A stretch of 64,000 nucleotides of DNA, from NCBI RefSeq assembly GCF_012933445.1, contig NZ_JABBNC010000004.1, positions 186,001 to 250,000 on the forward strand. The letters are read 5' to 3'. Positions 1-64,000 of the stretch are shown piece after piece. The stretch comes from Actinoplanes sp. TBRC 11911 (GTDB taxonomy: Bacteria; Actinomycetota; Actinomycetes; Mycobacteriales; Micromonosporaceae). The position numbers and the translations under genes were made by a program. The notes under the pieces are model-generated. The model saw nothing but the letters and a program-made list of their open reading frames with translations. It searched no databases and had not been told where the DNA came from. How positions within the stretch are numbered: the first letter of the stretch is position 1; each line of letters opens with the position of its first letter.

Positions 1-121
1 ACCAGCGGGGCAACCGCCTGATCCGCGGGACGGCTGCCGAGCCGGTCGACGGACTGGTGAGGGGCACGCATACTTCCATGATCGACCTTCGATGCCCCCG
101 GGGCACCCGATTTTCGTCAGC

Positions 122-556
122 TCAGTGGCGGGACAGCACGAAGACGGGGATCACGCGTTCGGTCTTGAGCTGGTAGTCGGCGTAGTCGGGGTACGCCTCG
201 AGGGCCCGCTTCCACCAGAGCTCGCGCTCGTCGCCCTCGGTCTCGCGGGCGACGTAGTCGTGCTTCTCGGTGCCGTCCTGCAGCTCGACGTGCGGTTCGC
301 TGCGTACGTTGTAGACCCAGACCGGGTTCTTCGGCGCGCCGCCCAGCGAGCCGACGACCGCGTACTCGCCGTCGTGCTCGACCCGCATGAGCGGCGTCTT
401 GCGTAACTTGCCGGTCTTCGCACCACGCGTGGTCAGCAAGATGATCGGCATACCGCGCATCGTGCTGCCCGCGGTGCCGCCGGACTGCTCGAACTCCTCG
501 GCCTGCTTACGAGCCCAGTCGGAGGTACTGGGGGCATACTCTCCCTGAAGTGGCAT
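122..556 (-). CDS. Deazaflavin (F420)-dependent nitroreductase-family protein
   Basis: A 144-residue protein of the DDN/DUF385 family. These small split-barrel proteins bind coenzyme F420 or a related flavin and reduce varied substrates, or act in quinone protection. The core shows the family pattern [20 protein letters not shown] near residues 34-53, then a [20 protein letters not shown] strand pair and [15 protein letters not shown] chose the ATG at 556 over an in-frame TTG two codons upstream, because family members begin close to this point. It lies 79 bases downstream of the methyltransferase stop on the same strand and may be the last gene of that transcript. The substrate cannot be told from sequence. 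Confidence 0.88.
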
Positions 557-635
557 GCCCAAGAGACTAACCAGATACTTCTCACTTCAAGCAACTACCC
601 CGTCCGTACGCCGTACCGGAGCCCTCCGCGGCTTC

Positions 636-1397
636 TCAGCGGACGCCCACCACCGCCGCGTCGGTGCCGCCCCGCCACAGGACGCCGGCCTCGGTGAAGC
701 CGGCCACCCGCAGCGCGTCCAGGTGCCAGATCGCGGGCGGGGTCCACTCGGTGCTGTGGTGATCCAGCGGGTAGATGCGGTTCCGCTCGACCACCTTCTC
801 CGCCAGGAAGTCGTCCGCCGCGACCAGCTTCCACCAGTCCGTCCACGACGTGGCGGCGCCCGCTGCGTACCGGGCGTCGCGGCGCCCACGGGCGTACGAC
901 CGCAAACGCTCGGACAGCCCCGGCAGCGACTCCTCCGGCATGTGATCGGCGTTCGCGAAGATGCCGCCCGGGCGCAGCACCTCACGGATCTCCCCGTAGA
1001 GCGTCGCCACCCGCTCGGCCGGCAGCCAGTGCAGCGCCGTCGCGGTCAGCACCGCGTCGAAGCCGTCCTCGCTCAGCTTGGACCGCCACGCCGGGTCGCT
1101 CAGATCGGCGTCCACGATCGTGCCGCGCTCGCGCAGTGACGCCGTGGCGATCGCCAGCAGCACCGGGTCCTGGTCGAGCACCGTCACCCGCGCCCCCGGG
1201 AAGCGGGCCAGAGTGCGCAACGCGATGCTCCCGGTGCCGCCGGCCAGGTCGAGCAGCCGGGGCGGCGCTCCGTCGGTCACCGCGGCGACGGCGTTCAGCA
1301 TCGCGCCGAACCGCTCCTCGCGGTCCGGCATGAAGGCCAGCTGCTGCCGGTCCCAGCTCTCCTGGTAGATGTCCGCGTTCGTCAGGTAAGCACTCAT
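636..1397 (-). CDS. Class I SAM-dependent methyltransferase
   Basis: A 253-residue cytoplasmic methyltransferase. Motif I is LLDLAGGTGSIALR (about residues 48-61), followed by the acidic loop VTVLDQDPVLL and motif IV-like FDAVLTATALHWL. This is the UbiE/Methyltransf_25 type that acts on small molecules. The C-terminal half carries many aromatic residues (TSWTDWWKLV) and probably forms the substrate lid. Only 30 bases separate it from the stop of the VWA gene upstream, so it may be cotranscribed with the MoxR cluster. A GGAGG lies 19 bases before the ATG, farther than usual. Function in the cluster is unknown. Confidence 0.85.
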   Translation of the reverse strand: MSAYLTNADIYQESWDRQQLAFMPDREERFGAMLNAVAAVTDGAPPRLLDLAGGTGSIALRTLARFPGARVTVLDQDPVLLAIATASLRERGTIVDADLSDPAWRSKLSEDGFDAVLTATALHWLPAERVATLYGEIREVLRPGGIFANADHMPEESLPGLSERLRSYARGRRDARYAAGAATSWTDWWKLVAADDFLAEKVVERNRIYPLDHHSTEWTPPAIWHLDALRVAGFTEAGVLWRGGTDAAVVGVR

Positions 1398-1427
1398 GTG
1401 CTTAACGCTAGTTACACCTCCGATGCG

Positions 1428-2591
1428 TCACAACCCATCGCGGCCCTCGGCGAAGGCCCGCAGATCCCGGCGCTCGATCGCCGCGGCCATGACCTCGGGA
1501 AACGCGTCCGGCGTGCACGCGAACGCGGGAACACCCAGGGCCGCGAGCGCCGCCGCGTTGTCGTGGTCGTACGCCGGCGCGCCCTCATCGGACAACGCCA
1601 GCAACACCACGACCTGCACCCCGGCCGCCGTCATCTCGGCGACCCGGCGCAGCATCTGCTCCCGTACGCCACCCTCGTACAGATCGGAGATCAGCACGAA
1701 GATGCTGTCCCGCGGCCGCGAGATGAGCTGCTGGCCGTACGCGATCGCCCGGTTGATGTCGGTCCCGCCGCCGAGCTGCGTCCCGAACAGCACCTCCACC
1801 GGATCGCTGAGCTGCTCGGTCAGATCCACCACCGCGGTGTCGAACACGACCAGCGACGTGCGCAGCGACCGCATCGACGCGAGCACCGAGGCGAACACTC
1901 CGGAGAACACGACCGACGCCGCCATCGAGCCGGACTGGTCCACGCACAGCACCACATCGCGCTGCACCGACGTGGTCCGCCGCCCGTACCCGATCAGCCG
2001 GTCCGGGATCACCGTGCGGTATTCGGGCTGGTAGTGCTTGAGGTTGGCGCGGATGGTCCGGTCCCAGTCGATGTCCGCGTGCCGGGGCCGGTTGATCCGG
2101 GCGGCCCGGTTGAGCGCCCCGGTGACCGCCGCACGGGTCTTCTGCGAGATCCGCTTCTCCAGGTCCTCGACGACCGTGCGCACCACCTGCCGGGCCGCCT
2201 CCTTGGTCTTCGCCGGCATCACCCGGTTCAGCGAGAGCAGCGTGCCGACCAGATGCACGTCCGGTTCGACGGCGGCCAGCATCTCCGGCTCGAGCAGCAG
2301 CCGGGTCAGATCCAGCCGCTCGATCGCGTCGGACTGCATGACCTGCACGACCGTGCCGGGGAAATACTCCCGGATGTCGCCGAGCCAGCGGGCGACCTTC
2401 GGCGCCGAGCTGCCCAGCCCGGCCGACCGCCTGCCGCCCTGCTGCTCGGCGGCGTCGGGCCTGCCGCCCGCGTCGTAGAGCGCGGCGAGCGCCGCGTCCA
2501 TCTGACCGTCGCGGCCCTCGGGCTTGCCGAGCGCCTCGTCGGCCGGACCGCCGAGCACCATCCGCCACCGCCGCGACCGTTCGTCGCTCAT
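1428..2591 (-). CDS. VWA domain protein, partner of a MoxR ATPase
   Basis: A 387-residue cytoplasmic protein with no signal peptide or membrane span. The C-terminal half is a von Willebrand A domain with an intact metal-ion-dependent adhesion site, DQSGS at residues 218-222, followed by GGGTDIN and a later SDLYEGG metal loop. The N-terminal 200 residues are helical and contain a low-complexity linker. MoxR-type AAA+ ATPases commonly work with a VWA protein as a metal-dependent substrate adaptor. Its ATG overlaps the DUF5682 stop in ATGA (2588-2591), so the two are translationally coupled. It is the fourth gene of the SWIM-MoxR-DUF5682-VWA series. Confidence 0.9.
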   Translation of the reverse strand: MSDERSRRWRMVLGGPADEALGKPEGRDGQMDAALAALYDAGGRPDAAEQQGGRRSAGLGSSAPKVARWLGDIREYFPGTVVQVMQSDAIERLDLTRLLLEPEMLAAVEPDVHLVGTLLSLNRVMPAKTKEAARQVVRTVVEDLEKRISQKTRAAVTGALNRAARINRPRHADIDWDRTIRANLKHYQPEYRTVIPDRLIGYGRRTTSVQRDVVLCVDQSGSMAASVVFSGVFASVLASMRSLRTSLVVFDTAVVDLTEQLSDPVEVLFGTQLGGGTDINRAIAYGQQLISRPRDSIFVLISDLYEGGVREQMLRRVAEMTAAGVQVVVLLALSDEGAPAYDHDNAAALAALGVPAFACTPDAFPEVMAAAIERRDLRAFAEGRDGL

Positions 2592-4900
2592 CTGGCCTCC
2601 CGTCCGAGTAGCGCGCTGAGGGTGGGCAGCACGAGATCGGCCCGCCCCGGATCGAAGCCCAGCCCGGTCTCGTCCTGCGACCGCTTACCCGCGACGCGTT
2701 CCCCGATCGCGCGCCGCTCGCCGGCCTCGAACGCCCCGAACGTGCGCCGCAGCAACGGCAGCACGTCGTCGAACGCCTCGGCCGGGATGTCGGCCAGCCA
2801 GTCGTCGAGCAGCCGCAGCAGCGCGTCGTCGTGCACCAGCAGCAGCCCGCCGCCGGACAGGAACCCCTCGACCCACGCGGCCGCCTGCGCCGGCGGGGTG
2901 CCCACGGTCAGCGGCAGCCGCAGCCGGCGCCGGGCCTCCGCGGCGTCGAGCAGGCCCGCGTCCAGCAGCAGCCGGGTCAGCCGCCCGGCGAGCAGCCCGT
3001 GCAGGTCGCCGCGCCCGGCGAGCGACACCAGCGTGGCGAGCCAGCGTTCCCGCAGCTCCTCGTCCGCCAGCAGGCCGACCGCGGAGTGCACCGCGTCGAG
3101 CCGGTCGCGCAGGAGCTTCGCCGCCTCGTCGGAGAGCGACCCGACCGCCGACGGCAGCCCCGCGCAGACCCGGCCCAGCAGGCTCGTCGTCACCGCCGCC
3201 AGACCGGCCACGTCGGTGCGCCGCACATCGCCGTAGCGCAGCGTGCGGGCGAGCGCCGGGATCGCCGCCATCAAATGGTTGACGTCCGCGTCCAGCGCGG
3301 CGCGGGCGTCGAGCGAGGCGAGGACCCGGGGGTACGCGTCGGTGAGCTCCGCCAGCAGGCACGTCTCGACCAGGGCGGTCACGTCGGCGAGCGTCTCCGC
3401 GTCGTCCGCGGCGCGCACCACCTTGGCCGTCGCGGCCGCCGCCACCGTGGTGCCGTACATGCTGGCCTCGACCAGCCGCACCGCGAACTCCGGCTGCCAC
3501 CGCAGCCGCCACTCCTCGCGGAACGTCCCGGTGCCGCGGCGCCCTTCGGCGGGCTCACCCCAGGGCACGTCGATCATTCGAAGCCGATGCAGCAGCCGGC
3601 TGCGCCGCAGGTCGTTGTCCTTCCGCAAGTCAAGATCAAGCGCCCGCTCCAGCGCCTCCGGCTTGAGCTTCACGGACCGCTGCTGCGCGGCGAGATCCTT
3701 CGCCAGCGGCACGGCCGGCATCTCTTCCGGTACGCCACCGAGCCGTTCCCCGACCACCAGCTTCTTGTTGATGAGCTCCACGCGCAGCGGCTCGCCGTCG
3801 CACATGACCGCCTCGGCGGCCTCGGTCACCTCGGCCAGCCCGGCCAGCGGCCGCCCGCGCAGCGTCGCCAGCGACTCGGCCAGCCGCGTCGCCTCGATCA
3901 CGTGCGCCGACGACGTAGGCACCCCCTCGGCGCGCAGCACCCCGGCGGCGTCGACCAGCCAGCGCGGCACCACGTCGTCGGCGGCGCCGAACAGATGGTG
4001 ATACCACCCCGGCGACCGCACCCCCGCCCCGTAGCCCGACCAGGACGCCAGCCGCCCGTAGGTCCACGGCACCCAGGTGAACGAGACCTTGCGTTTCCGC
4101 CGCCCCTTGAGCAGCGCCGCGTCATCCTTGACCGCGACCTTGCGGGCCAGCGCCGGCACATGCCAGGCCCCGCAGACCACCACGATGTCCTCGTACGACT
4201 TGCGCACCTCCCGCAGGACCGTCCGCATGTACGCCTCGCGCACCAGGTCGTCCGGGTCCTCGGCCGACCCGTCCCGGATGGCCGTCATGGCCTCGGCGAT
4301 GGCCTCGAACGCCGGCATCCCGCGATGCTCGACGACGTCCTCCCACCAGCGTTCCGGATCGTCGTACCCGGCGGCGCCGGCCAGCTCCGCGATCGGGTCG
4401 AGGGGCCGCAGCTTCGCCGCCCCGTCGAGCAGCTCAACGCCGCCATCGGGGTCCGGCTCGGCGGGTTCGGGGGTGGGGTGAGACGGCTGCGGGCCTGCCT
4501 CCGGCCCCGGTTCCAGCCCGGCCGGCACCGCAGGCTCGGGCGCGGGCGGGGCGGGGGCGGCGGGTTTGGTCCGCGCGGCTCGGCCGGACAAGCGGTACGC
4601 GAACGGCAGGTCGAAGAAGCGGACCGGGACCCCGTGCTCGACCGCCCAGCGGATCGCCTGCCACTCCGGGGAGAACACCGCGAACGGCCAGAACGCGGCG
4701 TGGCGCGGGTCGTCCGTCGCGTAGCCCAGCAGCGCCACCGGGGGCTGCAAGCCGGTGTCGGCCACCCAGCGCACCAGATCGTCGGCCTCCGGCGGGCCCT
4801 CCACCAGCAGCACGTCCGGTGGCTGGCGCTCGAGCTCCTGCACCACGGCCCGCGCCGAACCCGGGCCGTGGTGGCGAATGCCGTAGAGCCGTTCAGGCAT
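2588..4900 (-). CDS. DUF5682 family protein with two GxxH motifs
   Basis: A 770-residue cytoplasmic protein of unknown biochemical function. It opens with GIRHHGPGSAR: the first GxxH is G7-H10, a conserved-looking glutamate is E34 in LLVEGPPE, and a second GxxH is GAWH at 244-247. This spacing resembles the TIKI/TraB/EreA-type hydrolase fold, in which two GxxH motifs and an acidic residue form a metal site; that link is my inference. A Pro-rich linker spans about 110-155, and the last 450 residues are helical repeats. The start at 4900 was preferred to 4924 because family members start MPER-like. Its first 8 bases overlap the MoxR stop. Confidence 0.88.
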   Translation of the reverse strand: MPERLYGIRHHGPGSARAVVQELERQPPDVLLVEGPPEADDLVRWVADTGLQPPVALLGYATDDPRHAAFWPFAVFSPEWQAIRWAVEHGVPVRFFDLPFAYRLSGRAARTKPAAPAPPAPEPAVPAGLEPGPEAGPQPSHPTPEPAEPDPDGGVELLDGAAKLRPLDPIAELAGAAGYDDPERWWEDVVEHRGMPAFEAIAEAMTAIRDGSAEDPDDLVREAYMRTVLREVRKSYEDIVVVCGAWHVPALARKVAVKDDAALLKGRRKRKVSFTWVPWTYGRLASWSGYGAGVRSPGWYHHLFGAADDVVPRWLVDAAGVLRAEGVPTSSAHVIEATRLAESLATLRGRPLAGLAEVTEAAEAVMCDGEPLRVELINKKLVVGERLGGVPEEMPAVPLAKDLAAQQRSVKLKPEALERALDLDLRKDNDLRRSRLLHRLRMIDVPWGEPAEGRRGTGTFREEWRLRWQPEFAVRLVEASMYGTTVAAAATAKVVRAADDAETLADVTALVETCLLAELTDAYPRVLASLDARAALDADVNHLMAAIPALARTLRYGDVRRTDVAGLAAVTTSLLGRVCAGLPSAVGSLSDEAAKLLRDRLDAVHSAVGLLADEELRERWLATLVSLAGRGDLHGLLAGRLTRLLLDAGLLDAAEARRRLRLPLTVGTPPAQAAAWVEGFLSGGGLLLVHDDALLRLLDDWLADIPAEAFDDVLPLLRRTFGAFEAGERRAIGERVAGKRSQDETGLGFDPGRADLVLPTLSALLGREAR

Positions 4901-5954
4901 CGCGGGCGGCCCGGTAGAAGTCACGCCAGTCCTCGCGCTCGCGGACCACCGTCTCCAGGTATTCGCGCCAGACCACGCCGTCGGACACCGGGTCCTTGAC
5001 GACCGCGCCGACGATCCCGGCCGCGACGTCGGACGGGTGCAGGCGGCCGTCGCCGAAGTGGGCCGCCAGCGCCATCCCGTTCGTGATCACCGAGATCGCC
5101 TCGGCGGTGGAGAGCGTGCCGGTCGGTGATTTCAGCTTGGTGCGGCCGTCCTCGGTGAGCCCGCCGCGCAGCTCGCGGAAGACCGTCACCACCCGCCGGA
5201 TCTCTTCCAGCGCCGCCGGGACCTCGGGCAGGTCGAGCGACCGGCCGAGCTGGGCGACCCGGCGCACCACGATCTCCACCTCGTCGTCGGCCGACGCCGG
5301 GACCGGCAGCACCACCGTGTTGAACCGGCGGCGCAGCGCGCTGGACAGCTCGTTCACCCCGCGGTCGCGGTCGTTGGCGGTGGCGATCAGGTTGAAGCCG
5401 CGCTGCGCCGCGACCTCCGTGTTCAGTTCCGGGATCGGCAGCGTCTTCTCGGACAGGATCGTGATCAGCGCGTCCTGCACGTCGGACGGCACCCGGGTGA
5501 GCTCCTCCAGCCGCGCGATCGAGCCGGTCCGCATCGCCCGCATGATCGGGCTGGGCACCAGCGCCGCGTCGGTCGGGCCGTCGGCGAGCAGGCGAGCGTA
5601 GTTCCAGCCGTACAGGATCGACTCCTCCGCGGTGCCGGCCGTGCCCTGCACCAGCAGCGTCGAGTCGCCGGAGATGGCCGCCGCGAGATGCTCGGACACC
5701 CACGTCTTGGCCGTGCCGGGCACCCCCAGCAGCAGCAACGCGCGGTCGGTGACCAGCGTGGACACCGCGACCTCCACGAGCCGGCGCGGTCCCACGTACT
5801 TCGGGGTGATCTTCGCGCCGTCGCCGAGCAGGTATGTCACCACGGCCTGCGGGGAGAGCCGCCACCCGGGCGGGCGGGGGCGGTCGTCGGCGGCGGCGAG
5901 CTGGGCCAGCTCCTCGGCGTACTGGTCCTCGGCGTGCGGGCGCAGTGCGGTCAC
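4893..5954 (-). CDS. MoxR-type AAA+ ATPase
   Basis: A 353-residue AAA+ ATPase of the MoxR branch. Walker A is GVPGTAKT (77-84). The Walker B region reads IARLEELTRVPSDVQDAL, sensor 1 is LIATANDRDRG, and the arginine-finger area is SSALRRRFNTV. MoxR ATPases act as chaperone-like machines on client proteins or metal centres, often through a VWA partner, which is two genes downstream here. The start is GTG at 5954: AAGGAG sits just upstream and GTGA overlaps the SWIM gene stop by 4 bases. Coding in this frame stays open far upstream inside the SWIM gene, but that extension is not part of the protein. Confidence 0.92.
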   Translation of the reverse strand: MTALRPHAEDQYAEELAQLAAADDRPRPPGWRLSPQAVVTYLLGDGAKITPKYVGPRRLVEVAVSTLVTDRALLLLGVPGTAKTWVSEHLAAAISGDSTLLVQGTAGTAEESILYGWNYARLLADGPTDAALVPSPIMRAMRTGSIARLEELTRVPSDVQDALITILSEKTLPIPELNTEVAAQRGFNLIATANDRDRGVNELSSALRRRFNTVVLPVPASADDEVEIVVRRVAQLGRSLDLPEVPAALEEIRRVVTVFRELRGGLTEDGRTKLKSPTGTLSTAEAISVITNGMALAAHFGDGRLHPSDVAAGIVGAVVKDPVSDGVVWREYLETVVREREDWRDFYRAARDA

Positions 5955-8695
5955 TTCGACTCCTTGGTGGACGGCGGAAAACCCAGCTCGGCGAACATGT
6001 CCTGCCGGAAGGCCAAGGCGCGGGCGAGGTCGGCGACCGGGCGGGCCCGCGTCGACGCGGCCGGTTCCTGGTCGAGCTGCAGCGCCAGCCGCGCCACCGT
6101 ATCGGCGTACCCGGGCGGCATGGCCAGGGCGGCGGCCCGGCACAACTCGCCGAGCTGCCACGTGTGCCGGTCGTTGCGGGCGCGGTGCGCGATCGTCTCC
6201 AGCACGGCCACCGACAGCTCCTCGGGCCAGCGGCCGGGGTGGATGGCGAGCAGACGATGGGCCATCGGGTCCTCCCGGCGCAGAGCGTCGGCGGCGAGCC
6301 GGCCCAGCGCGTCCGGCGGCAGCACCAGATGCAGATCCCACCGCACGGACTCGCGCAGCGCGGCGGACGCCTCGCTGAGCAGCACGCCCGCCCACGCCGC
6401 GTCGTCCTGCGCCACCGCGGCCTTGGCCCAGCCGTGCAGCAGCGCGGTCTCCCAGTCGTTGTGCCGGGCCAGCGCCAGCATCGTCGGCGGGTCGGCCCAC
6501 GTCGCCAGGGGAGTGCCGGCCAGCACCTCCTCGAGCAGCCAGGCGCTCACGCCGAGGCCGCGGGCCGGGGTCGCGGCGACCCCGTCGCGCCGCAGCTCCG
6601 CGGACAGCTCGGCGGGCGGCGTGACGACCAGCCGGCCCGGGCGCTCGAACCGGACCGCGGCCCTTGCGCGTTCCGCCATGCGTGCGCCGAGCGCCGACCC
6701 GGGCAGCCGGCGCAGCAGCTCGAGGGCCGCCTCGCGCACCTCCTTGCGGCGGTCGTCGAGCGCCGCCTCCAGGAACGGGTCGTCGTCGAGCGACAGGCCG
6801 ACGCCCAGGACGGCCACGAACCGTGCCCGATCCTCCGACGAGTCCTGCTGCCACGTGCTTTCGAGCAGCTCGCGGCCGCGCGCCGGGTCGGTCTCGCGCA
6901 GCGATGTCAGCAACCCGAGACGCTCGCCGGAACCGCCCGTCTCCCACGAGCCCGCGGCCGACGCCTCCTCCCGCAGCCACCGCCAGTCGGCGCGGCGGCC
7001 CGCCAGCCAGGCGCCGCGCTGGCCGGCGACCCGGGCCAGGTCGGGCCGGATGATCGAGTTGCGGCGGCCGGCGTCCAGCAGGCCGGGCAGCGCGGCCGGT
7101 GGCACGTGCCCGCCGCGTTCCGCCGCGGCCGCAAGCCATTGCGCGAGGAGTTCCTGGGCGAGCGGCACACCCTCGCCGAGGATGCGGATCAGCCGGGCGC
7201 CGGCCGCGGCGGGCAGCGGAGCGTCGGTCTCGTCGGGGGCGGGCGACACCGGCTCGTGCCCGGTCGCGGGCAGCACGCCGGCGCGGTGCCTCAGGAGCGC
7301 GACCGCGGCCGCGTCCAGCAGGGAGCCCTCGCCCGTCCAGGGACGGCGGTTCGTGCCGACCAGGGCCGCCGCCAGCAGCGCGGGCGGCAGCTCGGGGCTG
7401 CGCCGCGCGGTCGGCTCGGGCCACGTCGCCGCCGCGGGCACGAACGCACCGTCGACCCAGGCGGACAGCGGGCGCAGCCCGGACGGCGACCACTCGGCCG
7501 CCACCGTCGCGGGCCGGCCACCGGCGGCGGCCAGCAGCCACCACGGCTCGCGATGGCCGGGCGCGAGCGGAAGCCCCTCGCCGGTGGCGTCGACCAGCCA
7601 GCCGTCGCCGGTCAGCCGGACGTCGTCGAGCAGCATCGGCGCGTCGTAGCGCCAAGGCTCGGCGGCGATCGTCGAGGACCAGCCGTGCAGGGCGGCGGCC
7701 AGCGGTTTCGTGCCGTCCGGGGAGCGGAACGGCTCGGCGGCGCTCTGCCGTTCGGCCACCAGCGCGCGCAACGGCGCCGCGCCCGGATAGAAGGCCAGCT
7801 CGCCGCGGAACTCGGTGCCCGGCACGAGATCGGCGACCAGCGACTGGCCCGGCGCGGCGAAGGACAGGACCAGCGCGAACCGGTCGTGTGCCGAGCCGTG
7901 CAGCCACGTGCGCCGGGTGGTCAGCGCGCCGTCGTCGGTCTCCACCTGGCCGAGCACCTGCCAGCGGTCGGCGACCCGGGGACCGGCCAGCACGTCGTCG
8001 GTGCCGACCGGGAACCCGATGCGGCTGCGGACCGTCGCGGCCAGCTCCGGTGGCAGGTCGGCGAGCCGCTCATAGCCGGAGACCAGCAGCCGGAGCAACG
8101 CGAGCTCGCCCAGCAGACGGTCGGCCCAGTGCGGCCCGACCCCGGCGTAGAAGCCCAACCGGCGCACGGCGGAAGCGGCCGCCGGCGCCTGGGCGTCGAC
8201 CAGGCGGGCGGCCATCGTCTCGAAGGACCGCTGGCTGTCGGCCAGGCCCTGCCGCACCTGATCGTCGAGCCAGCGGCGCAGCTCGGCCATGCCGCCGGCG
8301 ACCCGCTCGGCCCGCTGCTCGGCCCGTTTCGCGGCGGCCACCGGATCGGGCGTCGAGGCGGCCCGCGGCCTGGTGGCGCGGGCGGCGCGCGCGGCCTGCC
8401 ACTCCCGGGCGAAGGCCGGCGCGTCCGCGTCCGAAACGCCCTGCTCGGCCCAGCGGATCATCAGGCCCAGGGCGTGCTTGCAGGGGATCTTGCGGCTGGG
8501 GCAGGAGCAGCGATACGCCGGACCGGACAGATCGACACAAACCTGATAGCGGTGGTACACACCCCATAGAATGTCGTCGAGCCGGCCGGTCGCCGACCAG
8601 GACGCGGCGCCGGACAGCGCACGGGCGGCACCCACCGACGACGCGTCCGGAGCGAGCGCCTCGATCTGGCTGGTGGACCACCGTTCATCAAGCAC
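5951..8695 (-). CDS. SWIM zinc-finger protein fused to a DUF5691-like domain
   Basis: A 914-residue protein and the first gene of the MoxR cluster. The SWIM zinc finger is CSC...CKH with ligands C63, C65, C72 and H74; SWIM fingers mediate DNA or protein binding. Residues about 80-430 form the usual remainder of a bacterial SWIM protein. From about 436 a second module begins with LPPALLAAALVGTNRRPW, the hallmark opening of DUF5691, and ends in HEAT-like helices. In related clusters, as I recall them, these modules are often separate adjacent genes, so this looks like a fusion. The start is GTG. The neighbouring gene at 8744 is divergent, so the cluster promoter should lie in 8696-8743. Confidence 0.88.
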   Translation of the reverse strand: MLDERWSTSQIEALAPDASSVGAARALSGAASWSATGRLDDILWGVYHRYQVCVDLSGPAYRCSCPSRKIPCKHALGLMIRWAEQGVSDADAPAFAREWQAARAARATRPRAASTPDPVAAAKRAEQRAERVAGGMAELRRWLDDQVRQGLADSQRSFETMAARLVDAQAPAAASAVRRLGFYAGVGPHWADRLLGELALLRLLVSGYERLADLPPELAATVRSRIGFPVGTDDVLAGPRVADRWQVLGQVETDDGALTTRRTWLHGSAHDRFALVLSFAAPGQSLVADLVPGTEFRGELAFYPGAAPLRALVAERQSAAEPFRSPDGTKPLAAALHGWSSTIAAEPWRYDAPMLLDDVRLTGDGWLVDATGEGLPLAPGHREPWWLLAAAGGRPATVAAEWSPSGLRPLSAWVDGAFVPAAATWPEPTARRSPELPPALLAAALVGTNRRPWTGEGSLLDAAAVALLRHRAGVLPATGHEPVSPAPDETDAPLPAAAGARLIRILGEGVPLAQELLAQWLAAAAERGGHVPPAALPGLLDAGRRNSIIRPDLARVAGQRGAWLAGRRADWRWLREEASAAGSWETGGSGERLGLLTSLRETDPARGRELLESTWQQDSSEDRARFVAVLGVGLSLDDDPFLEAALDDRRKEVREAALELLRRLPGSALGARMAERARAAVRFERPGRLVVTPPAELSAELRRDGVAATPARGLGVSAWLLEEVLAGTPLATWADPPTMLALARHNDWETALLHGWAKAAVAQDDAAWAGVLLSEASAALRESVRWDLHLVLPPDALGRLAADALRREDPMAHRLLAIHPGRWPEELSVAVLETIAHRARNDRHTWQLGELCRAAALAMPPGYADTVARLALQLDQEPAASTRARPVADLARALAFRQDMFAELGFPPSTKESK

Positions 8696-8743
8696 GGGGC
8701 AACCCTAGGCCGGGCGTACGACATTTTCCGGAGGGAAGAAGCG

Positions 8744-9388
8744 ATGAAGATCGTGGTCTTCGGCGCGACCGGCATGGTCGGTCAGGGCGTGCTGCGCGAA
8801 TGCCTGCTCGCGCCCGACGTCGAGCTCGTCCTCGCGCCGATCCGCACCACCACCGGCGTCAGCCACCCGAAGTTACGCGAGTCACGCATCGACGACTTCA
8901 CCGACTTATCGGCCATCCGCGACGACCTCGCCGGCTGCGACGCCTGTTTCTACTGCCTGGGCGTCTCCTCGGTGGGCATGAGCGAGGCCGATTACACCCG
9001 GGTCTCCTACGACTTCCCGATGGCCGCGGCGCGCATCCTGGCCCAGCTCAACCCCAAGGCGACCTTTGTGTACGTCTCGGGCGCCGGCACCCGCACCGAC
9101 AGCCGGCAGATGTGGGCGCGCGTCAAGGGTCGCACCGAGCAGCAGATCATCGAGATGCTCCCGAACGGTTACGCGTTCCGGCCCGGGATCATCCAGCCTA
9201 CGTACGGGGTCCGGTCGAAAGTCCGTTGGTACAACGCCGCCTACACCGTCCTCGCGCCGCTGTTCCCGCTGCTGGAACGGATCGCGCCGAGCCGGGTGAC
9301 CACCACCGACCGGCTCGGCCGGGCCATGTTACGGGCGGCGCGCACCGGCTATCCCGGCCACGTCGTGGCGAACGCCGACCTGCGTTAG
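8744..9388 (+). CDS. NAD(P)-binding Rossmann protein, atypical SDR/NmrA-like
   Basis: A 214-residue protein with a clear dinucleotide-binding N-terminus (MKIVVFGATGMVGQGV; GxxGxxG at 7-13). It contains YVSGAGT where classic reductases have the catalytic Ser, and FRPGIIQPTYG further on, typical of the NAD(P)H-binding family that includes YbjT/HTATIP2-like proteins. No complete YxxxK is visible, so it may sense or bind NAD(P)H rather than catalyse a classical SDR reaction. A strong ribosome site, CGGAGGGAAGAAGCG, precedes the ATG. Its last 4 bases overlap the stop of the convergent gene at 9385. Confidence 0.85.
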   Translation: MKIVVFGATGMVGQGVLRECLLAPDVELVLAPIRTTTGVSHPKLRESRIDDFTDLSAIRDDLAGCDACFYCLGVSSVGMSEADYTRVSYDFPMAAARILAQLNPKATFVYVSGAGTRTDSRQMWARVKGRTEQQIIEMLPNGYAFRPGIIQPTYGVRSKVRWYNAAYTVLAPLFPLLERIAPSRVTTTDRLGRAMLRAARTGYPGHVVANADLR

Positions 9389-10371
9389 CGAGCGCCGTGC
9401 CCGGCCGGCACCGGCTCCTTGGGCGGGGCCGGCGGCGTGCCGTCCCCGAACGGGCTGCCGCCGAGCCGCTCACGCCCGTGCTCGGTCAGCCAGCCGGACA
9501 GATCCGGACCGGCCGGCACGATGCCGCTCGGATTGATGTCGGAGTGGACCAGATAGTAGTGCCGCTTGATGTCCACGAAGTCGATCGTGTCGCCGAACCC
9601 GGGCGTCTGGAACAGGTCACGGGCGTACGACCAAAGCACCGGCATCTCACTCAGCTTGCTCCGATTGCACTTGAAATGCCCGTGATAGACGGCGTCGAAG
9701 CGGACCAGCGTCGTGAACAGACGCACGTCGGCCTCGGTGATCATGCCGCCGGCCAGGTAACGCTGCCGGGCGAGCAGGCCGGAGAGCATGTCAAGACGAT
9801 CAAACAGCCGGTGGTACGCCTCCTCGTACGCTTCCTGGGACTTCGCGAAACCGGCGCGGTAGACGCCGTTGTTGACGTCCTGGTAGACGAACCCGTTGAT
9901 CTCGTCGATGCGGTCGCGCAGCTCGAGCGGGTAGAGCGCGGGCGCGCCGTCCCGGTGGTATTTCGTCCACTCCAGCGCGAGGTCGATGGTGATCTGCTCG
10001 AAGTCGTTCGTCACCACCTCGCCGGTCGGTATGTCGACGATGGCCGGTACGGTGATACCCCGGTCGTAGCCGGGATAGCGGGCGAAGAACGCCTCCTGGA
10101 GACGCTCGATGTCCAGCACCGGGTCCTTGCCGTCCGGATCCAGGTCGAACCGCCAGCTGCGCTCGTCGTGCGTCGGGCCGGCCACCCCCATGGACAGCAC
10201 GTCCTCGAGGCCGAGCAGCCGGCGCACGATGATGGACCGGTTCGCCCACGGGCAGGCCCGGCTCACGATGAGGCGATAGCGCCCGGGCTCGACGGGGTAG
10301 CCGTCACGGCCGTCCGCGGTGACCCGGGTCGAGACGTATCTCTGGTCCCGTTGGAACTCACCGTTCGCCAT
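9385..10371 (-). CDS. Glutathionyl-hydroquinone reductase-like GST family protein
   Basis: A 328-residue xenobiotic reductase of the YqjG/ECM4 (Xi-class GST) family. The N-terminal thioredoxin-like domain carries the catalytic Cys in SRACPWANR (C40). The all-helical C-terminal domain has the family motif FVYQDVNNGVYRAGFAKSQ and later GGMITEADVRLFTTLVRFD. In proteobacteria these enzymes reduce glutathionyl-hydroquinones. Actinobacteria usually make mycothiol instead, so the thiol partner here is uncertain. AGGAGG 9 bases upstream supports the ATG at 10371 rather than the upstream start at 10395. It is divergent from the antiporter gene, with only 40 bases between them. Confidence 0.9.
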   Translation of the reverse strand: MANGEFQRDQRYVSTRVTADGRDGYPVEPGRYRLIVSRACPWANRSIIVRRLLGLEDVLSMGVAGPTHDERSWRFDLDPDGKDPVLDIERLQEAFFARYPGYDRGITVPAIVDIPTGEVVTNDFEQITIDLALEWTKYHRDGAPALYPLELRDRIDEINGFVYQDVNNGVYRAGFAKSQEAYEEAYHRLFDRLDMLSGLLARQRYLAGGMITEADVRLFTTLVRFDAVYHGHFKCNRSKLSEMPVLWSYARDLFQTPGFGDTIDFVDIKRHYYLVHSDINPSGIVPAGPDLSGWLTEHGRERLGGSPFGDGTPPAPPKEPVPAGHGAR

Positions 10372-10411
10372 GAGCTCAATCCTCCTACCGATCATCTGGC
10401 AGAGTTAGCGG

Positions 10412-11512
10412 ATGGAATCGAAGATTCGCAGCTACCTCGCCCACTGGACCTTCTATGTACCCATCCTGGCGATCGCCGCACTTGTTCTGAGCTGGGGACG
10501 CGATCTGCCACCGCCGGTCGTCGTGATCGTCGCGCTCTTCCTGGGCGCGAGCGTGCTCGCGGCGGTGCATCACGCCGAGGTCGTCGCCCACAAGGTGGGG
10601 GAGCCGTTCGGGTCGCTGGTGCTCGCCATCGCGGTCACGATCATCGAGGTCGCCCTCATCGTCACGCTGATGATCAGCGGTGGCGAGAAAACACAGTCGC
10701 TGGCGCGCGACACGGTCTTCGCCGCCGTGATGATCACCTGCAACGGGATTCTGGGACTGTCGCTGCTGGTCGGAGCCCTCCGGCGGCACGTCGCGGTCTT
10801 CAACTCCGAGGGGACCGGCGGGGCGTTCGCCACGGTCGCCACGATCTCAGCGTTGAGCCTGGTCCTGCCGACCTTCACCACCAGCCGTCCCGGCCCTCAG
10901 TTCTCGCCGGCCCAGCTCGGCTTCGCCGCGGTCGCCTCGCTCTTGTTGTACGCGCTGTTCGTGACCGTGCAGACCCGCCGGCACCGGGACTACTTCTTGC
11001 CGATCACCACCGCGGGTGAAGTCATCAAATCCGAGGAACATGCCGATCCTCCTTCCCGGCGTACGACGTACGTGAGTCTCGGTCTTTTGATGGTTGCCCT
11101 GATCGCCGTCGTGGGTCTGGCCAAAGGCGTGTCGCCGTCGGTGGAGTCGGCGGTGGACAATGCCGGGCTGCCGCACGCGGTGGTCGGCGTCGTGATCGCG
11201 CTGCTCGTGCTGCTGCCGGAGACGATAGCGGCGGTGCGGGCGGCGGCGCGCGACCGGATTCAGACCAGCCTCAATCTGGCGCTCGGCTCGGCCATGGCGA
11301 GCATCGGGCTGACGATCCCGGCCATCGCGATCGCGATGATCTGGCTGGACGGGCCGCTGCTGCTGGGTTTGGGCGGTACGCAGATGGTGCTGCTCGGGCT
11401 GACCGTGGTGGTGGGCACGCTGACCGTCGTGCCGGGGCGCGCCAACGTGCTGCAGGGTGGCGTGCATCTCGGCCTGCTGGCGGCCTTCCTCTTCCTGGCG
11501 GCCAGCCCGTAA
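10412..11512 (+). CDS. chaA: Calcium/proton (cation/H+) antiporter
   Basis: A 366-residue inner membrane antiporter with about 11 hydrophobic spans. The first alpha-repeat reads GEPFGSLVLAIAVTIIEVAL (about 65-84), with the conserved acidic residue of CaCA exchangers. The second repeat appears as LLPETIAAVRAAARDRIQTS followed by LALGSAMASIGLTIP. Members export Ca2+ (or Na+/K+ in ChaA) in exchange for protons. Length and order of spans match ChaA-type single-subunit antiporters. The symbol is given by family resemblance; ion specificity is not readable from sequence. A tandem repeat array starts 46 bases after the stop. Confidence 0.88.
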   Translation: MESKIRSYLAHWTFYVPILAIAALVLSWGRDLPPPVVVIVALFLGASVLAAVHHAEVVAHKVGEPFGSLVLAIAVTIIEVALIVTLMISGGEKTQSLARDTVFAAVMITCNGILGLSLLVGALRRHVAVFNSEGTGGAFATVATISALSLVLPTFTTSRPGPQFSPAQLGFAAVASLLLYALFVTVQTRRHRDYFLPITTAGEVIKSEEHADPPSRRTTYVSLGLLMVALIAVVGLAKGVSPSVESAVDNAGLPHAVVGVVIALLVLLPETIAAVRAAARDRIQTSLNLALGSAMASIGLTIPAIAIAMIWLDGPLLLGLGGTQMVLLGLTVVVGTLTVVPGRANVLQGGVHLGLLAAFLFLAASP

Positions 11513-11558
11513 CCGCTCTGCCACTCGCCCGATCCGGCCGCCCGTGCGTCGCAGCACG

Positions 11559-11948
11559 GCGTGTGAAGGTGCGCCGTTGGGGTGGGCGCGGGTTCCCGCA
11601 CCGGGCTTGGCGTGGGGTGGGTGTGTGAAGCCGCGACGTTGGGGTGGGCGCGGGTTCCCGCACCGGGCTTGGCGTGGGGTGGGTGTGTGAAGCCGCGACG
11701 TTGGGGTGGGCGCGGGTCTCCACACCGGGCTTGGCGTGGGGTGGGTGTGTGAAGCCGCGCCGTTGGGGTGGGCGCGGGTCCCCACACCGGGCTTGGCGTG
11801 GGGTGGGTGTGTGAAGCCGCGACGTCGGGGTGGGCGCGGGTCTCCACACCGGGCTTGTGCGCGGGTCGGTGTGTGAAGCCGGGACGTTGGGGCGGGCGCA
11901 GGTGCCCACACCGGGGCTTGGCACGGGTCCGTGTGTGAAGCCGCGACG
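11559..11948. repeat. 62-bp tandem repeat array, six units plus a partial
   Basis: Units begin at 11559, 11621, 11683, 11745, 11807 and 11869, with an 18-base remnant at 11931. The spacing is exactly 62 bases, and a typical unit starts GTGTGTGAAGCCGCGACGTT. The middle copies differ by a few bases; the outer copies have drifted more. The unit length is not a multiple of three and every frame is proline/arginine-rich, so it is not a peptide repeat. It fills most of the 480-base gap between two convergent genes. Each unit can form short inverted pairs (CACACC with GGTGTG; CGGG with CCCG). Confidence 0.93.
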
Positions 11949-11992
11949 CGCCGAGCTGGCTGGTCTCAAAGCGCAGCGCAGCCCATCCGCAG

Positions 11993-13024
11993 CTAGGCGC
12001 TCTGCCGCACCACCAGCGTCGGCTCGTAGATCACCGAGGACACCGGGCGGTCGGCGTCGTCGACGCGAGCCAGGAGCAGCGTCGCGGCCTCGGCTGCCAT
12101 GTCCTCCAGCGGATGCCGGATCGTCGTGAGCGCCGGACGGGCGGCCGTCGCGGCGCTGCTGTCGTCGAAGCCGACCATGGCCACGTCGCCCGGGACCTGG
12201 CGGCCGGCGTCCCGCAGCGCAAGCAGCGCGCCGAGCGCCATCAGATCGTTGGCGACGAACACGCCGTCCAGGTCCGGGTGCTCGGCCAGCAGCGTACGCA
12301 TGGCAAGCTCGCCGCTCTCCCGGGTGAAGTTGCCGGTGGCCAGCGGAAACCAGGCGTGACCGTGCCGGGCCATCGATCGGCGGAAGCCGGAGATGCGGTC
12401 GTTGCTCGCCGGGACGTCGGCCGGGCCGGAGATCATGCCGATCGTCCGGCAGCCACGGCCCAGCAGGTGCTCGGCGGCGAGGGCGGCGCCGGTGTCGTTG
12501 GCCAGGTCGACGTAGCTGATCGGCACGGGCTCGGCCGGGCGGCCGATCATGACGGTCTGCACGCCGCCCTCGACGACCATGCGCGGCAGCGGGTCGACCG
12601 GCGGCAGCGAGAGCAGGATCGCGCCGTCCGCCTGGCCGTTGCGCAAGTCGCCGACCAGGCGTTTGCGGCCCTCTTCGGTGCCGACGATCTGCAGGGCCAG
12701 TTGTACGCCGTTTCCCCGCAACACACTCATGAGACCGCCGACGACGCGCCCGAAGTAGGGATCGGCGAAGAATCGGCTCATGAACGGGTCGTCGTCGTGC
12801 GTCTCGGAGTCGGACACGATGAGCGCGACCGTGCCGGTGCGGCGCGTGACCAGCGAGCGGGCCAGGCGGTTCGGGACGTAGCCGGTCTCGCCGACCGCGT
12901 TCCACACGACCTCGTGCAGTTGCGGATCGACGTTGCGGATCCCGTTGATCACGCGGGAGACCGTGGCGCGGGAGACCCCGGCGACGCGGGCGACGTCCTC
13001 GAGGGTCGGCAGCCGGCTGGGCAT
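11993..13024 (-). CDS. LacI-family transcriptional regulator (secreted CBM/GH regulon)
   Basis: A 343-residue repressor. The N-terminal helix-turn-helix is TLEDVARVAGVSRATVSRVI (about 6-25), followed by the hinge helix and a periplasmic-binding-protein-like effector domain (GFDDSSAATAARPALTTIRH). Effector ligands in this family are usually sugars. An operator, GGAAAGCGCTCTCC as read on the + strand (13047-13060), lies just upstream, and the same sequence precedes the two secreted carbohydrate-protein genes nearby, so this protein very probably controls itself and them. No Shine-Dalgarno is visible; a TATAAA box lies 7 bases before the ATG, suggesting a leaderless transcript. Confidence 0.93.
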   Translation of the reverse strand: MPSRLPTLEDVARVAGVSRATVSRVINGIRNVDPQLHEVVWNAVGETGYVPNRLARSLVTRRTGTVALIVSDSETHDDDPFMSRFFADPYFGRVVGGLMSVLRGNGVQLALQIVGTEEGRKRLVGDLRNGQADGAILLSLPPVDPLPRMVVEGGVQTVMIGRPAEPVPISYVDLANDTGAALAAEHLLGRGCRTIGMISGPADVPASNDRISGFRRSMARHGHAWFPLATGNFTRESGELAMRTLLAEHPDLDGVFVANDLMALGALLALRDAGRQVPGDVAMVGFDDSSAATAARPALTTIRHPLEDMAAEAATLLLARVDDADRPVSSVIYEPTLVVRQSA

Positions 13025-13031
13025 AGACGAC

Positions 13032-13060
13032 TTTATAGCACAGCCTGGAAAGCGCTCTCC
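13032..13060 (-). promoter_or_regulatory. Promoter and operator of the LacI gene at 11993
   Basis: On the minus strand a -10 box TATAAA occupies 13037-13032. A 17-base spacer upstream places the -35 position at 13060-13055, inside the operator at 13060-13047, which reads GGAGAGCGCTTTCC on this strand. A bound repressor would block the -35 region, implying autorepression. The -10 lies so close to the ATG at 13024 that transcription probably starts at or next to it. Confidence 0.6.
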
Positions 13061-13141
13061 GGACGGCTGGCGACGCGCGGTCCGTCACGGGTGCGGGCAG
13101 CACCTCACGGCGTGCCCGGCCTGTTCCGGAACCTGGGGACA

Positions 13142-13188
13142 TTGACGTGTATGACATCCCGGCGTAACACTCTCGGAAAGCGCTCTCC
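13142..13188 (+). promoter_or_regulatory. Promoter and LacI operator of the CBM32-DUF1996 gene
   Basis: The -35 box TTGACG (13142-13147) is followed by a 17-base spacer and the -10 box TAACAC (13165-13170). The operator GGAAAGCGCTCTCC (13175-13188) begins 5 bases after the -10 box, over the expected transcription start. The stretch GGCGTAACAC around the -10 recurs at the promoter of the 15870 gene. This is a classical repression layout. Confidence 0.72.
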
Positions 13189-13215
13189 AACCCCCTCATC
13201 CCCTTGGAGACCTCC

Positions 13216-14604
13216 GTGAAACGAAGAAAACTGCTGGCCGCTACCGGGGCGGCCGTCCTCGTCGGCGCGCTGCTGCTCGTCGGCGGGCCGGCCCGCGCCG
13301 CGGACAGCCTGCTCTCGCAGAACAAGCCCGCCCTCGCCTCCTCGACCGAGAACGGCGGTGCCCCGGCCGGCGCCGCGTTCGACGGCAACCCGGCCACCCG
13401 CTGGGGCAGCGCCTGGAGTGATCCACAGTGGGTGCGCGTCGACCTCGGCGGGGCCGCCACGATCACTTCGGTGAAACTGCAGTGGGAGACGGCGTACGGC
13501 AAAGCCTTTCAGATTCAGACCTCGCCCGACGGCAACGTCTGGTCGACCATCTACAGCACCACGAACGGTGCCGGCGGAACGCAGACCCTCACGGTGAGTG
13601 GCTCCGGCCGGTACGTGCGGATGTACGGCACTCAGCGCGGGACCACGTACGGTTACTCGCTGTTCGAGTTCCAGGTGTACGGGACGCTGGTCAACCCGCC
13701 CGCCTCGGACGGTCCCGGCTACATCATGGCGAACCCGCCGGTGACCGGGGTGATCCCGTCGACAGCGGTGCCGCCGGCCACGAACCCGCCGACCACGCAC
13801 CACGAGTTCCAGGCCAACTGCTCGGTGAGCAGGTCGAACCTGCCGGACGACCCGATCGTCTTCCCGGGGCTGCCGGGGGCGTCGCACTCGCACACGTTCA
13901 TGGGGAACACCACCACGAACGCGACGACCACGCTCGCCAGCCTCAACTCCGGGTCCACCTCGTGCATCACGCCCGGTGACAAGACCGGGTACTGGATGCC
14001 GACGCTGCTCAACGGGGACGTCGCGGTGCAGCCGTCCGGGCCGCAGGTCATTTACTACAAGAGTGGCGTCATCGATTACCGGAGCGTGCGGCCGTTCCCG
14101 CCGGGGCTACGGTACGTGGTCGGCAGTCCACAGGCGACACTGGACGATTTCCGCAATAACCCCGGAGCGGTCGAGGGCTTCGAATGCGGCGATATCTCGA
14201 ACAGTTGGGATATTCCGGCAAATTGCGTGGCAGGGACCCAATTGAACGTCCGGTTCCAGGCGCCGAGCTGCTGGGACGGGCGGCACCTGGACACGCCGGA
14301 TCACAAGTCCCACATGGCGTACCCGGTCCTGGGTGTCTGCCCCAACGATCACCCGGTCGCGGTGCCGATGATCGAGTTCAAGATGGCGTGGCCGGTCAGC
14401 GGCAACATGGCCAACGTCCACTTCTCCAGCGGGCGAGGCTACTCGTTCCACTACGACGTCTTCAACGCGTGGGACGTGCCGACGCTCGCGGCGCTGAGCT
14501 CGCACTGCATCAACGGCGGGCTGCAGTGCGACCCGCGCGGCTTCGACCAGTACAAGCCGGATCGGGGCGCGGCGCTCAACGAGCACTACGAGCTGCCGGG
14601 CTGA
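13216..14604 (+). CDS. Secreted CBM32-DUF1996 protein
   Basis: A 462-residue exported protein. The signal peptide is basic KRRK, a hydrophobic core and a GPARAAD cleavage region (cut near 29). Residues about 30-157 form an F5/8 type C (CBM32-like) carbohydrate-binding domain; a Pro/Thr linker follows, then DUF1996 from about 190 to the end, with HSHTFMGN, SCWDGRHLDTPDH and MAYPVLGVCP typical of that family. DUF1996 is found in fungal and actinobacterial secreted proteins; its activity is unknown. The CBM is nearly identical in long stretches to the one in the 15870 gene product. The GTG at 13216 has GGAG six bases upstream. It sits under a LacI operator. Confidence 0.88.
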   Translation: MKRRKLLAATGAAVLVGALLLVGGPARAADSLLSQNKPALASSTENGGAPAGAAFDGNPATRWGSAWSDPQWVRVDLGGAATITSVKLQWETAYGKAFQIQTSPDGNVWSTIYSTTNGAGGTQTLTVSGSGRYVRMYGTQRGTTYGYSLFEFQVYGTLVNPPASDGPGYIMANPPVTGVIPSTAVPPATNPPTTHHEFQANCSVSRSNLPDDPIVFPGLPGASHSHTFMGNTTTNATTTLASLNSGSTSCITPGDKTGYWMPTLLNGDVAVQPSGPQVIYYKSGVIDYRSVRPFPPGLRYVVGSPQATLDDFRNNPGAVEGFECGDISNSWDIPANCVAGTQLNVRFQAPSCWDGRHLDTPDHKSHMAYPVLGVCPNDHPVAVPMIEFKMAWPVSGNMANVHFSSGRGYSFHYDVFNAWDVPTLAALSSHCINGGLQCDPRGFDQYKPDRGAALNEHYELPG

Positions 14605-15161
14605 GTCTTCTTCAAGGTGGACAGTGCCTCGGTACGCGTCCGCAAGACCTGTAACGCCAGACTGCGGGTCTGGGCCTCGACGCCGGACTGGTCCTCGCTG
14701 CGGGCGAGGCTCTGGCTCTGGTCGAGATACCCCTTGATCTGCGTGACCACGTACGCGTCGAACTCCGGGCCGACCAGTTTCGCCGCCTTGGCGACCTGGT
14801 CGGCCTGGACCATGCCGGGCATCGGCATGCCCTCGTGCGGGTTTTCCGCGGGCAGTCCGGCCTGGTCGCGCAACTGGCGCAGGGTGCTCAGCTCGGCGTC
14901 GGTGAATGCCTTGACCTGTGTCGCGAGCGCTTGGACGGCGGCCGAGCCGCTGCGGTCGGGCACCAGTTCCAGCAGCGGGAGGAGCTGCTCGTCCATCGCG
15001 ATGTTGATCTCGATCCAGGCCAGATCGGTGCCGCCGAAGCCAGCCGTCTGCGCGGGGGCGCTGCTGGTGGTAGGGGGTTGGCTCGTACCCGGCGACGTCG
15101 TGGTGCTGCAGCCGGCCAGGGCGAGCACGGCGGCGACGGCGAAGGCGCGAACAGCATTCAC
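14586..15161 (-). CDS. DUF305-like lipoprotein lacking the usual histidines
   Basis: A 191-residue lipoprotein: a short basic start, hydrophobic stretch and lipobox LALAGC (acylated Cys about 17), then a Thr/Pro-rich tether. The body aligns by eye to DUF305, a ferritin-like four-helix fold, through GMPMPGMVQADQVAK and GPEFDAYVV. DUF305 proteins normally carry two HH pairs, in IPHH and MIxHHEGA contexts. Here the corresponding segments read INIAMDEQLLP and IKGYLDQSQS, so all four histidines are absent. The start is GTG. Its 3' end overlaps the convergent CBM32-DUF1996 gene by 19 bases. Confidence 0.75.
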   Translation of the reverse strand: MNAVRAFAVAAVLALAGCSTTTSPGTSQPPTTSSAPAQTAGFGGTDLAWIEINIAMDEQLLPLLELVPDRSGSAAVQALATQVKAFTDAELSTLRQLRDQAGLPAENPHEGMPMPGMVQADQVAKAAKLVGPEFDAYVVTQIKGYLDQSQSLARSEDQSGVEAQTRSLALQVLRTRTEALSTLKKTQPGSS

Positions 15162-15169
15162 ATCTGCGA

Positions 15170-15198
15170 GTCTTACGTTTCGCGCGCTTAGATGTCAA
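15170..15198 (-). promoter_or_regulatory. Promoter of the DUF305-like lipoprotein gene
   Basis: On the minus strand TTGACA (15198-15193) and TAAGAC (15175-15170) are separated by 17 bases, a near-consensus housekeeping promoter. The -10 ends 9 bases before the GTG start and no Shine-Dalgarno is present, so the mRNA is probably leaderless or nearly so. Confidence 0.65.
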
Positions 15199-15256
15199 TG
15201 ACTCGATATTTACGCCTTTACCAGGATGTGTCGTCGGCGTTGGGCGGCACTTTAGC

Positions 15257-15289
15257 GGCCGCCGAGCCGGTGGAGGCGGCTCGGCGGCC
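15257..15289 (-). terminator. Hairpin terminator after the VOC gene
   Basis: Perfect 12-base arms GGCCGCCGAGCC and GGCTCGGCGGCC flank a 9-base loop. It begins 10 bases past the VOC stop codon on the minus strand. There is no T-run, as is common for actinobacterial terminators. Confidence 0.65.
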
Positions 15290-15298
15290 TGGCGGGAA

Positions 15299-15673
15299 TC
15301 AAGCGTTCTGCCAAAGGCCGATCAGATTGCCTTCGGTGTCGGTGAAGTAGGCGCTGTAACCCATGTCGCCGACGGGTTGCCGGCCGATCGCGACCTTTCC
15401 GCCGAGCTTCTCCACGCGGGACAGCGCGTCGTCCAGGTCATCCACGCCGATCGTGATGACGGGAGCCGATATCGGGCCCTGGCGCGCCAGCATCCCGCCG
15501 TTGATCCCACCCATCTCCGACGGGCGGCCCTGGTCGTCGGTGGGCGTCGTGGAGACCATCACGTATTGGAACTGCGGCATCGAGTTGAGCTGCCACCCGA
15601 ACGCCTCGCGGTAGAACGTCGTTGCCCGGTCGCCGTCGTCGAACGGCACCTCGAAGTGGACGACCTTGTCCAT
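15299..15673 (-). CDS. VOC family (glyoxalase/bleomycin resistance-like) protein
   Basis: A 124-residue single vicinal-oxygen-chelate domain with two beta-alpha-beta-beta-beta halves. The first half starts VVHFEVPFDDGDRATTFYRE and the second runs from PVITIGVDDLDDAL to AYFTDTEGNLIGLWQ. Potential metal ligands are H6 in the first strand and the glutamate of DTEGN. Members bind small metabolites or detoxify compounds; the substrate is not predictable. AGGAG precedes the ATG. A strong hairpin follows the stop. Confidence 0.88.
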   Translation of the reverse strand: MDKVVHFEVPFDDGDRATTFYREAFGWQLNSMPQFQYVMVSTTPTDDQGRPSEMGGINGGMLARQGPISAPVITIGVDDLDDALSRVEKLGGKVAIGRQPVGDMGYSAYFTDTEGNLIGLWQNA

Positions 15674-15830
15674 GTCTCAAGCTCCTCCGGCTCGTCGCGC
15701 TTTCACCCGGAGATTAAGCCTCTGCGAACGGTGGCAGAAGCCCTTTCCGCAGGTCATCTTGGGGCGCCGCACGGTACCTGCCGGGATGTCCGCTATTCGC
15801 GGCGTCATGGTATTTCCGACGCGCCGAGGT

Positions 15831-15861
15831 GCCGGGGCGCTGGTGGATTTCGCGCCCCGGC
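15831..15861 (-). terminator. Hairpin terminator after the large CBM/GH gene
   Basis: Arms GCCGGGGCGC and GCGCCCCGGC (10 bases, perfect) enclose an 11-base loop. It lies 9 bases past the stop of the 1006-residue enzyme gene on the minus strand. Confidence 0.65.
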
Positions 15862-15869
15862 CTCCCCGT

Positions 15870-18800
15870 TTACTGCCGGTATATGCCAAACTCCCAGAGC
15901 GAATAGCCGTACGCGGTGGCGCGAACGGTTCCGGTCATCCGCACATATCGGCCGGATCCCGAAATATTCAGGTCGTCGAAGCCACCGTTTCCGCCGGTCG
16001 TCGAATAGATGGTCGACCAGGAGTTGCCGTCGTTCGATGTCTGGATCTGATAGCCCTTCGCGTATGCCGCCTCCCACGCGAGCTGCACGTGGTTGAACGA
16101 CTGGACCGAACCGAGGTCGATCTGCAGCCAGGCGCTGTCCACCCAGTCACTGGCCCACCGGGTGCCGTAGTCACCGTCGGTCGCGTAGGACGGCAGCTGC
16201 GGACCGTTCGTACCGGTCGGCTGGTAACTGGACGCGGTCGCGCTCTTGCCACGGGACAGGTTCGTGCCGGGGACGGTGGGCGCGACCACCCGGATCGACC
16301 GCTGCTCGATGCCGACGTTGCCCTGGCCGTCGAACGCGTAGACGTACACCTTCCAGACGCCGAGCTTCTCCGGAGCCCGTACGGTGAAATTGCCGTTGCC
16401 GTTGTCGGTGTAGCTCACGTTGGTCAGGCCGGTGCCGCCCCCCGCGTATTTATCCGAGTACATCAGGTTGTATCGGATCAGATCGCCCTGCGGGTCGGTC
16501 GCGTTGGCCGTGATCGTGTACGTGCCCCCGGCTGGCACCGACGTCTGGTTCGACACCGACATCCCGGTGATCTCCGGTGGGGTGTTCGCCGGATTCTGCC
16601 CGGTGTACGCCTTCGCCAGCGAGTAGTAGCCGAGCCGCCGCCAGCCGCCGGTGAAAGTGTTCAGCCACACGCCGCCGAAGTCGTTCTCCAGTCCGTAGTG
16701 GAACTCGGTCACACCGAGAGCGACGGCCGGGTGCGCGTTGATCGCGTTCCAGCTCGCCGTGTAACCGTCGCGCTTCTGCAGATCGGTCGGCTCGGTCGGC
16801 ACCCCGTTGACGTCGTTGGGCACCTCCCACTCGCCGGACGGCCCACCCTCGGTGACGATGTACGGCTTGGTGTAACCGCCCGCGACCCAGTCGTTGTACA
16901 CGTTCCCGATCGCGCCGTACGAGTTGACCGCGAGCAGGTCAAGGTCCGGCGAGTACTGCTTGTAGTAGGGCCAGGCGCCCGTGTACGCGTCGGTCGAGGT
17001 GACCGGGTGGTTCGGGTCGGCCGCGTGGATGGCCTGCGCGAGCTGGTTCACGAACTTCGCGTACCCGACCCGGCGCGCCTCCACCTCGGCCGCGGACAGT
17101 CCGTGGTCCTGCATCGTCAGGATGACCTCGTTGCCGACGTCCCACATCAGCACGCCCGGGTTGTTCTTCAGCGCGTTGACCTGGTTGACGATCGTCGTCT
17201 TGACCGAGTTCAGGTACGCGGTGTCGTTGACGTAGTCGGCACCCTGATTCAGCCAGTGACCGACGATGACCTTGACGCCCTGCTGCGCGGCACGGTTCAG
17301 CAACGTCGGAGTGTTCGCGTCGTCCACGCCCCAGATACGGATCGTGTTGACGCCCATGTTCTTGAGATCTCGCATGTATCCGTCGGCGGCACCTTGCGGC
17401 GGCCCGTACGTGATGCCCTTGATCTGATAAGGCGAGCCGTTGACCTGCAGCCGCCAGTTACCTTGCGTGCCGGTCACCTTCACCACGCTCGGTCCGCCGG
17501 GCGTCGCCGGATCGCTCATCCCCGCCGGCGTCGTCCCGGTGGCGCGGCTTACGCTCACCGAGTCGACGCTGAGCACGCCGCCCGAGGTGGTGTCCGCGAC
17601 CGGGGTGGTCTGGCCGGCGATGGCATTCGGCAGTGAGCCGCCGATCGCCAGGTCGAAGCGCAGGAAGAAGCCGTGGTGCACGGCGGCGTTCCAGGCGGTG
17701 ACGCCGACCTGCGACTCGCGCACGATCCACGTCTGCCGGCCGTCGAGATAAAAACGGATCTCCTCATCGGTCTTGGTGCGGTCGATGACCTGCGAATACT
17801 CGTGATACCCGGTCTGGCATCCGGTACAGGACGCGAACCCGGACGACCGCCCGTTGTACTCCGCGCACGGCCCGTCCGGCGCGGTCCCGCAATGCAGCGT
17901 CTGCGCGAGCTGATTGCGGCCATTGACATCCGTCATGATGTCCGTCTCGCCGACGCCCGGCCAATTGTTGAAATTCCCCTTGTACGCCGCGCCGGTCGCC
18001 CGGAAGCCCGGCCAGTAACCGAGCGGGTTCGCGACGTCCGGCTGCTTGAGCACCGCGGTGAACTTGGTGAGCTGCCCGGCGAGCGGCTCGAAATCCGAGC
18101 GTTGCGTCTCGATCCGTCCGGACGTCCAGTTGCCGGCGCCGTCGCGGATCGCCTTGATGGTCAGCTTGCCGGCGCCGTCGAGCGAGACGTTCGCGGTGCT
18201 CGCGCTCGCCGTCTCGACCTCGCCGGTGCCCCAGTTCGCGGCGCCGCCCGGATAGCTCGTGCCGGTGCGCAGCAGCCAGTTCGCGCTCGACGGCGACGTG
18301 TTCGCGGCGCCGTCGAACGTGTCCTGCCAGACCGTCGTGAAGCTGCCCGGCGGGTCGGTCGGCGGCGGCGTCGTGGTGCCACCGGTCGAGCCGTAAACCT
18401 TGAACTCCCACAGCGAGTAGCCGTAGCCGCCCGGCCGTGCCGTTCCGTACATGCGCACATAACGCCCACTGCCACTCACGGTGAGCGTCTCGGTGCCTCC
18501 GGCACCATTGTCAGTCGAATAGATGTCGGTCCAGGCGGTGCCGTTCGGCGAGGTCTGGATTTTGTACGCCTTGCCGTATGCGGTTTCCCACTGCAGGACT
18601 ACGGAGGTGATGGTCGCGGTGGCACCCAGGTCCACCTGGATCCACTGTGGATCGCTCCATTGGCTGGCCCAGCGGGTGCCCGCGTTTCCGTCGGTAGCGA
18701 AGGACGCGGCCAGGCCGGCCCCTTCGTCCGACGACGCGGTGGTCGTCTTTCCTTGCGAGAGCAGCGTGTCCGCCGCACGTGCCGCGCGCTGAGCGACCGC

Positions 18801-18890
18801 GACATACGCCAGCACGACAAGCATGACAACGAGCGGGATGAGGAGGATGCGCCGCACAGCACGCGGCGGCGGGGAGGAAGCCGTGATCAC
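15870..18890 (-). CDS. Secreted CBM32-GH16-TIM barrel-CBM32 multimodular glycosidase
   Basis: A 1006-residue exported enzyme. A hydrophobic segment at 15-35 acts as signal or anchor. Next come an F5/8 type C module (about 40-168), a Pro/Thr linker, a GH16-like module (about 184-450), a clan GH-A TIM barrel (about 468-765) with acid/base E588 in WDVGNE and nucleophile E681 in VTEGGPSG, an Ig-like domain (about 771-870) and a second F5/8 C module (875-1006). The GH16 motif reads GETDIMTD, so the usual second Glu of ExDxxE is Thr320. Likely substrates are extracellular beta-glucans. The GTG at 18890 was chosen for its CTGGAG ribosome site and because the LacI operator lies just upstream. Confidence 0.85.
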   Translation of the reverse strand: MITASSPPPRAVRRILLIPLVVMLVVLAYVAVAQRAARAADTLLSQGKTTTASSDEGAGLAASFATDGNAGTRWASQWSDPQWIQVDLGATATITSVVLQWETAYGKAYKIQTSPNGTAWTDIYSTDNGAGGTETLTVSGSGRYVRMYGTARPGGYGYSLWEFKVYGSTGGTTTPPPTDPPGSFTTVWQDTFDGAANTSPSSANWLLRTGTSYPGGAANWGTGEVETASASTANVSLDGAGKLTIKAIRDGAGNWTSGRIETQRSDFEPLAGQLTKFTAVLKQPDVANPLGYWPGFRATGAAYKGNFNNWPGVGETDIMTDVNGRNQLAQTLHCGTAPDGPCAEYNGRSSGFASCTGCQTGYHEYSQVIDRTKTDEEIRFYLDGRQTWIVRESQVGVTAWNAAVHHGFFLRFDLAIGGSLPNAIAGQTTPVADTTSGGVLSVDSVSVSRATGTTPAGMSDPATPGGPSVVKVTGTQGNWRLQVNGSPYQIKGITYGPPQGAADGYMRDLKNMGVNTIRIWGVDDANTPTLLNRAAQQGVKVIVGHWLNQGADYVNDTAYLNSVKTTIVNQVNALKNNPGVLMWDVGNEVILTMQDHGLSAAEVEARRVGYAKFVNQLAQAIHAADPNHPVTSTDAYTGAWPYYKQYSPDLDLLAVNSYGAIGNVYNDWVAGGYTKPYIVTEGGPSGEWEVPNDVNGVPTEPTDLQKRDGYTASWNAINAHPAVALGVTEFHYGLENDFGGVWLNTFTGGWRRLGYYSLAKAYTGQNPANTPPEITGMSVSNQTSVPAGGTYTITANATDPQGDLIRYNLMYSDKYAGGGTGLTNVSYTDNGNGNFTVRAPEKLGVWKVYVYAFDGQGNVGIEQRSIRVVAPTVPGTNLSRGKSATASSYQPTGTNGPQLPSYATDGDYGTRWASDWVDSAWLQIDLGSVQSFNHVQLAWEAAYAKGYQIQTSNDGNSWSTIYSTTGGNGGFDDLNISGSGRYVRMTGTVRATAYGYSLWEFGIYRQ

Positions 18891-18918
18891 GGGGACTCCA
18901 GAGGGATAGAGGGCTCGG

Positions 18919-18974
18919 GGAAAGCGCTCTCCGTCATTGGCGGAAGTGTTACGCCAGGCTTTCGCGCGTGTCAA
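18919..18974 (-). promoter_or_regulatory. Promoter and LacI operator of the CBM32-GH16 enzyme gene
   Basis: On the minus strand TTGACA (18974-18969), a 17-base spacer and TAACAC (18951-18946) form a strong promoter. The operator, GGAGAGCGCTTTCC on this strand, occupies 18932-18919, over the early transcribed region and 29 bases before the GTG. The GGCGTAACAC context and spacer length match the promoter at 13142, marking the two as coregulated. Confidence 0.75.
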
Positions 18975-19064
18975 TACCTGCTGCCCGTCAGCACCCCGCA
19001 TTCCCGGCAAATGCCATCCCGACCTTGACAGCCCGCCGCTCGCCGCCGCATTGTTGCTGGAGCT

Positions 19065-19080
19065 CGGAGAGCGCTCTCCG
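19065..19080. promoter_or_regulatory. Perfect palindromic LacI-type operator, upstream site
   Basis: CGGAGAGCGCTCTCCG is a fully symmetrical 16-base version of the operator found at 13047, 13175 and 18919. It lies about 133 bases upstream of the promoter-proximal site of the large enzyme gene, a spacing compatible with a looping auxiliary operator. No gene starts next to it on the other strand. Confidence 0.6.
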
Positions 19081-19099
19081 AGTGCGCCGGCGGCGGCTG

Positions 19100-19900
19100 C
19101 GGCGCGCCTACCCGCACCCTCGGGCAGCCCGCGGCCGCCGCCGACCCGGGATGGCCGCGGATGGCGTCGTTGATGCCGCGTTCCGCCGTCTGCCGTCGCC
19201 GACGCCCGCCGTCTGCCGTCGCCGACGCCCGCCGTCTGCCGTCGCCGACGCCCGCGGTCTGCCGCCGCCGTCTGCCGCCGCCGCCGTCTGCCGACGCCCG
19301 ACGCCCGCCGACTGCCGCTGCCGTCGCCGACCGCTGCTGCCGTCGCCGATGCTGCGGACCTTCTTCGGCCGCCGATCGCCTCCGCCGACGCCGCCGACTG
19401 CTGTCAACTGGCGCCGGCTGGTGGCGACGCTGGCGGCTGGTGGCGACGCTGTCGACTGCTGCGGACTGCTGGCGACGTCGCCGGCTGCCGTCGGTTGCGG
19501 TGCTTGGGTGTGGGGCTGGGGCTGCCATGGCGGCGGCGCTGCTCGGTTCTGCTGGGTGCTGCCCGTTGCGGTGCCTGGTTTGACCGCATAAATGAGTATT
19601 TGGCGCCGCCGACTGCTGGCGACGCCGTCGACCGCCGCCGACTGACTGGCGACACCGTCGACTGCTGGCGTCTGCGGCCGGCTGCTGGCGACGTCGCCGG
19701 CTGCCGTCGGTTGCGGTGGTTGGGTGTCGGGCTGGGGCTGCCGTGGCGGCGGCGCTGCTCGGTCCTGCTGGGTGCTGCCCGTTGCGGTGCGTGTTCTGAC
19801 CGGATAAAGCAGGCTTTGGCGTGTTGGACGACGGTGGTGAGCCGACGCTTGCCGCTTGTACCTCGCACCCCGTCTCACTATCCGGACGAAACTGACTGCA
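19100..19900. repeat. Repeat-rich noncoding stretch with a 125-bp direct repeat
   Basis: The gap from about 18975 to 20214 holds no gene I can support. At about 19180-19340 short GCCGTCTGCCGTCGCCGACG-like units recur in tandem. A 125-base segment at 19468-19592 is repeated with few changes at 19684-19808, a 216-base offset, and each copy ends TGACCGNATAAA. Several open frames cross it on both strands, but they are low-complexity Arg/Ala/Ser frames without ribosome sites. The origin (decayed gene, satellite or regulatory) is unclear. Confidence 0.75.
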
Positions 19901-19980
19901 TCGTGGACGACCGTCCAAATAGGACGCCCGCTTTATCCGTTTTAATGACTTTTGTGGCCCGGGTTTCCTGCTCGGGTTCG

Positions 19981-20029
19981 AGACCTTGGAGAGTTACGCC
20001 CATATTTGAGCCATAACTCTCCAAGGTCT
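19981..20029. other. Perfect 16-bp inverted repeat
   Basis: AGACCTTGGAGAGTTA at 19981-19996 is exactly complementary to TAACTCTCCAAGGTCT at 20014-20029, with a 17-base A/T-containing loop. No T-run follows on either strand, so a classic terminator is doubtful. It could be a protein-binding site, an RNA hairpin or a remnant of a mobile-element end. Confidence 0.85.
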
Positions 20030-20214
20030 TGGAAAACCGCTGAGCACGCGCCGATCGGTGGGGGATAAATGTCGATAAAAGGGATGTGGCAGGTCGCGGT
20101 CCCCTGGCCTGGACGCGCGGGCTGCTCCCAGCGCACGGGTAGCGGGTCCTTTGTCGTCGGCGGGGCCAATGGAGGTCGCGCTTCGGAGGGCGATCGCGGA
20201 AAATTTGGGGAGCA

Positions 20215-20241
20215 TGTCGAAACGTGGACTGCGGCTCCGAC
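20215..20241 (+). promoter_or_regulatory. ECF42-type promoter of the DGPF-sigma operon
   Basis: TGTCGA (20215-20220) and CGAC (20238-20241) are spaced by 17 bases. As I recall, the motif reported for ECF42 sigma factors in Streptomyces is TGTCGA at -35 and CGA/TC at -10. It lies 30 bases before the GTG of the DGPF gene and implies that the operon is driven by its own sigma factor. Confidence 0.65.
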
Positions 20242-20270
20242 ACACCGGTGACGACGAACTAGGAGGACAC

Positions 20271-20633
20271 GTGAAGTACATGATGATGATGTTCGGGGAC
20301 GCGGAGGACATGATGGCGGAGCGCGAGCCCGAGTGGGTTCGCGAGATGATCGCCTTCATGACGGACTTCGACGGGGAGCTGCGGAAGTCCGGGGAGCTGG
20401 TCTTCGACGAGGGGCTGGCGTTCCCGAAGACGGCGAAGGTCGTCAGCCTCGACAACGGCGGCCAGGTCGTCGTGTCGGACGGGCCGTTCGCGGAGGCGAA
20501 GGAGTCGCTCGCCGGGTTCTGGGTGATCGACGTGAAGGACGAGGCCCGTGCCCTCGAGCTGGCCGGCCGCGTCGCTGTCTGGTCGCAGAAGGTGGAAATC
20601 CGGGGCATTCCGGACGGTCCGCCAGAGGTCTGA
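20271..20633 (+). CDS. YCII/DGPF-domain protein, ECF42 partner
   Basis: A 120-residue cytoplasmic protein of the YCII-related family. It starts VKYMMMMFG and carries the name-giving DGPF motif in VVVSDGPFAEAKESLAGFWV (about residues 66-85). Ferredoxin-like folds of this type are encoded beside ECF42 sigma factors in many actinobacteria. Their catalytic role, if any, is unproven. AGGAGG sits 5 bases before the GTG. The sigma gene begins 45 bases downstream, and an ECF42-like promoter lies upstream. DGPF proteins are probable ECF42 targets rather than classic membrane anti-sigma factors. Confidence 0.9.
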   Translation: MKYMMMMFGDAEDMMAEREPEWVREMIAFMTDFDGELRKSGELVFDEGLAFPKTAKVVSLDNGGQVVVSDGPFAEAKESLAGFWVIDVKDEARALELAGRVAVWSQKVEIRGIPDGPPEV

Positions 20634-20678
20634 GATGACCCGGCCCGAGATCGCTGCCGCCCGGAGCGAGGGGACGCT

Positions 20679-22187
20679 ATGACGCAGTCGGTGGAGGGCC
20701 TGCTGCGGGAGCTCGCGCCGCAGGTCCTCGGGGTTCTGGTGCGACGCTACGGGCAGTTCGACGCGGCTGAGGATGCGGTGCAGGAGGCGCTCCTCGCCGC
20801 GTCGACGCAGTGGCCGCGTGAAGGGGTGCCGGAGAACCCCAGGTCGTGGCTGGTGTCGGTGGCGGGGCGGCGGCTGGTGGACGAGTTCCGGAGCGACAGC
20901 GCCCGCCGTCGCCGCGAGGTCACGACCGCTTTTACAGAAACATATCCGGAAATTTCGGATAGGGATGACACGCTGATGCTGCTGTTTCTGTGCGCCCACC
21001 CGGCTCTGTCCCCGCCGTCGCAACTTGCCCTCACGCTCCGGGCGGTCGGCGGCCTCACCACCGGGGAGATCGCGGCGGCCTTCCTCGTCCCGGGGTCCAC
21101 GATGGCCCAGCGGATCAGCCGGGCCAAGCAAACGATCCGCAAGAGCGGCCAAGGCTTCGACGGCCAGCACGAGCGCGACGCTAGGCGCCCAGCCAGCACT
21201 GCTCCGCCCCAGGACCGTCAGCCGAGCTCTGCTTCGGAGCCGGGCCGTCAGCCGAGTTCTGTTTCGTACCCGGGCTGTCAGCCGAGTTCTGTTTCGCACC
21301 CGGGCCGTCAGCCGAGCTCTGCTTCGGAGTCGGGCCGTCAGCCGAGTTCTGTTTCGCACCCGGGCCGTCAGCCGAGCTCTGCTTCGGAGCCGGGCCGCCA
21401 GCCCAGCTCTGCTTCGTACCCGGGCCCCCGGCAGCCGCCCGAGGAACGCGCTGAGCGGCTCCGGGTCGTGCGGCAGGTGCTGTATCTGATCTTCAATGAG
21501 GGGTACACCGCGAGCGGCGGGCCGGACCTGCAGCGCGCCGACCTCACCACCGAGGCGATCCGGCTGACCCGCATGCTGCGAGAACTCGTCCCGGGCGATC
21601 ACGAGACGACGGGGCTGCTGGCGCTGATGTTGCTGACCGATGCGCGGCGGCCCGGGCGTACGGCCGCAAATGGGGATCTGGTGCCGCTGGACCGGCAGGA
21701 TCGCACGCTCTGGAGCAAGGAAATGATCGCCGAAGGCGTCGCCCTGATCTCCTCGGCGCTGGGGCGCGGGCCGGTCGGCCCGTACCAGATCCAGGCCGCC
21801 ATCGCCGCCCTGCACGATGAGGCGGCCGATGACGCGCAGACCGACTGGCCGCAGATCCTCGCGCTCTACGACGTGCTCGAACGCCTCTCGCCCGGGCCGG
21901 TGGTCACCCTCAACCGGGCCGTCGCGGTCGCCCGCACCCAAGGTCCGCTGGCGGGGCTCGCGGTTCTCGGTGACCTGGACGGCGACGATCGGATGGCCGG
22001 CCACCATCGGGTCGAGGCGGTGCGGGCTCACCTGCTGGAACAGGCCGGCTTCCGGGAGGAGGCGCGCGCGGCGTTCCGGACCGCGGCGCGGCTGACCACC
22101 AGCGTCCCGGAACGCAAATACCTCCTCGCGAAGGCAAGTCTTACAACGCCCGAACAAAAGAATGAGCACTATGGGAGCCGTGCATGA
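20679..22187 (+). CDS. ECF42-type sigma factor with a minisatellite-expanded linker
   Basis: A 502-residue sigma factor. Region 2 is at about 8-75 (FDAAEDAVQEALLAA, NPRSWLVSVAGRRLVDE) and region 4 at about 108-165 (LALTLRAVGGLTTGEIAAAF, RISRAKQTIRKSG). The C-terminal half (about 265-490) is the DUF6596/TPR-like extension that ECF42 members carry (RVVRQVLYLIFNEGYTASGG). Between them, where relatives have a short GIPF-type linker, lie seven 10-residue repeats PGRQPSSxSx (residues about 178-247). The extension is thought to control activity in place of an anti-sigma factor. It overlaps the response regulator start by 26 bases. Confidence 0.9.
   Translation: MTQSVEGLLRELAPQVLGVLVRRYGQFDAAEDAVQEALLAASTQWPREGVPENPRSWLVSVAGRRLVDEFRSDSARRRREVTTAFTETYPEISDRDDTLMLLFLCAHPALSPPSQLALTLRAVGGLTTGEIAAAFLVPGSTMAQRISRAKQTIRKSGQGFDGQHERDARRPASTAPPQDRQPSSASEPGRQPSSVSYPGCQPSSVSHPGRQPSSASESGRQPSSVSHPGRQPSSASEPGRQPSSASYPGPRQPPEERAERLRVVRQVLYLIFNEGYTASGGPDLQRADLTTEAIRLTRMLRELVPGDHETTGLLALMLLTDARRPGRTAANGDLVPLDRQDRTLWSKEMIAEGVALISSALGRGPVGPYQIQAAIAALHDEAADDAQTDWPQILALYDVLERLSPGPVVTLNRAVAVARTQGPLAGLAVLGDLDGDDRMAGHHRVEAVRAHLLEQAGFREEARAAFRTAARLTTSVPERKYLLAKASLTTPEQKNEHYGSRA
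21211..21420 (+). repeat. 30-bp in-frame minisatellite in the ECF42 gene
   Basis: Seven consecutive 30-base units start at 21211, 21241, 21271, 21301, 21331, 21361 and 21391. They vary at a few alternating positions (GAGCTCTGCTTCG versus GAGTTCTGTTTCG). The array encodes PGRQPSS(A/V)S(E/Y/H) repeats. Alternation of two unit types suggests growth by unequal exchange of a two-unit block. Confidence 0.92.
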
Positions 22188-22863
22188 CACCCCCGCCAAG
22201 GGGCTCGTCCTGGTGGTGGAGGACGAACACCCCATTGCCGATCTCGTACGCCTGTACCTGAGCCGCGACGGGTTCGGCGTGCACGTCGAGCACGACGGGA
22301 GCGCGGGACTGGCCGCCGCCCGGCGTCTGCGGCCGGTCGCGTGCATCCTCGACATCGCGTTGCCCGGCATGGACGGCACCGAGATCTGCCGGCGGATGCG
22401 GGCCGACGGCGACTGGACGCCGGTCATCTTCCTCACCGCGCGTGACGACGAGATCGACCGCATCCTGGGCCTGGAACTGGGCGGCGACGACTACGTGACC
22501 AAGCCGTTCAGCCCGCGTGAATTGGTCACCCGGGTCAAGGCGTTGCTGCGGCGCGCGGGCGGAACGCCGGATCGCGTACGCACGCTCGGGCCGGTCACGT
22601 TGGACCCGGCGAAGCGGAGCGTCACCGTGGACGGCGCCGCGCTGAGCCTCACCCCGACCGAGTTCGACCTGCTCGGGCACCTGCTGGGCCGGCCCGGCCG
22701 GGTGTTCACCCGCGAGGAGCTGCTGGCCAGCGTCTGGGGGTACGCGTCGGCGGCGGGGACGCGTACGGTCGATGTACACGTCGCGCAGGTCCGGGCCAAG
22801 CTGGGCACGGCGGCGGCGCTCATCCGGACGGTCCGCGGCGTGGGTTACACGGCCGATGATTAG
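22162..22863 (+). CDS. OmpR/PhoB-type response regulator
   Basis: A 233-residue regulator. The receiver domain has acidic pocket residues in VVEDEHPI, phosphoacceptor D64 in CILDIALPGMDG, and the conserved Lys in YVTKPFSPREL. The C-terminal winged helix has LTPTEFDLLGHLLGRPGRVF and VDVHVAQVRAKL. The kinase gene follows with an 8-base overlap, ATGATTAG. Three in-frame starts (22162, 22171, 22180) are possible; none has a good Shine-Dalgarno site, so translation may depend on coupling to the sigma gene that it overlaps. Its cell-envelope or stress target is not evident. Confidence 0.92.
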   Translation: MSTMGAVHDTPAKGLVLVVEDEHPIADLVRLYLSRDGFGVHVEHDGSAGLAAARRLRPVACILDIALPGMDGTEICRRMRADGDWTPVIFLTARDDEIDRILGLELGGDDYVTKPFSPRELVTRVKALLRRAGGTPDRVRTLGPVTLDPAKRSVTVDGAALSLTPTEFDLLGHLLGRPGRVFTREELLASVWGYASAAGTRTVDVHVAQVRAKLGTAAALIRTVRGVGYTADD

Positions 22864-24214
22864 GAGTCTTACCGGCCGGGTCGTCCTGGTCACCGTGGCG
22901 ACCGCCGTCGTCGCCGTGATCGTGACCGCGCTGGTCGCGGTGCCGGTCGCGGTCCGCGGGCAGAACGCGCAGCTCCGCACCGAGCTGGTGGAGAAGAGCG
23001 CTGTGGCCGTCGAGCTGCTCGCCGACGAGAGGCAGCCCGCCCGGGAACGCATCGTGCGGTCGCTGCGCCAGGACGGCATCGAGGTGTTCCTGATCCGGCG
23101 CGGGGTGGTCGACCACCCGGGCCTGCCGGATCGGGTCGTGCAGCGTGTCGCCGGCGGCACCCTCGTGGACACCCGGGCCGGCGGCAAGCTCGTCGTCGGG
23201 CGTCCGCTGAGCGGCGTGAACAGCGGTGTCGTGCTCACCCGCGACGCCGCGACCGGCATCGCGCTGCGGGTGCTCGGCAGCGTCTGGATCGCCCTGCTCG
23301 CCGGCCTTCTCGGTGGTGTGCTGGCGGGGGCGTTGCTGGCCCGGGTCATCGTCCGGCCGTTCCGGCTCGCCGCGAGCGCCGCCGGGAAGCTTTCCGCGGG
23401 TGACCGCTCGGTGCGGATCTCCCGGCGGGGGCCGGACGAGGCGGCCGAGCTCGCCGACGCGTTCAACCAGCTCGCTGCCGCCTTGCAGACCAGCGAGGGG
23501 CGGGAACGCGATTTCCTGCTGTCGGTCTCGCACGAATTGCGTACGCCGCTGGCGACGATCCGCGGCTACGCCGAAGCGCTGGCCGACGGGGTGATGGACG
23601 CGGAGAAGGCCGCCCCCACAATGATCGCGGAGGCGGAGCGACTGGATCGGCTCATCTCGGACCTGCTGGTGCTGTCCCGTCTGGAGGCCGCCGACCTGCC
23701 GCTGGACATCGTCGCGGTGGACCTGACCGAGCTGATCCGCGCGGCCGGCGACGCGTGGCGGGCACGATGGCCGGCCCTGACACTGGAATTGCCGGATCAT
23801 CCGGTGGTGGTGCGCACCGACCCGGTCCGGATCCGGCAGGTGATCGACGGGCTCTGCGAGAACGCGCTGCGTGTCGTGCCCGCGGGCCGGCCGTTGGTGC
23901 TCGCGGTCCGCGACGAGACCCCGGTAGGCGGCCGCGACGAGGCCCCGGTGGGCGGCCGCGACGAGGCCGCGATGGGCGCCCACGACGCGGCCACGGTGGA
24001 GGTGCGTGACGGCGGGCCTGGCCTGACCGACGACGATCTCGCGGTGGCGTTCGAACGCGGCGCCCTCAACCGCAAATATCGCGGCGTGCGCAAGGTCGGC
24101 AGCGGTCTCGGCCTGGCCCTCGCCGCCCGCCTGGTGACCCGGCTCGGCGGCCGGATCACCGCGGGTCACGCGCCGGAAGGCGGTGCGATGTTCACGGTGC
24201 GACTGCCCTACTGA
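22856..24214 (+). CDS. Sensor histidine kinase with an expanded ATPase loop
   Basis: A 452-residue membrane kinase. It has two transmembrane segments (about 8-32 and 136-165) around an extracellular sensor of about 100 residues, a HAMP domain (RPFRLAASAAGKLSAGD), an H box LLSVSHELRTPLATIRGYAE, an N box LCENALRVV, and G boxes DGGPGL and GSGLGLALA. Between the N box and first G box, 8-residue repeats of the type RDEAPVGG are inserted, encoded by a 24-base minisatellite. The start ATG overlaps the response regulator stop by 8 bases. Its 3' end overlaps the convergent DUF5995 gene by 7 bases. Confidence 0.92.
   Translation: MIRSLTGRVVLVTVATAVVAVIVTALVAVPVAVRGQNAQLRTELVEKSAVAVELLADERQPARERIVRSLRQDGIEVFLIRRGVVDHPGLPDRVVQRVAGGTLVDTRAGGKLVVGRPLSGVNSGVVLTRDAATGIALRVLGSVWIALLAGLLGGVLAGALLARVIVRPFRLAASAAGKLSAGDRSVRISRRGPDEAAELADAFNQLAAALQTSEGRERDFLLSVSHELRTPLATIRGYAEALADGVMDAEKAAPTMIAEAERLDRLISDLLVLSRLEAADLPLDIVAVDLTELIRAAGDAWRARWPALTLELPDHPVVVRTDPVRIRQVIDGLCENALRVVPAGRPLVLAVRDETPVGGRDEAPVGGRDEAAMGAHDAATVEVRDGGPGLTDDDLAVAFERGALNRKYRGVRKVGSGLGLALAARLVTRLGGRITAGHAPEGGAMFTVRLPY
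23909..23996 (+). repeat. 24-bp in-frame minisatellite in the histidine kinase gene
   Basis: Three full 24-base units at 23909, 23933 and 23957 and a partial one to about 23996 encode RDETPVGG, RDEAPVGG, RDEAAMGA and HDAATVE. They lie in a surface loop between conserved ATP-binding motifs. Confidence 0.85.
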
Positions 24215-24984
24215 AGGAACTCGCCCATCGGCGAGAGCAGCAACTTGCCGAGGTCGGAGGCGATCCGGTCGAGATGCGCCCGTTCCTTGTCGGTGGCCGC
24301 CATGTCGTGCCGCATGCCCCACAGTTTCTGCGCGTTGCGCCAGGCGACGTTGCGGGTGTAATCAACCGCCTCGCCCTGCCACCAGTCGTCCAGGCATCCG
24401 TTCATCGTGTCGATGAGCAGCTGCCACTTGTCGAGGTACCCGCGGCGCAACCCGGGGATCGCCTCCGCGAAGATGTCGTTGACCTGCAGGTAGTCGTGGT
24501 GCTGGTCGCTGTCGTCGATCGGGTCGGTGCCCAGGTGGTCGAACGTGGTGACCAGCGCGAACGGCAGATCGAAGTTGATGTGCGCGTTGACCCCCGCGCA
24601 GGCGGCGGGTAACGGGCGGGCGTCGGGACCGGGGATGCGCGTGAACAGCCCGGACCACACCTTCGGGCAGCGCGGGCTGGCGTCCGGGCCGGCCCAGGCG
24701 CGCAGCGCGTCGAAATAGCGCGCGGCGAACTCGACGTCCAGCCTCGCCAGGAACGCCGGGTCCTTGAATCGGCCCGCGTAGAGACGCTCGAGAACGCTTT
24801 CGGTGATGGTCAGATACAGCTTGTTGAAGTCGCAGAGCGGGTTTCCACCCAGCAGCGGTGGGACGCGCCCGAGGATGTCCTGGAGCTTCGTCAACTGATC
24901 GACCACGGCGGGGACGTCGTCGGGATGGCCCTGGAGCAGCTCGGACATTTCCTGCTGCACCGGTCCCCAGACGGACTGGCTCAT
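24208..24984 (-). CDS. DUF5995 family protein
   Basis: A 258-residue cytoplasmic protein of DUF5995, function unknown. Recognisable pieces are LPAACAGVNAHINFDLPFAL, FDHLGT with nearby DQHHDYLQVND, and a C-terminal WRNAQKLW. Several His and Asp residues (HINFD, DDSDQHHDY) could bind a metal; this is inference. The helical profile and histidines resemble proteins acting on lipid or heme-like ligands only loosely. The start at 24984 is supported by GGGAGGATCCG just before ATG; an upstream in-frame start at 25071 lacks this. Its neighbours give no functional hint. Confidence 0.85.
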   Translation of the reverse strand: MSQSVWGPVQQEMSELLQGHPDDVPAVVDQLTKLQDILGRVPPLLGGNPLCDFNKLYLTITESVLERLYAGRFKDPAFLARLDVEFAARYFDALRAWAGPDASPRCPKVWSGLFTRIPGPDARPLPAACAGVNAHINFDLPFALVTTFDHLGTDPIDDSDQHHDYLQVNDIFAEAIPGLRRGYLDKWQLLIDTMNGCLDDWWQGEAVDYTRNVAWRNAQKLWGMRHDMAATDKERAHLDRIASDLGKLLLSPMGEFLQ

Positions 24985-25142
24985 CGGATCCTCCCACGGA
25001 GTCATCGCGTCGGAGGGCCCCCAGCACCGCCCGGCGACTGTGGTCACCGGGCGGTGCTCCCCCGTGGACACAACCCTGTCACCGGGGACGTACGTAGGGA
25101 TCGGTAGAACTACGTATTCCGCGTACGTAGGTCACGAAAAGG

Positions 25143-27962
25143 TCACGCCGCGGTCAGGAAAACCCGGCTGGCCTGCACTCTCGTGCGTACCTGAAGCTTG
25201 TCGAAGATGTGCCCGACGTGGACACCGACGGTGCGCTCGCTGATGAACAGTCGCTCGCCGATCTCCCGGTTGGTCAGGCCCTCGGCCACCGCGGCCAGCA
25301 CCTGGCGCTCCCGCTGGGTGAGGACGCCCAGCTCATCGCCCTGTTCCGGGGCGGGCGCGGGCATCGAAACGGTCTCGGCGTCGTCGTCCGCGAGCGCGAT
25401 CCGGAACCTCTGCGCGACGGTGCGGATCTCCGCCGCGAACGGCCGTGCGCCCATCGCGGTCGCCGTCCCGTACGCCTCCCGCAGCGCCGTGGTGGCCGCC
25501 AGCCGGCGTGGCCGGCGCTGCTGCAACGCCGCCTCGGCCTGACGCAACCGCGCGTACGCGCCGGGGTAGGGCTGGTGCCGCCGGTCCCATGCGGTGGCCG
25601 CCCGTAGCCACGGTTCGGGGTCGTGCCGGTCCTCGATCCGGCTGATCTCGGCGGCGCACAGATCCAGGTATCCGTCGATGACCGCGCGCACCGGGGAGGC
25701 CGCGTTGCCGACGCCCTTGGCCATCCGGTCGACCACCGTGCGCAACCGCCGGATCGCGCCCGGGTCGACCGGCTCGCCGATCGCGTGGGCCTCCGCCTCG
25801 GCCCGCAGGCCGTGCCAGGCCAGCACGCCGAGCAGCACCAAATCGTCCGAGCGCGTCTCCGTGAGGCCGCGCTGCACGGCCTGCCGGGCGGCCGCGTGCC
25901 GGCCCTGCCACATCGCCAGACCGGCACGCAGGGTGAGCATCGGCAGCACGTGCCGGGCGCCGCCACCGGCCAGCAGCGTCGCCACCGCCTCCAGGTCGCG
26001 GTGCGCGGCCTCGACGTCGCCGAAGCCGACCCAGAGCCGGCAGCGGGCCAGCAGCAGCTCGACCGCGTCCGCGCCGGACGGGCGGTGCTGCATCGCCGCT
26101 TCCAGCACGGCGTCGGCCTCGGCCCACTGGCCGACCCGGAACAGGCCGTTGCCGGCGATGGCGAGAAGGCGGGTCTGGTAGGTGCGGCCGACCCCGAGCG
26201 AGGCCAGCCGCTCCGCGCCGCGGCGGGCGACCAGCACTCCCTCCTCGATGCTGTTCAGCGGGCCGGTGAGCAGCTCGGCGAGATGCAGATACGCCACGCC
26301 CAGGTCGTCCGGGTGGCCGGAGCGCTCGGCGATGTCGACGGCGTTGCGGATGACGGCGAGCCCGGCGTCCGGGTCCTCGCGGAACGCGGCGCTGAAGCCG
26401 AGCGCGGCGGACGCGCGTACGAGATCGGCGGTCGAGCCGTTGACCTCGGCCATCTCCAGCGCCTCCTGCGCGCGGGCGTTGGCATCCGCGTAGCGTCCCA
26501 GGTGGAGCAGCAGCTCGGCCAGGTGCGCGGCGGCGGTGACCCGCTGACGCGGCGTGCAGTCCGGCGAGTCGAGGGCGCGTTCGTACTCGGTTTCCGCGGT
26601 CGCCGACCGGCCGGCGGCGGCCAGGTAACGCGCGCGGCGCAGGTGCAGGTCGACCTGGCCGGGCGCGTCCGGGCGGCCGGCCAGCTCCTCCAGCCTGGTC
26701 AGGGCGCGCTGGTGCTCACCGCAGAGGTGCGCCGACTCGGCCGCGTGCGCCAGCAGCTCGGTGCGTTCCGGGGCGTCGTCGGTGGTCAGGTCCAGCGCGA
26801 GCGACCAGTAGCGGTGCGCCTCGGTGAAGCCGTACAGCTTTTCCGCGCCGCGGGCGGCGGCGACCACGCTGGGCAGCGCCCGGGCCGGTTCCCCGGCCTG
26901 CCGCCAGTGGTACGCCAGGCGGGCGTGATCCGGTGCGCCCGGGGCGGCTTCGAGGGCCTCGGCGAACCGGCGGTGCAGGGCGGTGGCCTCGGCCGGCAGC
27001 ACCTCGGCCGCGAGGATCTCGGCGACCAGCCGGTGCCGCAGCCGATAGCCGTCGGACGAGCTGGTCACGAAGCGGTGCGCGACGGCGGCCCGGATCGCCT
27101 CGATCAGCTGGTCCTCGTCCAGTTTGGTGACCTTGGCCAGGATGGCGTGGTCGACCGGCTCGACACCGGCGGCGACCGCGTGCACCACCGCGTGCGCGTT
27201 CGGCGGCAGCTCGTCCACCCGGGACAGGAAGATCTCGCGCAGCGTGTCGGACAGCTCGACCCGGCCGTCGCGCAGGTCACGAGACAGTTCCTCGGCCACG
27301 AACGGGTTGCCGCCGCTGCGCTTGTAGACCCGCTCGGCGTCCTCCGGTTCCAGGCCGTCGCCGGCGATCGCGTTGACCAGTTCCAGCGTCTCGGTCTTGT
27401 CCAGCGGGGCGAGGTCGACCACCCGCACCGAGCGCAGGCGGCGCAGCTCGGCCAGCATCCGGCGCAGCGGGTGCGCGCCGTGCAGCGCCTCGGCCCGGAT
27501 CGCGGCGAGGACCGACAGCTTCACGTCGCCGAGGCCGGCGAGCAGGTAGAGCAGCAGCTGACGGGTGCTGCGGTCGGCCCACTGAAGATCGTCGAGCACG
27601 AGCAGCAGCCGCCGCTCGCCGGCCACCGCGGTCAGGTCGCGCGAGACCCGCTCGAGCAGCGCGCCGGCGTCGTCGGCTGCGGTTGTCGCGCCACTATGGC
27701 CGTACTGGCGCAAGGCTTGAAGAACCGGGTGCAATGGGGACGCATCGCCGATATCGAGGCAGGTCCCGGACAGCACGGCGAAACCCGCGTCACGCATGGC
27801 CCGGGCGGTCTCACGCAGCAGGCGGCTCTTGCCGATCCCGCTTTCCCCGGTGACGAACACCGCGGCCGTCCCGCCCGGTCCGGCGTTGCGCAGGTCGGAC
27901 TCCACGTCGGTCAGCGTGCCGGTGCGTCCGACAAGCGGCCCGTCGTCCTCCTCGCTGGCCAT
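25143..27962 (-). CDS. LAL-type LuxR regulator with AAA ATPase and TPR region
   Basis: A 939-residue transcriptional regulator. An N-terminal STAND/AAA ATPase has Walker A GESGIGKS (39-46) and Walker B LLLVLDDLQWAD. A long TPR-like helical region covers about 350-850, and a C-terminal LuxR HTH reads LTQRERQVLAAVAEGLTNRE and ISERTVGVHVGHIFDKL. Large LuxR regulators of this kind activate pathway genes after ligand or ATP-driven rearrangement. The ATG at 27962 has no clear Shine-Dalgarno; an in-frame ORF extends to 28148, but upstream residues look non-coding. It is divergent from a nucleotidyl cyclase gene 176 bases away. Confidence 0.9.
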   Translation of the reverse strand: MASEEDDGPLVGRTGTLTDVESDLRNAGPGGTAAVFVTGESGIGKSRLLRETARAMRDAGFAVLSGTCLDIGDASPLHPVLQALRQYGHSGATTAADDAGALLERVSRDLTAVAGERRLLLVLDDLQWADRSTRQLLLYLLAGLGDVKLSVLAAIRAEALHGAHPLRRMLAELRRLRSVRVVDLAPLDKTETLELVNAIAGDGLEPEDAERVYKRSGGNPFVAEELSRDLRDGRVELSDTLREIFLSRVDELPPNAHAVVHAVAAGVEPVDHAILAKVTKLDEDQLIEAIRAAVAHRFVTSSSDGYRLRHRLVAEILAAEVLPAEATALHRRFAEALEAAPGAPDHARLAYHWRQAGEPARALPSVVAAARGAEKLYGFTEAHRYWSLALDLTTDDAPERTELLAHAAESAHLCGEHQRALTRLEELAGRPDAPGQVDLHLRRARYLAAAGRSATAETEYERALDSPDCTPRQRVTAAAHLAELLLHLGRYADANARAQEALEMAEVNGSTADLVRASAALGFSAAFREDPDAGLAVIRNAVDIAERSGHPDDLGVAYLHLAELLTGPLNSIEEGVLVARRGAERLASLGVGRTYQTRLLAIAGNGLFRVGQWAEADAVLEAAMQHRPSGADAVELLLARCRLWVGFGDVEAAHRDLEAVATLLAGGGARHVLPMLTLRAGLAMWQGRHAAARQAVQRGLTETRSDDLVLLGVLAWHGLRAEAEAHAIGEPVDPGAIRRLRTVVDRMAKGVGNAASPVRAVIDGYLDLCAAEISRIEDRHDPEPWLRAATAWDRRHQPYPGAYARLRQAEAALQQRRPRRLAATTALREAYGTATAMGARPFAAEIRTVAQRFRIALADDDAETVSMPAPAPEQGDELGVLTQRERQVLAAVAEGLTNREIGERLFISERTVGVHVGHIFDKLQVRTRVQASRVFLTAA

Positions 27963-28138
27963 GAAGGGCAGCCTAATCCGAATCGACGTAGCACGTTGTC
28001 GTCGGTTCGGCCCTTTCTTGGTCACAAAAATGACCGCCCCGGCAAGTGTCAGAGATACGTCGTTCTGCAGATCCGCCGGTGGACTCGGGCTGGCACCGTT
28101 CTCCCGGGGCAGATGCAAGTAGTGGGGGAGCGTGAGAC

Positions 28139-28750
28139 ATGACCGCAATCGCTATGGCGGAGCAGGAGCGGCGTCAGATGGTCACCGTCCTATTTCTCGA
28201 CATCGTGGGGTTCACCGCGCTGGTCGACGACCTGGACTGTGCCGAGGTTCGCGCGTTGCAGCGCGACTACTTCTCCATCGTGTCCGAGGTGGTCCGCTCG
28301 GGCGGGGGAGTGGTGGAGAAGTACGTGGGGGATGCGGTGATGGCCGTCTTCGGCATCGATGAGGACGGCTTCGGACCGCAAGCGGCCGCTTCGGCGGTTC
28401 GAGTGGGCCTGTCGGTTCAGGAGAGGTTGAGGGGGCAACTCCTGGCCGGCAGGTTCGCTGTACGTACCCGGGCGGGCCTGGCCACCGGCGACGTGATCGT
28501 CGACACGGCCGCGGCGCGCGACTTCGGGCAGGCGATGATCAGCGGCAGCGTGGTGAACACGGCGGCGCGGCTGCAGGCGTACGCGCCGCACGACACCGTG
28601 GTGGTCGACTCGACCACCCGGGAGGTCACCGACGAACTGATCGCCTACCAGGAGCTGCCGCCCGTACGGGTGTCCGGCAAACCGTACCCGCTGGACCTGT
28701 GGCGTGCGCTACAGCCGTTGCGGGCACGACAGTTGGTGGGGGCCAACTGA
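28139..28750 (+). CDS. Stand-alone class III adenylate/guanylate cyclase domain
   Basis: A 203-residue protein that is almost only a class III cyclase catalytic domain. Metal-binding aspartates are D21 (FLDIVGFT) and D65 (EKYVGDAVMAVFG); the K of EKYVGD is the usual adenine-selecting lysine, and the Asn-Arg pair appears in SVVNTAARLQ. Such a domain makes cAMP as a homodimer. It has no membrane or sensor part. In many actinobacteria the domain is fused to an AAA-TPR regulator; here such a protein is encoded divergently next door. GGGGGAG lies 8 bases before the ATG, and a terminator follows. Confidence 0.9.
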   Translation: MTAIAMAEQERRQMVTVLFLDIVGFTALVDDLDCAEVRALQRDYFSIVSEVVRSGGGVVEKYVGDAVMAVFGIDEDGFGPQAAASAVRVGLSVQERLRGQLLAGRFAVRTRAGLATGDVIVDTAAARDFGQAMISGSVVNTAARLQAYAPHDTVVVDSTTREVTDELIAYQELPPVRVSGKPYPLDLWRALQPLRARQLVGAN

Positions 28751-28762
28751 GGGGGATGCTTG

Positions 28763-28788
28763 AACCCCGGCCGATCCCGGCCGGGGTT
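28763..28788 (+). terminator. Terminator after the cyclase gene
   Basis: AACCCCGGCC and GGCCGGGGTT pair perfectly around a 6-base loop, 12 bases past the stop, followed by the weak U-containing tail TAAGTGTTGTCT. Confidence 0.75.
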
Positions 28789-28794
28789 TAAGTG

Positions 28795-28823
28795 TTGTCT
28801 AATCCCTTTTGTCCGGATAGTTG
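28795..28823 (+). promoter_or_regulatory. Possible promoter of the topoisomerase operon
   Basis: TTGTCT and TAGTTG are separated by 17 bases, 106 bases before the GTG start. Both boxes match the housekeeping consensus only partly. It is the best candidate I see in the gap. Confidence 0.35.
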
Positions 28824-28928
28824 GGCGTGATTCGGAGTGGCCGACGGCGACGTTCACCAGAACTGTCGGACCCTGCCGGTAGTCTCGCTCGCGTCTTGAC
28901 CACTAGGGCCGATAGGAAGTGCCACCTC

Positions 28929-30980
28929 GTGACCGCGGAGATTCTGTACGGGGCTGATGACCTCACGCACCTCGAGGGGCTGGATGCCGTCCGGAAGCGC
29001 CCGGGCATGTACATCGGCTCCACCGACAGCCGGGGCATCAACCACCTGGCCAACGAGATCATCGACAACTCGACCGACGAGGGCGTCGCCGGGCACGCCA
29101 CCAAGGTGTCGGTGATCCTGCACGACGACGGCTCGGTGCAGGTCGACGACGACGGCCGGGGCATCCCGACCGACATCAACGCCAAGTCCGGTATGAACGG
29201 CGTCGAGCTCGTGCTCACCCGGCTGCACGCCGGCGGCAAGTTCGGCGGCTCGGGCTACAAGACCTCCGGCGGTCTGCACGGCGTCGGCGCCTCCGCGGTC
29301 AACGCGCTGGCGCTGCGCTTCGACGTCACCGTCCGGCGCGACGGCAAGGTCCACGAGGTCAGCTTCCAGCGCGGCGTGCCCGGCTCGTTCGACGGCCCCG
29401 GGCCCGACGCCGCGTTCCAGCCCGAGTCCGGCCTGCGCATCGTCCGCAAGATGAAGCGCGGCGAGCCCAGCGGCACCTCGATCCGGTACTGGTACGATGC
29501 ACGCTATTTCGAGACCGGCGCCCGGCTCGACGTCGAGTCCGTCCGCACCAAGCTGCGCAACACGGCCTTCCTGGTCCCCGGCGTGATGTATGCGTTGCGC
29601 GACGAGACCGCCGAGGAAACCACCAACGAGACGTTCCACTACCCGCACGGGCTCACCGACATGGTCGAGTTCCTCACCCACGCGGGCGACAAACCGGTCT
29701 CCGGCATCCTGATGGTCACCGGCGAGGGGACGTACAAGGAGAACGCCGCCGACGCCAACGGCGTCATGCAGTCCAACGTCGTGCGCCGGGCCGAGATCGA
29801 GGTCGCCTTCCGCTGGGGTACGGGCTACGAGCGCACCGTCGAATGCTTCACGAACACGATTCGCAACGTCCACGGCGGCACCCACCGCAAGGGGTTCGAG
29901 CGGGCGCTGGTGCGGGCGCTGACCGAGGCCATCCGTAACACGCGTGGGCTGCTCAAGCCCAAGGAGGACGTGCCCGTCCTGGACGACCTGCTCGAGGGCA
30001 TGACCGCGGTTCTGCACGTACGCGTCCCCGAGCCCCAGTTCACCTCGCAGACCAAGGACGAGCTGTCCACCGCGGGCGTCACCCGGGTCGTGCAGGGGCT
30101 CGTCGAGGCGTACATCAAGGAATGGGTCGACGGGAAGAAGACGAAATCTGAGGCCCGCACCGTCCTGCAGAAGGTGGTCGACGCCGCGCGCGTGCGCCTC
30201 ACCCAGAAGCAGCAGAAGGATGCGGCCCGGCGCAAGACCGCGCTCGAGGGCGCGTCGATGCCGCCCAAGCTGGTCGACTGCCGCTCCACCGGCATCTCCC
30301 GCAGCGAGCTCTACATCGTCGAGGGTGACAGCGCGCTCGGCACCGCCCGGATGGCCCGCTCCTCGGAATACCAGGCGCTGCTGCCCATCCGCGGCAAGAT
30401 CCTCAACGTGCAGAAGGCGAGCCTGCAGCAGGTGCTCGACAACGCCGAGTGCTCGGCGATCGTGCAGGTGCTGGGCGCCGGTTCCGGCCGCACGTTCGAC
30501 CTGGCCGCGATGCGCTACGGCCGCGTCATGATCATGGCGGACGCGGACGTCGACGGCTCGCACATCCGGACGCTGCTGATCACGCTGTTCGCCAAGTACA
30601 TGCGACCGGTGATCGAGGAAGGCCGGCTGTTCGCCGCGATGCCGCCGCTGCACAAGGTGGTCACCAAGGGGCGCAACGCCGAGACGATCTTCACGTACAC
30701 CCAGCAGGAGATGGAGAACACGGTCGGCCGGCTGGAACGCTCCGGCAAGACCGTGCAGAAGCCGGTGCCGCGGTTCAAGGGCCTCGGCGAGATGGACGCG
30801 GACGAGCTGTGGGACACCACGATGAACCCGGCGACGCGGACGGTCCGGCGGATCACGCTGCTCGACGCCGAGCGCGCCGAGGAGACGCTCGAACTGCTGA
30901 TGGGTGAGCGGGTCGAACCCCGGAAGAACTGGTTGATCGAGGCCGCGGGCCGCATCGACCAAGAGACGATCGACGCCTGA
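28929..30980 (+). CDS. parE: Type IIA topoisomerase subunit B (topoisomerase IV/ParE-like)
   Basis: A 683-residue ATPase subunit that cuts and rejoins DNA with the downstream A subunit to decatenate or relax DNA. The GHKL ATPase has the N box EIIDNSTDE (from residue 43), DDDGRGIP (73-80), GGLHGVGASAVNAL and the transducer lysine region KTKSEA. The TOPRIM domain has EGDSALGTA and the metal cluster MADADVDGSHIRTL. The C-terminus has the family PRFKGLGEMDADELWDTTM. The GTG at 28929 is chosen because VTAEILYGADDLTHLEGL is the family N-terminus. Assignment as ParE rather than GyrB rests on the partner order and ParC-like A subunit; it could also be a second gyrase. Confidence 0.9.
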   Translation: MTAEILYGADDLTHLEGLDAVRKRPGMYIGSTDSRGINHLANEIIDNSTDEGVAGHATKVSVILHDDGSVQVDDDGRGIPTDINAKSGMNGVELVLTRLHAGGKFGGSGYKTSGGLHGVGASAVNALALRFDVTVRRDGKVHEVSFQRGVPGSFDGPGPDAAFQPESGLRIVRKMKRGEPSGTSIRYWYDARYFETGARLDVESVRTKLRNTAFLVPGVMYALRDETAEETTNETFHYPHGLTDMVEFLTHAGDKPVSGILMVTGEGTYKENAADANGVMQSNVVRRAEIEVAFRWGTGYERTVECFTNTIRNVHGGTHRKGFERALVRALTEAIRNTRGLLKPKEDVPVLDDLLEGMTAVLHVRVPEPQFTSQTKDELSTAGVTRVVQGLVEAYIKEWVDGKKTKSEARTVLQKVVDAARVRLTQKQQKDAARRKTALEGASMPPKLVDCRSTGISRSELYIVEGDSALGTARMARSSEYQALLPIRGKILNVQKASLQQVLDNAECSAIVQVLGAGSGRTFDLAAMRYGRVMIMADADVDGSHIRTLLITLFAKYMRPVIEEGRLFAAMPPLHKVVTKGRNAETIFTYTQQEMENTVGRLERSGKTVQKPVPRFKGLGEMDADELWDTTMNPATRTVRRITLLDAERAEETLELLMGERVEPRKNWLIEAAGRIDQETIDA

Positions 30981-30996
30981 GAGGTTCTGTTTTTCC

Positions 30997-33519
30997 ATGG
31001 CACGCCGCAAGAACACCGAGAACCGCGTCGACCTGTCCGCGTTCGACCAGGCCGGCGCCCGGGTCATCGACAACCCGCTCAGCACCGAGGTGGAGGACTC
31101 CTACCTGGAGTACGCCTACTCGGTGATCCACTCGCGCGCCCTGCCGGACGCGCGGGACGGCCTCAAGCCGGTGCACCGCCGCATCCTGTGGTCGATGTCC
31201 GAGCAGGGCCACCGCCCCGACCGGGCGTACGTGAAATCGGCCCGCGTGGTCGGCGACGTGATGGGTAAATATCACCCGCACGGCGACGTGGCCATCTACG
31301 ACGCCCTGGTGCGGCTGGCGCAGGACTTCTCGCTGAACGCCCCGCTCATCGACGGGCACGGCAACTTCGGAACTCAGGACGACGGACCGGCAGCCGCGAG
31401 ATATACAGAAGCGCGAATGTCTCGTGAGGCGATGCTGCTGGTCGGGGAGCTGGGCGAGGGCACCGTCGACTTCAAGCCGACCTACGACGGTGACGACGTC
31501 GAGCCCAAGGTGCTGCCGGCGGCGTTCCCGAACCTGCTGGTCAACGGCACGTCCGGGATCGCGGTCGGGATGGCCACCAACATGATCCCGCACAACCTGG
31601 GCGAGGTCGTGGCGGCCGCGCGGCACCTGATCACGAACCCGGAGGCCGACCTCGACGCGCTGATGCGCTTCGTGCCCGGGCCCGACCTGCCCACCGGCGG
31701 TCAGCTGCTCGGGCTCGACGAGGTGCGCCGGGCGTACGAGACCGGCCGCGGCGTGGTGCGGATGCGCGCCAAGGCGCACACCGGGCAGCTCGAGGGCGGC
31801 CGGGGACGCCAGGCGATCACGGTCACCGAGCTCCCGTACGGCGTGGGCGCCGAGAAGATCATCGAGGCGATCACCGACGAGGTGAAGGGCAAGCTGATCA
31901 CCTCGGGACCACGGCGCGGGCAGCGGCAGGCCGCTCGTCTGCAGGGCATCGCCGACGTCAAGGACCTCACCGACCGGGAGCACGGCACCCGGCTGGTGAT
32001 CGAGTGCAAGGTCGGGGTCAACCCGCAGGCGCTGCTCGCCGACCTGTACCGCCTCACCCCGCTGGAGTCGTCGTTCGGCATCAACAACCTGGTGCTGGTC
32101 GACGGGCAGCCGCAGACGCTCGGGCTCAAGCCGCTGCTCGAGGTGTTCGTGAACCACCGGTACGAGGTGGTCACCCGGCGCACGGAGTTCCGGCGTGCCA
32201 AGCGCGCCGACCGTCTGCACCTGGTCGACGGCCTGTTGATCGCCCTGATCGACATCGACCGGGTGGTCGCGATCATCCGGGGCAGCGACGACGCGGCAGC
32301 GGCCAAGGCGGCGCTGATGAGCGAGTTCGGGCTCTCCGACGTGCAGGCGACGTACATCCTGGACACGCCGCTGCGCCGGCTCACCCGCTTCGACCGGATC
32401 GAGCTGGAGAACGAGCAGGAACGGCTGAACGCGGAGATCGCCGAGCTGACCCGGATCCTCGACAACGAGGACGTGCTCAAGCAGGTCGTGTCCGACGAGC
32501 TGGCTTCGGTGGCTGCGGAGTTCGGCGCGGCCCGGCGTACCACGCTGATCGACGGCGATCTGAAGGAGGTGCTGGCGGCGTCCGCGCCGGCCGGCCCGCT
32601 CGAGGTGGCCGACGACCCCTGCCAGATCATCTTGTCGGCGACCGGCCTCATCGCCCGTACGGCGGCCGAGTCCGAGGAGGCGACCGAGGGCCGGCGGCGG
32701 TCCGGCCGGGTCAAGCACGACGCCGTACGCGCGGTGATCCACTCAACCGCACGCGGCCGCATCCTGCTGATCACCAACCAGGGCCGTGCCTTCAAGACGG
32801 ATGTGCTGCCGCTGCCGGTGCTGCCCGAGCAGTCCGGCACGGTGTCGATCCGCGGCGGGATGTCGGCCTCGGAGCTGGTGCCGCTGGAGGCCGGGGAGAA
32901 GGTCGTCGGGCTGGCGCCGCTGGCCGGTAACGGCTCGCCGGGCCTGGCGATGGGCACCCGGCTGGGTGTGGTGAAGGTGTGCGCGCCCGAGTGGCCGGTC
33001 CGCTCGGACGAGTTCGAGGTGATCACGTTGAAGGACGGCGACGAGGTCCTGGAGGCGGTCTGGCTGCTGGACGGTTCGGAGACGCTGGCGTTCGTCACGT
33101 CCGATGCGTCGCTGCTGCACTTCGCGGCGAAGAATGTGCGGCCGCAGGGGTTGAAGGGCGGCGGCATGGCCGGCATCAACCTGGCGGCCGACGCCGAGGT
33201 CCTCTCGTTCAACGTGGTGAACACAAAGGACGAGGAGCACGGCGAGCCGATGGTGGTGACCTCCACCGGCACGCAGGTGAAGGTGACGCCGTTCGCGTCG
33301 TACCCGGCGAAGGGCCGGGCGACCGGCGGCGTCCGCGTCCAGCGCTTCCTGAAGGGCGACACCCGCCTGGCGGTGGCGTGGGTGGGTCCGCGTCCGGTCG
33401 GCGCGTCCAGCACGGGCGACCCGGTCGAGCTGCCCGAGCCGGATTCGCGGCGCGACGGCTCGGGCGAGGCCGTGCTGATGGGCCCGCAGATCGTGGGTCA
33501 CCTGATCGAGCGGGGCTGA
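30997..33519 (+). CDS. parC: Type IIA topoisomerase subunit A (topoisomerase IV/ParC-like)
   Basis: An 840-residue DNA cleavage subunit. The catalytic tyrosine is Y136 in AAARYTEARM. The quinolone-pocket helix reads HPHGDVAIYDALVRLAQ, with Val where E. coli GyrA has Ser83 and Asp kept at the position of Asp87. The coiled-coil gate and a six-bladed beta-pinwheel C-terminal domain follow. No canonical QRRGGKG GyrA box is visible; the nearest segment is AKGRATGGVRVQRF, supporting a topoisomerase IV-like role. It starts 16 bases after the B subunit stop, with GAGAGG upstream, and forms an operon with it. A terminator hairpin follows. Confidence 0.9.
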   Translation: MARRKNTENRVDLSAFDQAGARVIDNPLSTEVEDSYLEYAYSVIHSRALPDARDGLKPVHRRILWSMSEQGHRPDRAYVKSARVVGDVMGKYHPHGDVAIYDALVRLAQDFSLNAPLIDGHGNFGTQDDGPAAARYTEARMSREAMLLVGELGEGTVDFKPTYDGDDVEPKVLPAAFPNLLVNGTSGIAVGMATNMIPHNLGEVVAAARHLITNPEADLDALMRFVPGPDLPTGGQLLGLDEVRRAYETGRGVVRMRAKAHTGQLEGGRGRQAITVTELPYGVGAEKIIEAITDEVKGKLITSGPRRGQRQAARLQGIADVKDLTDREHGTRLVIECKVGVNPQALLADLYRLTPLESSFGINNLVLVDGQPQTLGLKPLLEVFVNHRYEVVTRRTEFRRAKRADRLHLVDGLLIALIDIDRVVAIIRGSDDAAAAKAALMSEFGLSDVQATYILDTPLRRLTRFDRIELENEQERLNAEIAELTRILDNEDVLKQVVSDELASVAAEFGAARRTTLIDGDLKEVLAASAPAGPLEVADDPCQIILSATGLIARTAAESEEATEGRRRSGRVKHDAVRAVIHSTARGRILLITNQGRAFKTDVLPLPVLPEQSGTVSIRGGMSASELVPLEAGEKVVGLAPLAGNGSPGLAMGTRLGVVKVCAPEWPVRSDEFEVITLKDGDEVLEAVWLLDGSETLAFVTSDASLLHFAAKNVRPQGLKGGGMAGINLAADAEVLSFNVVNTKDEEHGEPMVVTSTGTQVKVTPFASYPAKGRATGGVRVQRFLKGDTRLAVAWVGPRPVGASSTGDPVELPEPDSRRDGSGEAVLMGPQIVGHLIERG

Positions 33520-33524
33520 GTCGC

Positions 33525-33553
33525 CGGGTGACCCGCCGACCGCGGGTCACCCG
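33525..33553. terminator. Bidirectional terminator hairpin
   Basis: Arms CGGGTGACCCGC and GCGGGTCACCCG are perfectly complementary around a 5-base loop, directly after the parC stop and facing the convergent FAD oxidase gene. Confidence 0.75.
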
Positions 33554-33609
33554 ATTCGCGCGCCTGCTTGCCCAGCCGCTCCCGCAGCGGTTTCGCGCGG
33601 CCCGAGGCG

Positions 33610-34977
33610 TCAGGCGGGCCGGATGTTGTGGTTCATCCGGAAGATGTTCTCCGGGTCGACGTCGTGCTTGATCCTGGCGAGCCGGTCGTAGCGGTCCGCG
33701 CCGTAGACGAGCCGGACCTGCTCGGGTGTGGCCGCCTCCTCCTTGGACAGGAAGTTGATCATTCGGCGGTCGTCGACGGCCCACGGGTCGAACAGCCGGA
33801 CCATCCGGTCGAGCCAGTCGCGCAGCGGGTCGGCCTGATCGGGGCCGCCCACCGCCAGGCCGAACACGATGTAGGGAACCCCGCGGGTCGGCACGGCGTT
33901 CGGCGCCGCGGGCTCCCGGTCGAGGGCGCCGCCCAGTGCGCGGATCTCGATGCCGAGCAGCGGATTGCCCGAGCCGGGCCCGGCAAAGCCGATCAGCGCG
34001 TCGAGCACCTCCGGCGAGAACTCGCGCAACGTGGTGGTCCGGTCGTAGAAGGGGATCGGCTCCATCGGGTCCATGTGGATCAGCGGGTTGTCGGTGTAGG
34101 GCATCAGCCGCACGCCGTCCATCAGCGGCGTGCCGGCCGCGCGGATCGGGGCGAGCAGCCGTTCCCCTTCGTCGGCCGCGCCCAGATACGCGTACCGCAC
34201 GTGCACCACGAACGCACCACGCAGCGGCTCCGGAAGGTCGGGCATCGGTGGCAGCCGCATCACCCCGACCGAGGTGGTCGCCTGCTCCGGCAGCCCGGGT
34301 GCCCACCTCCGCCAGGCGTCTAGCACGTCCGCCGCCCGCTCCCCCGGGAAGAAGATGCCGCCGCCGTAGAACTCGGTCAGCTCGAACAGGTCGAACTCGA
34401 TCGCGGTCACCACGCCGAAGTTGCTCTTGCCGCCGAGCAGTGCCCAGTACAGGTCGGGTTCGCTGTGCGGGGTCACCGCCCGCGACTGCCCGTCGGCGGT
34501 CACCACGTCGAGGCGGCGGACGTGGTCGGCGGCGTACCCCTGGGAGCGGGCGAACACCGGGCTCTGGCCGCCGCCGAGGGTGTAGCCCACCACGCCGACC
34601 CTCGGCGAGGACCCGGAGGCCGGCGCGAGACCGTACTTGGCCGCTTCGGCCGCCACCGTCCCCCAGCGCACGCCGGCCTCGACCCGGCAGGTCCGGGCGC
34701 CGGGGTCGATGCGTACGTCCTGCATGCGTGCGGTGTTGATCAGAATGGCGTCTTGTTCGCCGGTGACGACCTGATGACCGCCGCCGCGTATCGCGACCGG
34801 CAGGTGCTGCCGCGCGGCGAAACCGACCGCGGCCCGCACGTCGGCGGCCCCGGTGACGCCGACCGCCGCGGCCGGGCGCACCGGTTGGTTCAGGTCGAAG
34901 GAGGCCACCTCGGCCGCGTACCCCTCGTCGCCGGGCAGCAGAACCGGGCCGGCGACGGCATCCCGTAATTTCTTCAT
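33610..34977 (-). CDS. FAD-linked (BBE-like) oxidoreductase
   Basis: A 455-residue PCMH-type flavoprotein. The FAD-binding domain carries the covalent-attachment histidine H68 in IRGGGHQ, and VVGYTLGGGQ serves as the second FAD contact. The Cys of bicovalent berberine-bridge enzymes is absent, so monocovalent binding is expected. The C-terminus ends in the family IKHDVDPENIFRMNHNIRP. These enzymes oxidise alcohols, sugars or secondary metabolites; the substrate is unknown. The start at 34977 (MKKLRDAVAG) fits family length, though no clear Shine-Dalgarno is visible. No signal peptide is seen. Confidence 0.88.
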   Translation of the reverse strand: MKKLRDAVAGPVLLPGDEGYAAEVASFDLNQPVRPAAAVGVTGAADVRAAVGFAARQHLPVAIRGGGHQVVTGEQDAILINTARMQDVRIDPGARTCRVEAGVRWGTVAAEAAKYGLAPASGSSPRVGVVGYTLGGGQSPVFARSQGYAADHVRRLDVVTADGQSRAVTPHSEPDLYWALLGGKSNFGVVTAIEFDLFELTEFYGGGIFFPGERAADVLDAWRRWAPGLPEQATTSVGVMRLPPMPDLPEPLRGAFVVHVRYAYLGAADEGERLLAPIRAAGTPLMDGVRLMPYTDNPLIHMDPMEPIPFYDRTTTLREFSPEVLDALIGFAGPGSGNPLLGIEIRALGGALDREPAAPNAVPTRGVPYIVFGLAVGGPDQADPLRDWLDRMVRLFDPWAVDDRRMINFLSKEEAATPEQVRLVYGADRYDRLARIKHDVDPENIFRMNHNIRPA

Positions 34978-35160
34978 CGGGTAACCACACCAGTACCCGC
35001 CGTGCGCACGCCAGCGAACAGCCGACGAACCCGGCGACGGCTTTTGGCAGGCAACGGCAATTCGGCCAACGGCCGTGGGCGGACCCGAAAGCGTCAAATC
35101 CGGAAGGGGTGCGCCGCGTCGCCTTGGAGAGGTTCCGCGTGGTCGCCGAGCTGTGACCGC

Positions 35161-35370
35161 TTACTTGCTGGGCTCGGGGATGTCGCACTTGACCTTCGGG
35201 TTGACGCCCATCCAGTTGAGCGGGCCGGCGACCACGGTGACCGTCACCGTGCCGGCCTCGGCGCAACTGGTGTCGCCGGTGTCCTTGAAGTATCCGCGCT
35301 CGTAGGCGGCGACGCCGCCCAGGATCAGCCACAGCAGAACAATCACGCCGCCAATCGAACCTGCACGCAT
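35161..35370 (-). CDS. Small single-span membrane protein
   Basis: A 69-residue protein: MRAGSIGG, one transmembrane segment (VIVLLWLILGGVAAY, about 9-23), then a short outside region with two cysteines (TSCAEAGTVTVTVVAGPLNW and VKCDIPEP) that could form a disulfide. GAGGAGACCCCCG precedes the ATG. I recall similar small proteins in other Micromonosporaceae, but no function. An in-frame upstream ATG at 35415 is less likely because it adds a Pro/Arg-rich leader. Confidence 0.7.
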   Translation of the reverse strand: MRAGSIGGVIVLLWLILGGVAAYERGYFKDTGDTSCAEAGTVTVTVVAGPLNWMGVNPKVKCDIPEPSK

Positions 35371-35425
35371 CGGGGGTCTCCTCGGTCGTGGGGATGACCG
35401 GGGGTTACCCAGCACGCGTCGATCT

Positions 35426-36244
35426 TTAAACGACCGCCTGGAGGGTGTACGTGTGCGGCAGCCGCTCCGGGCGATCGATGAGCTGGTATTCGCCGCCGCC
35501 GGTGTCGCGCATCTTGCCGGGGAGCGCGTTCCACGGCACGGTCGTGTGCTCGACCAGACCGGTGAGGGTCATGCCGGCTTCGAGCACGGCGGTGACGATC
35601 TCGCCGATGCCGTGGTTCCACGAGTGGGTCTCATTGTGGGTGAATGTGACGTCGGTTTCCACGTACGTGGTTTCCTCGTGCCACACCAGCGGATCCTGGT
35701 GCTCGAAGTACGGATATTTGAGGTCGAGTACCGCGTCGGAGCGTTCGTCGTCGATCGACCACAGCACCGGGTGACCGTCGCGGATGAACAGCCGGCCGCC
35801 GGGGCGCAGCAGCGAGGCGACCGTGCGGGCCCAGCGCTTCACGTCGGGCAGCCAGCACAGCGCGCCGACTCCGGTGTAGACCAGGTCGAAGCCGCCGCCG
35901 AGCACCTCGAAAGCGTCGTACACGTCCGCCTGTACGAATGAAATGTCGGCTTTGGCGGCCGCCGCCAACCGGCGAGCCTCAAATAGGGATTTGTCCGAAA
36001 AATCGAGGCCGGTCATCGCGGCGCCCAAGCGGGCCAACGACACCGTGTCCGTCCCGATGTGGCACTGCAGGTGCACGCCGCGCAGCCCGGACACGTCCCC
36101 GAGCAACGGCCGGTCGAAGCGCACGACCTCGCTGAGAAACGCGGGATCGTCGATGAAACGCCGCACCGCGTAACCCGGCGAAGCGGCGTGCGCCGGCGCG
36201 CGATCGTTCCAATTGGCCAGATTGACGGCACGATAGTCGGTCAC
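35426..36244 (-). CDS. Class I SAM-dependent methyltransferase
   Basis: A 272-residue methyltransferase. It has an unusual motif I, GVHLQCHIGTDTVSLARLGA, followed by MTGLDFSDKSLFEARRLAA, FVQADVYDAFEVLGGGFDLV and YTGVGALCWLPD. This pattern belongs to a group of UbiE-like enzymes in which the GxGxG glycine loop is replaced by CHIGTDT. The start is GTG and there is no strong Shine-Dalgarno. It is divergent from the ROK regulator, with 63 bases between their starts. The substrate is unknown. Confidence 0.85.
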   Translation of the reverse strand: MTDYRAVNLANWNDRAPAHAASPGYAVRRFIDDPAFLSEVVRFDRPLLGDVSGLRGVHLQCHIGTDTVSLARLGAAMTGLDFSDKSLFEARRLAAAAKADISFVQADVYDAFEVLGGGFDLVYTGVGALCWLPDVKRWARTVASLLRPGGRLFIRDGHPVLWSIDDERSDAVLDLKYPYFEHQDPLVWHEETTYVETDVTFTHNETHSWNHGIGEIVTAVLEAGMTLTGLVEHTTVPWNALPGKMRDTGGGEYQLIDRPERLPHTYTLQAVV

Positions 36245-36307
36245 GCGGGCACCTTAACGCCGCCGTCCACCGGTTTTCGGTCCGCTAGGCGTTAGGGTCT
36301 GTTCACC

Positions 36308-37525
36308 GTGCGGAAGGGGTCTGGGGTGCCGGCTTTGGGAAACAGGCGAACGACGGTGCGCGACGTCCGCCGGGCGAACCGGGCCAGCCTGCTCTCCGAC
36401 CTGTTCCACGGCGGCATGCAGAGCCGCCTGGAACTCGCCGCGACCACCGCCCTGAGCCAGGCCAGCGTCAGCAACCTGATCGGCGAGATGCTCGACGAGG
36501 GCCTGGTCGAGGAGGCCGGCCTGGTCGACTCCGATGGCGGCCGGCCGCGCGTGCTGTTACGGGTGCGCCCCGGCTTCGGGTTCGTGGTGGGTGCCGACGT
36601 GGGCGAGACGCGGGTCCTGGTCGAGATGTACGACCTCGCGATGTCCCGGCTCGCGGCGGTCACGCTGGCGCACGACGACGATCCCGGCGAGGTGTCCGGT
36701 CGGCTGCTGGAGGGCCTGGCCGCGGTGATCGCCGAGGCGGGCGTCGAGGAGAAGGACGTTCTCGGGTACGGCGTGGGTGTCCCCGGCGTGGTCGACCGCG
36801 ACGGTGTCGTCGACTCGCAACCGACCGGGTGGGACGCGGTGCCGCTCGGCGCGATGTTACGGGCGGGCACCGACGTGCCGGTCTTCGTGGAGAACGGCGC
36901 CAAGACGCTGGGCCAGGCCGAGATGTGGTTCGGCGCGTGCCGGGGCGTCCAGCACGCGGTCATCATCATGATCGGTACGGGCGTGGGCGCGGCCGTGGTC
37001 ATGGACGGCCGGGGCTATCGCGGGGCGAACAGCAACGCGGGCGAGTGGGGGCACACCACGCTGATCTTCGACGGGGATCCGTGCCGGTGCGGGGCCCGGG
37101 GCTGCCTCGAGGCGTACATCGGCGCGGACCGGATCGGCCGCCGGCTGGCCGAGGCGACCGGCGAGGCGTACACGCAAGATCTGTTGCCGCACCTGCTGGC
37201 GGCGACAGAGATGCCAGCCGCGGCAAAAACCGTGTTCGCCTCCACGGTCGGCTATCTGGGTGCCGGCATCGCCGACCTGATCAACCTGTTCAGCCCGGAG
37301 CGCATCGTCCTGGGCGGCGAGACCGGAACCCTGCTGGGCCGCCGCTTCCTGCCGCAGATCCGCGCGGCCGCGGCCCAGCACGCGCTGCGGCGCCCGTACG
37401 CCCGGACCAGCATCGAGCTGTGCGAGCTGGGCCCGGACGCGGTCGCGATGGGCGCCGCCACGCTCCCGATAGGAATGTTGCTGGAGCAGGGCGGCCTTCA
37501 CGAGAGCCAACCGGTCGGGAGCTGA
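36308..37525 (+). CDS. ROK family transcriptional regulator
   Basis: A 405-residue NagC/Mlc-type regulator. An N-terminal winged helix (LAATTALSQASVSNLIGEML, about 38-57) precedes the ROK sugar-kinase-like fold with GADVGETRVLV, GVGVPGVVDRDGVV and the zinc site of PCRCGARGCLEAY after GHTTLIF. ROK repressors respond to sugars or sugar phosphates. No sugar gene is adjacent; the nearest is the GH1 transporter operon 2 kb downstream on the opposite strand. The start is GTG at 36308, with another in-frame GTG at 36326. Confidence 0.88.
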   Translation: MRKGSGVPALGNRRTTVRDVRRANRASLLSDLFHGGMQSRLELAATTALSQASVSNLIGEMLDEGLVEEAGLVDSDGGRPRVLLRVRPGFGFVVGADVGETRVLVEMYDLAMSRLAAVTLAHDDDPGEVSGRLLEGLAAVIAEAGVEEKDVLGYGVGVPGVVDRDGVVDSQPTGWDAVPLGAMLRAGTDVPVFVENGAKTLGQAEMWFGACRGVQHAVIIMIGTGVGAAVVMDGRGYRGANSNAGEWGHTTLIFDGDPCRCGARGCLEAYIGADRIGRRLAEATGEAYTQDLLPHLLAATEMPAAAKTVFASTVGYLGAGIADLINLFSPERIVLGGETGTLLGRRFLPQIRAAAAQHALRRPYARTSIELCELGPDAVAMGAATLPIGMLLEQGGLHESQPVGS

Positions 37526-37606
37526 GCCGGGAAAGCCGGACAATCCGATCTTCCCGATCCTCTATGCTGCGAATCACTCAACGCATTCGTGACAGAGGTG
37601 CATTGC

Positions 37607-38524
37607 ATGGCGAGCGACGGTCGTGATCCTGAAGTACAGCGCCGGCGTCTCCGGGTGAAATTGCGGGTGGCGCGCGACGGCGCCGGATTGTCGCAAAAGG
37701 ATGTCGCCACCGAGATGGACTGGTCGCAGTCCAAGCTGCTCAGGATCGAAGCAGGCACCGTCACCATTTCCACGAACGATCTCAAGGCGCTGCTCCGGCT
37801 GTACGAGATCACCGATCAGGCACAGATCGACGAGTTCGTCGCGATGGCCCGCGCGGTGAAGGCGCCGGCCTGGTGGTCGCCCTACCGCAATCAGTTGAGC
37901 AAAGAGTTCGCGACCATGCTCAGCTACGAATCGGCGGCTTCGATCATCCGTAACTTCCAGCCGCTGCTGATGCCCGGACTGTTGCAGACCGACGAGTACG
38001 CTCGCGCGACACTCGCGGAGATGACGGCGCCCCCGGTCGACAGCGACGCGATCCTGGTGGACAAGCTCGTCGAGGTCCGGATGGCCCGGCAGGATCTGCT
38101 CGGTTCCAGACCGGACCCACCAAAGCTGTTCTTCGCGATCGACGAGGCGGTTCTGTACCGAATGGTGGGCGGCCCCGGCGTGATGCGACGGCAGTTGGAA
38201 CGGCTCCGGTCAGAGCTCGTCGAGCCGGCGACGACGATCTGGGTCGTGCCCTTCGCCGGCGGGCTCTACCAGTACATGCGGGGGTCGTACATGTTGCTGG
38301 AGTTGCCCTCCCCGGAGGTCGGCGACGACATCCTCTACATCGAGGATGCTCGCGGCGAGTGGATCATCCGGGATGACCTCGAGGAGACGGCCGGGTATCT
38401 GGAGGCGTTCTTCCAGATGGAACAGATCGCCCATCGCAATGAGGACGCGGTCGCCCTGGTCGACCGGGCGATCGCCGCGCTGGACCGCCCCGGACGCGAC
38501 GACACCCCCGAGTCGTCTCACTGA
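37607..38524 (+). CDS. XRE-family regulator with DUF5753 domain
   Basis: A 305-residue protein with an N-terminal lambda-repressor-like HTH (AGLSQKDVATEMDWSQSKLL) and a DUF5753 C-terminal domain (FQPLLMPGLLQTDEYARATL, then YMLLELPSPEVGDDILYIED). In actinobacteria these pair with small DUF397 proteins, forming developmental or toxin-antitoxin-like regulators such as BldB/WhiJ systems. The partner gene is next door but convergent, overlapping by 7 bases. The ATG at 37607 has AGAGG 8 bases upstream and is preferred to the GTG at 37589. Confidence 0.9.
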   Translation: MASDGRDPEVQRRRLRVKLRVARDGAGLSQKDVATEMDWSQSKLLRIEAGTVTISTNDLKALLRLYEITDQAQIDEFVAMARAVKAPAWWSPYRNQLSKEFATMLSYESAASIIRNFQPLLMPGLLQTDEYARATLAEMTAPPVDSDAILVDKLVEVRMARQDLLGSRPDPPKLFFAIDEAVLYRMVGGPGVMRRQLERLRSELVEPATTIWVVPFAGGLYQYMRGSYMLLELPSPEVGDDILYIEDARGEWIIRDDLEETAGYLEAFFQMEQIAHRNEDAVALVDRAIAALDRPGRDDTPESSH

Positions 38525-38727
38525 GCCGGCAGATTGAACTCACCGTCGTGGATCCCGCCGAGAAACGCGGTCCATTCACTGCGGGTGAACGCCAGTACGG
38601 GGCCCTTTCCCGCGGCCTTCGTGTCACGGACGAGAATGGTTTCGTCGTGCGACCGGTACGACACTTCGACGCAATCGCCTTGGGCGCTGCGCGTGCTCTT
38701 ACGCCAATTATCGTCGAGCGTATCCAT
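38518..38727 (-). CDS. DUF397 family small protein
   Basis: A 69-residue protein with the family core WRKSTRSAQGDCVEVSY, VLVRDTK-like ILVRDTKAAGKGP, and the closing LAFTRSEWTAFLGGIHDGEF. DUF397 proteins are small partners of XRE/DUF5753 regulators. Here it runs tail to tail with its presumed partner and the two 3' ends overlap by 7 bases, so the two genes must be transcribed separately and may limit each other through antisense overlap. Confidence 0.9.
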   Translation of the reverse strand: MDTLDDNWRKSTRSAQGDCVEVSYRSHDETILVRDTKAAGKGPVLAFTRSEWTAFLGGIHDGEFNLPAQ

Positions 38728-39393
38728 TCGTCATCACCCATAAATGTAGAAGGCCACAAAATAGTCACGATACGCGGCCCGGCCGGATTTGGTGGCGATA
38801 TGACGTAAGAGTCCGAAGTCGGGCTGCGCGCGAATTTCACGCGAACGCTATCAGCATGCGAGGCCGAGTGTCCACGAGCCTGATCGGCGCGTTTCGGGAG
38901 CCGGCCGCGAGAGCGTCGGCTGCCGTATATGACCAGGTAGACCCGGCGACCCGCCCGCTGCGGATTGCGCTTCGCAGTCCGCGCGCGAGCAATCTGCACC
39001 ACGCAAAGTGCCACCTGGCGGGTTGCGCGGCGGCTTTCCGCCTTTATATTTATGGCGAAATCACTCGGCCGGTTGGCGAATAGCCTGTTGCGGGCGGGAA
39101 AAGTCAGAGCGCCATAGGGCGAAAAGATGCTTGGCATCGGGTACTGGATCTCGCATACTGAACACGGACCCACTGCCTCATGTCATCCGGCAGTGCCAAT
39201 TTTCGAGGCTGCCACCTCGAATCGAGCCGGATTGTCCGCATTTTGTCGCGGGTGATCCGGCTTTTGGCCGCGCGAGCCTTTATTGGAGCTGTTCAAACGG
39301 TGCCGTTCTGCGGCAGAATTACTCTGTGTTAGTCATCCATCACCGATCGCGGTCGGGGTGACATCGAATCGAGAGCGGGAGGAGGTGCAACCG
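38728..39393. other. Intergenic region without a supported gene
   Basis: These 666 bases are visibly less GC-rich than their surroundings (for example TTTATATTTATGG near 39045). Open frames on both strands lack ribosome sites and family resemblance. The region must hold promoters for the DUF397 gene and the small membrane protein at 39394. I see no clear repeat or hairpin. Confidence 0.5.
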
Positions 39394-39543
39394 ATGCGTA
39401 CGCACTTTATGGACGTCGTGGGGGAGGCTATTCGGTCATGGCCGACAACGATCCGCCTCTGTGTGATCATCGTGGTGGCAGTCACGATGATTATCTACTT
39501 CTACCTGATGGGTGTTCCGGCCCTGCCGGGTCTCATGAAGTAG
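39394..39543 (+). CDS. 49-residue single-span membrane peptide
   Basis: A tiny protein: MRTHFMDVVGEAIRSW, one long hydrophobic segment (about 21-42, CVIIVVAVTMIIYFYLMGVP), then ALPGLMK. A very strong ribosome site (GGAGGAGG, 8 bases before ATG) and a 13-base-pair terminator 13 bases after the stop argue that it is a real, separately expressed gene. No family is recognised. It could be a membrane regulator peptide or a type I-like toxin; neither is shown by sequence alone. Confidence 0.7.
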   Translation: MRTHFMDVVGEAIRSWPTTIRLCVIIVVAVTMIIYFYLMGVPALPGLMK

Positions 39544-39556
39544 TGGGTCCCCCACC

Positions 39557-39587
39557 CTGAAGGCCCTCCTGTGCGGAGGGCCTTCAG
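39557..39587. terminator. Bidirectional terminator hairpin
   Basis: CTGAAGGCCCTCC and GGAGGGCCTTCAG form a perfect 13-base stem with loop TGTGC. It follows the small membrane peptide gene and also contains the stop codon of the convergent GH1 gene (39584-39586). Confidence 0.8.
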
Positions 39588-40947
39588 CGTGATCCGCGGG
39601 TGCGCTCGATCGTCTCGCGGAACCAGTGGGCGCTCTGCTTGGGCGTACGGGCAAGGGTGTCGTAGTCGACGTGGAAGAGGCCGAAGCGCTTGGCGTAGCC
39701 CTGGGACCACTCGAAGTTGTCGAGCAGCGACCAGCAGAAGTAGCCGCGCACGTCGGCGCCGCGCGCGCACGCCTCGGCCACCGCGGCCAGATGCGCCGAC
39801 AGGTATTCGGTGCGTGAATCGTCATGGATCGAGCCGTCCGGGGCGACGACGTCGTCGAAGGCGGCGCCGTTCTCGGTGACGACCAGCGGCAGGCCCGGGT
39901 AGTCGCGGGTCAGCCGCAGCAGCAACTGGGTGAAGCGGGACGGCGTGATCGCCCAGTCCATCGCGGTGCGCGGGGTGTCCGGCATGATGGCCCGGACCAC
40001 CGGCGCGCCCGAGGCGTCGTGGGTGTTGCCCGCCTCGTCGGTGCCGGCGTAATTCTGTCCGAAGTAGAAGTTGCAGCCCAGCATGTCGAACGGCTGGGAG
40101 ATCAGCTCGAGGTCGCCGTCCCGGACCGGGATCGTGATGCCCTGGTAGGCGAGATCCCGCACGACATCGGCGGGGTAGGCGCCGTGCCGCAGCGGGTCCA
40201 GGTAGAGGCGCAGGCCCATGCCGTCGGCCCGGTACGCCGCGCCGTGGTCGATCGTGCGGTCCGCGATCGGGTTGGCGGTGCCGGTGTTCAGCGAGATCAC
40301 GTACGTGTGCGGGCGGGTCTCCAGCGCGCGCATCGCCTGCAACGCCAGGCCGTGGCCGAGCAGCAGGTGGTGGGCCGCGTCGATGCCGGCCTGCGGGGAG
40401 CGCCGGCCGGGCGCGTGCACCCCGGTCGCGTAGCCCAGCCAGGCCGAGCACCACGGCTCGTTCAGCGTGGTGAACGTGTCCACCCGGTCCTGCAGCCGCT
40501 CGAAGACCGTGGCCGCGTGGTCGGCGAACCGGTACGCGGTGTCGCGGTTCGGCCAGCCGCCCGCGTCCTCCAGCGCTTGCGGCAGGTCCCAGTGGTAGAG
40601 CGTCGCCCACGGCTGGATGCCGTTGGCGAGCAGCTCGTCGACGAGCCGGTCGTAGAAACTCAGGTCGGCGGCGCGCGGCCAGGCGATCGAGAACCGGTAC
40701 GCGTCGACGCCCAGGCTCTTGATCAGCGCGACGTCGGCCGGCATGCGGTGATAGTGGTCGCACGCGACGTCGCCGGTGTCCCCGTTGGCGATCGCCCCGG
40801 GCGTACGGCTGAAGGTGTCCCAGATGGACGGCACCCGCCCGTCCTCGGCGACCGCGCCCTCGATCTGGTACGACGCGGTGGCGACGCCCCAGGTGAAGTC
40901 GCGGGGGAGGTGGGTGAGGGTGAGGGGAGCGGGACGGGTGGCGGGGA

Positions 40948-40951
<4 letters not shown>
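39584..40951 (-). CDS. GH1 beta-glucosidase
   Basis: A 455-residue cytoplasmic glycosidase. It has the GH1 opening FTWGVATASYQIEGA (19-33), acid/base E165 in TTLNEPWCSA, nucleophile E360 in VVTENGAAF, and FCWSLLDNFEWSQGY. It hydrolyses beta-glucosides such as cellobiose brought in by the transporter upstream. After WPR the family loop that normally reads PxGxGxxNxxGL is missing; the protein goes from WPRAADL straight to SFYDRLVDEL. The start is TTG at 40951: TTGA overlaps the ATPase stop by 4 bases and GGAG is just upstream. It is the last gene of the sugar operon. Confidence 0.9.
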
Positions 40952-41976
<1,025 letters not shown>

Positions 41977-42903
41977 CTACTTGCCTTCCCGCGGGGCGGA
42001 CAAAACGGGGGTGAAGCCGATCCGCATCCGGACCGTGCCACCCGAGGCGGTCTTCAGTTTGGTCGTGCCGGCGCTGCGCAGTCGCGGGCTGACGAACTCG
42101 TCGATCCCGAAGTTGATCAGCGAGAGCGCGGTGCCGAGCAACGCGATCGCCAGGCCGGCCGGCACGAACCACCACCAGGCGTGCTGGCCGAGCGCCTGCT
42201 GACCCTGCGCCCAGAACAGGACGGTGCCCCAGTTCCAGCCGTCGTTCGAGGTGATGCCGATGAACGCCAGGGTGATCTCGGAGAGCACCGCGAAGATGAC
42301 CGTGCCGACGAAGCCGGACGCGATCACCGCGGTCAGGTTGGGCAGCAGCTCGAAGATGACGATGCGCCACGTCTTCTCGCCGCTGGCCCGCGACGCCTCC
42401 ACGTAGTCGCGCCGGCGCAGCGACAACGTCTGCGCGCGCAGCACCCGTGCGTTCCAGGACCACGAGGTGAGGCCGATGACCAGCGCGATCAGGGTGTCGC
42501 TCGCGTTCTCCAGGATCGAGGTGATGATGATCATCAGGGGGATCGCCGGGATCACCAGGATCACGTTGGACAGCACGGACAGCGCGTCGTCGGTCTTGCC
42601 GCCGAGATATCCGGCGGTGACGCCGATCAGCACCGACAGCGTGGTCGCGATGAGGCCGGCCAGGAAACCGACGTAGATGACGCTGCGGGTGCCCACCAGG
42701 ATCTGGCTGAAGATGTCCTGGCCCAGGTGCGTGGTGCCGAACCAGTGCGCACTCGACGGCCCCTGGACCAGGTCGTTGCCGCGCGCGCTCGGGTCGTACG
42801 GCGCGACCCACGGCCCGATGATCGCGAACAGCACGTAGATGCCCAGGATGACCAGTCCGGTCGCGGCTTTGCGGTTACGGACGAACAGGAAGCGTCGACG
42901 CAT
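41977..42903 (-). CDS. ABC transporter permease (DppC-like)
   Basis: A 308-residue inner membrane permease. It begins with the DppC-type N-terminal helix (ATGLVILGIYVLFAIIGPWV), then the OppC_N region FGTTHLGQDIFSQILVGTRS. The BPD_transp_1 domain has five more spans and the EAA loop YVEASRASGEKTWRIV. It forms the channel with the partner permease. Genes abut on both sides, with 3 bases to the upstream permease and none to the downstream ATPase, so all are one transcript. Confidence 0.92.
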   Translation of the reverse strand: MRRRFLFVRNRKAATGLVILGIYVLFAIIGPWVAPYDPSARGNDLVQGPSSAHWFGTTHLGQDIFSQILVGTRSVIYVGFLAGLIATTLSVLIGVTAGYLGGKTDDALSVLSNVILVIPAIPLMIIITSILENASDTLIALVIGLTSWSWNARVLRAQTLSLRRRDYVEASRASGEKTWRIVIFELLPNLTAVIASGFVGTVIFAVLSEITLAFIGITSNDGWNWGTVLFWAQGQQALGQHAWWWFVPAGLAIALLGTALSLINFGIDEFVSPRLRSAGTTKLKTASGGTVRMRIGFTPVLSAPREGK

Positions 42904-42906
42904 TCC

Positions 42907-43883
<977 letters not shown>

Positions 43884-43887
<4 letters not shown>

Positions 43888-44918
43888 GCCACGCCCTCCG
43901 AGGCTGCTTTTTCCTGGTCGTACAACCAGCACGCGGCCCAATGCCCGGGCCGGTCACCGATCTCGATCCGGACCGGCAGATCGGTGGTACACCGGGCCAT
44001 GGCCATCGGGCAGCGTGGATGGAACCGGCAACCGGTCGGCGGCTCGATCAGGCTGGGCGGCTCACCGTTACCGCGGTCGGTCGCTAGCTCGCCGGCATTT
44101 CCGGTAAGGCGGTCCGGGTCCGGCGCCGAATCGATCAACAGCCGCGTGTACGGGTGGGCGGGGGTCTGCGTCACGGTTTCGCTGTCGCCGCCCTCGACCA
44201 TCCGTCCCGCGTACATCACCAGCGTCTCGTCGGCGAAGTAACGGGCCGACGCGATGTCGTGGGTGATATAGAGGATCGCCAGGTTCAGCCGTTCCTTGAG
44301 GTCGCGCAACAGGTTCAGCACGCCCAGCCGGATCGACACGTCCAACATGGACACCGGCTCGTCGGCGAGCAGGGCCTCGGGCCGGGCGCCGAGCGCGCGG
44401 GCGATCGCGACGCGCTGCCGTTGCCCGCCGGAGAGCTCGTGCGGGAACTTGTCGAGGTACCGCTCCGGCGGCGTCAGGCTGACCCGGCCGAGCAGCTCGT
44501 GCAACGCGGCCTCGAGATCGTCGCCGGTGTTGTGATGGATCTTCAGGGCGCGGGTCAGGTGATAGCGGATCGTGTGCACCGGGTTCAGCGAGGCGAACGG
44601 ATCCTGGAAAATCATCTGGACCCTTGCCGCGTACGCCCGGAAGCCGCGGCCGCCGTTGACCGAGGTGCTCGCGCCGTGCAACCTGATGTCGCCCCCGGTG
44701 CGCGGATACAGCTGGGCGAGCAGGCGGGCCACCGTGGACTTGCCCGAGCCGGACTCGCCGACCAGCGCGACCACCCGGCCGCGACGCAGGGTGAGGTGCA
44801 CATCGTCGACGGCGTGCACCGCGGAGTGCTCTTTCCGAAATATTTGGCGCAAACTACGGCGTACGGGGAAATGCTTGGTCAGGCCGATCGCCTCAAGCAC
44901 CACCTGTGTCGACGTCAT
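43884..44918 (-). CDS. Oligopeptide/oligosaccharide ABC transporter ATP-binding protein (DppF-like)
   Basis: A 344-residue ATPase. Walker A is GESGSGKS (54-61), the signature LSGGQRQRV, Walker [13 protein letters not shown], and the H loop YITHDIASA. The C-terminal cluster is [14 protein letters not shown]. The order ATPase-permease-permease-ATPase is less usual than the DppABCDF order but is seen in sugar-type members of this family. It is preceded by a stable intercistronic hairpin after the binding-protein gene and by AAGGA before its ATG. Confidence 0.92.
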
Positions 44919-44938
44919 CCCAGGAGTTCCTTTGTACG

Positions 44939-44970
44939 GGCTGCTCCCGCACGGGCGTACGGGAGCAGCC
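44939..44970 (-). terminator. Intercistronic hairpin between binding protein and transporter genes
   Basis: Arms GGCTGCTCCCG and CGGGAGCAGCC pair perfectly around a 10-base loop. No T-run follows in the minus direction, and a ribosome site for the next gene lies just beyond. It probably stabilises the binding-protein mRNA and lowers read-through, giving an excess of binding protein. Confidence 0.65.
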
Positions 44971-44978
44971 TTTGGTGA

Positions 44979-46667
44979 TCAGGCGTTGGCGGCGGGCTTG
45001 AGCTTCAGGATGATCTGCAGCGAGTAGGGCTGGGTGGGCTGCTGACCCGCGTACGGGTCGGAGTCGCTCGGCCAGCCGACCCAGTTCTTGTCGCTGAACG
45101 CGGCGCCGACGTTGTCCGAGCCGACCGGCAGCATCGGGACCTGCTCGACGAAGATCTTCTGGATCTTGTTCATCGCGTCGGTGCGGGCCGCGTCGGTGGT
45201 GGCGTTGGCGTACGCCTTCAGCGCCGCGGTGGCCTCCGGGCTCTTGAACCGGCCGAAGTTGCCCTGCTGCGCCGGCTGCCCGACCGGCTTGAGCAGGTCA
45301 CCGTCCATCACGGTCTGATAGATGTCGTACGGGGTGGCGCCGCCGTTCGTCCACCGCATGGCACCCTCGAAGTTGCCCTTCTGGACGTCGGCATCCCACT
45401 TGTCCTGGTTGGGCTTCTCCACGGTGGCCTTGATGCCGATCTCCGCGAGGTTCGACTTGATGATCTCGAGGGTGGTCTGGTAATCCGACCACGGCGCCGG
45501 GTCGCTCAGCTTGATCGTCACCGGCTTGCCCGCCGGGCTGGTCAGCGTGTCACCGTTGAGCTTGTAGCCGGCGTCGGTCAGCACCTTCTTGGCGCCGTCG
45601 ACGTCGACCGTGAGCTTCTTGCCCTGATACTCCGGGGCGATGTAGGCGTCGCCGGCGCCGTTCGGCAGACCGGTCACGCTGTCCAGCTGCGGGTGGAAGT
45701 AGCCGGCCTCGGCCTGGTTGAAGATGTCCGCCCGGTTGACGACCATGTTCATGGCCTGGCGCAGCTTCGGGTCGTCGAACGGCTTGATCGTGGTGTTCAG
45801 ATACAGGCCGTGGATGCCGAGCACGCCGGGGGCCCAGACCTTGTGGTGCGCCGGGTCCTTGTCGATGAAGACCGACTTGTAGTTGGGGATGAAGACGAAG
45901 CTCCACTCGCACTCACCGTTGGCCAGCGCGGTGGACTGGGTGTCGTTACCCGAGTACGAGACGTAGCGCAGCTCCTTGACCTTCGGCAGGTCCTGCCAGT
46001 AACCGCCGTCGGTGCGCAGGTCGAGGACGGCGCCGGCCTGGGTGAACGACTTCAACGAGTACGGCCCGCTGCCGACCGGGTTCTTCAACGTGTCGGTGGT
46101 CGGGTCGGCGATCTTCTCCCAGACGTGCTTGGGAACGATCGGCGTCCGCGCCAGGATCTTGCTCTGGTTGACGAACTGCGGCGAGGAGAACGTCACGTGC
46201 ACCACGCTGCCGTTGACGGTGATCTGGTCGTACGGGATGGCGAACTCGTTGAGCGCCTGCTTCGTCTTGAGCAAGCTGAACGTGTACGCCACGTCGTCGG
46301 CGCTCAGCGGCTGGCCGTCCGACCACTTCGCGTTGTCGCGAACCGTCACGTCCATCGACTTGAAGTCGTCGGCCCACTTCACGTCGCTGGCCAGCCACGG
46401 CGTCATCGGGTCGGCCGGCTTGACCGGGTTCCACTGCATCAGCGGCTCGTAGACGACCCACTTGTAGCCCAGCGCGTTCGCCGACGAGGTGCCGGCGAAC
46501 GGGTTGTTGTTCTCGGTCTGGGTGCCGTTCGGCATGCCGATCCGCAGGTAGTCGACCGACTTGTTCGCGTTGGCGTTGTTGGCGTTCGGCGAGTCGCTGC
46601 ACGCGGCTAGACCACCCGTGGCGAGCGCACCCGCCAGGGCTACCGCGAACAGTTTCCTTCTCTGCAT
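44979..46667 (-). CDS. Family 5 extracellular solute-binding lipoprotein
   Basis: A 562-residue lipoprotein. The signal [20 protein letters not shown] ends in lipobox GLAAC (Cys about 23), then an Asn/Ala-rich tether. The SBP_bac_5 body includes [18 protein letters not shown]-like [37 protein letters not shown] and [19 protein letters not shown]. It captures an oligomer outside the membrane and hands it to the permease pair. Although the family is named for peptides, the GH1 and LacI neighbours point to beta-linked oligosaccharides, as known for cellobiose-type members in Thermotoga and archaea. That substrate is inference. Confidence 0.9.
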
Positions 46668-46793
46668 CGCAAATTCTCCTCAGATGTGCGATATCGGGTG
46701 AGAAAGTGCCCGGCAGCGCGAATGGGAGCAACGCCGGGCGTGCGGCATCGCGGCGCCGATGGGATGCCGGCGTCGAGATCTCGCGGGTGGGGC

Positions 46794-47792
<999 letters not shown>

Positions 47793-47822
47793 GAGTCCCT
47801 CCGTCGGTTGTGACCGGCAGAT

Positions 47823-47882
47823 TTCGGAACCGCTTCCGAAACCGGTTCCGGCAGTTAACGCCCGGATAGGGACTCACGTCAA
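47823..47882 (-). promoter_or_regulatory. Promoter and overlapping LacI operators of the sugar operon
   Basis: On the minus strand TTGACG (47882-47877) and TTAACT (47858-47853) are 18 bases apart. Directly downstream lie two overlapping palindromes: CGGAACCGGTTTCG (47850-47837) and TTCGGAAGCGGTTCCGAA (47840-47823). They cover the transcription start, fitting repression by the LacI protein whose GTG lies 30 bases on. Confidence 0.65.
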
Positions 47883-47929
47883 TGGTGAAGAACCTCTATT
47901 TCTATCTCGGGACGGTAACCGTGTGGTAT

Positions 47930-47942
47930 GGGAGCGCTTCCG
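47930..47942. promoter_or_regulatory. Upstream LacI-type operator half of the sugar operon
   Basis: GGGAGCGCTTCCG resembles the GGAAGCG half-sites of the operators at 47823-47850. It lies about 80-90 bases upstream of the expected transcription start and 6 bases from the sirtuin stop. It may be an auxiliary looping site. Confidence 0.45.
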
Positions 47943-47947
47943 TTTAG

Positions 47948-48808
47948 TTAAATGCGGACTTCTCGGGACGAAATCAGCGACACGGTCTCGACCAGGTTGG
48001 GCAGAACGATGCCCAAGGGGGCATCGATGACCAGTCCCGCGTACGGTTCGCCGCGCGTGACGCCGCGATTGACGATGGCGACCCGGATGCCGTCCTTGAC
48101 CGCGCGCAGCACGAATCGGCGCCCGGACATGACGGTCAGCGACGAGCCGAGAACCAGCAACGTACGGGCGGCGGCGACGGTCTCGAAGCTCTTGGCAACG
48201 CGCGGCGGCGGGACCGACTCTCCGAAGTAGACGACGTCCGGCTTGAGCATGCCGCCGCACGCCGGGCAGTCGGCGTACACGAAGCCGTCGAGCTCCTCGT
48301 CGGCTAACTCGGCGTCGCCGTCCGGGTTGATCCGCTGGGCGACCCCGGCGAACTCCGGGTTCAGCTGCTCCAGTCTGGTGGCCACCTGCTGCCGCGGGGT
48401 CCGGGTCTGGCAGTCCAGGCAGGCGATCCAGGCCAGGTTGCCGTGCAGCTCGATCACGCCGTGCGCGCCGGCCGCCTGGTGCAGACCGTCGACGTTCTGC
48501 GTGATGATGCCGTCCACCAGGCCCAGCTGCTGCAGGTGGGCGACCGCGCGGTGCCCGTCGTTCGGCTTCGCGTCGCCGATGTTGCGCCAGCCCAGGTGGC
48601 TGCGCGCCCAGTAGCGGCGGCGGGCGATCGGGTCGCGGGTGAAGCTCTGGTAGGTCATCGGGGTGCCGCTGCGGGCCGAGCCGGACGGGCCCCGATAGTC
48701 TGGGATGCCGGAGTCCGTCGAGAGCCCGGCGCCGCTGAGCACCACCACGCCGCCCTCGGCCACCCACCCGCCGAGCTCGGCCACCTGATCAACCACCTGT
48801 AGGTCCAC
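47948..48808 (-). CDS. Sir2-family NAD-dependent protein deacylase
   Basis: A 286-residue sirtuin. NAD-binding residues lie in GAGLSTDSGIPDYRG (26-40) and QNVDGLH; the catalytic His is in ELHGN. A four-Cys zinc site is CLDC and CPAC. GSSLTVMSGRRFV is the second NAD segment. It removes acyl groups from lysines, typically acetyl-CoA synthetase in actinobacteria. The start is GTG at 48808 (VDLQVVDQVAEL), in frame with the conserved region; longer frames upstream have no support. It is upstream of, and in the same direction as, the sugar operon, but a separate promoter lies between. Confidence 0.9.
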   Translation of the reverse strand: MDLQVVDQVAELGGWVAEGGVVVLSGAGLSTDSGIPDYRGPSGSARSGTPMTYQSFTRDPIARRRYWARSHLGWRNIGDAKPNDGHRAVAHLQQLGLVDGIITQNVDGLHQAAGAHGVIELHGNLAWIACLDCQTRTPRQQVATRLEQLNPEFAGVAQRINPDGDAELADEELDGFVYADCPACGGMLKPDVVYFGESVPPPRVAKSFETVAAARTLLVLGSSLTVMSGRRFVLRAVKDGIRVAIVNRGVTRGEPYAGLVIDAPLGIVLPNLVETVSLISSREVRI

Positions 48809-48946
48809 GCCACCATGTTCCCTCGCGCCCCGCGAAGCCGGTACGGCGCGCTTTCCCGGTGTGGGGTTTTCGGCAGGGCGGTGGTGTGCTCGTCGCGACG
48901 TTCGGGGCTCGTGCACGTTGCTGCCCGAAACGGTAGTTTGTTCCTC

Positions 48947-49300
48947 GTGGCTGAATTGGCGCGCGTGCTTCCCCGGTATTGGGACGGCCGCCGCCTGCTG
49001 CGTTTCCTCGCCGGGTTGGCGATGGTGGCGCTGGCCTTGACGGCGCCCGCGTTCAGCGAGCCGGTGTCGGCCGGCCCCGCTGTGCCGGTCTCGATCGCGC
49101 GGCCGGCCGCCGCCGCGGCGCCTGTCGTGGACGCCGCGTCGTCCCACTCCGCGGTGCCGGTCGCCTCGATGGTGGACCGCTCCTTCGGGGAATTGCCGCT
49201 GCCGGCCCTGCCGTCCACGCTGGTCGTGGCGGTTGCGGTGGGGATCCTCGCCGGGGTCGCGTCGCGGGTCCGGGCTCCGCGGGCGCCTCCGGCCATCTGA
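48947..49300 (+). CDS. Hypothetical exported or membrane protein
   Basis: A 117-residue protein with no family that I recognise. It starts VAELARVLPRYWDGRRLLRF, followed by a hydrophobic segment (about 21-36, LAGLAMVALALTAPAF), an Ala/Val/Pro-rich middle and a second hydrophobic stretch (LVVAVAVGILAGVASRV) near a basic C-terminus. This suggests two membrane segments with a short external loop. The GTG at 48947 is a guess; no strong ribosome site is seen and the ORF extends upstream. Confidence 0.5.
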   Translation: MAELARVLPRYWDGRRLLRFLAGLAMVALALTAPAFSEPVSAGPAVPVSIARPAAAAAPVVDAASSHSAVPVASMVDRSFGELPLPALPSTLVVAVAVGILAGVASRVRAPRAPPAI

Positions 49301-49390
49301 CCTCTCGCCGCATCTGGGCGGAAGGCTCGGCCTTTCGTCGTGGTCTCAGCGCAACCCGTTACGAAGATCGCGTCGCCCGTGAGGTGTCCC

Positions 49391-50188
49391 GTGGATTTCG
49401 TCCTGCACAGCTTTTTCGTCTCTCTCCCGCTCGCCGTCGTCGTCTGGCTGATCATGGTGGTGGTGCTGGCCGGCCTGGCCGCCCTCCTCGTCCTCCCGAG
49501 CCGGCTGACCAGCCGGGCCCGGGACCGGGCCGCCGCCGACGGCGCCCCGACCGCCGAACTGACCATGAGCCCGGGCGGCACCTTCACGCCCCGCCTGGTC
49601 GAGTCCGCGCCCAGCCCGGCCGAGGATCTTCAGTACGCCGGCGAGATCTCCGTGGCGGCACGCCGGGCCGCCGCCACCGCGGAACGCCACCGCGGCGAGT
49701 GGATCGCCGCGCAGGAGGAGCTCGAGGCCGCCTGGACGGCCTTCGACGCGGCCGACCGGGCCGCCCGCGCCACCCTCAAGGCCGGCGCGTTTCCGCTGAT
49801 GAGCCGCCGTCGCAAGCCCGGCGAGAACGTCGACCGCGAGCGTTACCTGCATCACGCCGCCAGCGAGGCCTGCCGGCACCGGGAGATCTCCATCAAGCAA
49901 CTGAACGACATCTTCGCGCACCGCGGCTGGAACCCCCGGCTGCACCCGGTGTTCCAGGAGGGGGCGCTGCGCAACGCCGTCCGCGACCACCGCCTCGCCG
50001 GTTACCGGCAGGCCCTGGCGACCGAGCGAAAGGCTTGGCAGACCGCCGAACTGTCCGCCCAGGCGGTGCGCAGCCTGCGCCTGGAGGTGGCCGCCGCGAT
50101 CGCGCACAGCGGCACCCGGCAACCGGCTCCCGGTGAACAATGGTGGGCGGAGCAATGGACCACCGCCGATCTTCCGGCGGCCGCATAG
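49391..50188 (+). CDS. Hypothetical membrane-anchored protein
   Basis: A 265-residue protein. One N-terminal transmembrane segment (VVVWLIMVVVLAGLAALLVL, about 16-35) is followed by a cytoplasmic, charged, Ala-rich helical domain with likely coiled coil (ARRAAATAERHRGEWIAAQE) and a Trp-rich end (EQWWAEQWTTAD). No family is recognised. GTG at 49391 has GAGG upstream. It lies 90 bases after the previous gene in the same direction and 116 bases before the App1-like gene, so these may form a loose envelope-related group. Confidence 0.6.
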   Translation: MDFVLHSFFVSLPLAVVVWLIMVVVLAGLAALLVLPSRLTSRARDRAAADGAPTAELTMSPGGTFTPRLVESAPSPAEDLQYAGEISVAARRAAATAERHRGEWIAAQEELEAAWTAFDAADRAARATLKAGAFPLMSRRRKPGENVDRERYLHHAASEACRHREISIKQLNDIFAHRGWNPRLHPVFQEGALRNAVRDHRLAGYRQALATERKAWQTAELSAQAVRSLRLEVAAAIAHSGTRQPAPGEQWWAEQWTTADLPAAA

Positions 50189-50304
50189 ACATCCCCTGTG
50201 GAGGGTATTGCCGGATGGCCGGTTCGCCCGCGACTGTCAGCACAGGCAGGTACCGTAACCGGGCAGGATGACCCCGCGTGCGGAGAAACGGGCAGGAGGA
50301 CGGC

Positions 50305-51348
50305 TTGTCGTCAACACCGGTGGGTGACCAGCCGAACGCGGTCCGGTTGCACCGGGCCGCGCGGCTGGAGGACGCCCTCCACGAGGTTCTGGTGCGACGG
50401 CTGCGCAATCGGGGGTGGGAGCCCGTCATCACCGCGTACACGGGGTATGGCGCGCCCGGCTGGGCCCGGGTCATGGCCCGGGTGGTGCTGACCCGCCCGG
50501 CGCAGGCCCGCAAGCGCCTGGAAAAGGTCCGCGGCTGGCGCAGTTTCACCACGTCACCGGTCACCGACACGGTGGTGCGGATCCAGATCGGCGAGAGCGT
50601 CACCGAGACCCGCACGGACCGTAGTGGTTACGTGGACTGCCGGGTCAAGGGCGATCTCGAGCCCGGCTGGGGCACGGTACGGCTGTCCACCGACGGCGCC
50701 GCCTCGGTGGACGCGCCGGTGCGGGTGGTCGACCCGGAATGCCGGTTCGGCGTCATCTCCGACATCGACGACACGGTCATGGTCACCGCGCTGCCCCGGC
50801 CGCTGCTGGCCGCGTGGAACACTTTTGTGCTCGATGAGCACGCCCGCATGGCGGTGCCCGGCATGGCAGTGCTCTACGAGCGGCTGACCACGGCGAACGC
50901 CGGCGCCCCGGTGTTCTACCTGTCGACCGGCGCGTGGAACGTGGCGCCCGCGCTCACCCGGTTCCTCTCCCGCCACCTGTACCCGGCCGGGCCGCTGCTG
51001 CTCACCGACTGGGGGCCGACGCCGGACCGCTGGTTCCGCAGCGGCCAGGAGCACAAACGCACCACGCTGCGGCGCCTGTCCACCGAGTTCCCGCAGGTCC
51101 GATGGCTGCTCATCGGCGATGACGGCCAGCACGACCAGGAGATCTACTCCGAGTTCGCGCAGGCCCACCCGGAGAACGTGGCGGCCGTCGCGATCCGGCG
51201 GCTGTCGCCGACGCAGGCCGTGCTGGCCGGTGCCGTCCCGGGGCCGTCCGGCTCACCGGAAGCGGTCGGCTCGGGTGGCAAGACGTGGTTCTCCGCCCCG
51301 GACGGCGCCGGCCTCTGGTCGTTACTCCGAGACGCCGATGTCGTCTGA
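50305..51348 (+). CDS. App1-type (DUF2183) phosphatase
   Basis: A 347-residue HAD-superfamily-like protein of the DUF2183/App1 family, named for yeast phosphatidate phosphatase App1. The catalytic motif DxDxT is D153-I-D155-D-T157 in FGVISDIDDTVM. Motif II-like FYLSTGAWN and motif III-IV-like LLIGDDGQHDQEIY follow. A beta-sandwich region with VRIQIGESV precedes it. It may dephosphorylate phosphatidic acid or a related lipid; this is family inference. TTG at 50305 is chosen because AGGAGG lies 5 bases upstream. Its end overlaps the small convergent gene by 27 bases. Confidence 0.85.
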   Translation: MSSTPVGDQPNAVRLHRAARLEDALHEVLVRRLRNRGWEPVITAYTGYGAPGWARVMARVVLTRPAQARKRLEKVRGWRSFTTSPVTDTVVRIQIGESVTETRTDRSGYVDCRVKGDLEPGWGTVRLSTDGAASVDAPVRVVDPECRFGVISDIDDTVMVTALPRPLLAAWNTFVLDEHARMAVPGMAVLYERLTTANAGAPVFYLSTGAWNVAPALTRFLSRHLYPAGPLLLTDWGPTPDRWFRSGQEHKRTTLRRLSTEFPQVRWLLIGDDGQHDQEIYSEFAQAHPENVAAVAIRRLSPTQAVLAGAVPGPSGSPEAVGSGGKTWFSAPDGAGLWSLLRDADVV

Positions 51349-51510
51349 CGCGGGATATTCCACGGTCTCCGCCACTCGCTGGTGCAGGCGCTCGCGCACC
51401 TGCTCGGGTGTGTACGCCCGGCGGCGGCGTTCGGCCCGCGCCATGACGGCCCCGGTGGCCGCGACGCCCGCCAAACCCGCCAATCCCACTACTTTCCACC
51501 AACGCATCAC
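51322..51510 (-). CDS. Small membrane protein
   Basis: A 62-residue protein: MRWWK, one transmembrane segment (VVGLAGLAGVAATGAVMA, about 7-24), then a basic stretch ERRRRAYTPEQVRERLHQRV. The ATG at 51507 is an alternative start one codon later. No family name is known to me; YTPEQVRERLHQR looks conserved-protein-like rather than random. It overlaps the App1 gene tail to tail by 27 bases and diverges from the gene at 51525. Confidence 0.6.
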   Translation of the reverse strand: MMRWWKVVGLAGLAGVAATGAVMARAERRRRAYTPEQVRERLHQRVAETVEYPASDDIGVSE

Positions 51511-51524
51511 CCGAGGATAGACAC

Positions 51525-52175
51525 GTGGACGCCGCCATAAGCCTGGACGAGGCTATCGACCTGACGCGCACGGGCGACATTTGGATCTTCCGGGGACGAT
51601 CCGGGCCAGACCGGGCGATCCAGGCGCTGACCAACAGCCCGGTGAACCATGTGGGCATGTCCGTGGTGGTCGAGGACATGCCACCGCTGATGTGGCACGC
51701 CGAGCTGGGCAAGTCGCTGCCGGACATGTGGTCGGGCACCTTCCAGCGCGGGGTCCAGCTGCACGACCTGCGCGACGCGGTGCACGTCTGGGCCCACCGG
51801 TACGGCCAGCGCGGCTGGTTACGCCAGCTCGAGCCCTCGGTGTCGCGCCCGATGGAGGACCTGGCGCTCAAGACCGTGGCCCGCCTCGACGGCACCCCGT
51901 TCCCGTCGTCGGCGCAGCTGGCCTGGCGCTGGGTGCGCGGCCGGGTGCCACACGTCGCGCCCGGCCGGCGCGACGGGGAGCTCGCGTCCTCGGTGCTGGA
52001 GACGGCGTACTGCGCCGAGGTGGTCGCCGTGACGTACGAGGCGATGGGCTTGCTGCCGCGCGGGCGTCAGCCCAATTGGTACGACCCGGGCCGATTCTGG
52101 AGCGGGGACTCGCTGAAGCTGTGCGACGGGTTCACCCTCTCGGACGAGATCGCGGTGGACATTCCCGCTGGCTAG
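51525..52175 (+). CDS. YiiX-like permuted NlpC/P60 papain-fold protein
   Basis: A 216-residue protein with the circularly permuted papain-like (YiiX/YebB, LRAT-related) order of catalytic residues: GDIWIFRGRSGPDRAIQALT, then His42 in NHVGMSV, MWHAELGK, and Cys163 in TAYCAEVVAVTYEAMG. Such proteins cleave or transfer acyl or amide groups on lipids or peptides. No signal peptide is present. It follows an App1-type lipid phosphatase, which may suggest a lipid-related setting; that is speculation. GTG start; 15 bases to the next regulator gene. Confidence 0.75.
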   Translation: MDAAISLDEAIDLTRTGDIWIFRGRSGPDRAIQALTNSPVNHVGMSVVVEDMPPLMWHAELGKSLPDMWSGTFQRGVQLHDLRDAVHVWAHRYGQRGWLRQLEPSVSRPMEDLALKTVARLDGTPFPSSAQLAWRWVRGRVPHVAPGRRDGELASSVLETAYCAEVVAVTYEAMGLLPRGRQPNWYDPGRFWSGDSLKLCDGFTLSDEIAVDIPAG

Positions 52176-52190
52176 GGTCATGTTGTCAGG

Positions 52191-54830
52191 ATGGGGCTGA
52201 TCGGGCGGGTCGCCGAGGTGGTCGCGCTCGACCGCCTGCGAGCCGGTGCGCTGCGCGGCGCCGGCGGGGCCGCGCTGCTGGTCGGCGACGCCGGCATCGG
52301 CAAGAGCGCGCTGGCCGGCGAGGCGGTCACCCGGTTTCGCGCGGCGGACGCGACCGTCCTGATCGGACGCTGCGACCCGGACGAGGGCGCCCCCGCGTTC
52401 TGGCCGTGGCTGCGCCTGTTCGAGTCCGGCGTGGACGGTCTGTCGCCGTCGCTGCTGGAGCTCGCCGACGAGGGCGAATCCGCGGCGGTGGCACGATTCC
52501 GGGCGATCCGCTCCACGATCGGGGCGCTGCGCGCGGCCGGCCCGCTCGTGCTGGTGCTGGAGGATCTGCACTGGGCCGACGCGGCTTCGCTGGCGCTGCT
52601 CGGCGCGCTGTGCCGCGAGATCGGCTCGACGAGTCTGACGCTGATCGGCACCAGCCGGCCCGTTCCGCAGCCCGACCTGCCCGAGGCCGAGATCCTGGAG
52701 CTGGGGCCGTGGGACGTGCGCGCGGTCGGCGCGTACCTGACCGGGCTCGGCGAGGCTGAGGTGCATCCGACGTGGCCCGCCGTGGTGCACCGGCTCGGCG
52801 GCGGGAGCCCGCTCTACACGCGCGAGCTGGCCCGGCTGCTGCTGCGCGAGGACCGGCTCGCTCGCCCGGCCGGATCCATCGGGCTGCCCGAGGGACTGCG
52901 CCGGCTCGTGCTACGCCGGACCGTGCCGCTCACGCCGGCCTGCCGCGAGATGCTCGGCGTGGCGGCGGCGTTCGGTGCCGAGATCGACGTGCCGGCGCTC
53001 CGGCGGATCGTGCCGGGCGACGCGGTGGCCGAGGCGGTCGAGGCCGGGATCCTGGTCGAGGATCCGTCGGCGCCGGCCCGCGTCCGGTTCGGGCACGAGC
53101 TGGTGCGGCAGGCGTTGTACGACTCGATGAACCGGGACGAGCGGATCCGGGCGCACGCGGCGATCGCCGCGCACGGCGGGGGATCACCGGCCGAGATCGC
53201 CCGGCATCGGGTGCGGGCCGCGGTGGACGAGGAGTCGCGGCGGGCGGCGGTCGAGGCGTGCGTCTCCGCGGCCGCGGCGGCGACCCGGGCGCTCGATCAC
53301 GAGGAGGCGGTGCGCTGGCTCGGCCGGGCGCTGGAGAACCGGCCGCGGGACGCGGATGTGGTGCGGCTGGAGCGCGCCAAGGCGGCGTACCGGGGAGGGC
53401 AGTTGGATCTGGCGCTGGCCGACTGCGAGGCGATCGTGGACCGGGTGGGTGCGCCCGCGGCCCTGGTGATCACGGGATTCGGCGGACCGCTCGCGCCCGC
53501 GCTGCTGCGGCTTTGCGATCGCGCGCTCGCGCTGGAACCGGGCGACGCCGAGCGGGCTCAGGTGCTCGCGCAGACCGCGTTCCTGATGACCGAGGCCGAG
53601 GACCCGGCGGCAGCGCGGCGGATCAGCGAGGAGGCGATGGCGCTGGCCGAGAAGTCCGGGCATCCGGGCGCGCTGGTCTCCGCCATTCACGCCAGGCACG
53701 AGGTGATCGATCCGGTCAGCGACGTCGACGAGGTGCTGGAGCTGGCCCGGCGCGGTGCCGCGCTGGCCGGGCCGGCCGGTCGGCCGGACGCCGAGCTGTG
53801 GAGCCGGGTGTGGCGGGTGGACGCTCATCTGATGCGCGGCGACCGGGCGGCGATGGATGCCGAGACCGCGAAACTGGACGCGCTCGCCGCCCGGCTGAGC
53901 TGGCCGGTGGCCCGCTGGCATCTGCTGCGCGCGCGGGGCGCGGGGCTGCTGCTCAGCGGCCGGTTCGCCGAGGCCGAGGCCACGTCGGCGGAGGCCGCGG
54001 AGGTGGCCATGCGCGGCCACGACGAGTCCGCGTCGTACCTGCACCGGGCCTTCCTGGGCGGCCTGGCCCGGCTCACCGGGGGCCGGGGTCACTGGCCGGC
54101 CGATCTCGGGGCCGATCTGTCGCTGGCCGCCTCGGCGCCGGTGGGGGCCGCGCACATCGCCCGGGTAGCGATGGAGATGAACGACCGCGAGGCGGTCGAT
54201 CAGACGCTGGCGCTGTTACGGACGGCGCTGCCGGTGCTCCCGATTGACCTGCGCCGTCCGTTCATCGTGATGACAGCGGGTGAGGTGGCGATCTGGGCCG
54301 GTGACCGATCGTTGGCCGCGGACGCCTACGCGTTGTTACTGCGGTACGCGGGTTTCTATCTGAACTCGCAGACGGCCTGCTTCGGCGCCGCCGATCGCAC
54401 TCTCGGCGAGATCGCTTTCGGGTTGGGCAAGACTCAGGCCGCGGACGGCCATTTCGCCGCCGCGGTGGCCATGGAGGAGGCGGCGGGTTGCGCTCCGTTC
54501 CTCGCTCTCGCCCGTCTCGCGTACGCCCGTTTCCTGCGCCCCACCGACCCGCGCCGTTGCCGGGAGCTGGCCGCCGCGGCCGGGGTCACCGCGCGCCGGC
54601 TCGGCATGCCGGTCGTCGCCGCGGCGGCCGGCGAGCTGAGCCGGGACCCGCTGACTGCCCGGGAGCGCGAGATCGCCGCCCTGGTCGCGGACGGACTCGC
54701 CAACCGGGCCATCGCCGAACGGCTCTACCTGTCCGAGCGGACGGTCGAGACACACGTGCGGCACATCCTCGCGAAGCTGGGGCTCAGCGGCCGCGCCGAC
54801 CTACGTGGTGCTTCTCAGTACCGGCACTGA
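52191..54830 (+). CDS. LAL-type LuxR regulator with AAA ATPase
   Basis: An 879-residue regulator. N-terminal Walker A is GDAGIGKS (32-39), Walker B LVLVLEDLHWAD, and a TPR-like middle carries TAFLMTEAEDPAAARRISEE. The C-terminal LuxR HTH is LTAREREIAALVADGLANRA and LSERTVETHVRHILAKLGL. The LuxR signature is complete. It starts 15 bases after the papain-fold gene and may be cotranscribed with it; the Shine-Dalgarno (TCAGG) is weak. Its targets are unknown. It is only distantly like the LAL protein at 25143. Confidence 0.9.
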   Translation: MGLIGRVAEVVALDRLRAGALRGAGGAALLVGDAGIGKSALAGEAVTRFRAADATVLIGRCDPDEGAPAFWPWLRLFESGVDGLSPSLLELADEGESAAVARFRAIRSTIGALRAAGPLVLVLEDLHWADAASLALLGALCREIGSTSLTLIGTSRPVPQPDLPEAEILELGPWDVRAVGAYLTGLGEAEVHPTWPAVVHRLGGGSPLYTRELARLLLREDRLARPAGSIGLPEGLRRLVLRRTVPLTPACREMLGVAAAFGAEIDVPALRRIVPGDAVAEAVEAGILVEDPSAPARVRFGHELVRQALYDSMNRDERIRAHAAIAAHGGGSPAEIARHRVRAAVDEESRRAAVEACVSAAAAATRALDHEEAVRWLGRALENRPRDADVVRLERAKAAYRGGQLDLALADCEAIVDRVGAPAALVITGFGGPLAPALLRLCDRALALEPGDAERAQVLAQTAFLMTEAEDPAAARRISEEAMALAEKSGHPGALVSAIHARHEVIDPVSDVDEVLELARRGAALAGPAGRPDAELWSRVWRVDAHLMRGDRAAMDAETAKLDALAARLSWPVARWHLLRARGAGLLLSGRFAEAEATSAEAAEVAMRGHDESASYLHRAFLGGLARLTGGRGHWPADLGADLSLAASAPVGAAHIARVAMEMNDREAVDQTLALLRTALPVLPIDLRRPFIVMTAGEVAIWAGDRSLAADAYALLLRYAGFYLNSQTACFGAADRTLGEIAFGLGKTQAADGHFAAAVAMEEAAGCAPFLALARLAYARFLRPTDPRRCRELAAAAGVTARRLGMPVVAAAAGELSRDPLTAREREIAALVADGLANRAIAERLYLSERTVETHVRHILAKLGLSGRADLRGASQYRH

Positions 54831-54865
54831 CGTCGCGCGGCCCGCCGCCGCCGAGAGTCGAAGCC

Positions 54866-55369
54866 ATGACAACGAACCTGAGCACCCAGATCCGGCCCGG
54901 CACCTACACCATCGACCCGGACCGCTCCACCTGCCGCCTGATCGCCACGCACGTCTTCGGCCTCAAGCCGGTCGACGCGACGATGACCGTGCACCAGGGC
55001 ACGATCACGGTGGCCGACGACCCGGCCCGGTCCACCGCCTCGGCGGAGATCGCGACCGCCAGCTTCCGCAGCGACGACGCCAAACGCAACCGCGACATCC
55101 GGGGCAAGCGTTTCCTGGACGCCGTACGCTTCCCGGTGATCGCGTTCCGCAGCACCGGCTTCGATGACGGGCGGCTGACCGGCGTGCTCAACGTGCGCGG
55201 CCAGGACAGCCCGGTGACGCTGGAGCTCGGCACGGCCGAACCGACCGGCGACGGCTGCCGCTTCACCGCGACGTGCACGGTGGACCGGGTGGCCGCGGGC
55301 GTGAAGACCGGCCGGGCGATCGTCGGCCGCACCGTCCACATCAGTCTCGACCTGTACTGCGCTGGTTAA
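54866..55369 (+). CDS. YceI family lipid-binding protein
   Basis: A 167-residue lipocalin-like protein of the YceI family. It has the core TYTIDPDRSTCRLIATHVFG, then MTVHQGTITVADDPARSTAS, DIRGKRFLDAVRFPVIAFRS and GVLNVRGQDSPVTLEL. YceI proteins bind polyisoprenoid or amide lipids in a beta-barrel. There is no signal peptide, as in many actinobacterial members. The ATG at 54866 follows the LuxR gene by 35 bases. Confidence 0.9.
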   Translation: MTTNLSTQIRPGTYTIDPDRSTCRLIATHVFGLKPVDATMTVHQGTITVADDPARSTASAEIATASFRSDDAKRNRDIRGKRFLDAVRFPVIAFRSTGFDDGRLTGVLNVRGQDSPVTLELGTAEPTGDGCRFTATCTVDRVAAGVKTGRAIVGRTVHISLDLYCAG

Positions 55370-55425
55370 CTCGACAGCGGGGCCTCGTGGCAGGACGATC
55401 ATGCGGGACGGATCGGAGGCCATGA

Positions 55426-55935
55426 GTGCGGGACGACGTGCGGATCGTGGAGGCGGCCGAGGACGATGTACGCCGGTTCGTGTCCGACCAATACCATCGG
55501 CGACATCTTCTGGTGCATCTCGGCGAACGGCGCGGAATCCTGCTCTTCGCCTTCCGGGGCGCGGTTTTCCTCGGCCACCTGTTCCTGCGGCTGGCCCCGG
55601 CCGAGGAACAGGAACTGCGGTCCGGACTGCCCGGGGTTCCGCTCCTGCAGCACCTGCGGGTGATGGACGAGCATCAACGGGCCGGCGTGGGGCGGCGGTT
55701 GATCGGCGCGGCCGAGCGGCGGCTTCGCGCGATGGGTCACCGCCGGGTGGCGCTGGGCGTGCATCCGGCGAACGACGATGCCATCCGGTTGTACCGGCGG
55801 CTGTCCTTCACGGAGTGGCGCGAGCAGACTCTCATGACGTTTCGTGAGGACGTCGGCGACGACGGGCGGGTGGTCCGGGAAGAGGAGCCGTTCCTGGTGT
55901 TCGTGAAGCGGCTGGATCGGCCGCCGCCCGGATAG
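55426..55935 (+). CDS. GNAT family N-acetyltransferase
   Basis: A 169-residue acetyltransferase. The acetyl-CoA loop is RVMDEHQRAGVGRRLIGAAE (R/QxxGxG/A as QRAGVG), and ALGVHPANDDAIRLYRRLSF is the C-terminal GNAT strand-helix. The substrate is unknown. The GTG start has GGAGG 6 bases upstream. It is convergent with the helicase gene, 28 bases apart. Confidence 0.87.
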   Translation: MRDDVRIVEAAEDDVRRFVSDQYHRRHLLVHLGERRGILLFAFRGAVFLGHLFLRLAPAEEQELRSGLPGVPLLQHLRVMDEHQRAGVGRRLIGAAERRLRAMGHRRVALGVHPANDDAIRLYRRLSFTEWREQTLMTFREDVGDDGRVVREEEPFLVFVKRLDRPPPG

Positions 55936-55963
55936 CGGGCGGCGGCCGTCCGTTGTCGTGCTG

Positions 55964-57490
55964 TCAGTGGGCGCGGCGGCCGCGCGACGCGGCCTGCGGT
56001 GCGCCCGAACCGGTCCGGGGTGCTGAAGATCCGGTGCGCGGAGCGCCCGAGCGCCGCCCGCGGCCATCCGCCGCCGGCGTACCCGAGTGCCGGCCCCGGC
56101 CATCCGTCGCGGCCGTTCCCGAATGCCGGCCCCGGCCCTCGGCCGCTGCCGTTCCGGAGTGCCGCACCCGGCCATCCGCCGGAGCCGCACCCGAGCGACG
56201 CCCGCGCGTCGCGCCGTCCGTCGACGCCGGCCGGGCGTTGTTTCGAGCCCGTGCCTGATCGCGGGCCGGGCGGCTGGCCCGCGCCGCCGGGACGGCGGCC
56301 GGAGCCGGAGCCGGAGCCGGCGACACGAACTTCCGCTCACCCGGCGCCAGCTCGGCCAGCAACGGGTCACCGGGCCTGGTCCGGCTCGTCGTCGGGCGGA
56401 CCCCCGCCCGGCGGGTGAGGTCGCGCACCTCGGACTGCTGATCGTCGGTCATCAACGTGATCACCGTGCCGCGCGCGCCGGCCCGGGCCGTGCGCCCGGA
56501 GCGGTGCAGGTAGGCCTTGTGCTCCACCGGCGGGTCCGCGTGGATCACCAGGGCCACGTCGTCGACGTGGATGCCGCGGGCCGCGATGTCGGTGGCCACC
56601 AGCGTCTCCGCGGTGCCGTCGGCGAACGCGGCCATGTTCCGGTTGCGGGCGTTCTGCGCCAGGTTCCCGTGCAGCTCGACGGCCGGCACCCCGGCCGCGA
56701 CGAGCTGCCGGGTCAGCACCTTGGCGCGGCGCTTGGTGCGGGTGAAGACCACCGTGCGGCCCGGTGCGGCGAGCAGATCGACCAGCACCGGGAAGCGGTC
56801 GTCGCCGCGGACGTGCAGGACGTGGTGCGCCATCTCGACCGGCGCCTCGGCGGCCGAGTCGACAGCGTGCGTCACCGGGCTGCGCAGGAACTTCTTGACC
56901 AGCACGTCCACCCCGTTGTCCAGGGTGGCGGAGAAGAGCATCCGCTGACCGTTGCGCGGGGTCTGCTCCAGGAGACGGCGTACGACCGGAAGGAATCCGA
57001 GGTCGGCCATGTGGTCGGCCTCGTCCAGCACGGTGATCTCCACCGAGTCCAGCGAAGCGTGCCCGTTGCGCAGGTGGTCGTCGAGCCGGCCGGGGCACGC
57101 CACCAGGATGTCGACGCCGGCCTTGAGACCGCGGATCTGCGGCTGCGCGCCGACGCCGCCGAACACCACGAGGGTGCGCAGGCCCAGCTTGGCGGCCAGC
57201 GGCGCGATCGTGGCGTCGATCTGGGTGGCCAGCTCACGGGTCGGCGCCAGGATCAGCGCGCGCGGCCGGCCGGGCCGCCGCGCCGACTTCGACGCGGCCA
57301 GCCGCGCCAGCACGGGCAGCGCGAACGCGTACGTCTTGCCGGAGCCGGTACGGCCGCGGCCCAGCACGTCGCGCCCGGCGAGCGTGTCGGGCAGGGTGGC
57401 GGCCTGAATCGGGAAGGGGGTGGTGATGCCGAGGTCCGCGAGTGCCGTGGTCAGAACGGCGGGCACGCCGAGCTCGGTAAAGGTGGTCAT
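55964..57490 (-). CDS. DEAD-box RNA helicase with repeat-expanded tail
   Basis: A 508-residue RNA helicase. Q motif region FTELGVPAVLTTAL and PFPIQ, Walker A GRTGSGKT (46-53), PTRELA, DEAD box VLDEADHMADLGF, SAT and FSATLDNGVD, then the second RecA domain with ATDIAARGIHVDD and YLHRSGRTARAGARG. It unwinds structured RNA, likely in ribosome assembly or cold adaptation. The basic tail from about residue 410 holds Gly/Arg-rich repeats RGRHSGTxAxDG encoded by a 36-base minisatellite; such tails bind RNA nonspecifically. It is divergent from the sigma gene at 57781. Confidence 0.92.
   Translation of the reverse strand: MTTFTELGVPAVLTTALADLGITTPFPIQAATLPDTLAGRDVLGRGRTGSGKTYAFALPVLARLAASKSARRPGRPRALILAPTRELATQIDATIAPLAAKLGLRTLVVFGGVGAQPQIRGLKAGVDILVACPGRLDDHLRNGHASLDSVEITVLDEADHMADLGFLPVVRRLLEQTPRNGQRMLFSATLDNGVDVLVKKFLRSPVTHAVDSAAEAPVEMAHHVLHVRGDDRFPVLVDLLAAPGRTVVFTRTKRRAKVLTRQLVAAGVPAVELHGNLAQNARNRNMAAFADGTAETLVATDIAARGIHVDDVALVIHADPPVEHKAYLHRSGRTARAGARGTVITLMTDDQQSEVRDLTRRAGVRPTTSRTRPGDPLLAELAPGERKFVSPAPAPAPAAVPAARASRPARDQARARNNARPASTDGATRGRRSGAAPADGRVRHSGTAAAEGRGRHSGTAATDGRGRHSGTPAADGRGRRSGAPRTGSSAPRTGSGAPQAASRGRRAH
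56048..56227 (-). repeat. 36-bp in-frame minisatellite in the helicase gene
   Basis: Four 36-base units at 56048, 56084, 56120 and 56156 and a diverged fifth to 56227 encode 12-residue units such as RGRHSGTAATDG on the minus strand. They extend the Arg/Gly-rich tail of the helicase. Confidence 0.88.
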
Positions 57491-57780
57491 GTAGCGGTGA
57501 CTCCAAAGGGTCGAGGGGTCGTCCTGCCCGGCGCAGACTCGTGTGGCTCAGTCGCGGCGCGTGGTGGCCGATCCGGAAGGCCGATGCCGCTGGTGTCGGG
57601 CATCGGTCTGGCGGCCCGAGGCAAGACTGGGCGGACCGCGTGATCAAGCATACCTCGCCGTCGTTACGCGCCCGAAGCAACCGAACAGCACCCGTATCCG
57701 ACCCGCTCCGCACTCCGCGACGATCACCGTTTTTCTCGGCGCCGGAACCCCCGACCGGCGGTACCACGAGGAGATCCCCC

Positions 57781-58626
57781 ATGAGCGGAGTCACGCCCGA
57801 CCGCCGTCGCTCGGACATCGTCACCGAACACATGCCGCTGGTCGGCCACCTGGTCCGCGAGACGCTCGCGCGCGTTCCCGCGCACGTCAACCGCGACGAC
57901 CTGATGTCGGCCGGATACGCCGCGCTGGTACACGCCGCCCGCGGGTTCGACCACGAGCGCGGTGTGCCTTTTGCCCGATTCGCGGCGGCCCGGGTGCGGG
58001 GGGCGCTGCTCGACGAGCTGCGCGGCCTGGACTGGGCCAGCCGCTCGGTGCGCCAGCGTGCCCGCCGCGCGGACGGCGCCCGGCAGGAGCTCACCTCGGA
58101 GCTGGGCCGCACGCCGACCGTGCACGAGGTGGCCGGCCGGCTCGGCGTCGCGGCCGAGGACATCGAGTCGGCCGACGACGACGTGAAGCGTGCCGTGGTG
58201 TTCAGCCTGCAGGGTTTCGCGACGGCGAGCGCCGACGACATGGTGACCGAACCGAGCGCCGGACCGGAGGAGATGCTGATCCGGCGCGAGCGGCTCGGTT
58301 ACCTGCGGGACGCGATCGAGGCGCTGCCCGAGCGGCTGCGTGCGGTGGTGCACGGGTACTTCTTCGACGAGCGGCCGATGGCCCGGATCGCCCAGGACCT
58401 GGGCGTGACCGAGTCGCGGGTGTCGCAGCTGCGGGCCGAGGCGCTCAGCCTGCTGCGGGACGGGCTGAACACGCACCTCGAGCCGTCCTTGGCCGCGCAG
58501 GCCGCGGCCAAGGACGGGTGCGTGGCACGGCGCCGGCAGGCCTACTACGAGCAGATCGGCGCCCGGGGCACGTTACGCACCCGGCTGGCACTGACCGGCC
58601 CCGACGGCCTGCCGGCCGCAGCCTAA
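57781..58626 (+). CDS. WhiG/FliA-type RNA polymerase sigma factor
   Basis: A 281-residue group 3 sigma factor. Region 2 has EHMPLVGHLVRETLARVPAH and DLMSAGYAALVHAARGFD, then VRGALLDELRGLDWASRSVR. Region 3 is ELGRTPTVHEVAGRL, and region 4 ERPMARIAQDLGVTESRVSQ LRAEALSLL. The FliA/WhiG group controls flagella or sporulation. It lacks an adjacent anti-sigma gene. It is a close paralog of the sigma factor at 61687, sharing long runs including GLNTHL near the end. Its ATG has GAGGAG upstream, and its stop overlaps the convergent lipoprotein by 4 bases. Confidence 0.9.
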   Translation: MSGVTPDRRRSDIVTEHMPLVGHLVRETLARVPAHVNRDDLMSAGYAALVHAARGFDHERGVPFARFAAARVRGALLDELRGLDWASRSVRQRARRADGARQELTSELGRTPTVHEVAGRLGVAAEDIESADDDVKRAVVFSLQGFATASADDMVTEPSAGPEEMLIRRERLGYLRDAIEALPERLRAVVHGYFFDERPMARIAQDLGVTESRVSQLRAEALSLLRDGLNTHLEPSLAAQAAAKDGCVARRRQAYYEQIGARGTLRTRLALTGPDGLPAAA

Positions 58627-59126
58627 TTCGCGCAGGTGCCGGCCTTCTTCTGGGCGGCGATGGCCTTGGCGGCGCCCTGCTTGTAGAGCGCCAGACCCTC
58701 CTTGGCCGGCTCCAGCTTCCAGGCGTTGTTCTCGTACACCATCGTGTACGACTGGGCCGCCACGAGCTGCTTGGCGATCACGATGGCCCGGTCCGTCCCG
58801 TCCATCCGGGCGCTGGTGAGCTGGATGGCCAGCCCCTTGCGCGAGCACGCCTCGTTGAGCTTGACGTAGTCGGTCTTGCTGATCGCCTGCTTGCCGGCCT
58901 GGGTGTACATCTCCCAGGCGCCGGCGAAGTCGCCGCCGGAGAACCGGTCGAACACGGTCTGCGCGGCGGCGCGCGCGCCGTCGATGGTCCGGGCTTCGGG
59001 CCCGCCGGCGGCGGCCTGGGCGGCGGCCGGCTTGTCGTCGCCGGTGCACGCGGAGGTGAGGGTGAGGGTGGCGGCGGCGATGATCGCCAGCGCGCCGAGG
59101 CGTGTGATCGGGTGGTCGTGGTTCAT
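58623..59126 (-). CDS. Hypothetical lipoprotein
   Basis: A 167-residue lipoprotein with signal ALAIIAAATLTLTSAC (lipobox TSAC, Cys about 27) and an Ala/Gly/Pro tether. The mature domain begins AAQTVFDRFSGGDFAGAWEM and contains YTMVYENNAWKL, a pattern seen in small NTF2-like or DUF4878-type lipoproteins that carry helix-rich mature parts. Two cysteines (EACSRKG, GTCAN) may pair. The function is unknown. It is convergent with the sigma gene, overlapping by 4 bases. Confidence 0.8.
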   Translation of the reverse strand: MNHDHPITRLGALAIIAAATLTLTSACTGDDKPAAAQAAAGGPEARTIDGARAAAQTVFDRFSGGDFAGAWEMYTQAGKQAISKTDYVKLNEACSRKGLAIQLTSARMDGTDRAIVIAKQLVAAQSYTMVYENNAWKLEPAKEGLALYKQGAAKAIAAQKKAGTCAN

Positions 59127-59193
59127 GCCGGGACTAATTCCGATCGACCGCCGCGCGTAACGGCTCGCCGGAGATATTGACGGATTGCTGACA

Positions 59194-59215
59194 CATACTC
59201 GGTCGGCCGTAACCT
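59194..59215 (+). promoter_or_regulatory. Possible promoter of the HelR-like gene
   Basis: The -10 candidate TAACCT occupies 59210-59215. A -35 candidate CTGACA lies just upstream at 59188-59193, with 16 bases between. Both are partial matches. Transcription from here would give a leader of about 110 bases containing the hairpin at 59281. Confidence 0.35.
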
Positions 59216-59273
59216 GCGTGACAGGCGTGGAGGCATGCCGATGATTCGGCTATTCTGGGCGTTTGCCGAGCAT

Positions 59274-59298
59274 AAAAAAAGCGGCCATCAATGGCCGC
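59274..59298 (-). terminator. Intrinsic terminator in the minus direction, upstream of the HelR-like gene
   Basis: GCGGCCAT and ATGGCCGC (59281-59298) form an 8-base stem around CA. On the minus strand the stem is followed by seven T residues (59280-59274), a textbook intrinsic terminator, rare in this GC-rich window. No annotated minus-strand gene ends here. It also lies in the leader of the plus-strand gene. Confidence 0.65.
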
Positions 59299-59331
59299 GA
59301 CCAGCGAATGATACCACAAAGGGGAGTGGCT

Positions 59332-61641
59332 TTGTCAACCTCCGCCGCGGTGACGCGAGCCGACGACCTCCGTTCCGAGCAGGCGTACCTCACCACCCTC
59401 TACGAGCGCCTGGATCGCCTGCGTGAGCGGGCAAACGATCGTCTGCGCGCGATTTTGCTGGAGTCCGGCGGCACCCCGCAGGGACGCACCCAGCGTGAGG
59501 CATCACGCAGTCATTACACGGAACAGCTCGCCCAGATGAATTCCGTGGAAAATGGATTGTGTTTCGGCCGATTGGACTTCGCGGCCGACAATCCGACCTA
59601 CATCGGTCGTCTCGGGCTTTCCGCCGAAGAACACGATCGTGATCCGTTGCTGGTCGACTGGCGGGCCCCCGCGGCCCGGCCGTTCTACCTCGCCACCGCG
59701 GTCTCGCCGGAGGGCGTGACCCGGCGCCGGCACCTACGCACCCGGGGCCGCGAGCTCACCGGCATCGACGACGAGGTGCTCGATCTCGAGTCCGGCGAGG
59801 CCGGCGGCCGCGAGGACGTGACCGGCGAGGCGGCCCTGCTGTCCGCGCTCACCGCGACCCGCACCGGCCGCATGCGCGACATCGTCGAGACCATCCAGGC
59901 CGAGCAGGACGAGGTGATCCGCGCCGGGCTGCCGGGCGTGCTGGTCGTCCAGGGCGGTCCGGGCACCGGCAAGACCGCGGTCGCGCTGCACCGGGCGGCC
60001 TACCTGCTCTACACGTACCGTCAGCAGCTCACCAAGCAGGGCGTGCTGATCCTCGGGCCGAACCCGACCTTCCTGCGCTACATCTCCCAGGTGCTGCCGT
60101 CGCTGGCCGAGACCGGGGTGCTGCTGGCGACCCTGGGCGACATGTTCCCCGGCGTCCGCGCGCGGGCCGCCGAACCGGCCGCGGCCGCCGCGATCAAGGG
60201 CCGGGTCGGCATGCTCGACGTGCTGGCCAGGGCCGTCGCCGACCGGCAGACCGTGCCGCACGACTACGTCGAGGTCGACCACGACGGCTACCCGCTGCGA
60301 ATCGAGCGCGCGGTGCTCGAGGACGCCCGAGCGGCGGCTCGCAAGGCCGCCCGTCCGCACAACGTGGCCCGGCAGATCTTCGTGACCGAGGCGATCCACG
60401 CCCTGTCGCTGCAGATCGCCGAGCGTATCGGCGCCGACCCGCTGGGCGGCGAGAATCTGCTGTCCGAGGCCGACCTCGCCGAGACCCGCCGGGAGCTGCG
60501 CGAGGACATCGACGTCCAGATGGCGCTGTTCGACTTCTGGCCGGTGCTCACCGCGCGTCAGGTGCTGCGTGACCTGCTCAGCGACGCGGACCGGCTGGAA
60601 TCGGCCACCCCCGGGCTCACCCCCGGCGAGCGGGCCCTGCTGTTGCGTTCCCGCGACGCCCGCTGGACGCCGGCCGACATCCCGCTGCTGGACGAGCTGT
60701 CCGAGCTGCTCGGCGTGGACGACACGCTCAAGGCGCGGGAGGCGGCCCGGCAGCGGCGCGAGGCGATCGACTACGCCGAGGGCGTGCTGGAGATCGTCCA
60801 GGGCTCCCGGTCCCTCGACTTCGAGGACGACGCCGAGGAGGAGGTCCTCTCCGCGATCGACGTGGTGGACGCCAGCGCGTTCGTCGAGCGGCACGAGGTG
60901 CTCGACACGCGTACCGCCGCGGAACGTGCCGCCGCCGACCGTACGTGGGTCTTCGGGCACGTGATCGTGGACGAGGCGCAGGAGCTGTCGCCGATGGCCT
61001 GGCGGCTGCTGATGCGGCGCTGCCCGAGCCGGTCGATGACCGTGGTGGGCGACGTCGCGCAGACCTCCGAGCTGGCCGGCACGACCACGTGGGACCAGGT
61101 GTTCGAGCCGTACGTGGCGCAGCGCTGGAACCTCGCCGAGCTGACCGTCAACTACCGCACGCCGTCCGAGGTCATGGCGGTGGCGGGCGACGTGCTCGCG
61201 GCCGTCGACCCGGCGCTGCAGCCGCCGCGCTCGGTGCGGTCCGCCGGCGTCGAGCCGTGGGCGCTGCGGGTGCCGCCGCTCACGCTTCCCGCCGAGATCA
61301 TTGCGGCCGTACGCCTCGAGGCCGCCGACGTGGGGGACGGACGGGTCGGGGTGATCGTGCCCGAGGGCCGTGAGGCGGAACTGGGCCGGCACCTGGTCGA
61401 CGCCGTGCCGGGCGCGGCCGTGGGCGAACAGCCCGACCTGCTCAACCAGGTGGTGCTGATGACCGTGCGGCAGGCCAAGGGGCTGGAGTTCGACTCGGTC
61501 ATCGTGGTGGAACCGGACGAGATCATCGCGGAGAGCCCGCGCGGGTTGTCCGACCTTTACGTGGCGGTCACCCGGGCCACCCGCCGGCTCGGGGTGCTGC
61601 ACACGGCGGACCTGCCGAAGGTGCTGAACTCGCTGGCCTGA
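59332..61641 (+). CDS. helR: HelR/HelD-type RNA polymerase-recycling ATPase
   Basis: A 769-residue UvrD/HelD-like SF1 ATPase. N-terminal coiled arm (RSEQAYLTTLYERLDRLRER, about 14-33), Walker A GGPGTGKT (208-215), Walker B FGHVIVDEAQELSPMAW, motif III VVGDVAQTSELAG, and motifs V-VI VRQAKGLEFDSVIVVEPDE and LYVAVTRATRR. HelR proteins remove RNA polymerase stalled on DNA and protect it from rifamycins in actinobacteria. No rifamycin-associated inverted repeat is seen upstream. TTG at 59332 is chosen because AGGGGAG lies 5 bases before it; the GTG at 59326 overlaps that site. A hairpin terminator follows. Confidence 0.87.
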   Translation: MSTSAAVTRADDLRSEQAYLTTLYERLDRLRERANDRLRAILLESGGTPQGRTQREASRSHYTEQLAQMNSVENGLCFGRLDFAADNPTYIGRLGLSAEEHDRDPLLVDWRAPAARPFYLATAVSPEGVTRRRHLRTRGRELTGIDDEVLDLESGEAGGREDVTGEAALLSALTATRTGRMRDIVETIQAEQDEVIRAGLPGVLVVQGGPGTGKTAVALHRAAYLLYTYRQQLTKQGVLILGPNPTFLRYISQVLPSLAETGVLLATLGDMFPGVRARAAEPAAAAAIKGRVGMLDVLARAVADRQTVPHDYVEVDHDGYPLRIERAVLEDARAAARKAARPHNVARQIFVTEAIHALSLQIAERIGADPLGGENLLSEADLAETRRELREDIDVQMALFDFWPVLTARQVLRDLLSDADRLESATPGLTPGERALLLRSRDARWTPADIPLLDELSELLGVDDTLKAREAARQRREAIDYAEGVLEIVQGSRSLDFEDDAEEEVLSAIDVVDASAFVERHEVLDTRTAAERAAADRTWVFGHVIVDEAQELSPMAWRLLMRRCPSRSMTVVGDVAQTSELAGTTTWDQVFEPYVAQRWNLAELTVNYRTPSEVMAVAGDVLAAVDPALQPPRSVRSAGVEPWALRVPPLTLPAEIIAAVRLEAADVGDGRVGVIVPEGREAELGRHLVDAVPGAAVGEQPDLLNQVVLMTVRQAKGLEFDSVIVVEPDEIIAESPRGLSDLYVAVTRATRRLGVLHTADLPKVLNSLA

Positions 61642-61643
61642 GA

Positions 61644-61680
61644 CACATGGGGGGACCCGCGTCGCGGATCCCCCCATGTG
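61644..61680. terminator. Bidirectional terminator between convergent genes
   Basis: CACATGGGGGGA and TCCCCCCATGTG form a perfect 12-base outer stem, extended by a further short stem after one mismatch. It sits between the HelR-like gene stop and the sigma gene stop at 61687. Confidence 0.8.
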
Positions 61681-61686
61681 CGTTCG

Positions 61687-62595
61687 TCAGGCGGCCTTGG
61701 CCGCGTACTGGGTGTGGCCGTGCGCGTTGGTCATCGCGAGCCGGCTGGTCATCGAGGTGCTGTTGGCGATGGTGGCGTAGTAGTTGGCGCGGCGGCGCGC
61801 GGTGATGCTCTCCGGGTTGTCCGGCGTCGGGGCCAGCTCCGGGCTCAGGTGCGTGTTCAGGCCGTCCTTGAGCAGCGACAGGGCCTCGGCGCGCAGCTGG
61901 CTGATCCGGCTCTCGGTGACACCCAGCTCGTCGGCGATCTCGGCCATCGGACGCTCGTTCAGGAAGTACTCGGTGATGACGTGCTGCAGACGCTCCGGCA
62001 GCGAGCCGATCGCGTGGTGCAGGTAGCCGATCTGCTCCCGGCGCAGCAGCATCTCCTCGGGGCCCGGCGTCTTCTCGGTGACGAGCTCGTCGGCGCTGCT
62101 GGTGGTGAAGCCCTGCAGCGACAGCACGGTGGCACGCTGCACGTCGGTGTCGGTCTGCTGCAGGTCGCCGGCGGTGGTGCCGAGCGCCTGGGCCAGCTCC
62201 TCGGTGGTGGGCGTGCGGCCCAGCGTGGTGGTCAGCTGCTGGCGGGTGGTGTCGGTGGCGCGGGCCTTGGTACGCACCGAACGGGTCGCCCAGTCCAGGG
62301 CGCGCAGCTCGTCCAGGATCGCACCACGGATCCGCGTGCTCGCGAACCGGTGGAACGGGATGCCACGGTCCGCGTCGAAACCGCGGGCGGCGGTGACCAG
62401 CGCGTGCAGGCCGGCGCTGGTGAGGTCGTCGCGGTGGATGTGGTTCGGGATGCGGGTGAGCATGTCGCGCACCAGGTGACCGACGAGCGGCATGTGGGTG
62501 CGGATCAGCTCTTCCTGCTGGGCGGCGGAAAGCACCGTCACGGCGGCGGCGGTGTCGGCAGCAAGGTCGGCAGCGGTCGTCACGGTGCTCGTCAT
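61687..62595 (-). CDS. WhiG/FliA-type RNA polymerase sigma factor, paralog
   Basis: A 302-residue group 3 sigma factor closely related to the one at 57781. Shared blocks include HMPLVGHLVRDMLTRIP, RGAILDELRALDWATRSVR, LGRTPTTEELAQALG, LSLQGFTTSSADELVTE and GVTESRISQLRAEALSLLKD. It has an N-terminal extension of about 25 Ala/Thr-rich residues. Its C-terminal tail is Asn/Thr-rich, unlike its paralog. ATG at 62595; a G-rich site (GGGGGG) precedes it. It may direct a sporangium, spore or flagellar regulon, but that is family inference. Confidence 0.9.
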   Translation of the reverse strand: MTSTVTTAADLAADTAAAVTVLSAAQQEELIRTHMPLVGHLVRDMLTRIPNHIHRDDLTSAGLHALVTAARGFDADRGIPFHRFASTRIRGAILDELRALDWATRSVRTKARATDTTRQQLTTTLGRTPTTEELAQALGTTAGDLQQTDTDVQRATVLSLQGFTTSSADELVTEKTPGPEEMLLRREQIGYLHHAIGSLPERLQHVITEYFLNERPMAEIADELGVTESRISQLRAEALSLLKDGLNTHLSPELAPTPDNPESITARRRANYYATIANSTSMTSRLAMTNAHGHTQYAAKAA

Positions 62596-62790
62596 GTGTT
62601 TTCCCCCCGTTTGTTGTCGGCGAACCGCTGAGCGATTCACCGGCTGACGGAAGAAAGAATCGGGAGCCCGGGGTACGACTACCGGTCGTGTTCGGGTGCA
62701 CGACGGTTGCGCCGGTTTTTTCTCGCCCCCTTCCATCGGCGGCGCGCGCCCCGGCTTGATGATTTGCTCGCGACTGGCACGGTGGAGCGC

Positions 62791-63288
62791 ATGGACCTGA
62801 CCGGCGGCGGCACGATCACCCTCATCTCCGGGGTGGTGATCGCGCTGGGCATTCTCGGCGTGGTGATCCCGGTGCTGCCTGGCCTGCTGCTGAGCTGGCT
62901 GGGTGTGCTGCTGTGGGCGGTTCTCGGCGACGCCGGCGGTGTGGTGCGCTGGACGGTGCTGGCGGTGGCCACGGTGGTGGCGCTGCTCGGCGCCACGGTG
63001 AAGTACGTGATGCCGGGCCGCCGCATGAAACGGATGGGCGTGCCGAACACGGCACTGCTGGCCGGCGCGGTCCTCGGCCTGATCGGCTTCTTCGTGGTGC
63101 CGGTGGTGGGCCTGGTGCTCGGCTTCGTCCTCGGCGTCTACATGGTGGAGCTCGCGCGGCTGGGCCCGCAGCGGGCGTGGCCGTCAACACGGGAGGCGTT
63201 GACGGCCGCCGGCATGGCGATGCTGATCGAGTTCACGACGGCGCTGGGGGTGGCCGTCGTCTGGGTGTTCGGCCTACTGGCGAGTTAG
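62791..63288 (+). CDS. DUF456 family membrane protein
   Basis: A 165-residue membrane protein with about four to five spans and repeated Gly-rich helices of DUF456: IALGILGVVIPVLPGLLLSW near the start and LGLIGFFVVPVVGLVLGFVL in the second half, separated by KYVMPGRRMKRMGVP. Function is unknown. The ATG at 62791 has GGTGGAG upstream. Its 3' end overlaps the convergent carboxypeptidase by 15 bases. Confidence 0.88.
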   Translation: MDLTGGGTITLISGVVIALGILGVVIPVLPGLLLSWLGVLLWAVLGDAGGVVRWTVLAVATVVALLGATVKYVMPGRRMKRMGVPNTALLAGAVLGLIGFFVVPVVGLVLGFVLGVYMVELARLGPQRAWPSTREALTAAGMAMLIEFTTALGVAVVWVFGLLAS

Positions 63289-64000
63289 CCGTCGCGGGCG
63301 TTTGCGACGCCGCTGGGTCAGTAACAGCAGCAACGGGGTGCCCGCGAGCACCAGCGCGAACGCGCCGGCGGCCAGTACCGTCAGCGTCTGTGGTGCGGCT
63401 CGCACCGATTCCGGTGTCGCGCCCACCGCGTCCCGAGCCCGCGCCGCCCCGGGTGTGTCCGCCGGCTCCGGGGCCACGTCCCGCGGTTCGACCAGCTTGC
63501 CGACGCTCGCGTCCCGGGGGACCTGGAATCCCCAGTCGAGCAGGATGCCGCCGATGTCGTACACCCGCACCGTGGGCTGGACCTCGGCGCCGAGCACCGA
63601 GACGACCAGGCGGCGGCCGTTGCGCTGCGCCGCGCCCACGAAACTGTGCCGCGCCACCGTGGTGAATCCGGTCTTGCCGCCGAGCGCCCCCGGATACTTC
63701 AAGATCAGTTTGTTCTCGTTCTGGATCTGGAAGCCGCCCTTTTTCTGTTTCGGCTGCGCCGGCATCTGCGCGGTGCGGGTCAGCACGTACTTACGGAAGT
63801 CGGCGCTGGCGAAACACACCCGGGCGATCAGGGCCAGGTCGTACGCGCTGGTGAATTGGCCCTTGCCGTCCAGGCCGGACGGGGTGACCGCGTGGGTCTG
63901 AAAAGCACCGAGCCGTTGTGCGGTGGCATTCATCGCGGCGACCGTCTGCGCGACGCCGTCCGGGCCCCCGCCGGCGGCCAGCCGGGCCAGCGCGTTGGCC
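63274..64000 (-). CDS. D-alanyl-D-alanine carboxypeptidase, C-terminal part
   Basis: The protein is cut by the right edge of the window; 242 C-terminal residues are present. Reading in from the edge gives ANALARLAAGG, then the SxN-following region MNATAQRLGAFQTHAVTPSG, TSAYDLALIARVCF, and the KTG box in GALGGKTGFTTVARHSFVGA. This is the S11 (DacA/DacC-type) penicillin-binding fold that trims peptidoglycan stem peptides. A C-terminal transmembrane anchor (LTVLAAGAFALVLAGTPLLL) and basic tail follow, so it is anchored at the C-terminus. The SxxK serine lies outside the window. Confidence 0.9.
   Translation of the reverse strand, partial: ANALARLAAGGGPDGVAQTVAAMNATAQRLGAFQTHAVTPSGLDGKGQFTSAYDLALIARVCFASADFRKYVLTRTAQMPAQPKQKKGGFQIQNENKLILKYPGALGGKTGFTTVARHSFVGAAQRNGRRLVVSVLGAEVQPTVRVYDIGGILLDWGFQVPRDASVGKLVEPRDVAPEPADTPGAARARDAVGATPESVRAAPQTLTVLAAGAFALVLAGTPLLLLLTQRRRKRPRRLTRQ

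What the first reader, a model, noticed from the sequence alone, without database searches (positions are those of the whole stretch)
1428..8695. Coupled SWIM/DUF5691-MoxR-DUF5682-VWA cluster with a possible TIKI/TraB-like enzyme
Seen: four genes overlapping by 4-8 bases on one strand (GTGA at 5951, ATGCCTGA at 4893, ATGA at 2588), so they should be made as a set. Known: MoxR ATPases partner with VWA proteins, and SWIM fingers bind nucleic acid or protein. Inference: DUF5682 has two GxxH motifs (7-10, 244-247) and E34, as in TIKI/TraB/EreA-like hydrolases, so the set could be an ATP-powered machine delivering a client to a metal hydrolase, possibly in stress or conflict defence. I know of computational catalogues of MoxR-VWA systems but no biochemistry for this set.
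Basis: partly seen in the sequence, partly recalled or inferred. Interest (0 to 1): 0.8.

Follow-up and report, generated by a model that had tools for sequence, protein, structure and literature searches.

The report
ATP machine with TIKI-like enzyme
Four neighbouring genes, also present in an unstudied form in most E. coli strains, appear to encode an ATP-driven protein-remodelling pair coupled to an enzyme of the TIKI/TraB protease fold, which would give a testable job to genes still labelled 'function unknown'.

The parts
5951..8695 (-). SWIM zinc finger (CxCx6CxH at residues 63-74) fused to DUF5691; 914 aa; candidate recognition subunit
   Evidence: Pfam PF04434 and PF18944; motif; separate genes in most relatives, one open frame in 15 of 80 loci and in L110, and in Hymenobacter
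4893..5954 (-). MoxR-type AAA+ ATPase, 353 aa, GTG start; relative of E. coli YehL (44% identity)
   Evidence: AAA_5 9.6e-40; Walker A, ATAN and LRRRF motifs; BLAST against E. coli YehL
2588..4900 (-). DUF5682 protein, 770 aa: N-terminal TIKI/TraB-fold hydrolase-like domain (about residues 1-290, disordered insert 111-163) plus helical, solenoid-like C-terminal part (about 430-742); relative of E. coli YehM
   Evidence: PF18934 1.4e-275; models; fold comparison; hhalign to TraB; conservation
4871..4882 (-). first motif G7-I8-R9-H10 of DUF5682, directly after strand 1 of the model
   Evidence: H10 in 84 of 84, G7 in 78 of 84 aligned proteins
4799..4801 (-). E34 of DUF5682, directly after strand 2
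   Evidence: 84 of 84
4160..4171 (-). second motif G244-A245-W246-H247 of DUF5682
   Evidence: G244 and H247 in 84 of 84
1428..2591 (-). CoxE-type VWA protein, 387 aa, with MIDAS (DxSxS, GGGT, ISD); relative of E. coli YehP
   Evidence: PF05762 5.6e-55; motifs; BLAST

Best explanation
The four genes encode one machine. A MoxR AAA+ ring, capped by a CoxE-like VWA adaptor, uses ATP to remodel a client, and the third protein, DUF5682, is a TIKI/TraB-fold hydrolase (most likely a site-specific peptidase) carried on a helical solenoid-like arm and docked on the VWA subunit. The SWIM-DUF5691 protein is the recognition subunit that brings in a nucleic-acid- or protein-bound target. Shown here by computation: homology of each part, the TIKI/TraB-like fold and invariant His/Glu/Arg residues of DUF5682, the helical arm, conserved co-occurrence, and gene fusions pairing SWIM with DUF5691 and DUF5682 with VWA. 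Inferred: that the complex forms, that DUF5682 cuts anything, that the bond is a peptide bond, that ATP hydrolysis gates the cut, and that SWIM selects the target.
For: DUF5682 fold and profile: 8 of the top 11 VIA-align rows are ChaN, HopBA1, EreC, Bcr-type Ere relatives and RRSP (superfamily membership of HopBA1, Bcr135, ChaN and RRSP from PMC6254334 passages). hhalign to TraB has probability 95%, with H10, E34, R221 and H247 falling on H, E, R and H of the TraB sequence; 40 decoys score at most 31.6 against 42.8 in the rerun. In 84 proteins of types A to D from seven phyla 24 positions are invariant, among them H10, E34, E79, D97, R221, E222, G244 and H247, which fits an active site better than a dead scaffold. 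Coupling: MoxR and VWA at 27 of 27 DUF5682 loci; DUF5682-VWA is one open frame at all 5 type D loci of that sample; SWIM-DUF5691 fusions; the same 8 of 146 cyanobacteria hold DUF5682, DUF5691 and this MoxR; the three gene trees of 12 hand-picked sets give the same types. MoxR-VWA mechanics (VWA finger in the MoxR pore, MIDAS contacting the target): PMC9976466 passages.
Confidence: 0.5

Rival explanations
1. Maturation machine. As with CoxD/CoxE and NorQ/NorD, MoxR-VWA opens and loads a metalloenzyme, and that client is DUF5682 itself (or an unlinked enzyme); SWIM-DUF5691 is a scaffold. DUF5682 would be the product being activated, not a subunit of the working machine.
For: The VWA is of the CoxE family. 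NorQ/NorD insert FeB through VWA-MIDAS contact with the target (PMC9976466). DUF5682 is the only enzyme-like protein constant in the set.
Against: Constant co-retention and DUF5682-VWA fusion look like a standing complex rather than a chaperone that lets go; a metal site in DUF5682 is unproven.
Confidence: 0.22
2. Defence or conflict system, in the style of the MoxR-vWA ternary systems, with DUF5682 as effector and SWIM as sensor.
For: Similar MoxR-vWA logic (PMC7159879 passages); MoxR is marginally above the bpMoxR cut-off (27.6 against 27 bits); the type C MoxR of the own genome hits the PADLOC mad8 model at 1.7e-5 and its VWA hits TerY at 2.9e-4; 7 of the 17 DUF5682 genomes are 7-10 Mb genomes of one genus; one Iodobacter plasmid copy lies beside restriction-modification genes.
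Against: No PADLOC hit better than E 0.014 for the four window proteins, and for 7 relatives only domain-level hits of AAA or VWA. Matched in 5301 of 5426 E. coli genomes with median one copy. One phage record of 50,697 and no viral contig. Variable effectors were not searched for systematically.
Confidence: 0.12
3. DUF5682 keeps the TIKI fold as a binding module only (heme, metal or peptide), like ChaN, and the set is a regulated scaffold or trafficking complex.
Against: Besides the His pair, E34, E79, D97, R221 and E222 are invariant in 84 of 84; the only significant profile match is TraB, not ChaN.
Confidence: 0.12

Closest known systems
E. coli K-12 yehL-yehM-yehP-yehQ (YehL is the name-giver of a MoxR subfamily)
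   Same: MoxR, DUF5682, VWA and SWIM genes adjacent on one strand; MoxR 44%, VWA 37%, DUF5682 26% identity to the window
   Different: Gene order differs (SWIM last); DUF5691 did not ring in the E. coli control genome; a DUF4132 gene (yehI, then yehK) lies upstream. This is our type B; the window is type A.
TIKI/TraB/ChaN/Ere superfamily
   Same: alpha/beta core, GxxH after strand 1, Glu after strand 2, late GxxH
   Different: Long helical C-terminus; extra H11; coupled to MoxR-VWA; in 8 N-terminal domains scanned, no Pfam match to PF01963 or PF05139 and one sub-threshold PF04187 hit (E 0.022)
CoxD/CoxE and NorQ/NorD cofactor-insertion pairs
   Same: MoxR AAA+ plus VWA with MIDAS; VWA_CoxE family
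   Different: No gene annotated as CO dehydrogenase or NO reductase in the annotated stretches seen; constant TIKI-fold partner instead
MoxR-vWA ternary conflict systems (VMAP, iSTAND, FtsH, beta-propeller; PMC7159879)
   Same: MoxR and vWA as shared core with a third constant protein
   Different: Pfam shows none of the four third components in the window proteins; the paper's main text has no match for YehL, DUF4132 or WGR or SWIM (count)

Membership tests
TIKI/TraB superfamily | beta-sheet core of the TIKI fold | tested here: met
   VIA-align rows ChaN 8.6, HopBA1 7.6, EreC 7.3, 2qgm 6.9, 3b55 6.7, 2rad 6.6, RRSP 6.2; caveats: Foldseek E above 0.001 for all, modest Z
TIKI/TraB superfamily | two GxxH motifs and Glu after strand 2 | tested here: met
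   H10, E34, G244, H247 84 of 84; first Gly 78 of 84
TIKI/TraB superfamily | profile similarity to a named family of the superfamily | tested here: met
   TraB probability 95%, E 3.5e-8, rerun 75.6% and above 40 decoys; ChaN and Ere no signal
TIKI/TraB superfamily | 2His/2Glu catalytic set incl. the ExH Glu as in RRSP and ChaN | tested here: not met
   two residues before H10 stands I, V or M in 84 of 84; the TraB consensus GTAH also lacks it
TIKI/TraB superfamily | hydrolase activity | not testable with these tools
   needs protein
MoxR AAA+ family, YehL-like | AAA_5 domain with Walker A, sensor and Arg-finger-type motifs; partner VWA gene | tested here: met
   VWA and MoxR adjacent at 27 of 27 DUF5682 loci
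MoxR AAA+ family, YehL-like | closer to YehL than to other MoxR subfamilies by tree | tested here: inconclusive
   44% to YehL against at most 34% to the other MoxR hits in 146 cyanobacteria; no tree with all subfamilies built
MoxR-vWA ternary conflict systems | VMAP, iSTAND, FtsH or beta-propeller third component | tested here: not met
   Pfam at E <= 1 shows none in the four window proteins; genes further away not scanned
MoxR-vWA ternary conflict systems | variable effector domains | not tested
   the core modules are constant in 71 of 80 loci, but variable neighbours were not searched
CoxD/CoxE or NorQ/NorD insertion systems | adjacent target metalloenzyme of known type | tested here: not met
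   none annotated in the 8 annotated stretches; in the window only five proteins were scanned
catalogued anti-phage systems | match to PADLOC models | tested here: not met
   window: two weak IetA hits at E 0.014 and 0.063 to residues 68-94; 7 relatives: best are mad8 1.7e-5 and TerY 2.9e-4 on type C, domain-level and partial

The most novel reading that the evidence does not exclude
An unrecognised, widely conserved ATP-gated TIKI protease. A MoxR-VWA motor switches on, or feeds, a TraB/TIKI-fold peptidase held on a helical arm, with a SWIM-containing subunit choosing nucleic-acid-bound targets. It exists in at least four old versions that spread over several phyla as units, including a near-universal one in E. 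coli. It would be a regulated-cleavage machine mechanistically unlike Clp, Lon or FtsH, because the motor does not thread its client.
Probability: 0.33. Interest if true: 0.87.

Novelty: new variant of a known kind. Interest (0 to 1): 0.63.

Why it matters
E. coli yehLMPQ is still annotated as uncharacterised or only by domain in the best-studied bacterial genome, and YehL, one of the two MoxR ATPases of K-12, has no assigned job in the paper passages seen (PMC3893208). Recognising YehM/DUF5682 as a TIKI/TraB-fold protein gives a concrete biochemical hypothesis, named residues to test and a laboratory strain to test them in. It would add a new kind of client to MoxR-VWA machines and a prokaryotic setting for the TIKI protease fold known from Wnt control in animals. 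The exact co-retention in genomes where the genes are scattered makes a shared function hard to doubt even though the function is unknown.

Tried and rejected
Full-length DUF5682 fold search: the helical C-terminal part filled the list (designed repeats, retromer VPS35, importins), so the N-terminal domain was predicted alone at the cost of a model for SWIM-DUF5691, which was therefore not folded. PDB sequence search with the DUF5682 profile: 0 matches. Viral contigs: 56 pattern matches, none a relative. ChaN family in 30 genomes of the class: 0, so taken from cyanobacteria, 7 of 39 genomes. TraB in 4 genomes: 0, so taken from another phylum, 4 of 40 over cut-off. hhalign of DUF5682 to ChaN and Ere: no signal, inside the decoy range; ChaN against Ere also gave none, so the lack says little. 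MadB (NCBIfam) rejected: 46.7 bits against a cut-off of 475. Downstream methyltransferase (636-1397) considered as a fifth gene and rejected: found at 11 of the 80 loci, all Actinoplanes-type genera. Promoter and terminator scan: nothing convincing. A molybdate role suggested by the old name molR for a yehI neighbour was not pursued: one Deinococcus paper reports moeA/moeB unchanged (PMC8533742 passages). Papers: searches for DUF5682 and DUF5691 gave 0 papers each; gene-name searches showed no functional study of these genes among the listed rows (one search matched 650 papers, 40 listed, largely the string 'YehL' in other senses); further searches. Bazan et al. 2013 was seen only as a reference entry. 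All papers cited here were seen as passages found by term, not read whole; PMC10652928 as one passage.

Rows dropped before counts: only hits of 50 bits or more were counted. In one search, 84 proteins were used (64 rows of A3 plus 20 picked by hand); 17 of the 80 loci, L021 among them, were not in A3, and A4 has 54 rows. The 12 sets of the trees were hand-picked and the trees are unrooted.
Full report
Observation. The window holds four minus-strand genes: SWIM+DUF5691 (8695-5951), MoxR (5954-4893), DUF5682 (4900-2588) and CoxE-type VWA (2591-1428). They overlap by 4, 8 and 4 bases. Domain calls are strong, the weakest being the SWIM finger at 4.2e-6. The Walker A, MIDAS and SWIM signatures are present.

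A known operon in E. coli. A search of the window's own genome (9.66 Mb) for PF18934 gave three places, and 2 of 14 control genomes rang: E. coli and Deinobacterium chartae. In E. coli K-12, yehL, yehM, yehP and yehQ are MoxR, DUF5682, VWA and SWIM in a row, with the DUF4132 gene yehI and then yehK upstream. The block is matched in 5301 of 5426 E. coli genomes, and 5162 have a place covering at least 80% of it. So the set is not peculiar to the window, and in E. coli it behaves as core genome. It is dispensable in the laboratory: a genome-reduced strain lacks the segment (PMC10652928, one passage).

Four types. The own genome has the window set (type A), a yeh-like set with a WGR-DUF4132 gene (type B, L005; its SWIM-position protein has the CxC...CxH motif but no Pfam SWIM hit) and a third (type C, L006) with MoxR, VWA and a diverged DUF5682. 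In 198 genomes of the phylum, 17 have DUF5682, at 27 loci after merging one split match. I fetched the flanks of 24 of the 27; the other three are the own-genome sets. By BLAST all 27 carry MoxR and VWA adjacent: 16 type A, 3 B, 3 C and 5 D. In type D, DUF5682 and VWA are one protein: checked by Pfam for L087, and for the other four by both matches falling in one open frame. A named Streptomyces plasmid has the same layout. The motif CxC...CxH occurs in the A, B and D proteins checked (9 of 9), not in the two type C proteins.

Breadth. Annotated records show the order SWIM, DUF5691, AAA, DUF5682, VWA in Deinococcus (with a small extra gene) and Rhizobium, and the same without an annotated VWA in Methylosinus. 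In Hymenobacter SWIM and DUF5691 are fused (SWIM 15.7 bits, below the 19.6 cut-off, but the motif is there). The type B layout occurs in Iodobacter and, reordered, in Agrobacterium. An unannotated Fusobacterium record has MoxR, DUF5682, VWA and a short match to the SWIM part. Of 80 genome contigs most like the window (chosen by similarity, 80 of 560 relatives), 71 have all five modules, 8 end at contig ends and 1 (L045) has DUF5682 alone. SWIM and DUF5691 lie in one open frame in 15 of the 80. Their genera are Micromonosporaceae in the taxonomy except Amorphoplanes, not among the names shown there, which I place in that family from memory. Dactylosporangium and Catellatospora of the same family have two genes. 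L110, from the window's order, also has one frame. The SWIM/DUF5691 genes point away from MoxR in 28 of the 80, with it in 49, and were not found in 3. On plasmid records the window protein and YehM match 36 and 31 of 72,556, some of them chromosome-sized.

Co-retention without linkage. In 146 cyanobacterial genomes, DUF5682 over cut-off is in 8, DUF5691 over cut-off in 8 and a MoxR at 62-73% identity in 8, and these are the same 8 genomes. The other MoxR hits are at most 34% identical. In G228 and G331 the three genes lie more than 0.7 Mb from each other on one contig; in G383 they are on three contigs, one only 5 kb long, so their distance there is unknown. The chance of two families hitting the same 8 of 146 is 2.4e-13 if genomes were independent, which related genomes are not. 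Against this, sub-threshold matches (E <= 0.001) occur in 7 further genomes for DUF5691 and 1 for DUF5682, and VWA and SWIM were not surveyed there. In the phylum of the window, all 16 genomes with DUF5691 over cut-off have DUF5682; the 17th DUF5682 genome (G124) has type B; 3 further genomes have sub-threshold DUF5691 matches. For the orphan L045 the genome holds the MoxR elsewhere.

By sequence, hhalign against five TraB-family proteins gave probability 95% and E 3.5e-8 over residues 3-253. This is stronger than TraB against ChaN (58.6%). The alignment puts H10, E34, R221 and H247 of DUF5682 on H, E, R and H of the TraB sequence. A rerun with other column settings gave 75.6% and score 42.8, against a maximum of 31.6 for 40 decoys. 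ChaN and Ere alignments gave no signal.

Conservation. In 84 DUF5682 proteins (68 type A, 6 B, 3 C, 6 D, 1 Fusobacterium) from seven phyla, 24 positions are invariant, among them H10, E34, S77, E79, D97, R221, E222, M225, G244 and H247; H11 is in 83. These positions survive where overall identity is about 25%.

Evolution as a unit. Unrooted trees of MoxR, VWA and DUF5682 for the same 12 sets each separate type A from B, C and D (support 1.00, 0.998, 1.00) and recover B and C. The own genome's B set groups with the B sets of E. coli, Iodobacter and Agrobacterium, not with its own A set. The types therefore predate the spread over these phyla, or moved as blocks.

Mechanism. Work on NorQ/NorD models the VWA plugging the MoxR ring, with its MIDAS reaching the target, and argues against threading the client through the pore (PMC9976466 passages). 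Applied here by inference: MoxR drives VWA, VWA holds or contacts DUF5682, and DUF5682 hydrolyses a client recruited by SWIM-DUF5691. The reaction could be proteolysis, as in Tiki and RRSP, or ester hydrolysis, as in Ere enzymes. A maturation model, in which MoxR-VWA activates DUF5682, explains most of the same facts and cannot be excluded. A defence role is not supported by PADLOC, whose best hits are mad8 (1.7e-5) and TerY (2.9e-4) on type C proteins and nothing better than 0.014 on the window's, nor by the E. coli distribution or phage and viral records.

What is new. I found no paper in the held library that names DUF5682 or DUF5691. The MoxR-vWA conflict catalogue has no match in its main text for YehL, WGR or DUF4132. 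The YehL subfamily itself is known (PMC3893208 passages). Subscription papers and preprints are largely not held, so earlier notice of the TIKI link cannot be excluded.

Noticed in passing
L005 (G000:C20:34000-52000) and L006 (G000:C34:83000-101000): Two further DUF5682-MoxR-VWA sets in the same genome, of types B and C; type B has one WGR-DUF4132 gene upstream, where E. coli has yehF (WGR) and yehI (DUF4132) as separate genes.
   Followed up: yes
L087, L088, L107, L108, L109, L147: Sets in which DUF5682 and VWA are one protein. Upstream in L107 and L147 lie a DUF4132 gene and a protein of about 1640-1680 aa without a Pfam domain; L087 has a 2127-aa frame there without Pfam match. The other three were not looked at upstream.
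   Followed up: partly
window 636-1397: Methyltransferase gene 30 bases downstream of the VWA gene, same strand; kept at 11 of 80 related loci, all Actinoplanes-type genera.
   Followed up: yes
window 11561-11948: Tandem array of a 62-base unit, 6.3 copies, 91% matches, between two genes that look by eye like a cation exchanger and a LacI-type regulator.
   Followed up: no
L005:14594-17878: Protein with right-handed beta-helix repeats followed by two AAA domains, near the type B set.
   Followed up: no
phage record MT835988.1, 10638-12755: The only phage-collection record with a DUF5682 match (28% identity, 95% of the query); a 14-kb unannotated faecal record that may be bacterial DNA.
   Followed up: no
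PDB 7w5z chain E (fold search): A Tetrahymena mitochondrial complex IV subunit is the top fold match of the DUF5682 N-terminal domain; possibly an unremarked TIKI-fold subunit.
   Followed up: no
E. coli yeh region (PMC9334617 passages): In one ST131 sublineage a transposon is reported inserted in the metG/DUF4132/yeh region.
   Followed up: no
window MoxR residues 146-154: Walker B reads LEELTR; the first acidic residue is Glu rather than Asp in the four sequences looked at by eye (window, own B and C sets, E. coli YehL).
   Followed up: partly
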